From positions 1 through 51,325 of the forward strand of contig JABUFA010000027.1 in the NCBI GenBank assembly GCA_013314755.1: 51,325 bases of DNA, read 5' to 3'. The notes under the pieces were generated by a model. It was not told the DNA's origin. It made no database searches and saw only the letters and a list, made by a program, of their open reading frames with translations. The DNA comes from Chthonomonadia bacterium. Lineage in GTDB: Bacteria; Armatimonadota; HRBIN16. Positions 1 to 51,325 of the stretch are shown here, piece after piece (position 1 is the stretch's first letter; every line of letters starts with the position of its first letter). The translations under genes and the position numbers were made by a program.

Positions 1-696
1 CCAGAACTCGCGATTGCCCTCCTCCCCGGCAACGGGGCACTCGAAGGCGTCCAGCACCTGCCAGCCTTCCCCCTCGCACCATCGCAGAAAATCGCTCAGT
101 ATCTGCTCCCGAACCTGCGGCGAGCGGAGCACGCCCTTTTTGGTCAGGTGAGGCGCCTCGAACTGCGGCTTCAACAGTGCCCACACCTCGCCGTCCGGGG
201 CTAACCACTCTGGTAAGCGGGGCAGAACCTCGCGCAAGGAGACGAAAGAGACGTCCACCACCGCCAGCCTCACTCGCTCGGGAAGCGCAGACAGCGTGCG
301 GGCATCCGTCCTCTCTAACGAGACCACACGTGCATCCTCACGCAGACGGGGGTGTAGCTGTCCATGCCCCGCTTCAATGGCGTATACCCGCGCGGCGCCG
401 TGCTGGAGCAAACAGTCGGTAAACCCGCCCGTACACGCCCCCACATCGGCGCAGACCGCCCCGCGCACCAGGTCGCCCACCTGCCAGCGGACGATGGCGG
501 ACTCGAGTTTGAACCCACCACGCCCCACATAGCGGAGCTGCTTCTGTATCACTATTGGCGCACCTTCCGCTACAGAGGCAGACGGTTTCAGCACCGGCTT
601 GCCGTTTACCAGCACCTCGCCTGCGCGGATCAGCTCCTGTGCCTTCTCGCGACTTTCTACCAGACCACGCTCCACCAGCACCTTATCCAGTCGCAT
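1..696 (-). CDS. tlyA: TlyA-family 2'-O-methyltransferase (partial)
   Basis: Predicted 16S/23S rRNA cytidine-2'-O-methyltransferase of the TlyA/hemolysin A family. The first 232 residues are in the window; the C-terminus runs off the left edge, and the family is usually 240-275 residues. An N-terminal S4 RNA-binding domain (about residues 1-60, starting MRLDKVLVERGLVESREKAQ) is followed by an FtsJ-like Rossmann methyltransferase. The SAM-binding motif is ADVGACTGGFTD (residues 83-94). The K-D-K-E tetrad expected for a 2'-O-methyltransferase can be read as K63 (GGFKL), D148 (VVDVSFVSL), K176 (LLKPQFE) and E230 (GNREFW). The start at 696 gives the canonical S4 N-terminus. The gene is divergent from the TPR gene at 845. 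Confident family call; the exact rRNA target is inferred. Confidence 0.93.
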   Translation of the reverse strand, partial: MRLDKVLVERGLVESREKAQELIRAGEVLVNGKPVLKPSASVAEGAPIVIQKQLRYVGRGGFKLESAIVRWQVGDLVRGAVCADVGACTGGFTDCLLQHGAARVYAIEAGHGQLHPRLREDARVVSLERTDARTLSALPERVRLAVVDVSFVSLREVLPRLPEWLAPDGEVWALLKPQFEAPHLTKKGVLRSPQVREQILSDFLRWCEGEGWQVLDAFECPVAGEEGNREFW

Positions 697-745
697 GGGG
701 TTTACTCCTGTGTGGCGATTTTCGCGTTTTGGTGCAGGAAAAAGG

Positions 746-751
746 TATAAT
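746..751 (+). promoter_or_regulatory. Possible -10 box upstream of TPR-folP
   Basis: A perfect TATAAT lies about 94 bases upstream of the TPR gene, in the divergent gap after tlyA. The sequence 17-18 bases further upstream is not a good -35 element, so this is only a candidate start site for the TPR-folP transcript. Confidence 0.35.
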
Positions 752-844
752 ATGTTGCACGCCTCAGTAAAGACGCAGAAGGAGTATCTCGTGTTACAGC
801 GAAACTGAGTATATCTGGCGTGCAGGAGACGACAGGAGGAAAGC

Positions 845-1630
845 ATGAGACCGACGGAACGCTCCGCCGGACAACCGAACGATGCCAGGAGTCTGCTTCG
901 GCAGGCTCAGGCGCTGGCGCAACAGGGAGATTACACCGCCGCGCTTGCCGCCATTCAGCGGGCGATGAAAAGCGGAGCGGACGAATACACCTGTTACCTG
1001 CAAATCGCCGCGGTAGAATGGCAGAGGCGCCGTACCGACGCTGCGATGCTGGCGCTTCAGCACGCCATCGAACTGCAACCCCATCGCACCGACGCCCGCG
1101 AGAAGATGGTAGAGCTGTACCTGGCGGCTGGAGAGGTGGATTCAGCCATCGAGCAGGCGCTTCAGGTGCTGCGCCAGGACCCCGATAACGTCACCGTGCG
1201 CTGGTCGCTGGTGCTGGCGTATCTGGACAAGGGCGACTGGGAATCTGCGGTGCGCACGCTGGACGACCTGATAGCCATTTCCCCCAACGAGCCGATATAT
1301 CACTTCAATCAGGCGCAGGTGTTTCAGGAACTGGGGCAATGGGGACTGGCGCTTATCTCCTACGAGCGCGTGGTGGAAATCGGAACCGACCGGGACCTCG
1401 CCGAGCGCGCCCGCGAAGCCATTGAGATGCTGGAACGGATACAGATGGAACAGATTCTGACCCTCATCCTGGAGGACCCGCAGTTCAGGCGAGCACTGCA
1501 GGAGGATATGGAAGAGGCGCTGATCGAGCGTCATTTCGCGCTGAGCCGGTCAGGTATGGTGGTTCTGCGTGCCATCCTGCACCAGGCAAACGATGAAGAT
1601 CTTCCATGGAAGCCGGTTCTCTACCACTGA
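845..1630 (+). CDS. Tetratricopeptide-repeat protein
   Basis: A 261-residue protein with TPR-like helix pairs from about residue 15 to 190 (for example SLLRQAQALAQQGDYTAALA, AREKMVELYLAAGEVDSAIE, PIYHFNQAQVFQELGQWGLA). It has no signal peptide or membrane segment, so it is probably a cytoplasmic scaffold. The C-terminal 60 residues (EQILTLILEDPQFRRALQED onward) are not TPR and I do not recognise them. The start has a strong ribosome-binding site (AGGAGGAAAGC before ATG). The 3' end overlaps folP by 25 bases, which suggests translational coupling, but nothing shows a functional link to folate synthesis. Confidence 0.8.
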   Translation: MRPTERSAGQPNDARSLLRQAQALAQQGDYTAALAAIQRAMKSGADEYTCYLQIAAVEWQRRRTDAAMLALQHAIELQPHRTDAREKMVELYLAAGEVDSAIEQALQVLRQDPDNVTVRWSLVLAYLDKGDWESAVRTLDDLIAISPNEPIYHFNQAQVFQELGQWGLALISYERVVEIGTDRDLAERAREAIEMLERIQMEQILTLILEDPQFRRALQEDMEEALIERHFALSRSGMVVLRAILHQANDEDLPWKPVLYH

Positions 1631-2466
1631 ACCATATCGCCCGTCTTCAGCAGACTACTCGTGAACGCACCCTGGTCATGGGCATTCTGAACGTCACGCC
1701 CGACTCGTTCTACGACGGCGGACGCTATGCCCAGCTGGAGCTGGCGGTTCAGCGCGCCCTGCAGATGGTGGAAGAGGGAGCGGACATCATCGATATCGGT
1801 GGCGAGAGCACCCGCCCGGGCAGTCAACCCGTGCCCGCGGAAGAAGAGCTGCGCCGGGTGCTGCCCGTGATCCAAGCCATACGCCAGCGTGTGGACGTGC
1901 CCATCTCCATTGACACCACGAAATCGCTTGTCGCAGAACAGGCACTGCAGGCGGGCGCGTGCATGGTGAACGACATCTCCGGGCTGGGCTTTGACCCGCG
2001 CATGGCGGAAGTGGTGGCGCGAACGGGCGCCCTGTGCTGTATCATGCACATTCAGGGCACGCCGCAGACCATGCAGAACAACCCGCAGTATGACGACGTG
2101 GTGCGCGACATCAGCGCATACTTTGAAGAGCGGCTGGCGCTGGCAGAGCGAGCAGGCATCCCCCGCGAGAAGGTGTGGCTGGACCCCGGCATCGGCTTCG
2201 GCAAGACGGTGGAGCACAACCTGCAGATACTGCGTCGCCTGCGCGAGTTCACCGCCTTTGGGCTGCCCATCCTGATAGGCGCATCGCGCAAGTCCTTCAT
2301 CGGCAGGATTCTGGGCGACCTTCCCCCCGAAGAGCGTCTGGAGGGCACGGCAGCGACGGTCGCCGTTGCCATCATGAATGGAGCGAACGCTGTGCGCGTG
2401 CACGATGTCCGGGCGATGGTGCGCGTGGCGCGGATGGTGGATGCGGTATTACGGGTATCTGGTTGA
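1606..2466 (+). CDS. folP: Dihydropteroate synthase
   Basis: Dihydropteroate synthase condenses p-aminobenzoate with 6-hydroxymethyl-dihydropterin diphosphate in folate synthesis. At 286 residues it is normal length for the family. Diagnostic motifs are MGILNVTPDSFYDGG (residues 25-39), DIGGESTRPGS (pterin/pABA loop), DTTKS, NDISG, LDPGIGFGKT, GASRKSFIG and the terminal VHDVRAM. The start at 1606 lies inside the end of the TPR gene; a start at the internal MGIL would cut the first strand of the TIM barrel, so the overlapping start is preferred. No other folate gene is adjacent. Confidence 0.95.
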   Translation: MEAGSLPLNHIARLQQTTRERTLVMGILNVTPDSFYDGGRYAQLELAVQRALQMVEEGADIIDIGGESTRPGSQPVPAEEELRRVLPVIQAIRQRVDVPISIDTTKSLVAEQALQAGACMVNDISGLGFDPRMAEVVARTGALCCIMHIQGTPQTMQNNPQYDDVVRDISAYFEERLALAERAGIPREKVWLDPGIGFGKTVEHNLQILRRLREFTAFGLPILIGASRKSFIGRILGDLPPEERLEGTAATVAVAIMNGANAVRVHDVRAMVRVARMVDAVLRVSG

Positions 2467-2467
2467 G

Positions 2468-2493
2468 AGTGGGGAGGGATACCCCTCCCCACT
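2468..2493. terminator. Hairpin between convergent folP and DUF1559 gene
   Basis: A perfect 11-bp inverted repeat (AGTGGGGAGGG / CCCTCCCCACT) with a four-base loop sits in the 44-base gap between converging genes. There is no long T-run on either side, so it may act in both directions as a weak or factor-assisted terminator. Confidence 0.55.
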
Positions 2494-2510
2494 GTTCACG
2501 ATGTCATGTG

Positions 2511-3257
2511 CTAAGGCGAGCAGTTCGCGGGGTCCTCGTAGGCATAGCTGGGTGGTGCAGCCGCATAGAAGTTTTCTGGCTTGAGCGTGGCACGTCGGTA
2601 CCACTTCGCATGTCCATCTGCAAAACAGAAATTGGCACCGTCGTTGTGTCTCCAGTTGACCGCCCACGCCTGCTGCCCTCGCGAGGTAATATACGACTGA
2701 TTGGCATCGAATCGCTGCTGACAGCGAATGGACGCCCAATCCGGGAAGCCCCCACCGATGTCGTTGTGATGCCAGGGGTTCATGGTATCAGCGGAACGCA
2801 CTACGCTTCCGTCACCATTCCAATCAAGCACCCCGGTTTCACCGACGATAATCAGGTCAGCAGGGCGGTCTACCGCTCCCAGCGAAACACCCCATCCGAC
2901 ATGCCAGTTGCCTGCCAGGTTCGGACCGGCTGTGCACGCACTCATGTCGGGCGGATTGACCCTGGGACCACTGGGGCACTGGTAAACACCGCTGTTCTTG
3001 ACGTAAGGATACAGGCGTCCTGCCCAGCCAAGACACCATCCGTCATCTGGGAACCGCCATAGCAACAGCGTGGTCTCATCATAGTCCTGTGCATACATTG
3101 CCATAGCAGTTGCCATCTGCTTGGTGTTGGACAGACAGGCAGTCTGCCGTGCTTTTTCACGCGCCTGAGCAAAGACAGGGAACAGAATCGCCGCCAGTAT
3201 CGCGATAATCGCGATGACGACGAGCAGTTCAATCAACGTGAACGCTCTGCGTGACAT
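2511..3257 (-). CDS. DUF1559 pilin-like protein (H-x9-DG)
   Basis: A 248-residue pseudopilin-like protein. It has a type IV prepilin leader ([18 protein letters not shown]), expected to be processed before F6, followed by one hydrophobic helix and the [20 protein letters not shown] block. Near the C-terminus, [16 protein letters not shown] contains the H-x9-DG motif. Probable role: a surface or secretion-related (T2SS/T4P-like) protein assembled through the N-terminal helix; the cargo or ligand is unknown. The start has an AGGAGGT site. The LacI gene ends only 3 bases upstream, so the two are co-transcribed, which is unusual for this paralogous family. Confidence 0.85.
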
Positions 3258-3260
3258 TTC

Positions 3261-4319
3261 TCATACCTCCTGAGTGTTTTTATGATTAGCGCAGGATGAT
3301 TCTCGCACCACCAGTTGAGGAGAGAGCAGTATATGACGCACCAGGGCGCTATTCCGCTGCTCTATTCGTTCAAACAGCAGTTTCGCCGCCTGCTCTCCTA
3401 TCTCCACCATCGGTTGAGCGACGGTGGTCAGTGGTGGAGAAACATACGCGCTTGTATCCTGATTATCAAACCCAACAACCGCGACGTCCTCGGGGATGCG
3501 CAGTCCATGCGCCTGAATCGCGCGCATCGCGCCGTAGGCAAGGTCATCGTTAACCGCAAACACCGCGTCGAACCTGCTCCCGTTCTTCAGAAACTGGTCC
3601 ACCACATCGTAAGCGTATCGCTCTTCGGGCAGGATATCCGGCATACCGGGACCCAGCTCCAGAGCCTCTTCGATACCCGCTTCGCGCAGAGCACGCCGAT
3701 AGCCGTTGAAGCGCTGGATGACCGATGTTGCCCGTCGCTCACGCGAAGCGGTGCTCACAAAAGCGATACGGCGCCGCCCCATATCCAGCAGATGCTTGGT
3801 AGCGATATACCCGCCCTCTTCGTTGTTGGTTCCCACAAAACTCACCGGCAGGCTGGGTATATACCGGTCAATAAACACCAGCGGTATCTGCATCTCAAGC
3901 ACCTGCTGGAAGAGGTCCAGGTTCTCCTGGGGGTCGCAGGGCGCCACAATCAGCCCATCTACCCGCTTGTCTATCAACATTTCAATGACGCTTCTCTCGC
4001 GCTCAGGGTACCCATCCGAGTGGGCAATCAGCACGCCATGCTGTTTCGGATACGCTACCTTGTCGATACCCTCCAGAACATGGGCGTAAAACCAGCCCGT
4101 CAGTCCCACAGTGACCACGCCGATAGTGGCGGTACGCCGTGTCCTGAGACTGCGCGCTACCAGGTTGGGGCGATACCCCAGGCTCCGCGCCACCTCCAGA
4201 ATACGCTGGCGGGTAGCGGGGTGGATTCTGCCCGTGTTGTGCAGAGCACGGTAGACGGTGGTTTTGGATACTCCCACCTGCTGTGCAATTGTGTCCATAT
4301 TTGCTTGATGACGTCGCAT
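3261..4319 (-). CDS. LacI-family transcriptional regulator
   Basis: A 352-residue LacI/GalR-type repressor. The N-terminal helix-turn-helix is MDTIAQQVGVSKTTVYRALH (residues 8-27), then a hinge-helix region (YRPNLVARSLRTRRT) and a periplasmic-binding-protein-like effector domain (TIGVV..., GLIVAPCDPQ, VFIDRYIPSLPVSFVGTNNEEGG, DAVFAVNDDLAYGAMRAI, VAVVGFDN). The ligand is presumably a sugar but is not predictable. The strong AAAGGAGG lies about 16 bases before the ATG, rather far; no better start is in frame. No transporter or catabolic operon is adjacent. The downstream partner is a DUF1559 pilin gene 3 bases away, so the regulator may act at a distance or on the pilin genes. Confidence 0.9.
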   Translation of the reverse strand: MRRHQANMDTIAQQVGVSKTTVYRALHNTGRIHPATRQRILEVARSLGYRPNLVARSLRTRRTATIGVVTVGLTGWFYAHVLEGIDKVAYPKQHGVLIAHSDGYPERERSVIEMLIDKRVDGLIVAPCDPQENLDLFQQVLEMQIPLVFIDRYIPSLPVSFVGTNNEEGGYIATKHLLDMGRRRIAFVSTASRERRATSVIQRFNGYRRALREAGIEEALELGPGMPDILPEERYAYDVVDQFLKNGSRFDAVFAVNDDLAYGAMRAIQAHGLRIPEDVAVVGFDNQDTSAYVSPPLTTVAQPMVEIGEQAAKLLFERIEQRNSALVRHILLSPQLVVRESSCANHKNTQEV

Positions 4320-4353
4320 GACCGTTGTGAACTCACCTCCTTTACATAATCCA

Positions 4354-4389
4354 AGGGGTCTTCCGTTTTATTTCCATAGGAAGACCCCC
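4354..4389 (-). terminator. Hairpin after small membrane-protein gene
   Basis: An 11-bp perfect inverted repeat (AGGGGTCTTCC / GGAAGACCCCT) with a 14-base T-rich loop. It lies between the end of the minus-strand gene at 4400 and the LacI gene start, consistent with a terminator for the upstream pilin/small-protein transcript. Confidence 0.5.
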
Positions 4390-4399
4390 TGTCCTGCCC

Positions 4400-4606
4400 T
4401 TAGCGTGAATTCTGCTGCTCCCATATTTGCTTCGAGCGCTGGATCGCCTCCAGCACTTCGGGCGGCGGTTTCTGAATACCGGGCGGCGGTGGGTTCTTGG
4501 GGCGTGTTGACCACCAGCCGTAGGCAATCAGCACCACCAACAGCACGACGATGACGCCAATGGCAACTGCGGGGCTCAGTTCACGCTGCCAGAATGGGCG
4601 TTTCAT
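4400..4606 (-). CDS. Small single-pass membrane protein
   Basis: A 68-residue protein starting MKRPFWQREL. One strong transmembrane helix (AVAIGVIVVLLVVLIAYGWW) is followed by a proline-rich linker (RPKNPPPPGIQKPPPE) and a short amphipathic tail. The start at 4606 has a good Shine-Dalgarno (TGAGGAGAACGAGC before ATG) and lies 11 bases after the DUF1559 stop; an upstream in-frame ATG at 4621 would overlap that gene and lacks a site. It is translationally linked to the pilin-like gene, so it may be an accessory membrane partner of the pseudopilin. I do not recognise a named family. Confidence 0.7.
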   Translation of the reverse strand: MKRPFWQRELSPAVAIGVIVVLLVVLIAYGWWSTRPKNPPPPGIQKPPPEVLEAIQRSKQIWEQQNSR

Positions 4607-4617
4607 GCTCGTTCTCC

Positions 4618-5334
4618 TCACAGCGGAGCAGCACGCTCGTTGTAGTCCAGCGTATCCCCGTTCTGGAACTTGGCGTGACCATCAGCATAGACAGCGTTCT
4701 TGCGAGCGATGCCTGCCGAGGGGCTCTCCATGTGATAGTATACCAAATCGCCCATCACCGGTTTCTGCGCGGGGTTCGTCACCGCTGCCAGTGCGCGACT
4801 ATCGCCCGAATGGTAACCGGAGCAGGAATTGGCATCGGTGATGATGTAAATGGATAGCCCGTTATCGCAGCGTGTGGTGCCGTTGTTACACAATGGAGGC
4901 ATCCAGCAGAACATCGCCGCAGGCTTGGCGTAGTACTCGTAGCTGGTCATGCCTGTCCAGGGCTGGCTCCACATGTTGGGAACACTAATGCCCCACCACG
5001 TCAGCGGCGCACCGTCGTCGCTGGGGCAGGCGAAAATGCCCATGTTCTTGACGTAAGGGCGCAACCGATACACGATGCCGCCGGGGTGCGAGGCGGGGTT
5101 ATCGTGCTCTGCCTGCCACTCCCACCATTCCCAGCTGCCCGAATTGGGGAACTTCTCGTCGTAGTCGTTGGCATACATCAGCACAGCCAGCCCCAGTTGC
5201 TTCATATTGGACAGGCAGCTTGTCTGGCGAGCCTTCTCGCGCGCCTGCGCGAACACCGGGAACAGGATGGCTGCCAGTATCGCGATAATCGCGATGACAA
5301 CAAGCAGCTCAATCAGGGTAAATGCTCGTCGCAT
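4618..5334 (-). CDS. DUF1559 pilin-like protein
   Basis: A 238-residue pseudopilin-like protein with prepilin N-terminus [17 protein letters not shown], the [20 protein letters not shown] block and a C-terminal YADGHAKF. The histidine that normally precedes DG by ten positions is replaced, so the H-x9-DG motif is degenerate (KNAVYADG retained). The globular part is Trp/Cys-rich ([23 protein letters not shown]) and could be disulfide-stabilised outside the cell. Start supported by AAGGAGGTTT and by a consensus promoter at 5374-5402. First gene of a two-gene unit with the small membrane protein. Confidence 0.85.
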
Positions 5335-5373
5335 AAGATGAAACCTCCTTTGCGAAATCGGTTACTCAACTCT

Positions 5374-5402
5374 ATTCTATATGGAGTATAAGGAAATGTC
5401 AA
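5374..5402 (-). promoter_or_regulatory. Sigma-70-type promoter for DUF1559 unit
   Basis: Read on the minus strand: TTGACA (5402-5397), a 17-base spacer, then TAGAAT (5379-5374). It lies 40 bases upstream of the DUF1559 start at 5334 and just before its ribosome-binding site. This is one of the best promoter matches in the window. Confidence 0.8.
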
Positions 5403-5509
5403 GATGTTTGGGGGTTTTGCGAAAAAAAATGAGGGAAAAACCCGTAATTTCACGGATTACAAAAGTATCCTTGCGTAATGGGTTGCGCGATGATAGTGAT
5501 GGCTTTTTG

Positions 5510-6058
5510 TTATGCGGGCTGTGCCAGCACCTGCCGGTACGCCTCTGCATGTTGGGCATCCCAGCAGGCGATAAGAACCCGCTTCACGCGCTGTGCATTG
5601 CGCTGAACCACAGACAGGATCAGCCGGGCACAGTCGGTGGCTTCCCAGCCCACCAGCTGGTCCGTGAAGTCCGGTATCAACACCTGCCGACATCCAAGCT
5701 CCTCACATCTGGTCAGCGCACGCTCCAGTGCTGTGTCCAGCAGTTCACGGGTGGCAATCTGAAACTCGTTCAGGATGTTGACGTGCACGATGTGCCTAAC
5801 GCGGAGCATCCCTCCCCCTGTGACCACCACGCCTCCAGGCGCCACAGGAGCATACCGACGTGCCTCGTCCTCTACCATGTCGCCCGCCTCATCGCGCACC
5901 CGTTTCGCCACTCGTGCCCCCATCCACAGCAGGCGGTTAGAAGGCACTATCAGCGCGTCCGCCCGGAGCTGGCGCAGGTAGCGCACCTGATACAGCTCCA
6001 CCGTGCACTGTCCCACAGAGGTTCGCAACAACGGCTTAGGCGCAAGCGCAAAGAGCAT
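5510..6058 (-). CDS. Macro-domain-like protein
   Basis: A 182-residue protein resembling a macro (ADP-ribose-binding) domain: strand VELYQVRYLRQLRADALIVPSN, then GARVAKRVRDEAG, VVVTGGGMLRVRHIVHVNIL, and a terminal helix-strand with VLIPDF. The canonical ligand loop VNAAN is changed to IVPSN and the following GGG loop to MGA, so ADP-ribose binding or hydrolysis is uncertain. The start at 6058 has AGGAGGGG upstream; the longer open frame to 6184 overlaps the preceding gene and is rejected. It follows the M55 peptidase gene by 31 bases in the same direction, probably one transcript. Confidence 0.65.
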   Translation of the reverse strand: MLFALAPKPLLRTSVGQCTVELYQVRYLRQLRADALIVPSNRLLWMGARVAKRVRDEAGDMVEDEARRYAPVAPGGVVVTGGGMLRVRHIVHVNILNEFQIATRELLDTALERALTRCEELGCRQVLIPDFTDQLVGWEATDCARLILSVVQRNAQRVKRVLIACWDAQHAEAYRQVLAQPA

Positions 6059-6089
6059 CTTTCCCCTCCTGTCCAATGTTACCGACAAA

Positions 6090-6872
6090 CTACATCCAGT
6101 CCGAGATTCGCTCGAATACCGCCTCGGCGGTGTAAGCATCCACCCGCCGCCAGCACGACGCACCACGCGAAGCGCGTTCGGCATCTTCTAAACGTTTGTA
6201 GCGCAGGCGCACGGTCAGCGGCGACTGGAACCGGAACACCTGCATCTCCGACAGACGGCTGACCGCCCGCCTGACTCCTTCTTCAATATCGCGCTCTGCA
6301 CGTCGGGGATGCTTGCTCAGCGCGGCGTTCCAGCCAAAGGCACGCTTCGTTTCCACCGTCTCCACCCACGGCAGGAAGCGACGCGCCTCTGCCACACATT
6401 TATCATCCCCGCTCACAAAGATGACGGGCACGTTCCTTTCACCGGCGGAAGCCGCGTCAATGGCAATCTCACCCACCTGCTCGCCGTTTACTTCCATCCA
6501 CTGATACGCCTTAGAGCTGTAGGAGTGAGCCAGCACCGCATCTGGAGTGTTGTCCATCGCATGATAGCCGATGAACAGAACGCCTGAAAACGTCTCGTCC
6601 ACTCCCGGAAAGCGGCGATTGAAGCCCGACCCAAGCGCAACCAGCACGCGCTCGTCCAGTTCGTCATAGGGCAGGTTGACCCCGCCGCCGTGTGCGTCCC
6701 ACACAATCACCTCTTCCGCGCCCATCTGGAACAGCGCACGGACAGCGGCATTGGCTTCGCGCACAGCCTGCCGGCAGGCAAAGGCGTAGTTGGGCGAATC
6801 GGTCAGCGTGCCACCCGGCACGCCCACCACGCAGGCAAGCCCCTCACAGTCCACTGACACCAGAAAACGCAT
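6090..6872 (-). CDS. M55-family D-aminopeptidase (DppA-like)
   Basis: A 260-residue member of peptidase family M55, whose prototype B. subtilis DppA is a zinc D-aminopeptidase releasing D-Ala from D-amino peptides. Visible metal and active-site residues are D8 and E10 (SVDCEG), H61 (WDAHGGG), H104 (GYHAMDNTPDA) and H116 (AHSYSS), followed by the conserved NGEQVGE strand. No signal peptide, so cytoplasmic. Upstream of the macro-domain gene in the same direction. Function by family: recycling or catabolism of D-amino-acid peptides such as peptidoglycan fragments. Confident family assignment; substrate inferred. Confidence 0.88.
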   Translation of the reverse strand: MRFLVSVDCEGLACVVGVPGGTLTDSPNYAFACRQAVREANAAVRALFQMGAEEVIVWDAHGGGVNLPYDELDERVLVALGSGFNRRFPGVDETFSGVLFIGYHAMDNTPDAVLAHSYSSKAYQWMEVNGEQVGEIAIDAASAGERNVPVIFVSGDDKCVAEARRFLPWVETVETKRAFGWNAALSKHPRRAERDIEEGVRRAVSRLSEMQVFRFQSPLTVRLRYKRLEDAERASRGASCWRRVDAYTAEAVFERISDWM

Positions 6873-7048
6873 CGAGTCTCTTCTCCCACAGAGATATTCT
6901 TAGGACACCCTGATTCTATTTTGAAGCCAGCACATGAGAAACCTGCCCTTGTATCGTGTTTGAGTAGGGCAAGCACAGGCACGAGGGTTGTGTATCTATA
7001 ACATTCTTTATATTTTTACTTGTTTTCTGTCAAAGCATTATACATTTA

Positions 7049-7077
7049 TTGACTTTTCATGCTTGAAAATATATAAT
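7049..7077 (+). promoter_or_regulatory. Sigma-70-type promoter for PEP-CTERM gene
   Basis: TTGACT (7049-7054), a 17-base spacer and a perfect TATAAT (7072-7077) lie in a markedly AT-rich stretch. The predicted transcript starts near 7084, which rules out upstream in-frame start codons and fixes the downstream gene start at 7120. Confidence 0.85.
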
Positions 7078-7119
7078 AGAGTAAAAACATCAAACCCTAA
7101 TGTAAGGGGGTATGTCTCG

Positions 7120-7779
7120 ATGAAAGAATCACTCAAAGCCTGCTTCTGCCTTTGGGTGGTTGCCATGGGTGTGCTTCTGCTGAGCAGTCCCCGTGTCTAC
7201 GCTGTCAACCTGATTGTCAACGGGGATTTCGAACTGGGCAACGTTGGTTTCACATCAGGTTACACGTATGACGCCAGTCCTCCTATTCAGGGATCGGATT
7301 GCTATGCTATCGGCACTAACCCCAGCACGTGGAACCCTGGCTGGTGGTCCAGTTTTGGCGACCATACCACGGGCTCTGGCAAAATGTTGATTGCAGACGG
7401 TCACAGGTCACCAAATCAAACTCTCTGGCAGCAAACGGTTCATGTTGCTCCGAACACATCCTACTATTTTTCCTACTGGGCTGCCAGTTCATATTATTAC
7501 AGCCCTGCGGTGTTGCGCACCACCATTAACGGTGTGCAAATTGGTGGAGACTTCCAATTGCCGTCTCAAACCGGGCAGTGGACGCAGTTTCAGGTGGTGT
7601 GGAACTCCGGGTCGGCAACGTCCGCAACCATTCGGCTGGTGGACATCAACACCAATGGGTTTGGCAACGATTTTGTGCTGGATGACCTCAGCATGCAGGC
7701 GATACCAGAGCCGGGTACGATGTGGCTGTTCGCCACTGGTGTTGCGGCAATGGCTCTGCGCCCCAGGAAGAAAGGGTAG
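7120..7779 (+). CDS. PEP-CTERM exported protein, carbohydrate-binding-like
   Basis: A 219-residue exported protein. It has a signal peptide (about residues 1-28), a beta-sandwich-like region beginning NLIVNGDFELGNVGF and ending VLDDLSM, a pattern seen in CBM4/9-like and DUF642-like domains, and a C-terminal sorting signal IPEPGTMWLFATGVAAMAL followed by RPRKKG. PEP-CTERM proteins are thought to be processed by exosortase and exported to the envelope or matrix. The start at 7120 follows TAAGGGGG and is fixed by the promoter at 7049-7077. No exosortase gene is in the window. Single-gene transcript closed by the hairpin at 7801. Confidence 0.82.
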   Translation: MKESLKACFCLWVVAMGVLLLSSPRVYAVNLIVNGDFELGNVGFTSGYTYDASPPIQGSDCYAIGTNPSTWNPGWWSSFGDHTTGSGKMLIADGHRSPNQTLWQQTVHVAPNTSYYFSYWAASSYYYSPAVLRTTINGVQIGGDFQLPSQTGQWTQFQVVWNSGSATSATIRLVDINTNGFGNDFVLDDLSMQAIPEPGTMWLFATGVAAMALRPRKKG

Positions 7780-7800
7780 TCTTCCGCTGAGTTAAGCAGC

Positions 7801-7835
7801 ACAGGGGGACGGCCAGAGGGGGTCTGTCCCCCTGT
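7801..7835 (+). terminator. Intrinsic terminator after PEP-CTERM gene
   Basis: A perfect 10-bp stem (ACAGGGGGAC / GTCCCCCTGT) with a 15-base loop, followed by TTTAT. It separates the PEP-CTERM gene from the cmr operon. Confidence 0.65.
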
Positions 7836-7959
7836 TTATGTCTCCTCTACCGCTCCTTTCATTTCTCTACGGTCAATTTTTGCACTACATGGAAGGAATC
7901 CCGTGCACTACGGCGAATAGCGAAAGCACAGCGAGAAAGCCTGTCTGGGAGGACGAAGA

Positions 7960-9294
7960 ATGGGACGAGCATCTCCCCTATCCCCTGCCCCACAGTGGCA
8001 GGCACCACAGCAGAACGAAGGCTTAACCCTTCGGTTGAAGGTCATCACGCCCCTGTTTGGCGGCGGGTATGAACCCCGCGAGGTAGACCCCGTGTGCATC
8101 ATTCGCCCCGCGACCATCCGTGGTCACCTGCGCTTCTGGTGGCGTGCGCTGTATGGTGGACAGTACGCCTCCTCCGAAGCGCTGTTCAGAGCGGAAAGCG
8201 CATTGTGGGGCGCGGCGGCAGTTCAACAAAGCAGTACGGCAGAGGATAAAAAGGAGCCGTCGATCGGCAAAGTGGCAATTCGTGTCACGGTAACCAATAA
8301 AGGCAAGCCTCAGAAATGTGCCGACTACGTGAAGGATCAAGCAAGTGGACGCTACCGTTCGGTGCCGAAATTCGCAGCCAACTATCCCCCGTATGCCTTA
8401 TATCCGTTTCAAGGACAGCTAGAAAAAGGTGGCAGGCAAGTAAAAGACGAGCCAGCCTCCGCGAGAGAAGGGGTTGAATTTGAAATTACTCTCATCTGCT
8501 CAAAAGACCTTTCCGAAGAATCATATAAGCAGGTTTTATCCGCGATCGCGGCATGGGTTCGCTACGGGGGCATTGGAGCGCGCACACGCCGCGGGTGCGG
8601 TAGTTTGGAATTGGTATCATCAGAGCCCCTACCGCTAAAAGCGGGAAGCGCTCCAAATACCTCAAATATTCCCCTGCTGCCTGGTGCACGCCTCGTCATA
8701 GGAAATCCCACATCAGATCCACTGCAAGCATGGAGACAGGCAGTGGAGATTTACCGGGATTTCCGGCAATCGGTTCCGTTTGCTCGTAACCCTGGAACGG
8801 TTCCCGGGCGTCCCGGGCGGTCCAAGTACCCGGAACCAGACAGTATCCGCCGAAAAACCGGAAATCACGCATCACAACATCCGCCTACTCATCCCGTACA
8901 GTCAGGGTTCCCCAGAGCAGACCTGGGGCTTCCCATCGTTTTTCACTTCAAGGACAAAGGGGATCCCCCTGACAGCAGACTACAGGGCTTTGAACAAGGA
9001 CGGCTCCGAATGGCATCTCCAGTCATTACAAAGGCTATTGCCGACGGTGCAGGCGAGTACCGACCTATGGTGATGGTGCTGAACGCCCCTCACGCGTGGG
9101 ACATGGATAACCTGCACCTAGTTGTCAACCGCAACAATAACTCTCAGGTACTCACCGTTATACCCGCGGAAGTACAGTTGAACTACTCTGAACTAAAGAA
9201 GATCGCGCCTTTGAGCGGCAAGCCAATTCGCGAGGCTCTCTTGGATTTCGTGGCGAGTAAATGGGGTGCCAAAGTGGAGGAATGGAAACCATGA
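7960..9294 (+). CDS. cmr1: Type III-B CRISPR subunit Cmr1
   Basis: A 444-residue RAMP protein, first gene of the Cmr effector operon. In Cmr complexes Cmr1 sits at the head near the crRNA 3' end and contributes to target binding. The N-terminal RAMP signature is LTLRLKVITPLFGGGYEPRE...RPATIRGHLRFWWRALYG; a glycine-rich loop GGIGARTRRGCGSLEL (about residues 202-217) follows, then the second RAMP half with PGRSKYPEPDSIRR and LGLPIVFHF. The start has GGGAGGACGAAGA before ATG. The stop overlaps the cmr2 start by four bases (ATGA). No clear promoter is seen in the 120 bases upstream. Confidence 0.9.
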   Translation: MGRASPLSPAPQWQAPQQNEGLTLRLKVITPLFGGGYEPREVDPVCIIRPATIRGHLRFWWRALYGGQYASSEALFRAESALWGAAAVQQSSTAEDKKEPSIGKVAIRVTVTNKGKPQKCADYVKDQASGRYRSVPKFAANYPPYALYPFQGQLEKGGRQVKDEPASAREGVEFEITLICSKDLSEESYKQVLSAIAAWVRYGGIGARTRRGCGSLELVSSEPLPLKAGSAPNTSNIPLLPGARLVIGNPTSDPLQAWRQAVEIYRDFRQSVPFARNPGTVPGRPGRSKYPEPDSIRRKTGNHASQHPPTHPVQSGFPRADLGLPIVFHFKDKGDPPDSRLQGFEQGRLRMASPVITKAIADGAGEYRPMVMVLNAPHAWDMDNLHLVVNRNNNSQVLTVIPAEVQLNYSELKKIAPLSGKPIREALLDFVASKWGAKVEEWKP

Positions 9295-11057
9295 CCGAGT
9301 ACCTCTTCTCTATCTCTGTAGGACCTGTGCAGGAGTTCATCGCCGCGGCGCGACGCACCGCCGACCTGCAGGCTGGATCTCAACTGCTCCAGAAGATGGC
9401 GAGATACATCGCCGAGCAGATCGACGCACGCGGCGGTCAACTTATTTTTCCAGCAAGCAAAGACACGCCGGGACCGAACAAAGTGGTTGCCCAAATCGCC
9501 ACCGATGACCCCGCGAAGCTGGCTGAAGAGCTGCGCGAAGCAACCGTCCAGTGGCTGTACGCGCAATGGCAGTCGGTACAACAACAGCTCAGCGTGCCCA
9601 TAGACGCCCATCTGGCGGAAGAGCAGGTGAAAAACTTTCTGGAGTTCTATACAGCGTGGGTTCCCTGCAACGGGGATTACGTGCAGGAGCGGGAGCAGGT
9701 GGAGCTTTTGCTGGCTGGGCGCAAAGCCCTGCGCGATTTTCGCCAGGTGCCTCCCCGCCCGGGACGCTGGAAAAGCCCTTTAGACCCTTCGCGCGATTGT
9801 GTGCTGCAACTATCAGGAACGCAAATCCCTGCCCAGGCGGAGGGTCCGCCCCTTTACCTGAAACGCACCGAGTTTTTGGACGCTATCTCCATCATGAAGC
9901 GCGTACAGGGCGCGAATCAGCAAGGGAAAAAAGTTCCTTCCACCTCGCGGATGGCGGCGGAAGCGATACTGCCCATCGCTAGACGAAACAAGCCCCACGC
10001 AGTGGAGGAGCTGGAATCCATCGCTGAAAACGCACCCGGTGCACTGGACATCGGTGACCTGATGTTCCCCACGCGCGTGCAGGAGGAGATAGAAACCGCC
10101 GACAAGCACCTGCGCGAGTACCTGCAGGCGCGGCTGGACATCATTGATAACCTGCGCCGCGAGATTCTCAGCAGTCTCACGCCAGCTCTGCATGAATGTC
10201 CATCCTATTACGCAATCCTTGTCGCCGATGGCGACCGCATGGGCAGGCTCATCAGGAAGCAAAAGACACCTGACGATCACCGCCGGCTGTCCGAGAAGCT
10301 CGCCCATTTCGCGCAAGAGGTGGAGCGTATCGTAGAGGCTCATAACGGCTATCTGGTATACGCGGGAGGCGATGACCTGCTGGCGATGCTGCCAGTCAAT
10401 ACCGTTCTTTCCTGTGCCAACGAGCTGGCAAAAACTTTCTCTCAGCAGATTGAAGGAGGCACGCTGTCTGCTGGAGTCAGCATCGTACACCGTATGGAGA
10501 TGCTTCAGGATGCTCTGCAGTGGGCGCGGGAAGCGGAACATCATGCCAAGACCTGCCGCGACGCTCTGGCAGTCGCCCTGCACACGCGCGGGGGTGCGCC
10601 TGTGACGGTTGTGACCTCGCGCGAGAAGGACTCCAATATGGAGAGCTGGACGCGGCGCGAGAAGGACTCCAATATGGAGAGCTGGACGCGCTGGATAAAG
10701 GCGTTTCGGCAGGGTCTGACGCACGGCTTCCCGTACGAACTACTTTATCTGGCGCGCGAGGCTGAGAACGCTAATCTGAGCATCCCCAGCGTTCACGCAG
10801 AGGCAATGCGCATTTTCGAACGCAAACAGCACAGGGAAACAGACGCACACAGTGGGACGATTCGCCAATGGCTGGAGGACGAGTTGAAAGCGATTAAAAC
10901 CGCTGACCACTTACGCAGATTAACTGGCGCTGAACCTGCCCGCTGTTCTCCCGAGCTGAACGCGATTGCAGCCGCCGACCACTTACGCAGGTTTGCTCAG
11001 CGGTTGATTATCGCCCGGTTTCTGGCGGGCTATCCTAACGGGGAGGTGCACGTATGA
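9291..11057 (+). CDS. cmr2: Cas10/Cmr2, HD-less, with intact GGDD palm
   Basis: A 588-residue large subunit of the Cmr complex. It starts directly with the Cmr2 N-terminal ferredoxin-like segment (MTEYLFSISVGPVQEFIAAA), so the HD nuclease domain found in many Cas10 proteins is absent. The cyclase palm motif GGDD is intact at residues 359-362 (YLVYAGGDDLLAML), predicting cyclic oligoadenylate synthesis on target RNA binding. The start at 9291 is set by the ATGA overlap with cmr1 and the GGAGGAA upstream. Two internal duplications are visible: a perfect 36-bp tandem repeat (12 residues) just after the palm domain, and a degenerate 24-residue duplication in the C-terminal domain (KAIKTADHLRRL / NAIAAADHLRRF). 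Confidence 0.92.
   Translation: MTEYLFSISVGPVQEFIAAARRTADLQAGSQLLQKMARYIAEQIDARGGQLIFPASKDTPGPNKVVAQIATDDPAKLAEELREATVQWLYAQWQSVQQQLSVPIDAHLAEEQVKNFLEFYTAWVPCNGDYVQEREQVELLLAGRKALRDFRQVPPRPGRWKSPLDPSRDCVLQLSGTQIPAQAEGPPLYLKRTEFLDAISIMKRVQGANQQGKKVPSTSRMAAEAILPIARRNKPHAVEELESIAENAPGALDIGDLMFPTRVQEEIETADKHLREYLQARLDIIDNLRREILSSLTPALHECPSYYAILVADGDRMGRLIRKQKTPDDHRRLSEKLAHFAQEVERIVEAHNGYLVYAGGDDLLAMLPVNTVLSCANELAKTFSQQIEGGTLSAGVSIVHRMEMLQDALQWAREAEHHAKTCRDALAVALHTRGGAPVTVVTSREKDSNMESWTRREKDSNMESWTRWIKAFRQGLTHGFPYELLYLAREAENANLSIPSVHAEAMRIFERKQHRETDAHSGTIRQWLEDELKAIKTADHLRRLTGAEPARCSPELNAIAAADHLRRFAQRLIIARFLAGYPNGEVHV
10619..10690 (+). repeat. Perfect 36-bp tandem duplication inside cmr2
   Basis: 10619-10654 and 10655-10690 are identical, encoding REKDSNMESWTR twice in frame. 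The perfect identity suggests a recent duplication. Confidence 0.95.
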
Positions 11058-12196
11058 ACGAGCACATTGTACGCATCCGCGGTATTGACCCGTTGCTGTT
11101 CCGCGACGGACGCCCTTTCGCCGCTGAGGTGGGCGCGCTATTTGCCCGGACGTTACCCTGTCCCTACCCTGCCACCGTCACGGGGTTCGTGCGCACTTTT
11201 ATCGGTAACCAGCTGGGGGTCAACTGGGACAACAAAACGGATATCCAGCGTGTGCTGAGGACAATCGTGCACGCTCCTATCCTCGAGCGCAACAACACAC
11301 CTGTATTCCCCGCGCCAGCGGATGCGGTGGTATACCATGACGAGCAGAGCTGTTCTCACAAAACGATGGCTCTCCGTCCCATCCAGGAGCTCCCGGCAGG
11401 CGCAGGCTGTGACCTTCCCAAGCACCTCCTGCCTTTGCGGGTGACGGAAGAGGTGAAACCGTCACCGGGATACACGCTATGGAGCCAGGCTGACCTCTTT
11501 CGCTGGTTAGAAAACCCCACTGGTGAGGGGTTCGCTGTACCTGAGCCAATAGACCGTATGGAGGTGGAGGAGCGGACGCATGTATGCATCAGCGAGGGAG
11601 GCACCAGCGAAGAGGGCAAGCTGTTCAGTGCACAGTTCCTGTCGTTCGAGCGGTATCGCTGGGGCAAAGACCGGGCGCACCGTGAGGAGTGGGCACTGCT
11701 GGCGCGAGTGGTGACGGAAGAAGCCGTTAAACTGGAGGGTGTAGGGCTTCTTGGTGGAGAAAAGCGGCTTGCCGCGCTGGAGACGGTCTCTGCCGACGCC
11801 TGGCCCTCCTGCCCGGATAGCCTTCAGCGCGCCCTGCAGGGGGCGAAGCGGGTGCGGATGGTACTGGCAACCCCAGCCATTTTCCAGAACGGCTGGAAAC
11901 CGGGCTGGCTGAACGGTAAACTGGAAGGAAGTCCGCCCTCAGCGAATGGGCTCACGTTGAAGCTGATTTCGGCGGCGGTAAGGCGACGCGAGGCGGTCAG
12001 TGGATGGAGTTACCGGGCTGACCGACCACAGCCCAAACCTACACGCCTGCTTGCGCCCGCGGGTTCGGTTTATTTCTTTGAAGTGTTGAGCGGCGACCCT
12101 TCCGTCTTGGGCATACAGGCATGGTTGCAACCGGTCAGCGACGATGAACACGATTGCCGGGACGGATTCGGTCTCGCATTATGGGGAATCTGGTAA
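11054..12196 (+). CDS. cmr3: Type III-B CRISPR subunit Cmr3
   Basis: A 380-residue Cmr3 protein, which caps the crRNA 5' end together with Cmr2. Its N-terminus IVRIRGIDPLLFRDGRPFAA is the family signature, followed by PCPYPATVTGFVRTFIGNQ; the C-terminal half carries GVGLLGGEKR and a final DDEHDCRDGFGLALWGIW glycine-rich ending. It starts inside the cmr2 stop (ATGA overlap at 11054-11057) with GGGGAGGTG upstream. Length is normal for the family. Confidence 0.9.
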   Translation: MNEHIVRIRGIDPLLFRDGRPFAAEVGALFARTLPCPYPATVTGFVRTFIGNQLGVNWDNKTDIQRVLRTIVHAPILERNNTPVFPAPADAVVYHDEQSCSHKTMALRPIQELPAGAGCDLPKHLLPLRVTEEVKPSPGYTLWSQADLFRWLENPTGEGFAVPEPIDRMEVEERTHVCISEGGTSEEGKLFSAQFLSFERYRWGKDRAHREEWALLARVVTEEAVKLEGVGLLGGEKRLAALETVSADAWPSCPDSLQRALQGAKRVRMVLATPAIFQNGWKPGWLNGKLEGSPPSANGLTLKLISAAVRRREAVSGWSYRADRPQPKPTRLLAPAGSVYFFEVLSGDPSVLGIQAWLQPVSDDEHDCRDGFGLALWGIW

Positions 12197-12212
12197 AGAG
12201 GAGGAATAAACA

Positions 12213-13079
12213 ATGAGTCATTCGCCAAGAGCCAAAGCCATCTATCTGCACGCACTCACACCGGTACATTCGGGAACCGGGCAGGCGGTGGCGGTGGTGG
12301 ACCTGCCCATCGCACGCGAAAAAGCCACCGGCTGGCCCATCATCCCTGCCAGCAGTCTGAAAGGCGTTCTGCGCGACGCTCTGGAAACCCCCGAGAACAA
12401 AGCATGGATTGCGAGAGCCTTCGGTAAGGACGTGCGCGATGGCGGCGAGATGGAAGCAGGCGCCCTGTGCTTCACCGACCAGCGCATCCTGTGTCTGGCG
12501 GTACGCAGCTTCTACGGAACCTTTGCCTACGCGACCTGCCCGCTGGTGCTCGGTCGATTCGTGCGCGATATGCGGGCATTTGGATTAGAGCCGCCGTTCA
12601 CCCAGATACCCGCTGTTGCCGGCTCGGGGAATGAACTTCAGGCACTGGTCACGCAGAAGTCGGATCTGGCACGCAACGGCAAGGTGTATCTGGAGGACAT
12701 AGACCTTACGGCACGCCCAGATTCGGACACCGAACAGATTGCCAGTGGGATAGCCGGCGTCCTTTTTGCCGATAGACCCGAGGCGTTCACGACGCGGTTT
12801 GTCATTGTCTCCGATGAGGTCTTCAACTTCCTGAGCGAAACAGCGATAGAGGTTGCCGCGCGCGTGCGTCTGGAAGACGATACCAAGACGGTGAAGAAAG
12901 GCGCACTGTGGTACGAGGAAGCAGTGCCTGCCGAAAGCATCTTCGCGGGCGCGGTGATGGTCGCCGACTTCTACAAGGAAGATGCTGGCTCCCTCTGGGA
13001 ACCATTCCAGCCGAGCCTGGTGCAGATTGGTGGCGATTCCAGCGTCGGGCGCGGCTTGTGCAGGGTGGTGACGAAATGA
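12213..13079 (+). CDS. cmr4: Type III-B CRISPR backbone RNase Cmr4
   Basis: A 288-residue RAMP backbone subunit that polymerises along the crRNA and cuts target RNA at 6-nt intervals. The signature ALTPVHSGTGQAVAVVDLPIAREKATGWPIIPASSLKGVLRDAL includes D30, which aligns with the catalytic Asp of known Cmr4 proteins, so target-RNA cleavage should be active. The glycine-rich ending is IGGDSSVGRGLCRV. Ribosome-binding site AGAGGAGGAATAA. Its stop overlaps the cmr5 start. Confidence 0.93.
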   Translation: MSHSPRAKAIYLHALTPVHSGTGQAVAVVDLPIAREKATGWPIIPASSLKGVLRDALETPENKAWIARAFGKDVRDGGEMEAGALCFTDQRILCLAVRSFYGTFAYATCPLVLGRFVRDMRAFGLEPPFTQIPAVAGSGNELQALVTQKSDLARNGKVYLEDIDLTARPDSDTEQIASGIAGVLFADRPEAFTTRFVIVSDEVFNFLSETAIEVAARVRLEDDTKTVKKGALWYEEAVPAESIFAGAVMVADFYKEDAGSLWEPFQPSLVQIGGDSSVGRGLCRVVTK

Positions 13080-13465
13080 AAACGCGAGCACAGCAGGATA
13101 TGGAACTCGCCGAGAAACTGGTGCGGGAGGTAGAACAGCAAAAAAAGGAAGTTCGCGACATCTACGGAGGGCTATGTCATTCGTTCCCTGTAATGGTGCG
13201 CACCTGCGGGTTGTGTCAGGCGCTGGCGTTCTCCAAAGCGAAGGCGGAAGGGGGTAAGGACGACCGCGCCAGAGCACACAGCCTCCTGCTGAACCACATT
13301 CAGCATTTACTGAACGTGCAGGGTGACCTTCTGCAAGTGGTGCGCGACGCCTCCGCCAGCGAGTATATGCTCTACACACGGCGAGTGCTCAGCGCGTGGA
13401 TTTACTTCAAGCGGTTCGCCGAATCCATTCTGAAAGTCTCCAGCGCAGGGGAAGGAGGAGAGTAG
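13076..13465 (+). CDS. cmr5: Type III-B CRISPR small subunit Cmr5
   Basis: A 129-residue all-helical small subunit (MKTRAQQDMELAEKLVREVE...), the expected size and fold for Cmr5, which lines the inner filament of the effector. Typical features are RTCGLCQALAFSKAK and the C-terminal YMLYTRRVLSAWIYFKRFAE. The start at 13076 is given by the ATGA overlap with cmr4; a longer open frame upstream in this phase is spurious because it lies within cmr4. Confidence 0.9.
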   Translation: MKTRAQQDMELAEKLVREVEQQKKEVRDIYGGLCHSFPVMVRTCGLCQALAFSKAKAEGGKDDRARAHSLLLNHIQHLLNVQGDLLQVVRDASASEYMLYTRRVLSAWIYFKRFAESILKVSSAGEGGE

Positions 13466-13467
13466 CT

Positions 13468-14550
13468 ATGAATATCGAGGCGCGGCGCAGAGCAATCAGT
13501 AGCCTTAATCTTAAAGAGGCTCAGCACGCAGGGCTTGTGCTCCACCGTTATCTCAGCAAGCATGACGACACCCACGAGGGGGCGAAAGACCTGTACACTC
13601 AGGCACAGAACAGCGCGGCTTCCCCTGTGTACGCATACGCCTTCGCCCGCTGGAAGGAGCACCTGCAAAAGCTGGGCAATACGCGCCTCTTCGCGGCGAC
13701 AGCCTCATCTCCCATCGCCGTCGGGCTGGGCAACGAGAGCGTGCTGGAGGTAGGCTTGACCGTTCACCACACTTACGGAATGCCCATTATCCCCGGCTCC
13801 GCGCTCAAAGGGCTGTGTCGGCGTGGCGCCGCTCGCCTGCAGGACGAGGGAAAAATCACCCGGGAGCAGTTTGAGGTACTGTTCGGTTACTCTAATGGTG
13901 ATGGGGACGCCTCGGCAGGGTACATCACCTTCTGGGATGCCTGGTACGACCCTGAATCAGTGGAAGGCAAGCCTTTCCATCGCGACGTGATTACCGTGCA
14001 TCACCCCGACTACTACTCCAGCAGAGGCGCAAACGCATTCCCAACTGACTTCGACGACCCGAACCCGGTGCCTTTTCTGGTGGTGAAGCCCGGTGCACGC
14101 TTCCTGTTCGCCCTGACTGTCCCCGACCAGGCGTGGGGAGCATTTGCCGAGAACCTGTTGAAGTGGTGTCTGCAGTATCTGGGCGTGGGCGCCAAGACCA
14201 ACGCAGGTTACGGCTTCTTCCGTACAGACGAACCAAAACAACCCACCGAGCCGGCAAAACAGAGCACTGCCGCACAAACCATACTGCCTCCTTCTACGGG
14301 GCGTGAAGTCTGGCAGAGTGTAACCGTCAGTTACAACCCGGGTCAGCGCGTGCTTCAGGTTCAGCGTCAGCATCAGGGGCAAACGCAGGGCGCATCCGCC
14401 GATGCCCAGCGCACCCAGCAACTGCTCAACAGCCTTTCCGCTTCCGCTCGCGAAAAGCTAACCACCGGCAAAAGGAGACTGCTGGCAGATGTGGAGATTG
14501 AAGTAAGCGGCAACCGGCGAACCATTGTCAAAATCATCCCGAAGGAGTGA
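13468..14550 (+). CDS. cmr6: Type III-B CRISPR subunit Cmr6
   Basis: A 360-residue RAMP protein at the head of the complex with Cmr1. Core motifs are TASSPIAVGLGNESVLEVGLTVHHTYGMPIIPGSALKGLCRRGA, GYITFWDAWYDPES, RDVITVHHPDYYS and GVGAKTNAGYGFFR. About 115 extra residues follow the glycine-rich loop; they are Gln-rich and probably flexible (QRQHQGQTQGASADAQRTQQ), ending in a small beta segment (DVEIEVSGNRRTIVKIIPKE). The start at 13468 follows GGAAGGAGGAGAG. The C-terminal tail is longer than the minimal family core and could be a lineage-specific RNA- or partner-binding extension. Confidence 0.9.
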   Translation: MNIEARRRAISSLNLKEAQHAGLVLHRYLSKHDDTHEGAKDLYTQAQNSAASPVYAYAFARWKEHLQKLGNTRLFAATASSPIAVGLGNESVLEVGLTVHHTYGMPIIPGSALKGLCRRGAARLQDEGKITREQFEVLFGYSNGDGDASAGYITFWDAWYDPESVEGKPFHRDVITVHHPDYYSSRGANAFPTDFDDPNPVPFLVVKPGARFLFALTVPDQAWGAFAENLLKWCLQYLGVGAKTNAGYGFFRTDEPKQPTEPAKQSTAAQTILPPSTGREVWQSVTVSYNPGQRVLQVQRQHQGQTQGASADAQRTQQLLNSLSASAREKLTTGKRRLLADVEIEVSGNRRTIVKIIPKE

Positions 14551-14557
14551 CAGAGCG

Positions 14558-15799
14558 ATGAAGTTGATTACGTCGCTGGGAACCAACACTTACAAAGAAG
14601 CAACCTATGTCTGGGGAGAGAAGCAATGCAGGACGAATATGTTCACCGATGCAGTGGTGAAGTGGCTCAAGCCCCAGACGGTGCTTGTTTTGCTGACCAA
14701 GGAAGCGGAAGACACGAACTGGCCCATTCTTCGCGAGAAATTGAACCGTCACCGAGTCGCAGTGCAAACCCTGCGCATCCCCGATGGACGGAACGAGGCA
14801 GAGGTCTGGGAAATCTTCGACGCGGTTACTCAGCAGATACATGAGGAAGAGCGACTGGTTATCGACATCACCCATGCTTTTCGCTCCCTGCAGTTCGTGC
14901 TGTTCGTAGTCAGTGCCTTCCTGCGGGCGGTGAAGCGTGTGGAGATCCAACACGTACTCTACGGCTTACACCAGCAAGGGCAATCATCGGATACCCCCTC
15001 CCCTGTTATGGACCTGCGCCTGATGCTTGACCTGCTGGACTGGATGGAAGGGGTACGGCGATTTCAGGAACTGGGCGACGCCCGTTTCATCGGAGAGACC
15101 CTGCAGAGAACGCAGGACGATATCTATCGTAAAGACGCAACGACAGAGGGGTCCAAACCCACCACACTCAAGACCGCTGGAAAGGAACTGCTGGCATTAT
15201 CAGACAGTCTACAGGCTCTGCGCGTTGTGGATGTGATGCGCTCTGCCAGGAAGCTGGTGAGCATCACGGAAAAAGCGATACATGAGGCTCAAATCTGGGT
15301 AAAGCCATTTGCTCTGCTGATAGACCGGGTAAGGCAGATGGCGGTCCAGCTGGCACATGAAAAGCCTGACGAACTGAACTTTGACACTCTCGAAAAGCAG
15401 ATGCATACTGTTCGCGCTCTGGTACAGTACAGGCAATTTGTGCAGGCTTTGCTTCTACAAAGGGAATGGCTGCTCAACTACGTGATGTGGCGGATTAACA
15501 GGGAAAAAAACTGGCTTCATCATGATTCGCGTAGAGAGGTTGAAAATTTCCTGAACCAGGGCGTTAAAGCCGTCGAGGACAAACAAGACCCTAACCTCTC
15601 TGCTCTGGACAAGTACATGGGACAGGACGAAATCCGAGACGTTGTGCAGCTATGGTCGAAGATAGTAGACCCGCGCAACGACTTTGCACACTGCGGAATG
15701 CGACAACATACCCAAACTCCAGATGATCTTCGGCAAAAAGCAACCGAATTTGCTCAACAGTTAAAAAACTTGCTGGAGAGCGCAAAAGCACAATTTTGA
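14558..15799 (+). CDS. CARF-HEPN ribonuclease (Csx1/Csx2, TIGR02221-like)
   Basis: A 413-residue ancillary type III effector. The N-terminus MKLITSLGTNTYKEATYVW...FTDAVVKWLKPQTVLVLLTKEA and VIDITHAFRSL matches the CARF domain of the Csx2/TIGR02221 group, a sensor for cyclic oligoadenylate made by Cas10. The C-terminal helical domain carries the HEPN RNase motif R-x4-H at R373 to H378 (PRNDFAH). Predicted role: non-specific RNA cleavage when Cmr2 senses target RNA. It starts 7 bases after cmr6 with GGAG upstream and is the last gene of the operon. With Cas10 lacking HD, this is the only visible collateral nuclease of the system. Confidence 0.88.
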   Translation: MKLITSLGTNTYKEATYVWGEKQCRTNMFTDAVVKWLKPQTVLVLLTKEAEDTNWPILREKLNRHRVAVQTLRIPDGRNEAEVWEIFDAVTQQIHEEERLVIDITHAFRSLQFVLFVVSAFLRAVKRVEIQHVLYGLHQQGQSSDTPSPVMDLRLMLDLLDWMEGVRRFQELGDARFIGETLQRTQDDIYRKDATTEGSKPTTLKTAGKELLALSDSLQALRVVDVMRSARKLVSITEKAIHEAQIWVKPFALLIDRVRQMAVQLAHEKPDELNFDTLEKQMHTVRALVQYRQFVQALLLQREWLLNYVMWRINREKNWLHHDSRREVENFLNQGVKAVEDKQDPNLSALDKYMGQDEIRDVVQLWSKIVDPRNDFAHCGMRQHTQTPDDLRQKATEFAQQLKNLLESAKAQF

Positions 15800-15876
15800 C
15801 TTTTCACCGGCAACGCATTATCTTTGCTCCATTCGTCGGCGAGGATAGGGCAGTAATCTAAACAGGAGGACATACC

Positions 15877-17949
15877 ATGCGTCGTAACATTGTTATTTTG
15901 TGTTTGTTCGCTCTGCTGGCAATCAATGGCTGGGCAGGGGGCGAACAGGTGACCATCTATCGGGATGAGTGGGGTGTGCCCCATATCTACGCCCGCACGG
16001 AGGAGGCGGCTGCCTACGGACTGGGCTGGGCGCAGGCAGAAGACCGTCTGGAGCAGTTGCTGAAAAACTACCGACTGGCGGCAGGCACGATGGCGGAAGC
16101 CTTCGGCGAGCAGTGGGTGGAACACGACTGGCAGCAGCGCTTCGTGGGGCATGAGGAGGTCTCGCGCCGCCGCTATCGCGAACTGCCCGCCAAAATCCGC
16201 GCCGTCATCGAGGCGTACCAGCAGGGCGTGAAAGACTACATGAAAAAGCATCCCGAGCAGGTTCCCGCCTGGGCGCCGAAGATAGAACCGTGGCAGGTGG
16301 TGGCGCTGGGGCGCTACATCATCTTCAACTGGCCCATGGGGCGAGCGATGGCGGAACTCCAGCGACGCGGCGAGGTGCAACTGCCCTTCAGCTCCAACGA
16401 GTGGGCTGTGCGTCCCGAACGTACCGCTGACGGTTGCGCCATCCTGCTGATTGACCCGCATATCCCCTGGGACAACGAGTTTCGCTTCTACGAGTTCCGC
16501 CTGCATGGGGGCGAACTGCACCTGTCGGGCTTCGGACCGCTGGGCGCACCCCTGCTGGGGCTGGGGCACAACCGCTATCTTGGCTGGGCAGCGACCACCG
16601 GCGGTCCCGATACCACCGACATCTACGTGGAAGAGGTGAACCCAAACAACCCTCTGCAGTACCGCTACGAGGGCAAGTGGCGCAATATGCGGGTGCGGAA
16701 GGTGCGCATCAACGTCGCTGGTAAGCCGCCCGTGGAACGAGAGATACACTACACCCACCACGGACCCATCATGCTTCGCGAGGGCAATCGCGCCTACGCG
16801 GTGAAAACCCCTTACCTGAACGAAGTGGGCTTCGTGGTGCAGCTTTACCGAATGGCGAGCGCCCGCAACCTGAAAGAGTTCCAGCAGGCGATGGCGATGA
16901 ACCAGTTTATGGAGCAGAACATCATGTATGCCGATGTGGAGGGCAACATCTTCTACGTGCGCACCGGTCGCGTGCCCATCCGCCCCAAAGGGTACGACTT
17001 CAGCAAGCCGGTGCCGGGCAACACCCGCACCACCGAATGGCTGGGCATCCACCCGATGAAAGACCTGGTGCAACTGCTCAATCCATCGCGAGGCTATATG
17101 CAGAACTGCAACATCGGTCCCGACAACATGCTGGTCAACTCTCCCCTCACGGCAGATAAGTACCCCGAGTACATCTACGGCGCACGCCCCAACGAGAACA
17201 ACTCGCGCGGCAGGCGAGCGGTGTACCTGCTGGAAAACACCCCGCGCATGACGCTGGCACAGGCAATCGCCATCGCTCTGGACACACACGCCGATATGGC
17301 GGAACAGTGGAAGCAGGCGCTGGCAGATGCGGTCTCCCATGCACCGGGCGGCACCACCCAGCCGCTGAGCAAGGCTATTACCATCCTGCAGGAGTGGAAC
17401 GGCTACATGGACGCCGACAGCGTGGGCGCAACGCTGTTTCGCTTCTGGCGCGAAGCCATCAAGCGCTATTCCCCACCCATTGACCCCGAAAGCGTGCGCG
17501 AGGGCAAGCCTCTGAACGATGCTCAGCGCGAGGCGTTACTCAAGGCGCTTGGGGAGGCGGTGCAGGAGATTCAGCGTCGCTACGGTCGGCTGGAGGTGCC
17601 CTGGGGCGAGATACACCGTGTAAGGCGCGGCGGCAGGTCGTGGCCCATCTCCGGCGGCGAAACGGGCGGCGGGCAGACTCTGCGTGCCGTTGGCTCTCGC
17701 ATGGAGGCAGATGGCATCTTCTACGGCTACACCGGTCAGAACTGGACACAGGTGGTGCTTTTCCGAAAAGGCGCGGTTCAGTCGTTCAGCGCAACTCCCT
17801 ACGGACAGAGCGACCGCCCCGATTCGCCCCACTACACCGACCAGGCGGAGAAGCTGTTCAGCAAGAGCAGGCTGAAACCTACCTGGTTCGAGCGGGAGTG
17901 GCTGGAGGGGCACATCAAGTCCACCACCGTGCTGACATTTGGCAGGTAA
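15877..17949 (+). CDS. Penicillin-acylase-family N-terminal serine hydrolase
   Basis: A 690-residue exported Ntn hydrolase (penicillin amidase, peptidase S45). The signal peptide is about residues 1-20. The alpha-chain region contains WGVPHIYARTEEAAAYGLGWAQAEDRLEQLL. The autocatalytic site is PFSSNEWAV, with S173 before N174 as the likely beta-chain nucleophile. LLIDPHIPW, YTHHGPIM and a conserved GETGGGQTLRAVG loop follow. Family reactions include acyl-homoserine lactone or beta-lactam amide cleavage; the substrate here is unknown. Ribosome-binding site AACAGGAGGACATACC. It follows the CRISPR operon by 77 bases but has its own strong terminator and is probably unrelated to it. Confidence 0.9.
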   Translation: MRRNIVILCLFALLAINGWAGGEQVTIYRDEWGVPHIYARTEEAAAYGLGWAQAEDRLEQLLKNYRLAAGTMAEAFGEQWVEHDWQQRFVGHEEVSRRRYRELPAKIRAVIEAYQQGVKDYMKKHPEQVPAWAPKIEPWQVVALGRYIIFNWPMGRAMAELQRRGEVQLPFSSNEWAVRPERTADGCAILLIDPHIPWDNEFRFYEFRLHGGELHLSGFGPLGAPLLGLGHNRYLGWAATTGGPDTTDIYVEEVNPNNPLQYRYEGKWRNMRVRKVRINVAGKPPVEREIHYTHHGPIMLREGNRAYAVKTPYLNEVGFVVQLYRMASARNLKEFQQAMAMNQFMEQNIMYADVEGNIFYVRTGRVPIRPKGYDFSKPVPGNTRTTEWLGIHPMKDLVQLLNPSRGYMQNCNIGPDNMLVNSPLTADKYPEYIYGARPNENNSRGRRAVYLLENTPRMTLAQAIAIALDTHADMAEQWKQALADAVSHAPGGTTQPLSKAITILQEWNGYMDADSVGATLFRFWREAIKRYSPPIDPESVREGKPLNDAQREALLKALGEAVQEIQRRYGRLEVPWGEIHRVRRGGRSWPISGGETGGGQTLRAVGSRMEADGIFYGYTGQNWTQVVLFRKGAVQSFSATPYGQSDRPDSPHYTDQAEKLFSKSRLKPTWFEREWLEGHIKSTTVLTFGR

Positions 17950-17953
17950 GCTG

Positions 17954-17980
17954 AGGGGCGCGTTACCGCGCCCCTTTTTT
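17954..17980 (+). terminator. Rho-independent terminator
   Basis: AGGGGCGCG / CGCGCCCCT stem with a TTAC loop followed immediately by TTTTTT, a canonical intrinsic terminator for the acylase gene. Confidence 0.92.
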
Positions 17981-18093
17981 GATATTCACAGCAGCTCTGC
18001 CCGTCCAGAACCGCCCCCTGCAGGCATCTTCCCTCTAACCCGAAAGGATAGTAAAATAGAGCTGCGAGGAGAGGGCACATAAGGAGGCAAACG

Positions 18094-19257
18094 ATGGACT
18101 GGGCGGACATTCAGCAACGCATCGCAAGGGGGGAAAGTCTACACACAGAGTTCAAACAGACGATGGTCCATGCAGACGATTTGGCTGCGGAGCTGGTTGC
18201 CTTTGCGAATACCGAAGGCGGATGGCTTATTTTCGGCGTCGGTGATGACCGGCAAATCGTTGGGGTGGAGTCCCCCGATGAACTGGCAAGGCGAATTGAT
18301 CAGGTCGCGTATCAGAACTGCGAACCACCTCTGACCATCGCTCAGGAGGCGGTGCCAACCCCCGATGGCAAAACCCTGCTTGTGGTCCGCGTGCCTAAAG
18401 GAGAGCTGCGCCCTTACCGAACGCGACGAGGCGATTATTTCGTTCGTACGACCAGCGGCAAGCGACGGGCTTCACGCCAGGAGCTCTTGCGTTTGTTCCA
18501 GTCTGCCGAAAGCCTCCATTACGAGGAGACCATCCTCCTGCAAGCTACCTTAAAGGACATCGATTTATGGGCATTTGGCGCCTTTCAAAGGCAGGTGTTG
18601 GGAAACATCGAAGCAGACGACCAGCAACTCTTAATCCGCTGGCGACTGGTGCGAGAGTACGAGGGGCAATATCATCCCACAGTCGCGGCGATTCTGCTCT
18701 TCGGTCGTGACCCTCAACAGTTCTTGCCCCACGCCTATATCACCGCAGCGCGCATACCTGGCACCGACCTCGCAGAAGAGCCTTCCGACCGAGAACGTAT
18801 CGAAGGGACCCTGTTCCACATGCTGAAGGATTGCACCCGCTTCTTGAACATCCACCTGAAAACGCGCCATCGCATTCGTGGATTCGAACCCGAACAATAT
18901 CCTGAACTGCCAGAGGTTTCCCTGAGGGAGTTTTTAGTGAACGCCCTCGTACATCGCGACTACACTGTATCGGCGCCCATACGCCTGTTTATTCTAGATG
19001 ACCGCGTAGAAGTGCGAAGCCCGGGCGGCTTACCGAACACTGTAACAGTGGACATGCTCAAAGCAGGAATGGCTCATGTCCTCCGCAATCCCCTCATCTA
19101 CAGTGCGTTCCTGCGAGCGGGGATGGTAACGGACACAGGCAGTGGCGTTCGCCGGGCAATCCAGCGGGTCAAAGAGGCTGTGGGACGAGAGCCTGAAATC
19201 GTGGAGCAGGGCAACGAGCTGGTGGTGATTATTCCAAGAGATGTATCGGAGGATTAG
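18094..19257 (+). CDS. AlbA_2/Schlafen-type putative transcriptional regulator
   Basis: A 387-residue COG2865-like protein. The N-terminal Schlafen/AlbA_2 domain contains GESLHTEFKQTM, LVAFANTEGGWLIFGVGDD and YRTRRGDYFVRTTSGKRRAS. A middle RAMP-like linker and a GHKL-like ATPase C-terminal segment (VSLREFLVNALVHRDYTVS, FILDDRVEVRSPGGLP, RNPLIYSAFLRAGMVTDTGSGVRRAI) follow. Such proteins are often annotated as transcriptional regulators and sometimes linked to defence islands; its target is unknown. It lies between the acylase and the nitrogen cluster and is transcribed alone. Ribosome-binding site ATAAGGAGGCAAACG. Confidence 0.85.
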   Translation: MDWADIQQRIARGESLHTEFKQTMVHADDLAAELVAFANTEGGWLIFGVGDDRQIVGVESPDELARRIDQVAYQNCEPPLTIAQEAVPTPDGKTLLVVRVPKGELRPYRTRRGDYFVRTTSGKRRASRQELLRLFQSAESLHYEETILLQATLKDIDLWAFGAFQRQVLGNIEADDQQLLIRWRLVREYEGQYHPTVAAILLFGRDPQQFLPHAYITAARIPGTDLAEEPSDRERIEGTLFHMLKDCTRFLNIHLKTRHRIRGFEPEQYPELPEVSLREFLVNALVHRDYTVSAPIRLFILDDRVEVRSPGGLPNTVTVDMLKAGMAHVLRNPLIYSAFLRAGMVTDTGSGVRRAIQRVKEAVGREPEIVEQGNELVVIIPRDVSED

Positions 19258-19292
19258 GGAGATTTGCGTCGTCGCATCCAACCATCCAGCCC

Positions 19293-19322
19293 TTGACTTT
19301 TTCAGCGAATATCTGGTATATT
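19293..19322 (+). promoter_or_regulatory. Promoter of the porin-amt-glnB cluster
   Basis: TTGACT (19293-19298), an 18-base spacer and TATATT (19317-19322). Transcription would start near 19329, giving a leader of about 220 bases before the first gene at 19548. Confidence 0.7.
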
Positions 19323-19358
19323 TTGCCCAGTAAAACGTTGTGACAAAGATGTCCCCCG

Positions 19359-19422
19359 AAACGACAGACGCAGGCGTCTCTACCGAAGCAGGTAGGCAAG
19401 CGGTCTGTCGTTTATCGTTTTT
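19359..19422 (+). ncRNA. Structured 5' leader, candidate attenuator
   Basis: Within the long leader of the ammonium-transport cluster, AAACGACAGAC (19359-19369) and GTCTGTCGTTT (19403-19413) form a perfect 11-bp stem. It encloses 33 bases that contain an inner hairpin CTACC-GAAGCA-GGTAG (19380-19395). The closing arm is followed by ATCGTTTTT, so the structure could act as an intrinsic terminator or attenuator. A second hairpin CCGTC-GAA-GACGG lies at 19426-19438. It does not match the conserved cores of riboswitch classes I know, including the glutamine class. Its position suggests nitrogen-responsive control, which is inference. Confidence 0.45.
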
Positions 19423-19547
19423 GCACCGTCGAAGACGGCAACACGCACTGCAGCGAACCCGTTACCCCGCGACGCCGCGACCGGAGAGGCTTCGTGCCAC
19501 TCCACGTACTTCCCAAAACAAAACAACTTTCAACAGGAGGTACATGT

Positions 19548-20585
19548 ATGCGACGTTTCGTCTTTGGCGCACTGATGTGCGCGCTGTGGGCGGTTCCTGC
19601 AGTGCAGACGACCGCCGAGCCAAAAGTCCAGCTGAGCGGCTTGCTGGACACGTACATGGGTTACAACTTCAACAACCCGCCAACCGGCGCGAACCAGAAC
19701 ATCGTACGCGCCTTTGACCAGAAGTCTGGCTCGCTGGAGCTGAGCCTGCTGGAGGTCAACATCACACAACCCGCGGAACCCGTTGGGTTCACACTGACTC
19801 TCACCACGGGACGCACTGCCGACCTGGTGCACTACAACCTCAGTGAGGACCGCTACAAGCTGTTTCAGCAGGCGTTTATCACCACACAGGCCGGTGCATG
19901 GACGGTCGACATCGGCAAGTTTGTGACCGCGCTGGGAGCAGAGGTTATCGAATCGGCGTCCAACGACAACTACTCGCGCTCCCTGCCGTTCGTGTACGCC
20001 ATCCCCTTCTACCACACGGGCATTCGCGGGACCACCAGCCTGGGAAGCGGCTGGGGATTTCAGGCAATGGTGGTGAACGGCTGGGACATCACCGAAGAGA
20101 ACAACGGCAAGAAAAGCATACACGCCGCCCTGACCTACTCCAGCGACCGCCTCAGCTTCGTGCAGAACGTGATAACTGGCGACGAGGCGATTTCCCCTGC
20201 CAGCGGTGCAAGAACGGTGTTTGACACCGTGCTGTTCTACAAGGCTGGCGACGACAAATACGGCATCAACTTCGACTACGGCGAAGACAAATCGGCGTCG
20301 GCAAAGTGGACGGGTTATGCCCTCTACTACCGCCGTGCCCTTGCCAATGACCGGGCGCTTGCCCTCCGCTACTCGTGCCTGGACGATAAGGATGGCTTCC
20401 GCACGGGCGTGGCGCAGAGGCTCAGCGAGTTCACCATCACCTACGAGTACCCCATCGGCTCCTCTCTCAGCCGTTTCGAGGTGCGTTTCGACAGCTCCAA
20501 CCAGCCATTTTTCCTGGATGGCGGTGGAGCCGCTACGAAAAAGCAGCAGGTCACCGTGGTGTACTCGCAGGTATTCCGATTTTAG
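19548..20585 (+). CDS. Outer-membrane beta-barrel protein (BBP2-like)
   Basis: A 345-residue exported protein. The signal peptide (MRRFVFGALMCALWAVPAVQTTAE) is followed by alternating amphipathic strands (KVQLSGLLDTYMGYNFNNPP, FTLTLTTGRTADLVHYN, YGINFDYGEDKSA) and a terminal aromatic residue (YSQVFRF), as expected for an outer-membrane porin. It resembles the putative OmpL-like/BBP2 beta-barrel family. The start at 19548 has CAGGAGGTACATGT upstream. It heads the amt-glnB cluster (12-base gap to amt), so it may let ammonium or another small nitrogen source through the outer membrane; that link is inferred from synteny. Confidence 0.78.
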   Translation: MRRFVFGALMCALWAVPAVQTTAEPKVQLSGLLDTYMGYNFNNPPTGANQNIVRAFDQKSGSLELSLLEVNITQPAEPVGFTLTLTTGRTADLVHYNLSEDRYKLFQQAFITTQAGAWTVDIGKFVTALGAEVIESASNDNYSRSLPFVYAIPFYHTGIRGTTSLGSGWGFQAMVVNGWDITEENNGKKSIHAALTYSSDRLSFVQNVITGDEAISPASGARTVFDTVLFYKAGDDKYGINFDYGEDKSASAKWTGYALYYRRALANDRALALRYSCLDDKDGFRTGVAQRLSEFTITYEYPIGSSLSRFEVRFDSSNQPFFLDGGGAATKKQQVTVVYSQVFRF

Positions 20586-20597
20586 GAGGGGACAACG

Positions 20598-22462
<1,865 letters not shown>

Positions 22463-22481
22463 GATACCGCATGGAGGGCGA

Positions 22482-22690
22482 GGTTCCTGCCGAACCGCGT
22501 GAACCTAACCCCCGTCCCCTTCCCTGCGAGGGAAGGGGCGCATTACCTCTCCCCGCGTCGGGGAGAGGTCGGGAGAGGGGTTGTCAGTCCCCCATTGTCC
22601 CCCCGCAAGCAGGGGGACGTCCCTTTCCGCGTGCGGCGAGGTCAGGAGGGGCTGTCCTGCTTCTCAGTGGGCAACCACGGGGGGTTGCCC
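22482..22690. repeat. Cluster of five G/C-rich hairpins in intergenic region
   Basis: The 339-base gap between glnK and the dioxygenase gene contains no gene but five inverted repeats in a row: GGTTC/GAACC (from 22482); CCCCTTCCCT/AGGGAAGGGG (22516-22538, 3-base loop); ACCTCTCCCCG/CGGGGAGAGGT (22545-22569, 3-base loop); GTCCCCC/GGGGGAC (22597-22618); GGGCAACC/GGTTGCCC (22669-22690). The first may terminate glnK. The remainder looks like stacked short palindromic elements; related stems recur at 7801 and 23654. Confidence 0.7.
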
Positions 22691-22801
22691 CTACAACACA
22701 ATCAGCCAAACGGTAGGTCGCCCTCCAGCACAACCCTCTTGACATCACCCCCTCTTCGTGCCAATATATAGTTACACTAAACAACCAGAGGAGGAATGCC
22801 C

Positions 22802-23644
22802 ATGCTGTCGCGGGAACAGGTGGAACAATACCATCGGGATGGATATGTGGTGGCGCGCGGTCTCTTCAGCAAACAGGAAGCCGAGTTCTACATTGACCAC
22901 TATATGCGCCTGCGCGAATCTGGCTCCTACCCGGGCGACTTCGGAGGCGTAGACCCCAAAAGCAACGACCCGCTGAAGCGCTACCCGCGCATGATCCACA
23001 TGCACCGCTGGGACGAGGTGAGCCTGAAGTGGATGATTGACCCGCGCCTGAACGCCTGCATGACCGCCCTGCTGGGAAAGGAACCCTACGCCGTGCAGAC
23101 GATGCTCTACTTCAAGCCGCCGGGCGCGCGCGGACAGGCTCTGCATCAGGATAACTTCTATCTGCGTGTTCAGCCCGGAACCTGCATCGCCGCGTGGATG
23201 GCGCTGGACTACTGCGACGAGGAGAACGGCTGTCTGATGGTTGTGCCGGGCACGCAGGACCTGCCCATCCTGTGCACCGTGCCCGCCGATACCAGCCAGA
23301 GCTTCACCGACATCACCGTACCTGTGCCAAAGGATATGCCCATCGTGCCGGTGGTGATGGAGCCGGGCGACGTGCTGTTTTTCAACGGCTCGTTGATACA
23401 CGGCAGCAACCCCAATCGTACCACCGACCGCTTCCGACGCGCGCTCATCGGGCACTATGCGGTGGGAGACGCCGAGAAAATCGCCCGGTTCTACCACCCC
23501 GTGCTGCGTATGGACGGCTCGGAAGTGAAATTGGGCATCAGCGAAGGCGGCGGTCCCTGCGGCATCTGGGTAGAACAGGACGGTAAGCCCGTGGTGGAGA
23601 TGGTGGATCCCCAGACGCATACCCCCACCCCCGACCATGAATAA
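22802..23644 (+). CDS. Phytanoyl-CoA dioxygenase (PhyH) family protein
   Basis: A 280-residue non-heme Fe(II)/2-oxoglutarate oxygenase of the PhyH family. The facial triad is visible as the H-x-D in ALHQDNFYL and the distal His in GSLIHGSNPNRTTDRFRRALIGHY; the Arg of that segment would bind 2-oxoglutarate. The first in-frame ATG at 22796 is only 1-2 bases from the AGAGGAGG site, whereas 22802 (MLSREQVEQYHRDGYVV) has the right spacing. TTGACA at 22739 with an AT-rich block 17-19 bases later is a possible promoter. The substrate is unknown. Confidence 0.88.
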   Translation: MLSREQVEQYHRDGYVVARGLFSKQEAEFYIDHYMRLRESGSYPGDFGGVDPKSNDPLKRYPRMIHMHRWDEVSLKWMIDPRLNACMTALLGKEPYAVQTMLYFKPPGARGQALHQDNFYLRVQPGTCIAAWMALDYCDEENGCLMVVPGTQDLPILCTVPADTSQSFTDITVPVPKDMPIVPVVMEPGDVLFFNGSLIHGSNPNRTTDRFRRALIGHYAVGDAEKIARFYHPVLRMDGSEVKLGISEGGGPCGIWVEQDGKPVVEMVDPQTHTPTPDHE

Positions 23645-23653
23645 CAGCAAAAC

Positions 23654-23676
23654 GGGGCAACCGGTGCGGTTGCCCC
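23654..23676. terminator. Terminator hairpin between convergent genes
   Basis: A perfect 10-bp stem (GGGGCAACCG / CGGTTGCCCC) with a GTG loop. On the minus strand it is followed by GTTTTGC, so it fits as terminator of the YedE operon; it may also serve the dioxygenase gene. Confidence 0.7.
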
Positions 23677-23683
23677 ACCGCCA

Positions 23684-24877
23684 TCAGCATCCACCCAGCA
23701 CGCGCTTCTTCTCCTGCTTCACAGGCGCAGTCTGCCTGTTCTGGCGAATCAGCTCGGGAATAACCTGCTTCGCCTTCGTGCGGAAACGGTAGGTGAACTC
23801 TTCATACATGTCACGCGGTGGGCGAGACGGCTGGAAGTTCAGTATCTGCTCGCGAAAGCCCTGCAGTCCGCCCTCCAGTATCGCGATGCGTTTAAACCCC
23901 AGCTCCTGCGCAATAACCGCCAGCCTGCGCTCGGTGAGTTCGTCGTTCGCCACAAAGACGTTCAGTTTACCTTTCAGTCGCAGGAGGCGCGATGGCTCCT
24001 GCTCGAACAGGTTCTCCACCGTGAACGCATACGATTTGGGCAGTCGCTCTCGTGCAATCTCGGCTTCGGGGCGGAAATCTATCACCTGAATCCGGTCATC
24101 CTCCTCGTCCATCAGGCGGAAGGCGAACTCGTCCACGCTCATTACCTCCACAGGGTAGGAGCGCACCAGCTGGTCATTCTGCGATAGGTTCAGCAGGTTC
24201 GCTTTGCGGTCGGTGAACGAGGAAGCGGACAACGCCAGCACCAGCCCTACAGCCACCATCCCGACGCGAGCCGGCGTCCATCGGGCGGTTTGTGCAGGTA
24301 ATCGGTTCACCCTGCGCTCCACGAAGCCGGCGACGCCGAACGCCGCCAGCGCAAACACCACCATCACAAACGCGAACATATTCGCCGGGATGCCCAGCGT
24401 CTGGTAGATGCGCGGACTGCCCAGGTAGGCGGCTTTATACAGCCCCTCGAACAGCGGATAGCCCTCTGCGAACAGAAACACGCCCACCAGCGCGCCCGCA
24501 ATCAGCGCAACCGCGTCCAGCTTGCCAATCGCTGCCGCGCAGAAGCTGGTTCCCGGGCAGTATCCGCCAATCACGAAGCCCAGCCCCATAATCAGCCCCC
24601 CGATGATGGCTGACCACAGGAAGGTCGGATTGATGTACACCAGATTCATATCCAGCAAGCCGAAGTGCTGAAGCGCCATCACGCCGACCATCGCCACGAT
24701 GCCTGCGGTGAAGAAGACGCGAAGAACGGTGAAGTCGTAGCCATAGAACAGCCCGACCAGCCGTCGCGAGGAGGAAAACCCCGCCTGTTCCAGTATCGCC
24801 CCGAACGCGATGCCGATGAACAGGGCAAGGATATAGTTCAGGTTCTCGCTGATCAGGTTCGGCACCAGTGGTCCCAT
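23684..24877 (-). CDS. YeeE/YedE transporter fused to Cys-less rhodanese-like domain
   Basis: A 397-residue polytopic protein of the YeeE/YedE (TsuA-like) family, in which characterised members import thiosulfate. The N-terminal half has about 8 hydrophobic helices with the family signature GFVIGGYCPGTSFCAAAIGKLDA. The C-terminal half (about residues 240-360) has a rhodanese-like fold (VDEFAFRLMDEEDDRIQVIDFRPEAEIARERLPKSY... ILEGGLQGFREQ). Where active rhodaneses have the catalytic Cys loop after the fourth strand, this protein reads VFVANDELTERRLA, so the Cys is missing and the domain is probably regulatory or sulfur-binding only. The start at 24877 has TAGGAGGGGGACA upstream. Last gene of the octaheme-cytochrome operon. 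Confidence 0.82.
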   Translation of the reverse strand: MGPLVPNLISENLNYILALFIGIAFGAILEQAGFSSSRRLVGLFYGYDFTVLRVFFTAGIVAMVGVMALQHFGLLDMNLVYINPTFLWSAIIGGLIMGLGFVIGGYCPGTSFCAAAIGKLDAVALIAGALVGVFLFAEGYPLFEGLYKAAYLGSPRIYQTLGIPANMFAFVMVVFALAAFGVAGFVERRVNRLPAQTARWTPARVGMVAVGLVLALSASSFTDRKANLLNLSQNDQLVRSYPVEVMSVDEFAFRLMDEEDDRIQVIDFRPEAEIARERLPKSYAFTVENLFEQEPSRLLRLKGKLNVFVANDELTERRLAVIAQELGFKRIAILEGGLQGFREQILNFQPSRPPRDMYEEFTYRFRTKAKQVIPELIRQNRQTAPVKQEKKRVLGGC

Positions 24878-24887
24878 TGTCCCCCTC

Positions 24888-25403
24888 CTATATCCACAGT
24901 TTGCGGAAGAAATAGGCAAAGGCGTATGCGCCCGCGAAGATAGCCAGCATGGTGAGGATGCCCCCCGTTGCCATCACCGCCATGCCGCTGAGCGCTGCGC
25001 CGCTGGTACAGCCTCTGCCCAGCTGCGAGCCGATTCCCCACAGCACGCCGCCGATAAAGGCGGCAACCAGCCGCGCGCGGGACGTCACCCGCGGACCTTT
25101 CTCGGTGACCATCTTCAATCGCCCGGCAACCAGCCCGGAAAGGAACGCCCCTATCAACACGCCGGTAATCTCGAACACCAGCCAGTTCTTCAGCGGCGCG
25201 CCCTCGTGCTCTCGCAGATAATCCCGGTAGAACTCCGCCGACCGGGCATGCTGGGGAGCTGCTGCTGCCACCCCTGCTACCGTCACGCTCTTGATGGCAC
25301 CACTGGCGCCCAGTCCGCGCCCGGTGATATAAATCGTTGCCAGCAGTAACAGCCCCAGAAGCAGTCCCGCCAGATAAGGGTTCATGTACTCGCCCTGTTT
25401 CAT
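24888..25403 (-). CDS. YeeE/YedE-family membrane protein
   Basis: A 171-residue four- to five-helix membrane protein of the YeeE/YedE sulfur-transport family, with the signature GIGSQLGRGCTSGAALSGMAVMATGGILTM containing the conserved Cys. Residues 55-75 form a soluble loop (FYRDYLREHEGAPLKNW). The start overlaps the cytochrome b stop (ATGA at 25400-25403), and its stop lies 10 bases before the start of the larger YedE gene. The two together may form one transport unit, a split arrangement known for this family; substrate (thiosulfate or sulfide-type sulfur) is inferred. Confidence 0.83.
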   Translation of the reverse strand: MKQGEYMNPYLAGLLLGLLLLATIYITGRGLGASGAIKSVTVAGVAAAAPQHARSAEFYRDYLREHEGAPLKNWLVFEITGVLIGAFLSGLVAGRLKMVTEKGPRVTSRARLVAAFIGGVLWGIGSQLGRGCTSGAALSGMAVMATGGILTMLAIFAGAYAFAYFFRKLWI

Positions 25404-26047
25404 GCCTGTTGTCCCTCCATGCTGCTCAGAGTCGCCGGCTCCTCACTCTCTTCGTAGCCGGTAATCATCGCTCGCAGGTTCGAGAACACCGTCTCGCCCG
25501 TGGTGGTCATATACACGTGCAGTATCACAAAAGCCACCAGCAGGAACGCTCCCACGGTGTGAGCCAGTGCGATAAACTTCAGCGAGCCGATGTTGATGGC
25601 TTCAATTCCGTAGCGGGTGGGGTAGCGATAGAACATGTACAGAAGTCCCGACACCACCGCCAGCGGGATGAGAAACACCTTCAGGCTGAAGTAGGTAATC
25701 CGCTGAAGGGGGTTCAGCTTGCTCAGCACGCTCTTTCTGGTGGGATGCGGCGCGTTGCGGAAGATGCCGAACAGGTAATAATCCAGCTGGGCGCGGATGT
25801 TCTTCAGTGTCGGCACATACTGTTGCCACTCGCCGGTGGTGAAGTGCCAGAAGATAGCGAAGACAATCAGCGCCAGCAGGAGGTACGCGGCGACGCTGTG
25901 GTAACGCACCGCCTCCTCAAAGCCGAAGAACGTATACGAACCGTGTATCTCGAAACCGGTAAAGGCAAGGAACAGGATGAGTATCGCCTGTGTCCAGTGC
26001 CAGAACCGTTCGAAGCCGGTATATATTGGTACACGTTTGCGTTTCAT
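25400..26047 (-). CDS. Cytochrome b561-type membrane subunit
   Basis: A 215-residue integral membrane protein of the prokaryotic b561/formate-dehydrogenase gamma type, with four main helices. Candidate heme ligands are His in RFWHWTQ (helix 1), VRYHSVAAY (helix 2), LAHTVGAF and VILHVYMTT (helices 4-5). It probably passes electrons between the quinone pool and the octaheme cytochrome encoded 3 bases upstream. The start has GAGGAGGATAAAAG before ATG. Confidence 0.86.
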   Translation of the reverse strand: MKRKRVPIYTGFERFWHWTQAILILFLAFTGFEIHGSYTFFGFEEAVRYHSVAAYLLLALIVFAIFWHFTTGEWQQYVPTLKNIRAQLDYYLFGIFRNAPHPTRKSVLSKLNPLQRITYFSLKVFLIPLAVVSGLLYMFYRYPTRYGIEAINIGSLKFIALAHTVGAFLLVAFVILHVYMTTTGETVFSNLRAMITGYEESEEPATLSSMEGQQA

Positions 26048-26050
26048 CTT

Positions 26051-27640
26051 TTATCCTCCTCGTCGTCGCCGAATGGATGCTGCTGCCCGCAAGCCGCCGT
26101 GCGCTGCCACCCCCAGCAGGGTCAGGATCAACAGCCACCTGCCCAGCGTATCCACCTTTGGCGAGCGGTCGCGACCGGGGATGTAGAAATCGCGCAGGCT
26201 GGCAATGCGGCTCCCGTTGCGGGTGTGGCACTCACTGCAGGCTACCGCCTTCTCTTTGGGAGCCACCATGTGATTGAGAGGCCAGTATGCCTCCGTCTCA
26301 ATGAACGAGATTTGCCCGCTGAAGGGAAGGCCACGCTCCTTCATGCCCACTTCGGCTGCACGCAGCCACTCGAAGTCTTTCCAGAACGCCCCTTCGCCGG
26401 GCTTGGGCGCGAACAGCTTCAACGCCACCAGCGTCCGATTGACGGGGTCAAAAGTCTGCTTGGTACGCATCACCTTCACCGGGAAGATTTTGGCGTCCGG
26501 ATCGGCATACGAGCCGTTGAGCCTGTTCAGGATAACCGGCTTCGTAGGGTCGTCCACCTTGTCGCCCAGCAAGTAATGTTCCGCCGTGCCGTTGAACCAC
26601 ACGTACTCCGGCTTCAGGTTCTTGCCCCACTCGAAAGTGCCCTTCAGCGACGTGTAGATGATGTTGCCTTCTGCGTCTTCTTCCTCATACGGCTTGCCGT
26701 CGCGGAGCCTGCCCGCGGTAGACCAGTCCCAGTAGGTCTTGGTCGCGTTCACTTTGGCGTAGGTGGGAATATGACACGTCTGGCACGCCACCTTCAGCGT
26801 GTGTTCGTTCAGCAGGTCGTCCTCATGCGGGGTGCTGGTGTGACACCCTTCGCAGGTGACGCGGTTGCGGTTCATGGACGAGAGCGAGTAGAGCTGCCCG
26901 CGGATATTGTGCTTCTCGGTGGTGTGGCAGTCCACGCACTGCATGTTCGCCCCGTCCACCGCCATGTGCACATCCACCTCGCGCGTGGGTTCGAACATCG
27001 CCTCCTCCAGGTCGCCGTGCTTGACGTTGTTGCCCCCGCCCCCGTAGAAGTGGCACACCCCGCAGTTGTTGCGCGTCGGTCGCCCCACGCTTTGCGCCAC
27101 CCGGGTGAGGTTCACGCTTGGAGCGGGCGCACCGCCCATATTCTGCCCTTTGGCATAGGTGGCGGTTCCATCGTGACAGACCAGGCAGTCGATGTTGCGC
27201 GGGTCGTTGAAGTTGAAGGTTTTGACCGACTCCATGCCGTAACCTACGTGGCACTTGGCGCAGGCGAGCTCGTTACCCGCCGCCGCGAGGCAGAAGTTGT
27301 TCACGGCGTTGCGCTTGCCCAGATACACCACGCCGCGCCCCTTGATATACTCTTCGCGCTCCCACCTCCAGTGATTGGAATTCATCACCTCAAGGTGGCG
27401 TCCGTTATGACAGCCGATACAGGCTTCGGTGACCTCCTGCGGTCGGGTGAACGCACGCTGGAGCTGGGGGAACTTGCTGTGGTCTACAGAGGGGTTCTGC
27501 TTCTTCGTATATTGTTCTTTCAGCTGCGCCAGCGGAGGGGGAGGCACGTCCTTCGGCGCCAATGCCGATACCACAGCCACCGCTACCACCAGCGCAATCG
27601 CCGCCAGAATCGGTACTGCCTGCTTCATCTCCTTCACCAT
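26051..27640 (-). CDS. Octaheme c-type cytochrome, tetrathionate reductase family
   Basis: A 529-residue exported cytochrome with an N-terminal signal anchor (residues 5-28) and eight CxxCH heme motifs (starting near C74, C127, C152, C193, C235, C263, C286 and one near residue 475: CSECH). The block GRGVVYLGKRNAVNNFCLAA before the second heme is characteristic of the octaheme tetrathionate reductase (OTR) family, whose members reduce tetrathionate, nitrite or hydroxylamine in vitro. A C-terminal membrane helix (LGRWLLILTLLGVAAHGG) anchors it. Start choice is between 27640 and MKQAV at 27628; a TATAAT just upstream makes the first almost leaderless, the second having AAGGAG very close. Heads the cytochrome b/YeeE/YedE operon. 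Confidence 0.9.
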   Translation of the reverse strand: MVKEMKQAVPILAAIALVVAVAVVSALAPKDVPPPPLAQLKEQYTKKQNPSVDHSKFPQLQRAFTRPQEVTEACIGCHNGRHLEVMNSNHWRWEREEYIKGRGVVYLGKRNAVNNFCLAAAGNELACAKCHVGYGMESVKTFNFNDPRNIDCLVCHDGTATYAKGQNMGGAPAPSVNLTRVAQSVGRPTRNNCGVCHFYGGGGNNVKHGDLEEAMFEPTREVDVHMAVDGANMQCVDCHTTEKHNIRGQLYSLSSMNRNRVTCEGCHTSTPHEDDLLNEHTLKVACQTCHIPTYAKVNATKTYWDWSTAGRLRDGKPYEEEDAEGNIIYTSLKGTFEWGKNLKPEYVWFNGTAEHYLLGDKVDDPTKPVILNRLNGSYADPDAKIFPVKVMRTKQTFDPVNRTLVALKLFAPKPGEGAFWKDFEWLRAAEVGMKERGLPFSGQISFIETEAYWPLNHMVAPKEKAVACSECHTRNGSRIASLRDFYIPGRDRSPKVDTLGRWLLILTLLGVAAHGGLRAAASIRRRRGG

Positions 27641-27647
27641 GCTAAGT

Positions 27648-27653
27648 ATTATA
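27648..27653 (-). promoter_or_regulatory. -10 box of the octaheme cytochrome operon
   Basis: A perfect TATAAT on the minus strand lies 7 bases before the first possible start codon. No good -35 is present at 16-18 bases. The transcript start would fall at or next to the ATG at 27640. Confidence 0.5.
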
Positions 27654-27790
27654 GTCTTTCTGTTTACTCAACCTATTTAACAAGCTGAGTTTCTATAGAG
27701 TTAGATACATGCGCAGGCGAAAGGGATTCATCGGGAGGTGTCCAAATCAGAGTACACAGCGGTAAGAGACCACATTTTACAGAGGTTGCC

Positions 27791-28816
27791 ATGTCTGAAA
27801 AGCTAAACCTGCTCTATCTGCCTGCGCCCAGCCATACGGAGCTGGCGTTCACCGATTACTGGTGGAACCGCCTGAAGCGTACGGCAAACGTAGTGGAATG
27901 GGAACGGGATGTGCCCTGCACCTCCGAAGAGGTGGCACGGCGCATCGGGGATTTCGAAGTGCTGGTCACTGCCTGGGGAAGCCCGCGTCTGACCGACGAG
28001 GTGTTGCAACGGGCGCAGAGGCTCCGGCTGATTGCCCATGCCGCCGGCTCGGTGAAGTTCATGCTCTCCCCCGAGGCGGTGCAGCAATATCTCATCCCGC
28101 GCGGTATCCGCGTGTTCAGCGGCAACGGCGCCATTGCGCTCAATGTGGCGGAAGCGACTGTGGGCATGATGATTATGGGCGTGCGCCGGTGGATGGACCA
28201 TGCGCTTGCCTATCGCCAGCGGGGCGTGTGGCGCGACCCGACTATTCCCGTGAACGGACAGTACCTGCTGGGCGCGACGGTGGGGCTTGTCTCCTGCAGC
28301 ACCGTGGCACGGGAGGTTATCCGCCTGCTGCGCCCCTTCCGCACACGCATTCTGGTATACGACCCCTTCCTGCCCGCACAGGACGCCCGCCGGATGCGCA
28401 TTCAGCTGGCAGACCTGCCCACCCTCTTCCGCGAATCGCACATCGTGAGCGTGCATACCCCCCTCCTGCCCGAAACGGTGGGGCTGATTGGCGCGGAGCA
28501 CCTGCGCCTTCTGCGCGAGGGAAGCGTGCTGGTCAACACTAGTCGGGGCAAAGTGGTTGACCATGACGCCCTGCTGGAGGAGGCAAAGACGGGACGCTTT
28601 ACGGCAGTGCTGGACGTTACCGACCCCGAACCGCTCCCGCCCGACCATCCCCTGCGCGACCTGCCCAACGTGATTATCCTGCCCCACATCGCCGGCGCGG
28701 GATATTTCGGCTACCATCGCATCGGCGAGCTACTGGTGCGGGCAGTGGAGGCGGTCAGCAAAGGGCTGTCCTTCGAGGGCGAAGTGCCGTTGAACCGCTA
28801 CGAGCGCATTGCTTGA
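27791..28816 (+). CDS. D-2-hydroxyacid dehydrogenase family protein
   Basis: A 341-residue member of the D-isomer-specific 2-hydroxyacid dehydrogenases. The catalytic triad is visible as Arg in VNTSRGKVVDHDAL, Glu in DVTDPEPLPPDHPL and His in ILPHIAGAGYFG. The NAD-binding glycine motif (usually GxGxxG) is degraded to GLVSCSTVAREV, with Ser replacing two glycines, so cofactor binding may differ from the family norm. The gene is 22 bases before an enolase-superfamily gene and probably co-transcribed, which suggests catabolism of a sugar acid or related 2-hydroxy acid. Confidence 0.85.
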   Translation: MSEKLNLLYLPAPSHTELAFTDYWWNRLKRTANVVEWERDVPCTSEEVARRIGDFEVLVTAWGSPRLTDEVLQRAQRLRLIAHAAGSVKFMLSPEAVQQYLIPRGIRVFSGNGAIALNVAEATVGMMIMGVRRWMDHALAYRQRGVWRDPTIPVNGQYLLGATVGLVSCSTVAREVIRLLRPFRTRILVYDPFLPAQDARRMRIQLADLPTLFRESHIVSVHTPLLPETVGLIGAEHLRLLREGSVLVNTSRGKVVDHDALLEEAKTGRFTAVLDVTDPEPLPPDHPLRDLPNVIILPHIAGAGYFGYHRIGELLVRAVEAVSKGLSFEGEVPLNRYERIA

Positions 28817-28838
28817 CAGGTTTCACGGAGGCAAAACG

Positions 28839-30227
28839 GTGCAAATAGCCATCCGCCAGACCAGCCTGAGCCTTCTGCCGATGCAGACGCGCATGCCCTT
28901 CCGCTACGGCATCGCCACCGTGCGCGAACTTCAGCACCTGATCCTGCGCCTTACCCTGCTGGTGGACGGGAGAGAAGCAGAAGGGCTTTCCGCCGACCAT
29001 CTGGCGCCGCGCTGGTTTATCAAAGACCCCACTCTGAGCTACGAGCAGGAAACAGAGCTCCTGCTGAACGCCATCCGCCACGCCTGCGCCATCGCCGAAC
29101 AGACCGACCCTGCCCCCTCGCCGTTTGACCTGTGGTGGCGGATATACCACGCACAGAGGGAGTGGGCGCAGGCTGAGGGCATCGCGCCGCTGGTGGCGTC
29201 GTTCAGCGTCAGCCTGATAGAGCGCGCACTGCTGCACGCCTTCTGCCGCGCTGCCGGAACCCGTTTCGGGGACGCCCTGCGCCAGAATACGCTGGGAATA
29301 GACCTGGGCAGGATACATCCCGCTCTGCAGGCGCACGAGCCGCGCGAATACCTGCCGACACAGCCCCTGCACCAGATAACCGTCCGCCACACGGTCGGGC
29401 TGAGCGACCCGCTAACCGAGGGGGAAATATCCCCCGACGAACGCCTGAACGACGGCTTGCCGCAGTCGCTGGAAGAATGCATCCGGGCGTATGGGCTGAC
29501 GCACTTCAAGGTCAAACTGGGCGGTGATGCCCGAAGCGACCACGCTCGTTTAAAGTCGCTGGCTCAGGTGCTGAGCAAACATTGCCCTGCCTTCCACTTC
29601 ACGCTGGACGCCAACGAGATGTACCCCGACATTGATACCTTCCGAGCCTTCTGGGAAGAGGTGCAGGCGGACAGCGACCTTCAGCCGTTCTTGCAGGCAC
29701 TGCTCTTTGTGGAGCAACCGCTCCGTCGCGAGCAGGCACTGAGCGAACGCACCCGCGAGGGGCTACACCGCTGGCGCGACCACCCGCCGATAATCATTGA
29801 CGAGTCCGACGCCGAGCTGCACAGTCTGCCCCTCGCGCTGGAGTGCGGTTATGACGGCTGCAGCGTGAAAAGCTGCAAGGGCGTTTTCAAGGGAATCGCC
29901 AACTTCTGTCTGGCGGAACGGCTGCGCCGTATGGGAAGGCGGGTGCTGATCAGCGGGGAGGACCTGAGCACGGTGCCGCCCGTTTCGCTCCTGCAGGACC
30001 TGGCGGTGATGGCGAATCTGGGCGTTGAACACATTGAACGCAACGGCTATCACTACTTCAGAGGCTTAACTATGCTGGACTCGCAGACGCAGGAGCGACT
30101 GCTGAACGCCCATCCCGACCTGTTCCTGCGCCATCCACAGGGTTTCGTCGCGGTGAAGATAGAGGCAGGCAGGTTAAGCGTGCGCAGTGTGATGGAAGCG
30201 TCGCTGGGCACAGATGTGGAGGTGTAG
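28839..30227 (+). CDS. Enolase-superfamily (MR/MLE-like) enzyme
   Basis: A 462-residue enolase-superfamily protein. Recognisable barrel motifs are HFKVKLGGD (Lys pair), TLDANEMYPD (metal Asp), LFVEQPLRR (metal Glu), IIIDESDAE (metal ligand) and SVKSCKGVFKGIANFCLAE (Lys), so the metal and general-base residues look intact. The specific dehydratase or racemase reaction cannot be assigned. The GTG at 28839 is preferred: it has GGAGG seven bases upstream and is followed by QIAIRQTSLSLLPM; a TTG at 28809 would overlap the previous gene with no site. Partner of the 2-hydroxyacid dehydrogenase. Confidence 0.82.
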   Translation: MQIAIRQTSLSLLPMQTRMPFRYGIATVRELQHLILRLTLLVDGREAEGLSADHLAPRWFIKDPTLSYEQETELLLNAIRHACAIAEQTDPAPSPFDLWWRIYHAQREWAQAEGIAPLVASFSVSLIERALLHAFCRAAGTRFGDALRQNTLGIDLGRIHPALQAHEPREYLPTQPLHQITVRHTVGLSDPLTEGEISPDERLNDGLPQSLEECIRAYGLTHFKVKLGGDARSDHARLKSLAQVLSKHCPAFHFTLDANEMYPDIDTFRAFWEEVQADSDLQPFLQALLFVEQPLRREQALSERTREGLHRWRDHPPIIIDESDAELHSLPLALECGYDGCSVKSCKGVFKGIANFCLAERLRRMGRRVLISGEDLSTVPPVSLLQDLAVMANLGVEHIERNGYHYFRGLTMLDSQTQERLLNAHPDLFLRHPQGFVAVKIEAGRLSVRSVMEASLGTDVEV

Positions 30228-30249
30228 TGCCTGCCCGAAGGCAGGCACT
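30226..30249. terminator. Hairpin between convergent genes
   Basis: A perfect 10-bp stem (AGTGCCTGCC / GGCAGGCACT) with a CGAA tetraloop, beginning in the stop codon of the enolase-superfamily gene. There is no T-run. It separates that gene from the converging PEP-CTERM gene. Confidence 0.6.
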
Positions 30250-30273
30250 CGACTTTGGACCAAGGTCAGGAGG

Positions 30274-30969
30274 CTACCGACGCTTTATCGCCCTGCCGAT
30301 GCCAAGCAAGCCAAGCGACATCAAGAGCAGAGTGCCCGGCTCGGGTACCGCCTGCGGAACGAAGTTTCCACCGGGTGTCAGGATGAAATCCTGCGAGCGG
30401 GTGCCGCTTCCGGGCAACGGGGCGTCGAACAGCGTGCCGTTCGTCACGCTCAATCCGCTCCACGCCTGCAGGAAACTCTGCGCCTGCGCCAGCACCGCGC
30501 TGTTTGCCGAACTGCGGTTAGTGCCGTTGAACACATTGTCCACGCGAAATCGCCCTGAGATGAACGGGTTCGTGCCGTAGCCGTCGTACAGCGCTTCCCA
30601 GATAGCCAGCTGCAGAGCCGCGCGCCCCTGGGCATCGGTGGCTGAAGGGCGGTTGACCCACAACGCACCCATCGCCCAGTCCGCGCGACGTCCGTCATCT
30701 AGGGTGGTTGGCAGAGTGATCCCCTGCACGGCATCCCATGCGCTACCCGACACGCTCTGCTTCAGGTCCACACACCACGCCTCCTGTGGGTCGGTGTAAC
30801 CGGCGATGTTTAGCCGAAACGCGCCGATGTACACCCAGTGCGTACTGCCATCTATGACGGCGTCTGCCGTATAGGCGTTGTCGTAGCTGTGCAGACTGAT
30901 GGTAACGGCATGAGTGGAAACCGTCAGCACACCCACCAGCAGTGAGATAACAAGCAATTGTCGTATCAT
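30274..30969 (-). CDS. PEP-CTERM exported protein
   Basis: A 231-residue exported protein: signal peptide (about residues 1-21), a region EAWCVDLKQSVS...AALQLAIWEALYDG that is common in PEP-CTERM proteins of the 'thioester-like/Gln-ester' type, and the sorting signal VPEPGTLLLMSLGLLGIGRAIKRR. It should be exported and processed at the C-terminus by an exosortase encoded elsewhere. The ligand is unknown. Ribosome-binding site GGGGGAGAACACC. Unlinked to neighbours. Confidence 0.83.
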   Translation of the reverse strand: MIRQLLVISLLVGVLTVSTHAVTISLHSYDNAYTADAVIDGSTHWVYIGAFRLNIAGYTDPQEAWCVDLKQSVSGSAWDAVQGITLPTTLDDGRRADWAMGALWVNRPSATDAQGRAALQLAIWEALYDGYGTNPFISGRFRVDNVFNGTNRSSANSAVLAQAQSFLQAWSGLSVTNGTLFDAPLPGSGTRSQDFILTPGGNFVPQAVPEPGTLLLMSLGLLGIGRAIKRR

Positions 30970-31133
30970 GTGGTGTTCTCCCCCTGTGCGATTCTATCCA
31001 CCCTGATAGAAAGCATGAAGCGTGCCACAACCACTGCACAAAATGCGGGAAATCGGTATCAGGGGGATACAGTCTCGTAGGAATAAGAGGATATCGTCTG
31101 CAAGGGCACAATAGAGAGGGAAGAAAAGGCGGT

Positions 31134-31277
31134 CCTGCAACTGGAAGTTGCGGGCTACCCATAACAAAGCCTCCTGCGGAGGCTAATCTCTTTGGAGTGC
31201 TGAAGCTTGCTTCAGCAGACCCTTAACCTGCTTGAGCAGGTTTTGTTCTGTGTAGCCTGCGATTTCCAATCGCAAGG
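31134..31277 (+). repeat. Complete 144-bp multi-hairpin element, copy 1
   Basis: Five short palindromes in fixed order: A GCAACT-GGA-AGTTGC, B AGCCTCC-TGC-GGAGGCT, C GCTGAAGC-TT-GCTTCAGC, D AACCTGCT-TG-AGCAGGTT, E GCGATT-TCC-AATCGC. The ends (CCTGCAACTGGAAGTTGCGGGCTAC and GTAGCCTGCGATTTCCAATCGCAAGG, shown here only by their motif) are imperfect inverted repeats of each other. Same length and order as the copy at 36031-36174. Non-coding. Confidence 0.9.
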
Positions 31278-31293
31278 TTGCTTTAAAACCACC

Positions 31294-31407
31294 CCTGCAA
31301 CTGAAGGTTGCGGGCTACCCTTGACGAAGCCTCCTGCGGAGGCTGAGTTTGAACCGCTGAAGCATGGCTTCAGCACTCCATAGTAACAGCGATTTCCAAT
31401 CGCAAGG
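31294..31407 (+). repeat. Multi-hairpin element, copy 2, lacking unit D
   Basis: Units A (GCAACTGAAGGTTGC), B (AGCCTCCTGCGGAGGCT), C (GCTGAAGCATGGCTTCAGC) and E (GCGATTTCCAATCGC) in the same order as copy 1, but 30 bases shorter because unit D is missing. It follows copy 1 after 16 bases in the same orientation. The rest of 30970-31448 shows nothing else. Confidence 0.85.
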
Positions 31408-31448
31408 TCGTCTCAAAGAACGTCCTGCCGCGATAACGATACGTGATG

Positions 31449-31478
31449 TTGCGCCTTTGCGAAAGAGTGGGGTATACT
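31449..31478 (+). promoter_or_regulatory. Promoter driving the TPP riboswitch transcript
   Basis: TTGCGC (31449-31454), an 18-base spacer and TATACT (31473-31478). Transcription would start near 31485, about 40 bases before the riboswitch aptamer. Confidence 0.65.
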
Positions 31479-31526
31479 AAATTTGAAAAAATACCGCGCA
31501 GCGAATCGCCGCCAAGGCGATACGCA

Positions 31527-31617
31527 TCCGCTAGGGGAGCCGATGACGGCTGAGACCTCGCGCAAGGCGAGGAACCCTCGGAACCTGATCCGGGTAATGC
31601 CGGCGTAGGGAAGCGGA
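31527..31617 (+). ncRNA. TPP riboswitch (THI element)
   Basis: P1 is TCCGCT (31527-31532) pairing with AGCGGA (31612-31617). All conserved THI-box blocks are present: AGGGGAGCC, GGCTGAGA (31548-31555), GAACCCT (31572-31578) and GAACCTGATCCGGGTAATGC followed by CGGCGTAGGGAAG (31581-31613). The variable P3a stem is CCTCG-CGCAAGG-CGAGG. The aptamer is followed by an intrinsic terminator at 31645. The only gene downstream is a DUF1559 pilin-like protein, not a thiamine biosynthesis or transport gene. Confidence 0.95.
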
Positions 31618-31644
31618 GTGGCGAACGAACCGTGCAATCCTCGC

Positions 31645-31673
31645 GCCGCTTCTCTGCCGAGAGGCGGCGTTTT
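31645..31673 (+). terminator. Riboswitch expression-platform terminator
   Basis: GCCGCTTCTC / GAGAGGCGGC stem (one G-T wobble) with a TGCC loop, followed by GTTTTCG. It lies 27 bases after the TPP aptamer, the usual place for a ligand-controlled terminator. A further hairpin TTTCGCTT-GCGCG-AAGCGAAA (31671-31691) follows and ends at the ribosome-binding site. Confidence 0.8.
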
Positions 31674-31706
31674 CGCTTGCGCGAAGCGAAAAAGGAGGGT
31701 TGTACC

Positions 31707-32471
31707 ATGTTCGCAAGGCGCGGTTTCACGCTGATCGAGCTTCTGGTGGTCATCGCCATCATCGCCCTGCTGGCGGCGATACTGTTCCCCGTCTTTGCCC
31801 AGGCGCGGGAGCGGGCGCGAGTGGCTACCTGCATCTCCAACGCTCGCCAGATTGGGCTGGCAGTGCGCATGTACGTGCAGGACTACGACGAGACCTTCCC
31901 CATCTTCCACGCCTACAACAGCCAGCCCCCTGCAGGTCAACCGGGGCATCTGGGCGTGGAGGTCTCGCTGGAACCCTACACGAAGAACAAACCCATCTTC
32001 AAGTGCCCCAGCGACACCGGCAGTCCCTACCAGCAGCGCGACGTGCCGGGCACAAACTCCTACTGGCAGGCGTACGGTTCCAGCTATCGCTTCACGCACT
32101 GCTGTTACACCGTTATCTGCGGATTCTCCACACAGAACAACCTGGAGGTCTGCAGTAACTTCGGCTATCAGCAGAAGATTGTCACCGATGCCAGTTTCGT
32201 CGAGCCGGCGCGAACCCGTATCATGCGCGATGAGATGTTCCCCTTCTTCAGTCGAACGGTGCCGGGTTACGAGAAGTACGGCTACGACAACGACCCACCC
32301 TACGACTACTTCCGCATGTGGCACACGCAGGGTGGCAGCCTGATTTTCGCCGATGGGCACGCCAAGTTCGTCGCCTCGTCCAAAGAGTTCGACGAGACAC
32401 TGGTGTCGCCAGAAGGTTTGCCCAGCGGCGGCGGCTCCTACCCGAACGAAAACTACTGGCTCTGTGACTGA
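31707..32471 (+). CDS. DUF1559 pilin-like protein under a TPP riboswitch
   Basis: A 254-residue pseudopilin-like protein: [20 protein letters not shown], then [33 protein letters not shown], and a clean H-x9-DG motif in [17 protein letters not shown]. The middle region is Cys-rich ([20 protein letters not shown]). The start at 31707 has AAAGGAGGGTTGTACC upstream; the longer frame from 31632 begins inside the riboswitch terminator and is rejected. It is the only gene between the TPP riboswitch and the converging PDZ gene, so thiamine diphosphate should repress it. No thiamine-related motif is seen in the protein. Confidence 0.87.
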
Positions 32472-32476
32472 TGCCT

Positions 32477-32501
32477 GGGGGATGGGGGTCCCCCATCCCC
32501 C
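32477..32501. terminator. G/C-rich palindrome between convergent genes
   Basis: A 12-bp near-perfect palindrome (GGGGGATGGGGG / CCCCCATCCCCC) with almost no loop fills the 34-base gap between the DUF1559 gene and the converging PDZ gene; probably a bidirectional terminator. Confidence 0.55.
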
Positions 32502-32505
32502 GGCT

Positions 32506-35500
32506 CTACTCTTCCAGTCGCGCACGCAGAGCCTTCGCCCGCTCCATCAGCCCCTTCAACCTGTTGGAGAGTTCCTGCACCTGCTGGAGATACACTTCGG
32601 TGGTGTGGTCCAGCTGATTGATGCCCTTCCACGCCTGGTAGCCTGTGGCGAAGGAGTGCACCAGGTCCACCGCGTTACTGCCGAACTTCCAGGCGATGGC
32701 GGCGGGATGGTCTTTAACGGGGGTAAAGTCCAGAACCAGTCCGATGCCATCGCGCACCGCTTCAAGTATCTCCGCCAGCGTCTGCTTCTCACGGGTTATC
32801 AGGTCCACGATGTCCGCGAAGGTACGGGCGTTGCCAAAGTACTCCAGCAGTTTGCGTGTGCGCTTCAACCGCTCCAGCACCTCCTGGGGCGTTGTGCCGC
32901 TTTTCTCTGCCTTCTCGTAGAGGTCTTTGTAGTGCTTTTCCAGCCCCATGGTGGCGGTATCTATCATGAGGTTCGCAGAGGCTTTCACGCACTCTTCCAT
33001 CCCCTCCTCTGCCATCTGTTGCCACTCTTCAAACAGGGCGGGCATGCCCTGCATCTCTCGCGTCAGCCGGCGCAATTGCTCGGTGGTGCGAGCTATCTGT
33101 GTCTCCAGCTCGGCGAGGTCGGCACGCCACTTTGCCTTCATCGTGGCTTCGTCCACCTGCTGGGGCTGGGGTGACGTGGAGGTGGTCTGGGTGGTCTGGG
33201 GCGCGGGTTTGGTGCCTGCAGTCGGTGCGGTGGCTGTCAGGTGAGCGATGGCTGGAGGGATGAAGATGGGTTCCGCTTCTCGCAGAGTGACCACCACTTC
33301 GCGAGGGTTAGCCTGCCCTTTTGCCAGCCGCTCCAGAGCCTGTTTCACGTCCTCCACGCGAGATTGCGCGGAGGCTTTCAGCTTTTCAGCCTGCTCACGG
33401 ATACGCTGGCGTTCCGCCTCGCTGAGACCCGTTGCCTCTTCTGCCGTCTGCAGCGCTGTTTGGGCGGCGCGCACTGCCTGTGTGCTCTCGTCGATGGAGT
33501 GCAAAGCCTGCAGGATGGCGCCCGCATGTGCCACGGGCGATGGGGTGGCAGGGATGTTGCCCTGCAGGTCGGGCAGGGTTGTCCAGTCAATCTCGCCGGT
33601 CATGGCGCGGGCGGCACGTTCGGCGAGGTCTCGCGCGGTCTCCAGGTCTCCCTGCCCCGCTGCCTCTGCCGCCTGGCTGGAGAACACCGCGCTTGCGGCA
33701 AGCTGCTGCGTGACGCTGCGGGTGATTTCCACGCTGGGGGATGGCTGTACCCACCCGTCGCCGACTTCCTTGCCGAACTCGGTTCCTCCCTCATAGACGA
33801 TGTACAGTCCCGCTGAACTGGCGTCCACCTCGAACACCGCCGTCCAGAAGCCGTCTATCTCCTGGGGCGGATTGAACCGTAGCCCAAGCGGGCTGAAAGG
33901 AACCAGTTTGCGCCCAGCAGATCTCGCCCATCGCACCAGAGCCACCACTTTTGCGGCTTCACGCAACCGATGGAACTCCGGGATGACGCGCGCGTAATCG
34001 TCGTACCGTTCCGTCAGGTAGCGCGCATAGCCGTCAATCCATCCCTTCATCACGTTTTCCGCCTCTCTGTCCTTACCGACGAACCGCTTCAACCAGCCGA
34101 TGATGCGCACGTTCGCCGAATCAAAAGCCACCACCGTGCCGTCAGGCGAAACGCGCATCTTCACTTCCGCCGGTTGCAGTTGATGCCCGACTTCTGCGCC
34201 CATGCCTCCCCGAATGCGTATGCCCGACCGCTGAGCCTCCCGGAGGTAGTACTCGTGCTCGGTGAGGTGTGAGGGAACACGCCCGCGCACGTCGGGGTTA
34301 CTGCACAGCGTCTTCAGGAAGTAGTCTGCCTCATAGAAAATCTTCCCCAGCGTGCCTTGGGGGTTCAATCCGTTGAAGGTGGGCTTTACCCTGGGAACGG
34401 GCAGATTGTACAGGAGGGCAAGCGCCTGCGGGGTTAAGGTGAACCCATGCATGATTTTCTCGGCGAAACGGGCACTGACCACCCTGCTCAGCTTCTGCAT
34501 GGTGATGGCGTTGAGTTCCTGCGAAGAAATCCGCCCGTTGCGAAACTGCTGAAGGATGCGGTTGACCTCATCTTCGGGCACGCCGGCACGACGCATGAGC
34601 GCAGGATACAGCAGGGCATCCAGTTCTTTCAACGCCTCTGTTTCAGCCAACTGCCCGGCGTTGTGTGCCGCAATCACCTTCGACGCCTGCTCCCAGATGC
34701 CCAGATTTTGAAACAGTTTCCGAGCAGCATCGTTCGGGTCATCGTTCTGCAGGAAGTCAGCAATCTCGGTCCAGCCGATATTGCGCATCACCTTCGCAAC
34801 TACCTGAAGGTGCTGTTGTTTGTTGACGGGCTGGTCCATCGCCGCGGCGAGAATGACCTGCGCCTCCTGTGGGGTGATTCCGAAGGCGTCGCCCAGTTTC
34901 TGCGCAAGACGCTGCCAGTCCTCTCTCGCACGTGGGTCATTCAGTATCACGCTCATGAACCGGTTTGCCCACTGCACGCCGTACTGGTGGTCGTTGTGCA
35001 TCCGTTCGATGTCGGCGCCCACCATCTTCTGTGCCCGCTCGATGGTTTGATGCGTCTGGGGCGTCGGTTCCAGCGAGAAGGAGGGATAGGGAGAATCCAG
35101 CGCGTCGCGCAGGATGTCGTCGTACGGGATGGGTCCGCCGGGCAGGCTGGGGTCGTACGTGCCGACGAACACGACCTCCCCGCTCTGGGGGTCAATCAGC
35201 GCGTACTTCAGCACGTTGATTGCGCCCAACCGCCGCGCCGGAGGCTGGAGGTCTGATGGAGCGCGCACCACAGCCGTTCTCTGCATCCGGCGGCTGCCCC
35301 TCTGCAGGTGCACCACACACGCCTGCCCGGGCGACATGTGCCGAACCGTTTGCTGGAGTTTGCTTACCCCATCTATGGGAGTATCGTTGATGTGGGTGAT
35401 GATGTCTCCGGGTATGATGCCGGCATGGTCGGCGGGGGAGCCGGGGATAACATCGTTCACCAGCACACCCTTAATGCCCCAGCCGGGAGCAACCTCGCCA

Positions 35501-35916
35501 AGCACAACTCCCAGCCATACCGGGGGAGGAGACGCAGAGGACGCGGAACTTCCTGCGGGGCTGTCCACGCTCAGCGTTATCTCCTTGCCGTCGCGCAGAA
35601 CCACGAAAGAGAGCGGCTGCCCTTCCGAAGCCAGCCTCTGCAGGAGCCGAATCGCCGTCGGTCCGTCCACCTTCGTGCCGGAAATGGCAATCAACACGTC
35701 GCCCCGCTGTAGACCGGCACGTTCCGCAGGGCTATTCGGAACCACCTCGGCAACCACGGCGCGCGTTTGCCCTGACGCATTCTGCTCGAAGCGCAGGACG
35801 ACGCCCACCTGCCTGCCCGGTGCACTCCTCTGCGCCTGCACGCCGGTGGACAAAATCGCTGCACACCCAGCAAACACAAGCCACATCATCCACGAACGGA
35901 TGCCAAACTGTTTCAT
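32506..35916 (-). CDS. Large exported protein with two PDZ domains and coiled coils
   Basis: An 1136-residue protein. The signal peptide (MKQFGIRSWMMWLVFAGCAA...) is followed by two PDZ domains: one near residues 35-125 (VVAEVVPNSPAERAGLQRGDVLIAISG) and one near 135-225 (NDVIPGSPADHAGIIPGDIITHIND). The remaining 900 residues are helix-rich and carry no protease catalytic motif I can see; residues 780-920 and 950-1136 look like coiled coils (TALQTAEEATGLSEAERQRI, LAELETQIARTTEQLRRLTREM). A scaffold or chaperone role in the envelope is possible. The start at 35916 has GGAGGCTTGAG upstream; a longer frame to 35991 runs into the hairpin repeat and is rejected. Confidence 0.72.
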   Translation of the reverse strand: MKQFGIRSWMMWLVFAGCAAILSTGVQAQRSAPGRQVGVVLRFEQNASGQTRAVVAEVVPNSPAERAGLQRGDVLIAISGTKVDGPTAIRLLQRLASEGQPLSFVVLRDGKEITLSVDSPAGSSASSASPPPVWLGVVLGEVAPGWGIKGVLVNDVIPGSPADHAGIIPGDIITHINDTPIDGVSKLQQTVRHMSPGQACVVHLQRGSRRMQRTAVVRAPSDLQPPARRLGAINVLKYALIDPQSGEVVFVGTYDPSLPGGPIPYDDILRDALDSPYPSFSLEPTPQTHQTIERAQKMVGADIERMHNDHQYGVQWANRFMSVILNDPRAREDWQRLAQKLGDAFGITPQEAQVILAAAMDQPVNKQQHLQVVAKVMRNIGWTEIADFLQNDDPNDAARKLFQNLGIWEQASKVIAAHNAGQLAETEALKELDALLYPALMRRAGVPEDEVNRILQQFRNGRISSQELNAITMQKLSRVVSARFAEKIMHGFTLTPQALALLYNLPVPRVKPTFNGLNPQGTLGKIFYEADYFLKTLCSNPDVRGRVPSHLTEHEYYLREAQRSGIRIRGGMGAEVGHQLQPAEVKMRVSPDGTVVAFDSANVRIIGWLKRFVGKDREAENVMKGWIDGYARYLTERYDDYARVIPEFHRLREAAKVVALVRWARSAGRKLVPFSPLGLRFNPPQEIDGFWTAVFEVDASSAGLYIVYEGGTEFGKEVGDGWVQPSPSVEITRSVTQQLAASAVFSSQAAEAAGQGDLETARDLAERAARAMTGEIDWTTLPDLQGNIPATPSPVAHAGAILQALHSIDESTQAVRAAQTALQTAEEATGLSEAERQRIREQAEKLKASAQSRVEDVKQALERLAKGQANPREVVVTLREAEPIFIPPAIAHLTATAPTAGTKPAPQTTQTTSTSPQPQQVDEATMKAKWRADLAELETQIARTTEQLRRLTREMQGMPALFEEWQQMAEEGMEECVKASANLMIDTATMGLEKHYKDLYEKAEKSGTTPQEVLERLKRTRKLLEYFGNARTFADIVDLITREKQTLAEILEAVRDGIGLVLDFTPVKDHPAAIAWKFGSNAVDLVHSFATGYQAWKGINQLDHTTEVYLQQVQELSNRLKGLMERAKALRARLEE

Positions 35917-35970
35917 CTCAAGCCTCCAGCGCGAAATACCGGTATTTATTATGGGCGACGGCTTCGGACC

Positions 35971-36261
35971 GCTGAAGCATGGCTTCAGCAATCCATACTG
36001 GCGGAGGCTAAACTGCCTGGAAAAGACATCCCTGCAACTGAAAGTTGCGGGCTACCCAAAACGAAGCCTCCTTCGGAGGCTGACCTCTTTGGAGTGCTGA
36101 AGCTTGCTTCAGCAACCCCTTAACCTGCTTTAGCAGGTTTCGTTCTGTGTAGCCCGCGACTTTCAGTCGCAAGGACAGTATCGGCTGAAGCATGGCTTCA
36201 GCACTCCATACCTGCTTTAGCAGGTTTCGTTCTGTGTAGCCTGCGATTTCCAATCGCAAGG
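35971..36261 (+). repeat. Multi-hairpin element, complete copy with flanking partial copies
   Basis: 36031-36174 is a complete 144-base copy with units A-B-C-D-E (GCAACTGAAAGTTGC, AGCCTCCTTCGGAGGCT, GCTGAAGCTTGCTTCAGC, AACCTGCTTTAGCAGGTT, GCGACTTTCAGTCGC). 35971-36018 is a partial copy (unit C and a decayed B); 36184-36261 is another (C, D, E). Arms change in pairs between copies (GCGACT/AGTCGC here, GCGATT/AATCGC at 31260), so pairing is kept. It fills most of the 464-base gap before hslV. Confidence 0.9.
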
Positions 36262-36337
36262 TCGGGATGAGAGGGAAAACATCCTGACATACCAGCCTCA
36301 TGCACTGCTCTTAAAGTTACTCTATCGCCTCAAAGTA

Positions 36338-36346
36338 TGCTATACT
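36338..36346 (+). promoter_or_regulatory. Extended -10 promoter of hslVU
   Basis: TGC followed by TATACT forms an extended -10 element 35 bases upstream of hslV; the -35 region (TTACTC, 18 bases upstream) is weak. Confidence 0.55.
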
Positions 36347-36380
36347 AAAGGGATGGAGAACCCTCCGCAGGAGAAACACG

Positions 36381-36914
36381 ATGACCTGGCACCATACCAC
36401 TGTCGTTGCCGTGCGCCGAGATGGACAGGTTGCCATCGCTGCCGATGGGCAGGTAACCTACAGCGACACCATCCTGAAGCACACCGCACGCAAAATCCGT
36501 CGCATGTACCACGACCGCGTGCTGGCGGGGTTCGCGGGTGCGGTGGCGGATGCGCAGGCACTTGTTGACCGCTTCGAGGCGAAGCTGGAAGCCACTAGCG
36601 GCAACCTGCGCCGCGCCGCCGTTGAGTTCGCCAAAGAGTGGCGCACCGACCGTATCCTGCGACGGCTGGAGGCGATGATGATTGTGGCGGACCGTGATGA
36701 CCTCCTGCTGGTGTCGGGAGATGGCAACGTGATTGAACCCGATGATAACGTGCTTGCCATTGGCAGTGGAGGGGCATATGCCGCGGCGGCGGCGCGCGCA
36801 CTGATGCGCCACACGTCGCTGAGCGCTCGGGAGATTGCCGAAGAAGCCATGCGCATCGCCGCGGAATTGTGCATCTATACGAACGACCGGATACAATGTG
36901 AGTGCCTCGAATGA
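36381..36914 (+). CDS. hslV: ATP-dependent protease subunit HslV
   Basis: A 177-residue proteasome-like peptidase that forms the core of HslVU. The N-terminus [27 protein letters not shown] places the catalytic Thr after a short propeptide (residue 6), as in several Gram-positive and thermophile HslV/ClpQ proteins. [20 protein letters not shown] and [18 protein letters not shown] are family signatures. The GDG of most HslV is ADG here. The stop overlaps the hslU start by four bases. Confidence 0.94.
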
Positions 36915-38359
36915 GTACAGACAGGGAATGGACCATGGAAGAAGATCTGACCCCCCAGCGGATAGTGGAGGAGCTGGATAAATACATCATCGGTCAGCAG
37001 AAGGCAAAACGCGCGGTGGCAATCGCCCTGCGCAACCGCTATCGGCGCAAACTTCTGCCCGATGACCTGCGGGAAGAGGTAATCCCCAAAAACATCCTGA
37101 TGATTGGTCCCACTGGCGTCGGCAAGACCGAGATTGCCCGGCGCATTGCCCTGCTCGTGAAGGCGCCCTTCCTGAAGGTAGAAGCCACCAAGTTCACGGA
37201 GGTCGGCTACGTTGGGCGCGACGTGGACTCGATGATTCGCGACCTGGTGCAGACCGCCGTGCGCATGGTGGAAGCGGAAAAGATGCAGGAGGTTCAGGAG
37301 CGTGCCCAGGAGCTGGCGCTGGAGCGCATCGTAGACCGTCTGATGCCGCGGCGCTCGCGCCGCCCGATGCGAGGTTCTTCCACCTTTGAAAACCTTCTGC
37401 GCGCTCTTTACGAGGGGGACGATGAAGACGAGGAGACACTCTCTCTGGCGGAAAAGGAGCGCCGCGAGCGTGAGCAACGCATGCGCCTGAAACTGCTGGA
37501 GCGGGTGCGCAGCGGCGCGATGGACGATGAGAAGATAGAGATAGAGGTTGACCAGTCCGGTCCCTCCATTCCCTTTGTGCAGGTGTTCGGTCCGCAGGGC
37601 ATGGAGGAAATGGGATTGGACCTGCCTGATATGCTCAGGGGGATGATGGGTGGGCGCAAGCGCACCACGCAGGTCACCATCCGCGAGGCGAAGGGGATAC
37701 TCGCTCAGGAGGTAGCGCGGGAGCTGATTGACCGCGAACAGGTCATCAGTGAAGCCATTCGTCGCACGGAAGAGAGCGGCATCATCTTTCTGGATGAGCT
37801 GGACAAAATCGCCGGGCGCGAACAGGGTCACGGTCCCGACGTCTCCCGCGAGGGCGTTCAGCGTGACCTCCTGCCCATCATCGAAGGCTCTACGGTGATG
37901 ACCAAATTCGGTGCGGTACGCACCAACCATATCCTGTTTATCGCGGCGGGCGCGTTCCACGTGTCCAAGCCCAGCGACCTGATTCCCGAACTGCAGGGAC
38001 GCCTGCCCATTCGCGTGGAGCTGGACAGCCTGACCGAGCACGATTTCGTGCGTATTCTCACCGAGCCGCAGAACGCGCTGGTGAAACAGTATAAAGCCCT
38101 GCTGGCGACGGAGGGAGTGCAGCTGGAGTTTACCGACGAGGCTATCCGTGAGATTGCAGCGGTTGCCGCTCAGGTGAACGCTACGAACGAGAACATCGGT
38201 GCGCGCCGTCTGCACACCATCATGGAGCGGGTGCTGGAGGACATCTCCTTCCGCGCCAGCGAACTGGCAGGTCAAACGGTAACCATCACCGCGGAGTACG
38301 TGCGCGAACGACTGGCGGACATCCTGCGCAGTGAGGACCTGAGCCGTTATATTCTGTAA
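36911..38359 (+). CDS. hslU: ATP-dependent protease ATPase subunit HslU
   Basis: A 482-residue AAA+ unfoldase. Walker A is GPTGVGKT (residues 66-73); the Walker B region is [12 protein letters not shown]; the arginine-finger segment is [12 protein letters not shown]; and the C-terminal segment [20 protein letters not shown] is typical. The inserted I-domain (about residues 115-240) is present. The start at 36911 comes from the ATGA overlap with hslV; MEEDL at 36935 is an alternative. Partner of HslV in protein quality control. Standard two-gene operon. Confidence 0.95.
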
Positions 38360-38401
38360 AGGAAAGAACCCTCAACGACGAGGACGGAGGAGGAAACAAC
38401 C

Positions 38402-39328
38402 ATGAAAGTCAGTGTCATTGGCGGAGGTGGGCGTGTCGGTTCGAACACGCTGTACGCATTGCAGATGGGCGGTATCGCCAAAGAGCTGGTGGTGGTGGAT
38501 GTCGCCCGCGAGCTGGCAGAAGGAGAGGCGCTGGACCTGCGACATGGAGCCTCGCTGACGGCGCCCCAGAAGATTTACGCTGGGGGCATGGACGCGGTGG
38601 CGGGATCTGACATCGTGATTATCACGGCAGGACTGCGCCGCAAACCGGACGAAAGTCGGCTGGAGCTGATTAACCGCAACGTCTCCCTGTTCCGCAGTAT
38701 CCTGCAGGAACTGCGAGAGGTCTATCTGCCGGAACATACGGTGTTGCTCGTGGTGTCTAACCCGGTGGATATTCTCACCTATCTTGCGGTCAAGGAGTTT
38801 ACCCTGCCTGCCCACCAGGTGCTTGGATTGGGCACGGTTCTGGATACTACCCGGTTCCGCTCCCTGCTGGCGGAGTATTTCGGAGTGGCAGCGACCGACG
38901 TGAAGGCGTTGATACTGGGTGAGCATGGTGACAGCATGGTGCCGATATGGTCTACCGCTACCGCCAATGGCGTGCCCCTGCAGAGCCTGCCGAACTACAG
39001 CGCAGAGAAGATGCAGGAGCTGTTTGAGTTTACTAAGAAGAGCGGTGCTGAGGTGATTCGTCTGAAGGGCGGCGCCGGTTACGCAGTGGGTATCGCTATC
39101 CGCGAGGTGGTACACGCCATCCTGCTGGACACCAAACAGATACTGCCGGTGTCCACCCTGCAGACGGGGCTTTACGGCATCGAAGACGTCTGCCTCAGCG
39201 TGCCGACCATTGTGGGGCGGACAGGCATGGAGAAACAGATTGAAATGAAACTGGCTGAGGACGAATTGCAGGCTCTGCGCCGGTCGGCGCAGGTGCTGCG
39301 GGAGACACTGGAGCAGGTGCTGGCGTGA
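38402..39328 (+). CDS. mdh: Malate dehydrogenase (LDH-like type)
   Basis: A 308-residue NAD-dependent dehydrogenase of the LDH/MDH superfamily. The dinucleotide motif is GGGGRVGSN, the catalytic His is in ILGEHGDSMVPIW, and substrate-binding Arg appears in LRRKPDESR and LDTTRFRSLL. The specificity position that is Gln in lactate dehydrogenase (AGANQKPGETR) is Arg here (AGLRRKPDESR), which favours malate/oxaloacetate. This is the LDH-like MDH type usual in many bacteria. Monocistronic-looking; ribosome-binding site GGAGGAAACAACC, 42 bases after hslU. Confidence 0.88.
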   Translation: MKVSVIGGGGRVGSNTLYALQMGGIAKELVVVDVARELAEGEALDLRHGASLTAPQKIYAGGMDAVAGSDIVIITAGLRRKPDESRLELINRNVSLFRSILQELREVYLPEHTVLLVVSNPVDILTYLAVKEFTLPAHQVLGLGTVLDTTRFRSLLAEYFGVAATDVKALILGEHGDSMVPIWSTATANGVPLQSLPNYSAEKMQELFEFTKKSGAEVIRLKGGAGYAVGIAIREVVHAILLDTKQILPVSTLQTGLYGIEDVCLSVPTIVGRTGMEKQIEMKLAEDELQALRRSAQVLRETLEQVLA

Positions 39329-39448
39329 ACCCCGCTGTTTCGTGGAGGGCAGGAATGCCCCTGCCCTCCGCAAATACCACTCTCAGGTGAAAGGCACGAG
39401 CCTCCCGACCGATAATCCATCGTGGAGCACATTAAGGTACACTTTCTC

Positions 39449-40225
39449 ATGATGCTATTAGAAGAGGTCAAAAATCTGGTTATCGAAGCAGGCAAGCTGG
39501 CACAGCATCTGGCGGACGATTTTACGCTGGAGACGAAGAGCGACGATTCTTTCGTCACCAACGCCGACCGAGCGGTGGAGAGCTTCCTGCGCGAGAGGCT
39601 GGCAAAACTCCTGCCAGAGGCGGGCTTTTTCGGCGAGGAGGAGGGCTTCACCAACCGCCACGCGCGTCTGCTGTGGGCGATTGATCCCATCGACGGCACC
39701 AGCAACTTCGTATTCGGCATCCCCCTGTGGGGTGTTTCGGTCGCGCTGATAGAGGACGAAAGCATCCGGCTGGGCGTAATTTCCCTGCCCATGCTGAACG
39801 AGGTATACTGGGCGGAGAAAGGAGCAGGCGCGTACCTGAACGGCAAGCCCATCCGAGCGGTGGACAGCGAAGAGTTTACCTCTGAAGATGTCATCTGTTA
39901 TGCCAGCGATGCGGTCAACGCGGACCTCCTGCGCATCATGCCGGGCAGACCGCGCTGTTTCGGCAGCGCGGTGGTCAAGCTGGCGTGGACAGCGGCGGGA
40001 CGTGTGCGAGGGGCTATCTCCCTGGGCAGGCTGTATGACCTGGCAGCGGGCTTGCTGATATGTCATGAGGCGGGATGCCAGACACGCTATCTGTCTGGCA
40101 AGGAGTGGCACTTACAGCATCTGACAGGTGGGACCGCTTTGCGTGAACCTGTGCTTACTGCGCCACCACTGACACTTCAGGCGATATTCCACCTGCTACG
40201 TCAATCCGAAAGAGGACAGACATAA
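39449..40225 (+). CDS. Inositol-monophosphatase-family phosphatase
   Basis: A 258-residue Mg2+-dependent phosphatase of the IMPase/SuhB/FBPase-like superfamily. Metal-binding motifs are FGEEEG (Glu) and WAIDPIDGTSNF (Asp-x-Asp), with the distal LYDLAAGLLICHEAGC. The substrate could be inositol phosphate, fructose-1,6-bisphosphate, histidinol phosphate or a similar phosphate ester. The ATG at 39449 (MMLLEEVKNLVIEAGK) has AAGG 11 bases upstream; a GTG at 39422 is a weaker alternative. The stop overlaps the glgP start by one base (TAATG), so the two are translationally coupled and a role in sugar-phosphate metabolism is likely. Confidence 0.87.
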   Translation: MMLLEEVKNLVIEAGKLAQHLADDFTLETKSDDSFVTNADRAVESFLRERLAKLLPEAGFFGEEEGFTNRHARLLWAIDPIDGTSNFVFGIPLWGVSVALIEDESIRLGVISLPMLNEVYWAEKGAGAYLNGKPIRAVDSEEFTSEDVICYASDAVNADLLRIMPGRPRCFGSAVVKLAWTAAGRVRGAISLGRLYDLAAGLLICHEAGCQTRYLSGKEWHLQHLTGGTALREPVLTAPPLTLQAIFHLLRQSERGQT

Positions 40226-42690
40226 TGAGTTGTGATGATTTGAAGCAGACTTTTAAGAATACTGCAGACGTTCAACAATCGTTATGCTGGCATATCCATT
40301 ACTCGCTGGGCAAGCCCGGCGATAACCTGTGCAAGCATGAGATGTTCACCGCCGTGGCGTTGGCGGTGCGCAATCGTATCATCGACCTGATGATCGAAAC
40401 CGAAAGGCGGTACCAACAGCGGGATGTCAAGCGGTTATACTACCTCTCCTTAGAATATCTTATCGGGCGGTCGCTGACCAACAACCTGGTAAACCTGGGG
40501 CTGTACGACCTGTTCCGCGAGGCGCTGCTGGAGCAGGGCATTGACCTGGAGGAGCTGGAGGAGTACGAAAGCGACGCCGCCCTTGGCAACGGTGGACTGG
40601 GCAGACTCGCCGCCTGTTTCCTCGACTCGCTGGCAACGCTGGATATGCCCGGCTATGGCTACGGGATCAATTACGAGTACGGCATCTTCAAACAGGAAAT
40701 CCATCACGGCTATCAGCATGAAAAGCCCGACAAATGGCTGAAAGGAATGTCTCCCTGGCTTATCGAGCGGTATGATGAGCGGTGTTTCATCCCGGTCTAC
40801 GGACGCATCGAGCACACCGTGGATAGCAACGGTCACTACCAGCCGCGCTGGGTCGACTGGAAGCTGATTGTGGGCGTGCCTTACGATATGCCCATTGTTG
40901 GATACGGCGGGAAGACTGTAAATGTCCTGCGTCTCTTCTCGGCGCGTTCTTACCACGAGTTTGATATGCAGATATTCAACAGCGGGGACTATATCAGCGC
41001 GGTGGAGCAGAAAATCGCCTCTGAAACCATCTCGAAGGTGCTGTATCCTTCCGACTCGGTGGCGGCGGGGAAGGAGCTCCGCCTCACGCAGGAGTATTTT
41101 CTGGTCGCCTGTGCTCTGCGCGATGTGGTGCGCCGCTATACCCGGGACCACGAGACCTTTGACGCTTTCCCACAGAAAGCCGCCATCCAGCTGAACGACA
41201 CCCACCCTGCCATCGCCATCGCGGAGCTGATGCGCATTCTGGTGGACGAGAATCGCCTGCCCTGGGAACAGGCATGGCAAATTACCGAGCAGACTTTCGG
41301 CTACACCAACCATACCCTGATGCCTGAGGCGCTGGAGAAGTGGCCCGTTGAGCTGTTTGAACGTCTCCTGCCGCGCCATCTGCAGATTATCTATGAAATC
41401 AACAGGCGGTTTCTGGAGCACGTGGCGTGGCTTTACCCGGGCGACCATGAGAAACTGCGCCGGGTGTCTATCATTGAGGAGGGCGAGCACAAGCAGGTAC
41501 GGATGGCGCACCTTGCCATCATCGGCAGTCGTTCGGTGAACGGCGTGTCGGAGCTGCACAGTCGGCTGATAACCACTTCGTTAGTGCCCGACTTTTACGA
41601 GCTGTTCCCGCACAAGTTCAACAACAAGACCAACGGCGTCACTCCGCGTCGCTGGATCAAACAGGCAAACCCGCGCTTAGGTGCGCTGCTTGACGCCACC
41701 ATCGGTGAAGAATGGATAACCGACCTGCAACGACTTCGCGCGCTGGAGCCTTATGCAGAAGACCCCGACTTCCAGCATCAGTTCCGCCAGGTGAAGCAGA
41801 TTAACAAACTGCGCTTAGCCCATCTTATCCGGGATGTGACGGGCGTGTCGGTGCCGCCGGACAGTCTGTTCGACGTGCAGGTAAAGCGCATTCACGAATA
41901 CAAGCGCCAGCTGCTGAATGTGCTTCACATCATCTACAATTACCTGCGCATCGTGGAGGACCACGAGTATCCCACAGTGCCGCGTACCTTCGTTTTCGCG
42001 GGCAAAGCCGCCCCCGGCTACTGGGCAGCGAAGAACATTATCAAGCTCATTAACAACGTGGCGTCGGTGATCAACCACGACCAGCGCGCCAGGGATTACC
42101 TGTACGTGGTGTTCCTGCCCGATTATCGGGTGTCGCTGGCGGAGGTGATTATCCCCGCTGCCGACCTGAGCGAGCAAATCTCGACCGCGGGCATGGAGGC
42201 ATCGGGAACCAGCTGCATGAAGTTCGCCCTGAACGGTGCCCTGACCATCGGCACGTTAGACGGCGCAAACATCGAAATCCGCGAGGAGGTTGGCGAAGAA
42301 AACATCTACATCTTCGGGCACACCGCCGAGCAAATCCGCGAGATGCGTCGGCAGGGCAGTTATGACCCTCGCGCTCTTTACGAGTCAGACCCGACCATCA
42401 GGCGCGTGATGGACACCTTCCTGCGCGACCTGTTCTGTCCGCATGAGCCGGGGCTGTTCCGCTGGATATTTGACAGCCTGGTGCATCACGGCGACTACTA
42501 TTTCCATCTGGCGGACCTGCCCTCGTACATCCAGACACAGGAGCGGGTTGCCCAGGAGTATCAACAGCCTGAACTGTGGACGCGCAAGACCATTCTGAAC
42601 GTGGCTCGTATGGGCAAGTTCTCCAGCGACCGCACGGTGATGGAATACGCCCGCGACATCTGGAAGATTCGTGCGGTGCCGCGGAAGTAG
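40225..42690 (+). CDS. glgP: Glycogen/starch (alpha-glucan) phosphorylase
   Basis: An 821-residue GT35 phosphorylase releasing glucose-1-phosphate from alpha-glucans. Family landmarks are YLSLEYLIGRSLTNNLVNLG, LGNGGLGRLAACFLDSLATL, GYGYGINYEYGIFKQEI, QLNDTHPAIAIAELMRIL and the PLP-binding block SGTSCMKFALNGALTIGTLDG, whose Lys forms the Schiff base (SCMK here instead of the usual GNMK). Length is normal. Coupled to the IMPase-family gene upstream. Converges with the coiled-coil gene at 42698. Confidence 0.95.
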   Translation: MSCDDLKQTFKNTADVQQSLCWHIHYSLGKPGDNLCKHEMFTAVALAVRNRIIDLMIETERRYQQRDVKRLYYLSLEYLIGRSLTNNLVNLGLYDLFREALLEQGIDLEELEEYESDAALGNGGLGRLAACFLDSLATLDMPGYGYGINYEYGIFKQEIHHGYQHEKPDKWLKGMSPWLIERYDERCFIPVYGRIEHTVDSNGHYQPRWVDWKLIVGVPYDMPIVGYGGKTVNVLRLFSARSYHEFDMQIFNSGDYISAVEQKIASETISKVLYPSDSVAAGKELRLTQEYFLVACALRDVVRRYTRDHETFDAFPQKAAIQLNDTHPAIAIAELMRILVDENRLPWEQAWQITEQTFGYTNHTLMPEALEKWPVELFERLLPRHLQIIYEINRRFLEHVAWLYPGDHEKLRRVSIIEEGEHKQVRMAHLAIIGSRSVNGVSELHSRLITTSLVPDFYELFPHKFNNKTNGVTPRRWIKQANPRLGALLDATIGEEWITDLQRLRALEPYAEDPDFQHQFRQVKQINKLRLAHLIRDVTGVSVPPDSLFDVQVKRIHEYKRQLLNVLHIIYNYLRIVEDHEYPTVPRTFVFAGKAAPGYWAAKNIIKLINNVASVINHDQRARDYLYVVFLPDYRVSLAEVIIPAADLSEQISTAGMEASGTSCMKFALNGALTIGTLDGANIEIREEVGEENIYIFGHTAEQIREMRRQGSYDPRALYESDPTIRRVMDTFLRDLFCPHEPGLFRWIFDSLVHHGDYYFHLADLPSYIQTQERVAQEYQQPELWTRKTILNVARMGKFSSDRTVMEYARDIWKIRAVPRK

Positions 42691-42697
42691 AAACATC

Positions 42698-43744
42698 TTA
42701 GAGGTCGTAGGAGTAGTACAGGGCTACCCCTACCTCGCGTGCGTGCCGTTCGGCGTCCGACTCCGAGACCATATGGGTGACCAGCACAGGAAACAGCTTG
42801 GGATAAACCCCTTCCAGCGAACCCAACATGCGGCGCAGGAAACGGTCAATGTCATTCTTGGAGAGCTGCGCCTTGCTTTCACCCACAATGGTCACTACCT
42901 CGCCGTTACGCCTGCCAGTGCCGAACAGATTGACCTCAATCTCCCGCCCCGATTTGTCGCGTACAAACTGACGCCTCAGCTTGCCTTCAACCTGTATCCC
43001 ATAGTCACGAAGCAAGAGGTCAGGCAGCTTCTTTATCGCTTCGTTCTCCAGCACATATCCGAACGAGAGCGACATACCGCCAACCTGCTTCTGGAGGTCC
43101 TTTTGCGATTTTGCCAGAGCGCGCACCTCCTTCGTCAGGTTAGCAACCTGTTCCTCCGTGCGTCGCTGTGCCTCTGCCAGTTCGGCAAAACGCGCGTCCG
43201 TCTGCTTGCGATACTCCACGAACTCCTCATACGCACGGCGCTGGAACTCCGATAACTCCCTGACCTGCTCTTCCGTGCGTCGTTGCGCCTCTGCCAGTTC
43301 GGCAAAACGCGCGTCCGTCTGCTTGCGATACTCCACGAACTCCTCTGCCAGCTGCGCCAGGCGTTCCTCCGTGCGTCGCTGTGCCTCCGCCAGTTCGGCA
43401 AAACGCGCGTCCGTCTGCTTGCGATACTCCGCGAACTCCTCTGCCAGCTGCGCCAGGCGTTCCTCCGTGCGTCGCTGTGCCTCCGCCAGTTCGGCAAAAC
43501 GCGCGTCCGTCTCCAGGCGGCTTTGCGCCAGCTGCTGCTCTACCCGCTGGAGAAGTTCGGTGTGCGCCCGACGCCACTCGTCCGACAGGTCACTCACCCT
43601 GCGTTCTAACAGGTCTAACCTCTGCAAAACGAGGCTCTCATGCAAACGCTCATACACCGATAGCATCACATGCCCCAGCTTATCGGCTACCGGCTTGTCG
43701 AACACAGAGCTCAGCTCTTGGATGACTTCTTCCAGGTTGAGCAT
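42698..43744 (-). CDS. DUF3782-like coiled-coil protein with nuclease-like C-terminus
   Basis: A 348-residue protein. Residues 1-60 are helical (LNLEEVIQELSSVFDKPVADKL). Residues about 75-215 are a coiled coil made of four copies of DARFAELAEAQRRTEE joined by LAQLAEEF(A/V)EYRKQT linkers. The C-terminal 120 residues resemble the PD-(D/E)xK-like part of DUF3782 proteins: GREIEVNLFGTG, VVTIVGESKAQLS with an ExK, and PVLVTHMVSESDAERHARE. The function of this family is unknown. No signal peptide. Ribosome-binding site AGAGGGGTG. Confidence 0.75.
   Translation of the reverse strand: MLNLEEVIQELSSVFDKPVADKLGHVMLSVYERLHESLVLQRLDLLERRVSDLSDEWRRAHTELLQRVEQQLAQSRLETDARFAELAEAQRRTEERLAQLAEEFAEYRKQTDARFAELAEAQRRTEERLAQLAEEFVEYRKQTDARFAELAEAQRRTEEQVRELSEFQRRAYEEFVEYRKQTDARFAELAEAQRRTEEQVANLTKEVRALAKSQKDLQKQVGGMSLSFGYVLENEAIKKLPDLLLRDYGIQVEGKLRRQFVRDKSGREIEVNLFGTGRRNGEVVTIVGESKAQLSKNDIDRFLRRMLGSLEGVYPKLFPVLVTHMVSESDAERHAREVGVALYYSYDL
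43151..43520 (-). repeat. Near-identical 96/117-bp in-frame repeats
   Basis: The same coding block (DARFAELAEAQRRTEE) recurs four times, at spacings of 117, 96 and 96 bases. Long stretches are identical at DNA level, which implies recent duplication or gene conversion. Confidence 0.85.
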
Positions 43745-43801
43745 TCACAACACCCCTCTGCCCCTAATTATACTGCAAAAGCGACAGGTGAAACCAGAAG
43801 T

Positions 43802-45244
43802 CTACTCTACCCGCAGCTCCGTTCCACCGAAGCGGAGGATGTCGCCGGGCTGAATCACCCGCTGTTGCACCGGTTGCCCGTTCACGAAGCTGCCGTTGCG
43901 GGAGCCTTCGTCAACCAACACCCACTGACCGCCCTGACGCTCCAGTCGGGCATGGCGCCGGCTGACGGTGGGGTCGAAGTCAATCAGCACCTGTCGCCCC
44001 ACCTCCCTGCCGATGGTCACCACATCGCCCTGCAGAGGGAACACCATGCCCGCTTTCGCCCCGCTCAGCACCACCAGACGGGAAGGCGTGCCCACCGGAG
44101 CAAGCGAAGCAGGGAGGCTCGTGTCCATCGGTGGCAGAGCAACCGGAGCACCCGGCACGATACTGCAGGCGCACTGCCCGGTAACGGGGTCTTTTCGCTC
44201 GCCGCAGTACGGACAGAGGTAATCGGGCATGGGAGGGCGCGAAAGAGGCTTCTCCTGACGCTCCATCGCCTCACGCACCAGCGAGCGCGTGGCTTTTTCG
44301 AAAAACTGCAGGCGCATGGAGGCTATCTGAATCGTGTCGCCATCCTTCAGCCGCGCCTGCTGAACTGCCTGTCCGTTTAGCAACACACCCGCAGGTGCAC
44401 CCAAATCCTGCAGGTAGTAACCGTCCTGCATCCGCACGATTCGCGCGTGCTCCGGGGCGATATGCGCATCGCCAAACAGGGGGATGTCGGCGTATTCGTC
44501 GCGCCCGATGATGCATACCGGCTTGTCCACGGGGTACTCTCTGCCCTCGTTCCGTCCCAGAATCACCCGTACCCACGCCGCCTTCAACGCCTCCTGCACC
44601 AGCGCAATGAAGAATCCGATGCTTGCCCCCAGCACGGGAAAACCGACCGCCCGACCGGGCGCACCGACCTCCACCGGACCGCTTTGCCCGGACATCGCCG
44701 TGTACAGCGGCGCAAATATCAGGGTGAAAATCTGGAAGGCGATACCGCCCAGAATGCCGCCAATCGTGCCGCCAATCGTGCTGTGCCACCACCGCTTTGC
44801 CGAACCCGTGACTATCCCCACCGCCGCGCCCATGCCTGCCCCTAAGAACATCCATCCCAGCGTGCGAGGCACCAGGTCGGTCACAAAGCCGAGCGGCGTG
44901 GGGCTCTGACCGGCACCCATGGGGTTGCCCAGAAGCACACTCAGCGTGCCATACACATAGTTGCCCAGAAACAGCGCGATGGTCGCTCCGGGCAAACCAA
45001 TCAGCCCGGCAATAACCCCTTTGCGCACCGCTTGGGCAGGCAGTCCGCGCGTGAGACCATCCGCCATGCCCAGCCAGAACCCGTAACACGCGCCCAGAAT
45101 CAGCGACAGCCACAGGGTCTGCCGCACGGTCTCCGCCGGGTTAATCAGTATCGCCTGGTGGTCAATCAGAGGCTCCTGTATCAGGAACGCCATCGCGCCC
45201 CCAACGCCACCCAACACCAGCCCGAGCAGTAGCCTGCCGACCAT
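43802..45244 (-). CDS. Multi-pass membrane protein with two FHA domains
   Basis: A 480-residue protein. Residues 1-215 contain about six hydrophobic helices, several glycine-rich (LLLGLVLGGVGGAMAF, TIGGTIGGILGGIAFQIF). The first FHA domain (about 225-315) has IIGRDEYADIPLFGDAHIAPEHARI. A zinc-ribbon-like CPYCGERKDPVTGQCACS follows, then a second FHA domain (about 395-480) with TIGREVGRQVLIDFDPTVSRRHARL and DEGSRNGSFVNG, in which the phosphothreonine-binding GR, SRRH and NG residues are intact. Predicted to dock Thr-phosphorylated partners at the membrane. It starts 3 bases after the preceding FHA gene and shares the ribbon motif with it. Confidence 0.85.
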   Translation of the reverse strand: MVGRLLLGLVLGGVGGAMAFLIQEPLIDHQAILINPAETVRQTLWLSLILGACYGFWLGMADGLTRGLPAQAVRKGVIAGLIGLPGATIALFLGNYVYGTLSVLLGNPMGAGQSPTPLGFVTDLVPRTLGWMFLGAGMGAAVGIVTGSAKRWWHSTIGGTIGGILGGIAFQIFTLIFAPLYTAMSGQSGPVEVGAPGRAVGFPVLGASIGFFIALVQEALKAAWVRVILGRNEGREYPVDKPVCIIGRDEYADIPLFGDAHIAPEHARIVRMQDGYYLQDLGAPAGVLLNGQAVQQARLKDGDTIQIASMRLQFFEKATRSLVREAMERQEKPLSRPPMPDYLCPYCGERKDPVTGQCACSIVPGAPVALPPMDTSLPASLAPVGTPSRLVVLSGAKAGMVFPLQGDVVTIGREVGRQVLIDFDPTVSRRHARLERQGGQWVLVDEGSRNGSFVNGQPVQQRVIQPGDILRFGGTELRVE

Positions 45245-45247
45245 CGC

Positions 45248-46537
45248 TCACACTTCCCATCGGAAAAAGGTTGCGCCAATCTGTATCTCGTCACCAGGAC
45301 GTAGCGTTTGTTCGGTAATGCGCACGCCGTTCACCCACGTGCCGTTGGAGGAGCCTTCATCGCGAATAGTCCATCCGTCCGCCTGCTTAATCAGCCGGGC
45401 GTGCCGCCGGCTGACAGTGTTGTCTCTGTCCAACTGCACGGTGTTGCCCACCTCGCGCCCGATGGTCGCCTCTGTGCCGGTAATCTCGAAGATGGTTCCG
45501 CCATACGCGCCGCGCGCCCCCACCAACCGGGGAGCGGTGGCTACCGCCGTTGCCGACGGCGCGGATACCGTTGCAGAAGCGGGCGTCACCGAGCAGGCGC
45601 ACGCCCCGGTCACGGGGTCTATCGGCTGACCGCAGAAGGGACAGTGCCCTTCGGGAACCTGCACGGTGGGCTTCGCGGCGGGTTTGGCGGGCGCGGGTTC
45701 AGGAGCTGGTTGTGCCACATCGATGCCCAGCTTCTTCAGCGCGTCGGGGATGGTCAACTGCTTGCGCTTCCAGATGCGGTATCCGCTGTAAATCACACCA
45801 GCCAGCACCAGCAGACCGAGCAGAGTGTTCCACACAGGGAACGGGCGAGCCACAGGAGCGGGCGCAGGCGACGGTTGCGCGGGCTGAGTAGAGGGCGCGG
45901 AACCCGCAGGCGCAACATCCAGCACCGGCGCACCGCTGGAGATGACCATCGTTAAGGTCACCACCGGGTCGGCACGTTCTGCCTTAATCTCCGCCTCCTG
46001 AGAAGCGGTCAGGTTATTGCCGTAGTTCACCAGCACGCTGACCTTACCCAGCTTCACCCGGCTGAGCGACACGACGCCGTTTTGAGAGGGTTCCAGCAGA
46101 GCGGTGTGGATGGTGTTGTTCGCATCGGTCAGCATGACGAAGGCAGCAGCGATGGGTTTATCCTCTGGCGTCTGCAACCTCACCTGCACGCGCATAGCGT
46201 ACTGGAAGGCATCGGGTGTCACGGTCACGGTGGTGTCGTTCGGCTTCAGGGGGATCAGCGCAAGGTTGCCGTACTTCGTGTCGTACACGCCTACCCTCGC
46301 CCCTGCGAGCGTCTTCTCGGCGGTGTCGGCAAATCGTTGTTTCAGCGAGGCGATGTCCAGATCCACCTTCCCTGCCACGCTCTCGTTAGGCGGCAGGAAG
46401 ACCGTCTGCCCGTTTGCCGACTCTAACCACACCAGATATTTGCCCTCGCTGGGCACGTTCACCGTGACCTTATCGGGCAAAGACCATGCCACCGATGCGA
46501 AAAGAACCAGAACAATCGCCCAGGCAAGTCGCGTCAT
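45248..46537 (-). CDS. Exported/anchored FHA-domain protein with zinc-ribbon motif
   Basis: A 429-residue protein. A signal peptide (MTRLAWAIVLVLFASVAWS) is followed by an extracytoplasmic beta-rich region (residues 20-205), a Pro/Ala linker and a membrane helix (FPVWNTLLGLLVLAGVIYSGY). The cytoplasmic part then has a zinc-ribbon-like CPFCGQPIDPVTGACACS and a C-terminal FHA domain (TIGREVGNTVQLDRDNTVSRRHARL, DEGSSNGTWVNG). The topology suits a sensor linking an outside domain to phosphothreonine-dependent signalling. The start at 46537 has GAGGAGGGAAAC; an upstream GTG at 46558 would overlap nnr. No kinase or phosphatase gene is in the window. Confidence 0.85.
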   Translation of the reverse strand: MTRLAWAIVLVLFASVAWSLPDKVTVNVPSEGKYLVWLESANGQTVFLPPNESVAGKVDLDIASLKQRFADTAEKTLAGARVGVYDTKYGNLALIPLKPNDTTVTVTPDAFQYAMRVQVRLQTPEDKPIAAAFVMLTDANNTIHTALLEPSQNGVVSLSRVKLGKVSVLVNYGNNLTASQEAEIKAERADPVVTLTMVISSGAPVLDVAPAGSAPSTQPAQPSPAPAPVARPFPVWNTLLGLLVLAGVIYSGYRIWKRKQLTIPDALKKLGIDVAQPAPEPAPAKPAAKPTVQVPEGHCPFCGQPIDPVTGACACSVTPASATVSAPSATAVATAPRLVGARGAYGGTIFEITGTEATIGREVGNTVQLDRDNTVSRRHARLIKQADGWTIRDEGSSNGTWVNGVRITEQTLRPGDEIQIGATFFRWEV

Positions 46538-46554
46538 GTTTCCCTCCTCCTGTC

Positions 46555-48111
46555 TCACTCATGTGATTGCACGCTCTGCATCGCCTTCGGCAGGTAGCGG
46601 ATGATGTCGCCGGCAATCAGCCCTGCCTGACCGGTCTCCTCCACCGCGAGGTCGCCCGCCAGTCCATGCAGATAGACACCAGCTGTCGCGCTTTGCTCAG
46701 CGTCCATACCCTGCGCCAGCAGTCCCGCGATGACACCGGTCAGCACGTCGCCGCTTCCGCCCGTTGCCATGCCTGCGTTGCCAGTGGGGTTCACCCAGAT
46801 CCTGCCCTCCCGCGTGGCGACCACCGTACGCGCCCCTTTCAGCGCCACCACCGCCCCGAACCGTTCTGCCGCCTCACGGGCTATCTCCAGACGGTTCGCC
46901 TGCACCGTCGCCGTATCGGTTCCCATCAGCCGTGCCATCTCGCCCGGATGAGGAGTCAGCACCAGCGGCGGGTGCTGTGCGGGCAGGATGGTCGGGTCAA
47001 GAGCGATACAGTTCAGGGCATCGGCATCCACCACACAGGGAACCCGAACCTTCCCCAGCAGTTCACGAAGCGCCTCGCGAGCGGGCAGATGGGTGCTCCA
47101 GCCCGGTCCGATAGCCAGTACAGTCGCCCGTTCCAGAAGCGGAGTTAACCGGCTGATAGCATCGCCACGCAGACAGCCTTCAGGCGCGTCGGGCAGGGGA
47201 TGTACCATCGCCTCGCGCAGGGTGCTCGCCGCGGCGGCATAGATGCTCTGTGGAACCGCGACCGAACACAGCCCGGCTCCCGTTCGCAACACCGACTCCG
47301 CCGCCATCATCGGCGCGCCCGCCAGCCCCACCGAGCCGCCTACCACCAGCACATGCCCAAAATGTCCCTTGTGTGCGCTGGCTGGACGAGCAGGTAGCCA
47401 TTCACGCACCTGCTCCCGTGTTATCAGACGGCGTGGAATGCCGGCGCGTTCCACTTCAACCTCGGGAATGCCGATGTCCGCCAGCACCACCTCGCCGGCG
47501 TATTCCGCGCCCGGACCAATCGCCAGCCCCACCTTCATCGCCCCGAAGGTCACGGTCAGCACGGCGCGGATGGCGCGACCGCACACGGCGCCCGTGTCCG
47601 CATCAATGCCCGAAGGCACGTCCACCGCCACCACAGGCACCGGGCAGTGCTCGAAGAAGCGGATGACCTCGGCGATGAGACCGCGCACCTCCCCCTTCAC
47701 ACCGATGCCCAGCAGGGCATCCACCACAATGTCCCACCGCTCACCCGCCCAGAGCGTGCTCAGGGCGTCGGCATCCCCGATAGCCTGTACAATGCCGAGG
47801 TTCTGGGCGATTTGCAGGTTGGTGCGGGCATCGCCGCTTACCTTCTCCGGGTCACCTGCCAGCACCGCCAGTACCTTTGCGCCGCGCTGAAAGGCATGTC
47901 GCGCCACCACCATGCCGTCGCCGCCGTTGTTGCCCGTGCCGCACAGCACCAGCACTCGTTTGCCCCGCCACCCGCCGAATCGCTCCTCCACGTGGCGCAC
48001 CACCTGCAAGCCGGCGTTCTCCATCAACAGCAAGCCGGGGATGCCGTACTGCTCAATGGCGGCGCGGTCCAGCCTGCGCATCTCCTCGGCGGTTACCAGC
48101 ACTGGTAACAT
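46555..48111 (-). CDS. nnr: Bifunctional NAD(P)H-hydrate repair enzyme (epimerase/dehydratase)
   Basis: A 518-residue fusion that repairs hydrated NAD(P)H. The N-terminal NnrE/YjeF domain (about 1-215) has MENAGLQVVRHVEERFGG, VLVLCGTGNNGGDGMVVARH and VDVPSGIDADTG. The C-terminal NnrD dehydratase (about 225-510) has HKGHFGHVLVVGGSVGLAGA, LTPHPGEMARLMG and NAGMATGGSGDVLTGVIAGLL. Length is as in E. coli Nnr. It starts 3 bases after kdsB and ends 17 bases before the FHA gene start. Confidence 0.94.
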   Translation of the reverse strand: MLPVLVTAEEMRRLDRAAIEQYGIPGLLLMENAGLQVVRHVEERFGGWRGKRVLVLCGTGNNGGDGMVVARHAFQRGAKVLAVLAGDPEKVSGDARTNLQIAQNLGIVQAIGDADALSTLWAGERWDIVVDALLGIGVKGEVRGLIAEVIRFFEHCPVPVVAVDVPSGIDADTGAVCGRAIRAVLTVTFGAMKVGLAIGPGAEYAGEVVLADIGIPEVEVERAGIPRRLITREQVREWLPARPASAHKGHFGHVLVVGGSVGLAGAPMMAAESVLRTGAGLCSVAVPQSIYAAAASTLREAMVHPLPDAPEGCLRGDAISRLTPLLERATVLAIGPGWSTHLPAREALRELLGKVRVPCVVDADALNCIALDPTILPAQHPPLVLTPHPGEMARLMGTDTATVQANRLEIAREAAERFGAVVALKGARTVVATREGRIWVNPTGNAGMATGGSGDVLTGVIAGLLAQGMDAEQSATAGVYLHGLAGDLAVEETGQAGLIAGDIIRYLPKAMQSVQSHE

Positions 48112-48114
48112 GCT

Positions 48115-48849
48115 CTATCCCCCCTGACGCTGGGCGACAATAGCCCTCACGCGCTCAAGGTCTTCTTCGGTATCCACGCCGATGGAGGTCTGCTCCACGC
48201 ACACCATGCGGATGCGATAACCGTTCTCCAGCACGCGCAGCTGTTCCAGCATCTCCATCTGCTCCAGAGGGGTCGGCTCCATCGCGGCGTACTGCAGAAG
48301 GAACTCGCGCCGGTAGGCGTAGATACCCAGATGCTTGTAGACGATGGCGGGGGCAGATGGATCGCGGGGATAGGGAATGCGTGAACGCGAGAAATACAGT
48401 GCGTTGCCCACCCGGTCTACCACCACTTTCACCGCCGTCGGTTTGTCCTTTTCCTCCTCGGTGGCGGGGCACATGAGACTGCTCATCACCAGCGAGGGGT
48501 CTTCGGCTAACGGGCGTGCGACGGCATCAATGTTTTCCGGCGGCATCAGCGGCTCATCGCCCTGAATGTTGACGATGATGTCGGCGGATAGCCCCTGCGC
48601 GACCTCTGCCAGCCGTTCTGTGCCCGAACGGTGATGGGGCGAGGTCAACACGGCGATCCCGCCGAAGGCGCGCACCACCTCAGCGATTTGCTCGTCGGGA
48701 GTCGCTACCATTACCTCGCTGAGGGTGCGTGCCTGTTTGGCGTTGTGCCACACCCACCAGATCATCGGCTTGCCCGCGATGTCCAGCAGGGGTTTGTTCG
48801 GCAGGCGAACCGCCGCCAGCCTCGCGGGGATAATGCCAACTATTTCCAT
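48115..48849 (-). CDS. kdsB: 3-deoxy-manno-octulosonate cytidylyltransferase
   Basis: A 244-residue CMP-Kdo synthetase that activates Kdo for lipopolysaccharide. Motifs are IPARLAAVRLPNKPLLDIAGKPMI, VATPDEQI, NIQGDEPLMPPENID, VVVDRVGNALYFSRSRIPYPRD, YKHLGIYAYRREFL and SIGVDTEEDLERV. It indicates a diderm envelope with Kdo-containing LPS. No other Kdo gene is adjacent; it heads the kdsB-nnr-FHA-FHA operon. In some lineages a homologue (KdsB2/Kse-type) uses a related sugar acid; the Kdo assignment follows sequence similarity. Confidence 0.9.
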   Translation of the reverse strand: MEIVGIIPARLAAVRLPNKPLLDIAGKPMIWWVWHNAKQARTLSEVMVATPDEQIAEVVRAFGGIAVLTSPHHRSGTERLAEVAQGLSADIIVNIQGDEPLMPPENIDAVARPLAEDPSLVMSSLMCPATEEEKDKPTAVKVVVDRVGNALYFSRSRIPYPRDPSAPAIVYKHLGIYAYRREFLLQYAAMEPTPLEQMEMLEQLRVLENGYRIRMVCVEQTSIGVDTEEDLERVRAIVAQRQGG

Positions 48850-48941
48850 GCGTCGTTGCCTCCTCGTTGCATGCGCTCTGCTGTATCACTCTTTCGTCAC
48901 AGGAAGGATGCTCACCTTGTCACTGGGCTACTCTCTGCACC

Positions 48942-49016
48942 GCTGAAGCATGGCTTCAGCAATCCATATCTGCGGAGGCTAAGCTGCGGGGTTGCCTGTG
49001 ACTTTCGGTCGATAGG
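48942..49016 (+). repeat. Partial, decayed multi-hairpin element
   Basis: Intact unit C (GCTGAAGCATGGCTTCAGC, 48942-48960), a decayed unit B (TGCGGAGGCT) and a decayed unit E (GTGACTTTCGGTCGATAGG). Same strand orientation as the other copies. It lies 35 bases downstream of the methyltransferase gene end. Confidence 0.75.
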
Positions 49017-49050
49017 ACATACTCCTGCTGTGATGCCCTGACTCTCAGCT

Positions 49051-50391
49051 CTATATCTTGCGCAGAATCAGGATATACTCGTGGGGATAGGCATGTGCGT
49101 CGGCATCGTCCACCCGGGCGAACTTGCCTGTCTTGCTGTCACGAGTGGTAGGCAGGATTTTGGAGGGTATCTCGCGCAGGATCAAATCCTCCAGCACAAA
49201 TCCCATACCTTCCATCTGTTCCACAAACACCTGCGCGTTCAGGATGGGCACTTTGCCAATCGCCGTGTTGCCGATAACAATGCAGGCACGCCCACCTTCT
49301 CGAAGCACGCGATACATTTCAGTAAAGCACTGGCGCATCTCGCCGAAGTAGATGGCTACCTCCGCCGCTTTCTTGCGATTACGCTGTGCTAACTGCTGGA
49401 CAATCTGGTCGGCAAGATCGCTCTGCGCATCTGCCTCTTTGCCGTTTACCGCGGCTGTGCCGATAAACTGTGGGCGAAACTCTCGCAGGTCCTGGGCATA
49501 GCGATACCACAGCACCGTCAGCTGGTGCAGGTCAGCATATTCGTAAGAGGTCACATAGGGCGGCGAGGTCACAATCAACGAGATGCTGCCGTCCTCGACA
49601 GGCAGGGCGCGAGCGTCGGCGCAGTAGGGGATTGCCGGTATGTCCAACACATGGTGTACTTGTAGTCGATTGAAGTACTGCTCATTGCCCTTCATCATCT
49701 TTCGCAACTGCATTTGCAACAGCACGAGCGGATCAGGAATCTGCTTGTTCAGGTCGCGGGTGGGCTTGACGCTCCGGTTGTGCCAGTAGGAACACGGCTT
49801 CAGGATGTTCGAGAAGGCGCATCGGAAGAAGTACAGAACCGCTTCATCCTGCTCCTGTTCGATCGCCTGGTGGATGTGCCAGAGACGGGTCAACACTGGC
49901 TCCGCAAACCAGTATCGGATTCTGTCCTGCACGTTCTCTTCGGCGGGTTCCGGGTAATACTCGGGCATTTGCGGCTCTTCGCTGAACAACGACAGCTGCT
50001 CCTCTCCTGTGCGTATGGCGTCCAGCAAACGGTGCACCTTTTCGCGCAGGTAGCCGGGCGGAATGGGAGTGACCTTCGCCCTGCTGACAAGGTACGCGAC
50101 GGGGTTAATATCTACCCCCACGCTGGGGCGACCGAGCAGTTTCGCTTCCACCAGAGTCGTCCCCGACCCCATGAACGGGTCCAGTACCCACTCCCCCGGT
50201 TCCGAAAGGGTGGTTATCAGTCGCTGGGCGAGTTGAGGAATGAACTTGGCGGGATAGCGATGGTAGCTATGGGTGAGGTATCCTGTCTGGCTCGGTTTGA
50301 GGTAGTCAAATGCCCAGGAGGGGTCGGGCGTTACCTGCTCAAAGCGTAACAGTGATTTTCGGGCATTGACTACGGTTCCGATTTGAATCAT
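49051..50391 (-). CDS. DNA methyltransferase (type II, N4-cytosine/N6-adenine type)
   Basis: A 446-residue amino-methyltransferase. SAM-binding motif I DPFMGSGTT is at residues 71-79, preceded by HSYHRYPAKFIPQLA. The catalytic motif TSPPY is at residues 275-279; the SPPY form is most often m4C, although m6A is possible. Motif I precedes the catalytic motif with a long intervening region that may hold the target-recognition domain. The start overlaps the endonuclease stop (ATGA at 50388-50391). With the restriction gene it forms a restriction-modification pair; specificity is not predictable from sequence alone. Confidence 0.88.
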   Translation of the reverse strand: MIQIGTVVNARKSLLRFEQVTPDPSWAFDYLKPSQTGYLTHSYHRYPAKFIPQLAQRLITTLSEPGEWVLDPFMGSGTTLVEAKLLGRPSVGVDINPVAYLVSRAKVTPIPPGYLREKVHRLLDAIRTGEEQLSLFSEEPQMPEYYPEPAEENVQDRIRYWFAEPVLTRLWHIHQAIEQEQDEAVLYFFRCAFSNILKPCSYWHNRSVKPTRDLNKQIPDPLVLLQMQLRKMMKGNEQYFNRLQVHHVLDIPAIPYCADARALPVEDGSISLIVTSPPYVTSYEYADLHQLTVLWYRYAQDLREFRPQFIGTAAVNGKEADAQSDLADQIVQQLAQRNRKKAAEVAIYFGEMRQCFTEMYRVLREGGRACIVIGNTAIGKVPILNAQVFVEQMEGMGFVLEDLILREIPSKILPTTRDSKTGKFARVDDADAHAYPHEYILILRKI

Positions 50392-51080
50392 AGCACTTCA
50401 CTCCAGCGACACAGGTCACTCCCTAGCTGGGCTACCTGGCGAAAGACCTGGGGTTCGTGTCTTACAGCGTCGTCGGTAAAAAGATAGATGCGGTCGTACA
50501 GCGCGACGGCAAGCCTCAAGCTTTTGCCTGCATCCGGGGATGTCTGCGCTGTTGCATACGTTGTACATTCTTCGTCCAGTGTAACCAGGCAGAAACGAAT
50601 GCGTCTTTCGCGCAGCCGCTGTGCCCAGAATAGGTCCTGCTGATACCGTTCAGCCAGAGACGTTTTGCAGCTGTATACCGCCACAACATGACTCAACTTT
50701 TCTTTGCTCTCACCAGATGCTACCACCAAATCCACCATCGATGGCACGATGACAGGCTCTTTCAGGCTATGAGGTTTCCAAACACGCTCCGCCAGAACAC
50801 CTTGCTGTATCTCCGCATCCAGTTCGCTCCACGAAAACACGTGCAAAGCCACCGGCAGTGAGGCTATCTGCAGCTTTAACTCTTTATGCACAATCTTCTC
50901 GAAAGCTTTTCCACTGGCAGACCGCCAGCTCTGGGATGGGTCTCCCTTTCCTGTAGGGTTACTGGCAATCCACCAGTCGTATGTAGCACGCCACGCCTCA
51001 GATGGAGATTTTTGTCCGTTCTCTCTTTCTTCGCTATAACGTTTAACAATGCGGTCTGCAGGGCTATCCGCCTGCCCCAT
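50388..51080 (-). CDS. Type II restriction endonuclease (BsaWI/Cfr10I-like)
   Basis: A 230-residue protein starting MGQADSPADRIVKRYSEERE. SGKAFEKIVHKEL (E61), VPSMVDLVV (D117) and VVAVYSCKTSLAERYQQDLFW (S137-x-K139) give a D...SxK active site of the PD-(D/E)xK fold in the variant form seen in the Cfr10I/NgoMIV/BsaWI group, whose members cut CCGG-cored sites. The start at 51080 is downstream of a consensus promoter whose transcript begins near 51111; the longer frame to 51218 starts in a hairpin repeat and is rejected. First gene of the pair, so the endonuclease is made from the same message as the methyltransferase; no controller gene is seen. Confidence 0.72.
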   Translation of the reverse strand: MGQADSPADRIVKRYSEERENGQKSPSEAWRATYDWWIASNPTGKGDPSQSWRSASGKAFEKIVHKELKLQIASLPVALHVFSWSELDAEIQQGVLAERVWKPHSLKEPVIVPSMVDLVVASGESKEKLSHVVAVYSCKTSLAERYQQDLFWAQRLRERRIRFCLVTLDEECTTYATAQTSPDAGKSLRLAVALYDRIYLFTDDAVRHEPQVFRQVAQLGSDLCRWSEVL

Positions 51081-51117
51081 ATCGCAGGTACAGCCTCCCT
51101 CTATATCAGGTATCACT

Positions 51118-51146
51118 AGTATACCACGCGATAGACATGCCGTCAA
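51118..51146 (-). promoter_or_regulatory. Sigma-70-type promoter of the restriction-modification pair
   Basis: Read on the minus strand: TTGACG (51146-51141), a 17-base spacer and TATACT (51123-51118). The leader of about 30 bases contains GGGAGG before the ATG at 51080. Confidence 0.8.
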
Positions 51147-51207
51147 GCAGGGGGGCACCTGATGCTGGGACCGACGGGTATCCCTGCATCTGGACGTTAC
51201 GGTCCGT

Positions 51208-51287
51208 GCTGAAAGCATGGCTTCAGCAATCTATAACCTGCTTCAGCAGGTTTCGTTGTGCGTAGCCTGCGACTTCCAGTCGCAAGG
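51208..51287 (+). repeat. Partial multi-hairpin element
   Basis: Unit C with one inserted A (GCTGAAAGCATGGCTTCAGC), unit D (AACCTGCTTCAGCAGGTT) and unit E (GCGACTTCCAGTCGC) ending CAAGG, in the same order and orientation as elsewhere. It lies 62 bases upstream of the restriction-modification promoter. Nothing else is seen to the window end. Confidence 0.85.
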
Positions 51288-51325
51288 TCAGGGTCAGAAC
51301 GAGCGGCAGCCTGTTAAGCTCAGGC

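Follow-up and report, generated by a model that had tools for sequence, protein, structure and literature searches.

Paired six-base-loop hairpins ahead of a porin-amt-P-II gene cluster: a probable variant of the ANTAR target

Background

The stretch of DNA analysed here (the window, 51,325 nucleotides of a Chthonomonadia bacterium) carries a porin-amt-P-II gene cluster behind a long structured leader, which raises the question of how these genes may be controlled. A preliminary description, made from the letters alone, considered that the location calls for nitrogen-linked control, that the leader resembles no known class and that it may be an attenuator or a new cis-regulatory RNA.

The leader and its genes

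The good promoter, the leader of about 220 bases and the three downstream genes of the preliminary description are all present in the sequence (Table 1). Transcription would start at about position 19329, giving a leader of about 219 nt up to the porin ATG at 19548. The leader was searched at the DNA level in 61 genomes. Besides the window's own genome, eight of the nine other genus members gave a match, and the 51 phylum genomes from outside the genus gave none. The genus genome without a match (G007) is 77% complete and its amt gene starts 458 bases from a contig end. In five of the eight relatives the match was limited to approximately 19442-19558. Among the genus leaders TTGAC is found in all nine and TATA in eight. 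The genus, which we take to belong to the Armatimonadota, has among the GTDB contigs named relatives that include HRbin16, SKYG83 and SKYG40; bacterium HR16 is unclassified in the NCBI listing.

No Rfam family, the glutamine riboswitch included, matched in the leader even at E <= 5. The sole Rfam match in the window is a TPP riboswitch (31523-31628, + strand, 80.1 bits), which directly precedes an ORF with a type IV pilin-like signal (31632-32471, + strand) that is not evidently a thiamine gene. Elsewhere in the window (13396-15799, + strand) a RAMP-superfamily protein (PF03787) is followed by a 424-aa protein without a Pfam match, and this locus may belong to a type III CRISPR system.

Table 1. 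Features of the leader and of the genes behind it (window positions; hairpin loops in square brackets, with loop positions 1 and 4 given after the sequence)
Feature	Position	Strand	Remark
Sigma-70-like promoter TTGACT-18-TATATT, TG upstream of -10	19293-19322	+	10/12 matches
P1 GAC[AAAGAU]GUC (A1, G4)	19342-19353	+	hairpin in 8/9 genus leaders
Intrinsic terminator T1	19359-19422	+	stem 19359-19369/19403-19413, apical hairpin 19380-19395, U-run 19418-19422
P2 AGAC[GCAGGC]GUCU (G1, G4)	19366-19379	+	overlaps T1 5' arm; 8/9 genus leaders
P3 CGC[ACUGCA]GCG (A1, G4)	19444-19455	+	8/9 genus leaders
P4 CGC[GACGCC]GCG (G1, G4)	19468-19479	+	9/9 genus leaders
H5 hairpin GGAGaGGCuucguGCCaCUCC, no U-run	19483-19503	+	97.1% of cells paired, 10 leaders
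Helix able to cover the Shine-Dalgarno sequence (SD), ACGUACUUCC with GGAGGUACAUGU	19504-19547	+	SD 19535-19540
First gene, BBP2 (OmpL-like) porin	19548-20585	+	Pfam; query from second codon
amt, ammonium transporter (Ammonium_transp)	20598-22103	+	Pfam
P-II (GlnB/GlnK)	22121-22462	+	Pfam

Terminator T1

The perfect 11-bp stem, the smaller hairpin enclosed in it and the T-run that had been described were confirmed: the stem is formed by AAACGACAGAC and GTCTGTCGTTT, the inner hairpin reads CTACC[GAAGCA]GGTAG and the T-run is TTTTT. The 76-nt T1 segment folds with a predicted energy of -28.3 kcal/mol (z -3.42) and the 218-nt leader with a z of -2.70; in both cases 1 of 200 shuffles was equally good. 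The T1 stem is retained in eight of the nine genus leaders, the exception being L009, which supports the proposed attenuator. In these eight leaders 89.7% of the cells of the helix are paired, with a single pair altered on both sides in two rows, and a consensus fold of the 5' half, computed on the same leaders with no structure supplied, drew the P1 helix and T1. Aligning the amt leaders of relatives and looking for covariation, as had been proposed, thus gave a conserved stem and little covariation.

The leader of G008 (L009) and a second copy in the G006 assembly (L106) have no U-run after the first stem and no proper P1, but both keep P3, P4 and H5. The first attenuator seems to have been lost in this clade, and its loss next to a retained second part would fit a separate function of the latter. 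The G006 assembly itself contains an intact version (L008, G006:C461) and one with a decayed attenuator (L106, G006:C72) that resembles the leader of G008; they represent two strains or two copies.

In seven of the nine leaders (L001-L007) the loop of T1, in the window at 19380-19395, holds an extra hexaloop-like hairpin with G4, at differing places. It is either due to chance or a third ANTAR hairpin; these hairpins were not counted as elements, as no shared column passed the rule of the shuffle test given below.

Two tandem pairs of hexaloop hairpins

The leader contains two tandem pairs of hairpins with stems of at least 3 bp and six-base loops, P1-P2 and P3-P4, the second of which (19444-19479) had been overlooked in the preliminary description. 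In the window P1 and P2 are separated by 13 nt, and P3 and P4 by 12 nt; across the genus the P1-P2 linker measures 13-17 nt. These lengths lie within the 2-25 nt of a published curation rule (PMC8164766). P2 shares bases with the 5' arm of T1, an overlap that is absent from L009 and L106; P3-P4 has no U-run and no overlapping terminator. In the alignment of the nine genus leaders loop position 4 is G in all four loops of every row. Loop position 1 is A in P1 and P3 and G in P2 and P4 of the window, and among the genus leaders it is A in 4 of 8 P1, 5 of 8 P2, 8 of 8 P3 and 6 of 9 P4 loops, the remainder being G. The conserved blocks are GAC.A.G...U (P1), CAGAC...G..GU (P2), CGCAYUGYAGC (P3), CGCRACGCCGCG (P4) and GAGAGGC...GCC.CUC (H5). 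Two of the three pairs are retained in P1 and in P2 of L009, and one P3 pair is lost in the leader of G001 (L007).

The alignment was compared with column shuffles. To count as a site, a hairpin had to occur in at least seven of the nine rows, with two G-C pairs in a stem of 3 bp or more, a purine as the first loop base and G as the fourth. The amt leader has four such sites forming two tandem pairs, and 400 column shuffles gave a mean of 0.0175 sites and no tandem. When only A was allowed at position 1 there was no tandem in at least seven rows; P3-P4 passes at six of nine, which no shuffle reached. No conserved tandem pair was found on either strand of five other alignments of the genus (gltB upstream, glnA coding, porin coding and two ANTAR loci), in which single conserved sites do occur (0 to 4 per strand). 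No pair of P1-P2 is altered on both sides. Covariation is small, and the case at the genus level is built on the conserved loops and on the recurrence of the design.

The stems of the P hairpins are 3-4 bp long and, taken alone, these hairpins have predicted energies of -0.7 to -2.3 kcal/mol at 37 C, against about -28 kcal/mol for T1, so that the P hairpins would depend on a binding protein, with termination as the default. Loop positions 1 and 6 of P1 are able to pair (A-U, G-C or G-U) in six of eight leaders, and a tetraloop form is therefore possible there.

The second pair and the ribosome-binding region

P3-P4 lies 69-104 nt ahead of the start codon and 3-4 nt ahead of H5, which adjoins the helix able to cover the SD. 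A consensus fold obtained without a supplied structure contained P3, P4, H5 and a 4-bp helix covering the SD. In the ten leaders 77.8% of the cells of the SD helix are paired, its middle being weak, and the sole covarying cell in the region from P3 to the SD is one H5 pair changed from GC to AU in one row.

Among actinobacterial ANTAR RNAs, about 37% of those examined in one study extend over the RBS or the start codon (PMC8164766). It is possible, if rather doubtful, that two ANTAR gates are combined in one leader, P1-P2 acting on the terminator and P3-P4 on porin translation, with ANTAR proteins that accept G1 or A1. The translational role of P3-P4 is tentatively suggested because it has no terminator, because it stands 3-4 nt from H5, which in turn adjoins the SD helix, and because of the actinobacterial precedent. 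If this were true, a single phosphorylated regulator would set both transcription and translation of the ammonium-uptake operon.

Right after P4, a hairpin like GGA[GAGGCU]UUC (G1, G4) is possible in seven of the nine leaders (L002-L006, L008 and L009); it competes with H5, and 3 bp are not attainable in the window. Such hairpins were not counted as elements, since no shared column passed the rule and since they compete with H5. The P3-P4 pattern had no match in viral contigs. Amt relatives are encoded on 98 viral-contig stretches (L211-L290), the 80 listed being 40-56% identical; this search gave distant amt genes only and was not used.

The same design at glnA and other nitrogen loci of the genus

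The succession of P1, P2 and terminator was also found before glnA, at all nine loci of the genus (from nine of the ten genomes). Here P1 is mostly AGGC[GAGGUA]GCCU, the linker measures 12-15 nt, and P2, GAGG[GACGCU]CCUC, is the 5' arm of the terminator, the stem of which is followed by UUUU at eight loci and by AUUU in L154. A promoter, TTGACTCC...TATAYT, lies directly ahead of P1, its -35 being lost at a contig end in L152. The sequence GAGGGACGCTCCTC is identical in all nine leaders and the 3' arm of the terminator is variable. At all nine loci both loops have G at position 1, and G4 is kept throughout. With A or G at loop position 1 the glnA alignment gave two tandem pairs (in seven of nine rows) and none in 400 shuffles, one of the two pairs including a site in the 3' arm of the terminator; with A only there was no site. 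A third conserved column falls in that 3' arm and was regarded as a by-product. The same plan before two nitrogen operons, on different contigs of the same genomes, provides the strongest support for an ANTAR-type leader.

Upstream of gltB no tandem with an overlapping terminator was found in eight stretches from eight of the ten genus genomes, assuming that the gene start lies inside the stretch, and six stretches at second amt genes contained no tandem with a terminator. Five A1/A1 pairs at the two ANTAR gene loci, with no terminator on either strand, were taken as chance occurrences. A model (R1) was built from 15 tandem pairs, and 150 of the 1818-2755 candidates per genome were scored. Across the ten genomes of the genus it gave a clear score for the amt leader alone; the next matches (E 0.2 and above), inspected by eye at 14 loci, showed no recognisable nitrogen gene and no apparent orthology and were also taken as chance. 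Run over 13 loci, R1 missed the pairs of G045 and G032 (see below) at their own sites (sense strand, in register), where it gave weak hits. A general model from mixed genera was dropped, because MAFFT misaligned the short sequences.

ANTAR proteins

An ANTAR domain is encoded in nine of the ten genus genomes and in none of 14 control genomes. Its presence alone is weak evidence, since the domain is widespread among phylum members (147 of 201). The window's genome (G000) encodes two ANTAR proteins, both of the REC-ANTAR type. The best PDB match of both is 1s8n, a 'putative antiterminator' which we take to be Rv1626 (E 4.7e-62 and 4.5e-52), and further matches are the EutV structures 6wsh/6ww6 (E 5.8e-44 and 1e-41). 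In an alignment with EutV, for which a numbering offset of two was inferred, R142, K143, K149 and E160 are kept in both proteins, K147 is replaced by R and Y164 by F. A gene for a GAF-GAF-HisKA_2 kinase lies directly 3' of one of the two ANTAR genes; EutW is likewise of the HisKA_2 type.

The contact to G4 is described as the only base-specific one in ANTAR-RNA recognition (PMC8934654), so that G at position 1 may be tolerated. Changes at A1 of eutP nonetheless reduced induction (PMC3369931).

Dual hexaloops in the wider phylum

Outside the genus, dual hexaloops with A1 and G4 in both loops and with long stems were found in four genomes. In G045 one precedes glnA and another P-II, and both overlap a terminator; G032 has one ahead of P-II and one ahead of amt; in G070 the pair lies between amt and a gene judged porin-like by eye; the fourth genome is G066 (L109, P1 at 1211). 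A further A1/G4 pair, with a terminator, precedes glnA in G048. The G066 pair stands before a BBP2 porin gene followed by amt, which is the layout of the window (Pfam). G066 belongs to another family of the phylum, and its porin frame extends to 2684. The combination of porin and amt genes with a dual-hexaloop leader may be older than the genus. Rfam 15 was silent even on A1/G4 examples from this phylum.

A part of the amt matches, taken in list order, supplied 80 upstream stretches. The count covered 75 of them (213,737 bases), after removal of two that belong to the genus and of three that measure 58, 131 and 196 bases. With stems of at least 5 bp, five tandems were found in four genomes, against a shuffle mean of 0.275 (maximum 2 in 40 rounds) and one on the opposite strand. 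All five lie in the 62 stretches that come from ANTAR-bearing genomes, and the remaining 13 stretches have none, which could be due to chance alone; the set of ANTAR-free genomes was entered by hand. In the same 75 stretches there was no clear excess with 4-bp stems (6 against 2.6 in shuffles, maximum 8), with 3-bp stems (14 against 11.45) or when a terminator was required and either A or G was allowed as the first loop base (4, with 5 on the opposite strand). Tandems with both a terminator and A1 numbered 2; the opposite strand had 0 and shuffles gave 0.2. Among the 40 stretches examined first, with 4-bp stems, G1/G4 loops (10) were more frequent than A1/G4 loops (5).

A glnA match was obtained in 108 of 121 genomes (nine of them of the genus), and 28 loci outside the genus were scanned. 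At 24 of these 28 no tandem with a terminator was found; further pairs outside the genus were one with a 4-nt linker and G1 in the second loop (G034), a doubtful one with G1 loops (G116) and an A1 pair without a terminator (G107).

Comparison with known systems

The closest parallels are the eut leaders of Enterococcus faecalis and their regulators EutV/EutW. These leaders likewise carry a pair of small hairpins whose six-base loops have G4 (PMC3369931, PMC8934654); P1 and P2 show a C-G closing pair over A-U as there; and in eutP, as here, P1 is free and P2 forms part of the terminator's 5' arm (PMC3369931, PMC8934654). The regulator is a REC-ANTAR protein, and one of the two encoded here stands beside a kinase gene, as EutV has EutW. 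In contrast to the eut system, the present leaders, which are described from sequence, have G1 in many loops and precede other target genes, and the amt leader combines two pairs, the second without a terminator. The linkers are also longer than the 5-12 nt of eut, where 14 nt reduced induction (PMC3369931).

The target functions agree with those of ANTAR targets reported in 2012 before P-II, ammonium transporter, glutamine synthase and glutamate synthase genes (PMC3369931), the ANTAR motifs before P-II and ammonium transporter genes being among them; unlike these targets, as far as that source describes them, the operon here is led by a porin gene. In actinobacteria, hairpin pairs near the RBS or the start codon have been proposed to act on translation, a likeness to P3-P4, and A1 and G4 are kept in more than 50% of the RNAs, so that variation at position 1 was already known (PMC8164766). 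Compared with these RNAs, the second pair here stands farther upstream, at the distance from the start codon given above, and the helix able to cover the SD is a separate one. With the glutamine (glnA-type) riboswitches the leader has nitrogen genes in common but, in contrast, no Rfam match. Searches of open-access full texts listed no publication that treats leaders of this kind in the genus or the phylum.

Alternative explanations

A constitutive attenuator, with T1 as a plain terminator of fixed read-through and the small hairpins as by-products of conserved sequence, would agree with the far greater stability of T1 than of P1-P4, with the near absence of covariation in P1-P4 and with the loss of the T1 U-run from the G008 leader and the second G006 copy. 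We nevertheless regard it as unlikely: aligned tandem hexaloops are absent from the 400 column shuffles and the five genus alignments and present in both nitrogen leaders, and one of the best conserved parts, P3-P4, is not within T1. The confinement of the DNA match to about 19442-19558 in five of eight relatives, a conservation beyond the needs of a terminator, and the position ahead of amt and P-II could instead point to a riboswitch for glutamine, 2-oxoglutarate or another small molecule, with its aptamer at 19442-19547 and T1 or the SD helix as its platform. Against this stand the lack of an Rfam match at E <= 5, a consensus fold that is a row of short hairpins with no junction, and the glnA leader, which has the plan of hexaloops and terminator in common but not this sequence; a riboswitch is therefore very unlikely.

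Least credible, to the point of being negligible, is attenuation by a leader peptide or another ribosome-dependent control. The window has a GTG frame that opens at 19340, and GTG occupies that column in five of nine rows, but a leader peptide was looked for in the nine leaders and not found: no start codon is common to more than five of them, and neither the length nor the sequence of the shared frames is constant.

Proposed mechanism and significance

The leader is very probably an ANTAR-type antitermination leader, a variant of the ANTAR target. As neither pair of the window has A1 in both hairpins, the element is not classed as a plain ANTAR target. What has been shown is the set of sequence features and how far they are conserved, the parallel at glnA, the presence of REC-ANTAR genes and the kinase gene next to one of these. 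Of the earlier interpretation, attenuation and the link to nitrogen were borne out, the latter by the same design standing before glnA, and the view of a new cis-regulatory RNA outside known classes was not supported, the dual-hexaloop plan of ANTAR targets being present.

From these features we infer binding, antitermination, the signal, the acting ANTAR protein and the role of P3-P4 as follows. When no active REC-ANTAR protein is available, 19359-19369 would pair with 19403-19413 and T1 would end most transcripts. The active, phosphorylated protein would bind P1 and stabilise P2, which takes four bases of the T1 5' arm and the bases following; T1 would thereby be blocked and porin-amt-P-II transcribed. 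P3-P4 may also be bound by this protein, which would give a second level of control, probably translational. The glnA gene and the porin-amt-P-II operon would then belong to a single regulon for nitrogen assimilation, presumably turned on when nitrogen is scarce, a condition suggested by the nature of the targets.

The locus may thus provide a candidate circuit of nitrogen control, in which a REC-ANTAR protein, perhaps together with a HisKA_2 kinase, would act on the leaders of glnA and of porin-amt-P-II, in a genus whose named records are metagenome assemblies. It suggests that G besides A may be allowed at loop position 1. Hairpin pairs of this kind escape an Rfam scan and are worth seeking around nitrogen genes in the phylum.
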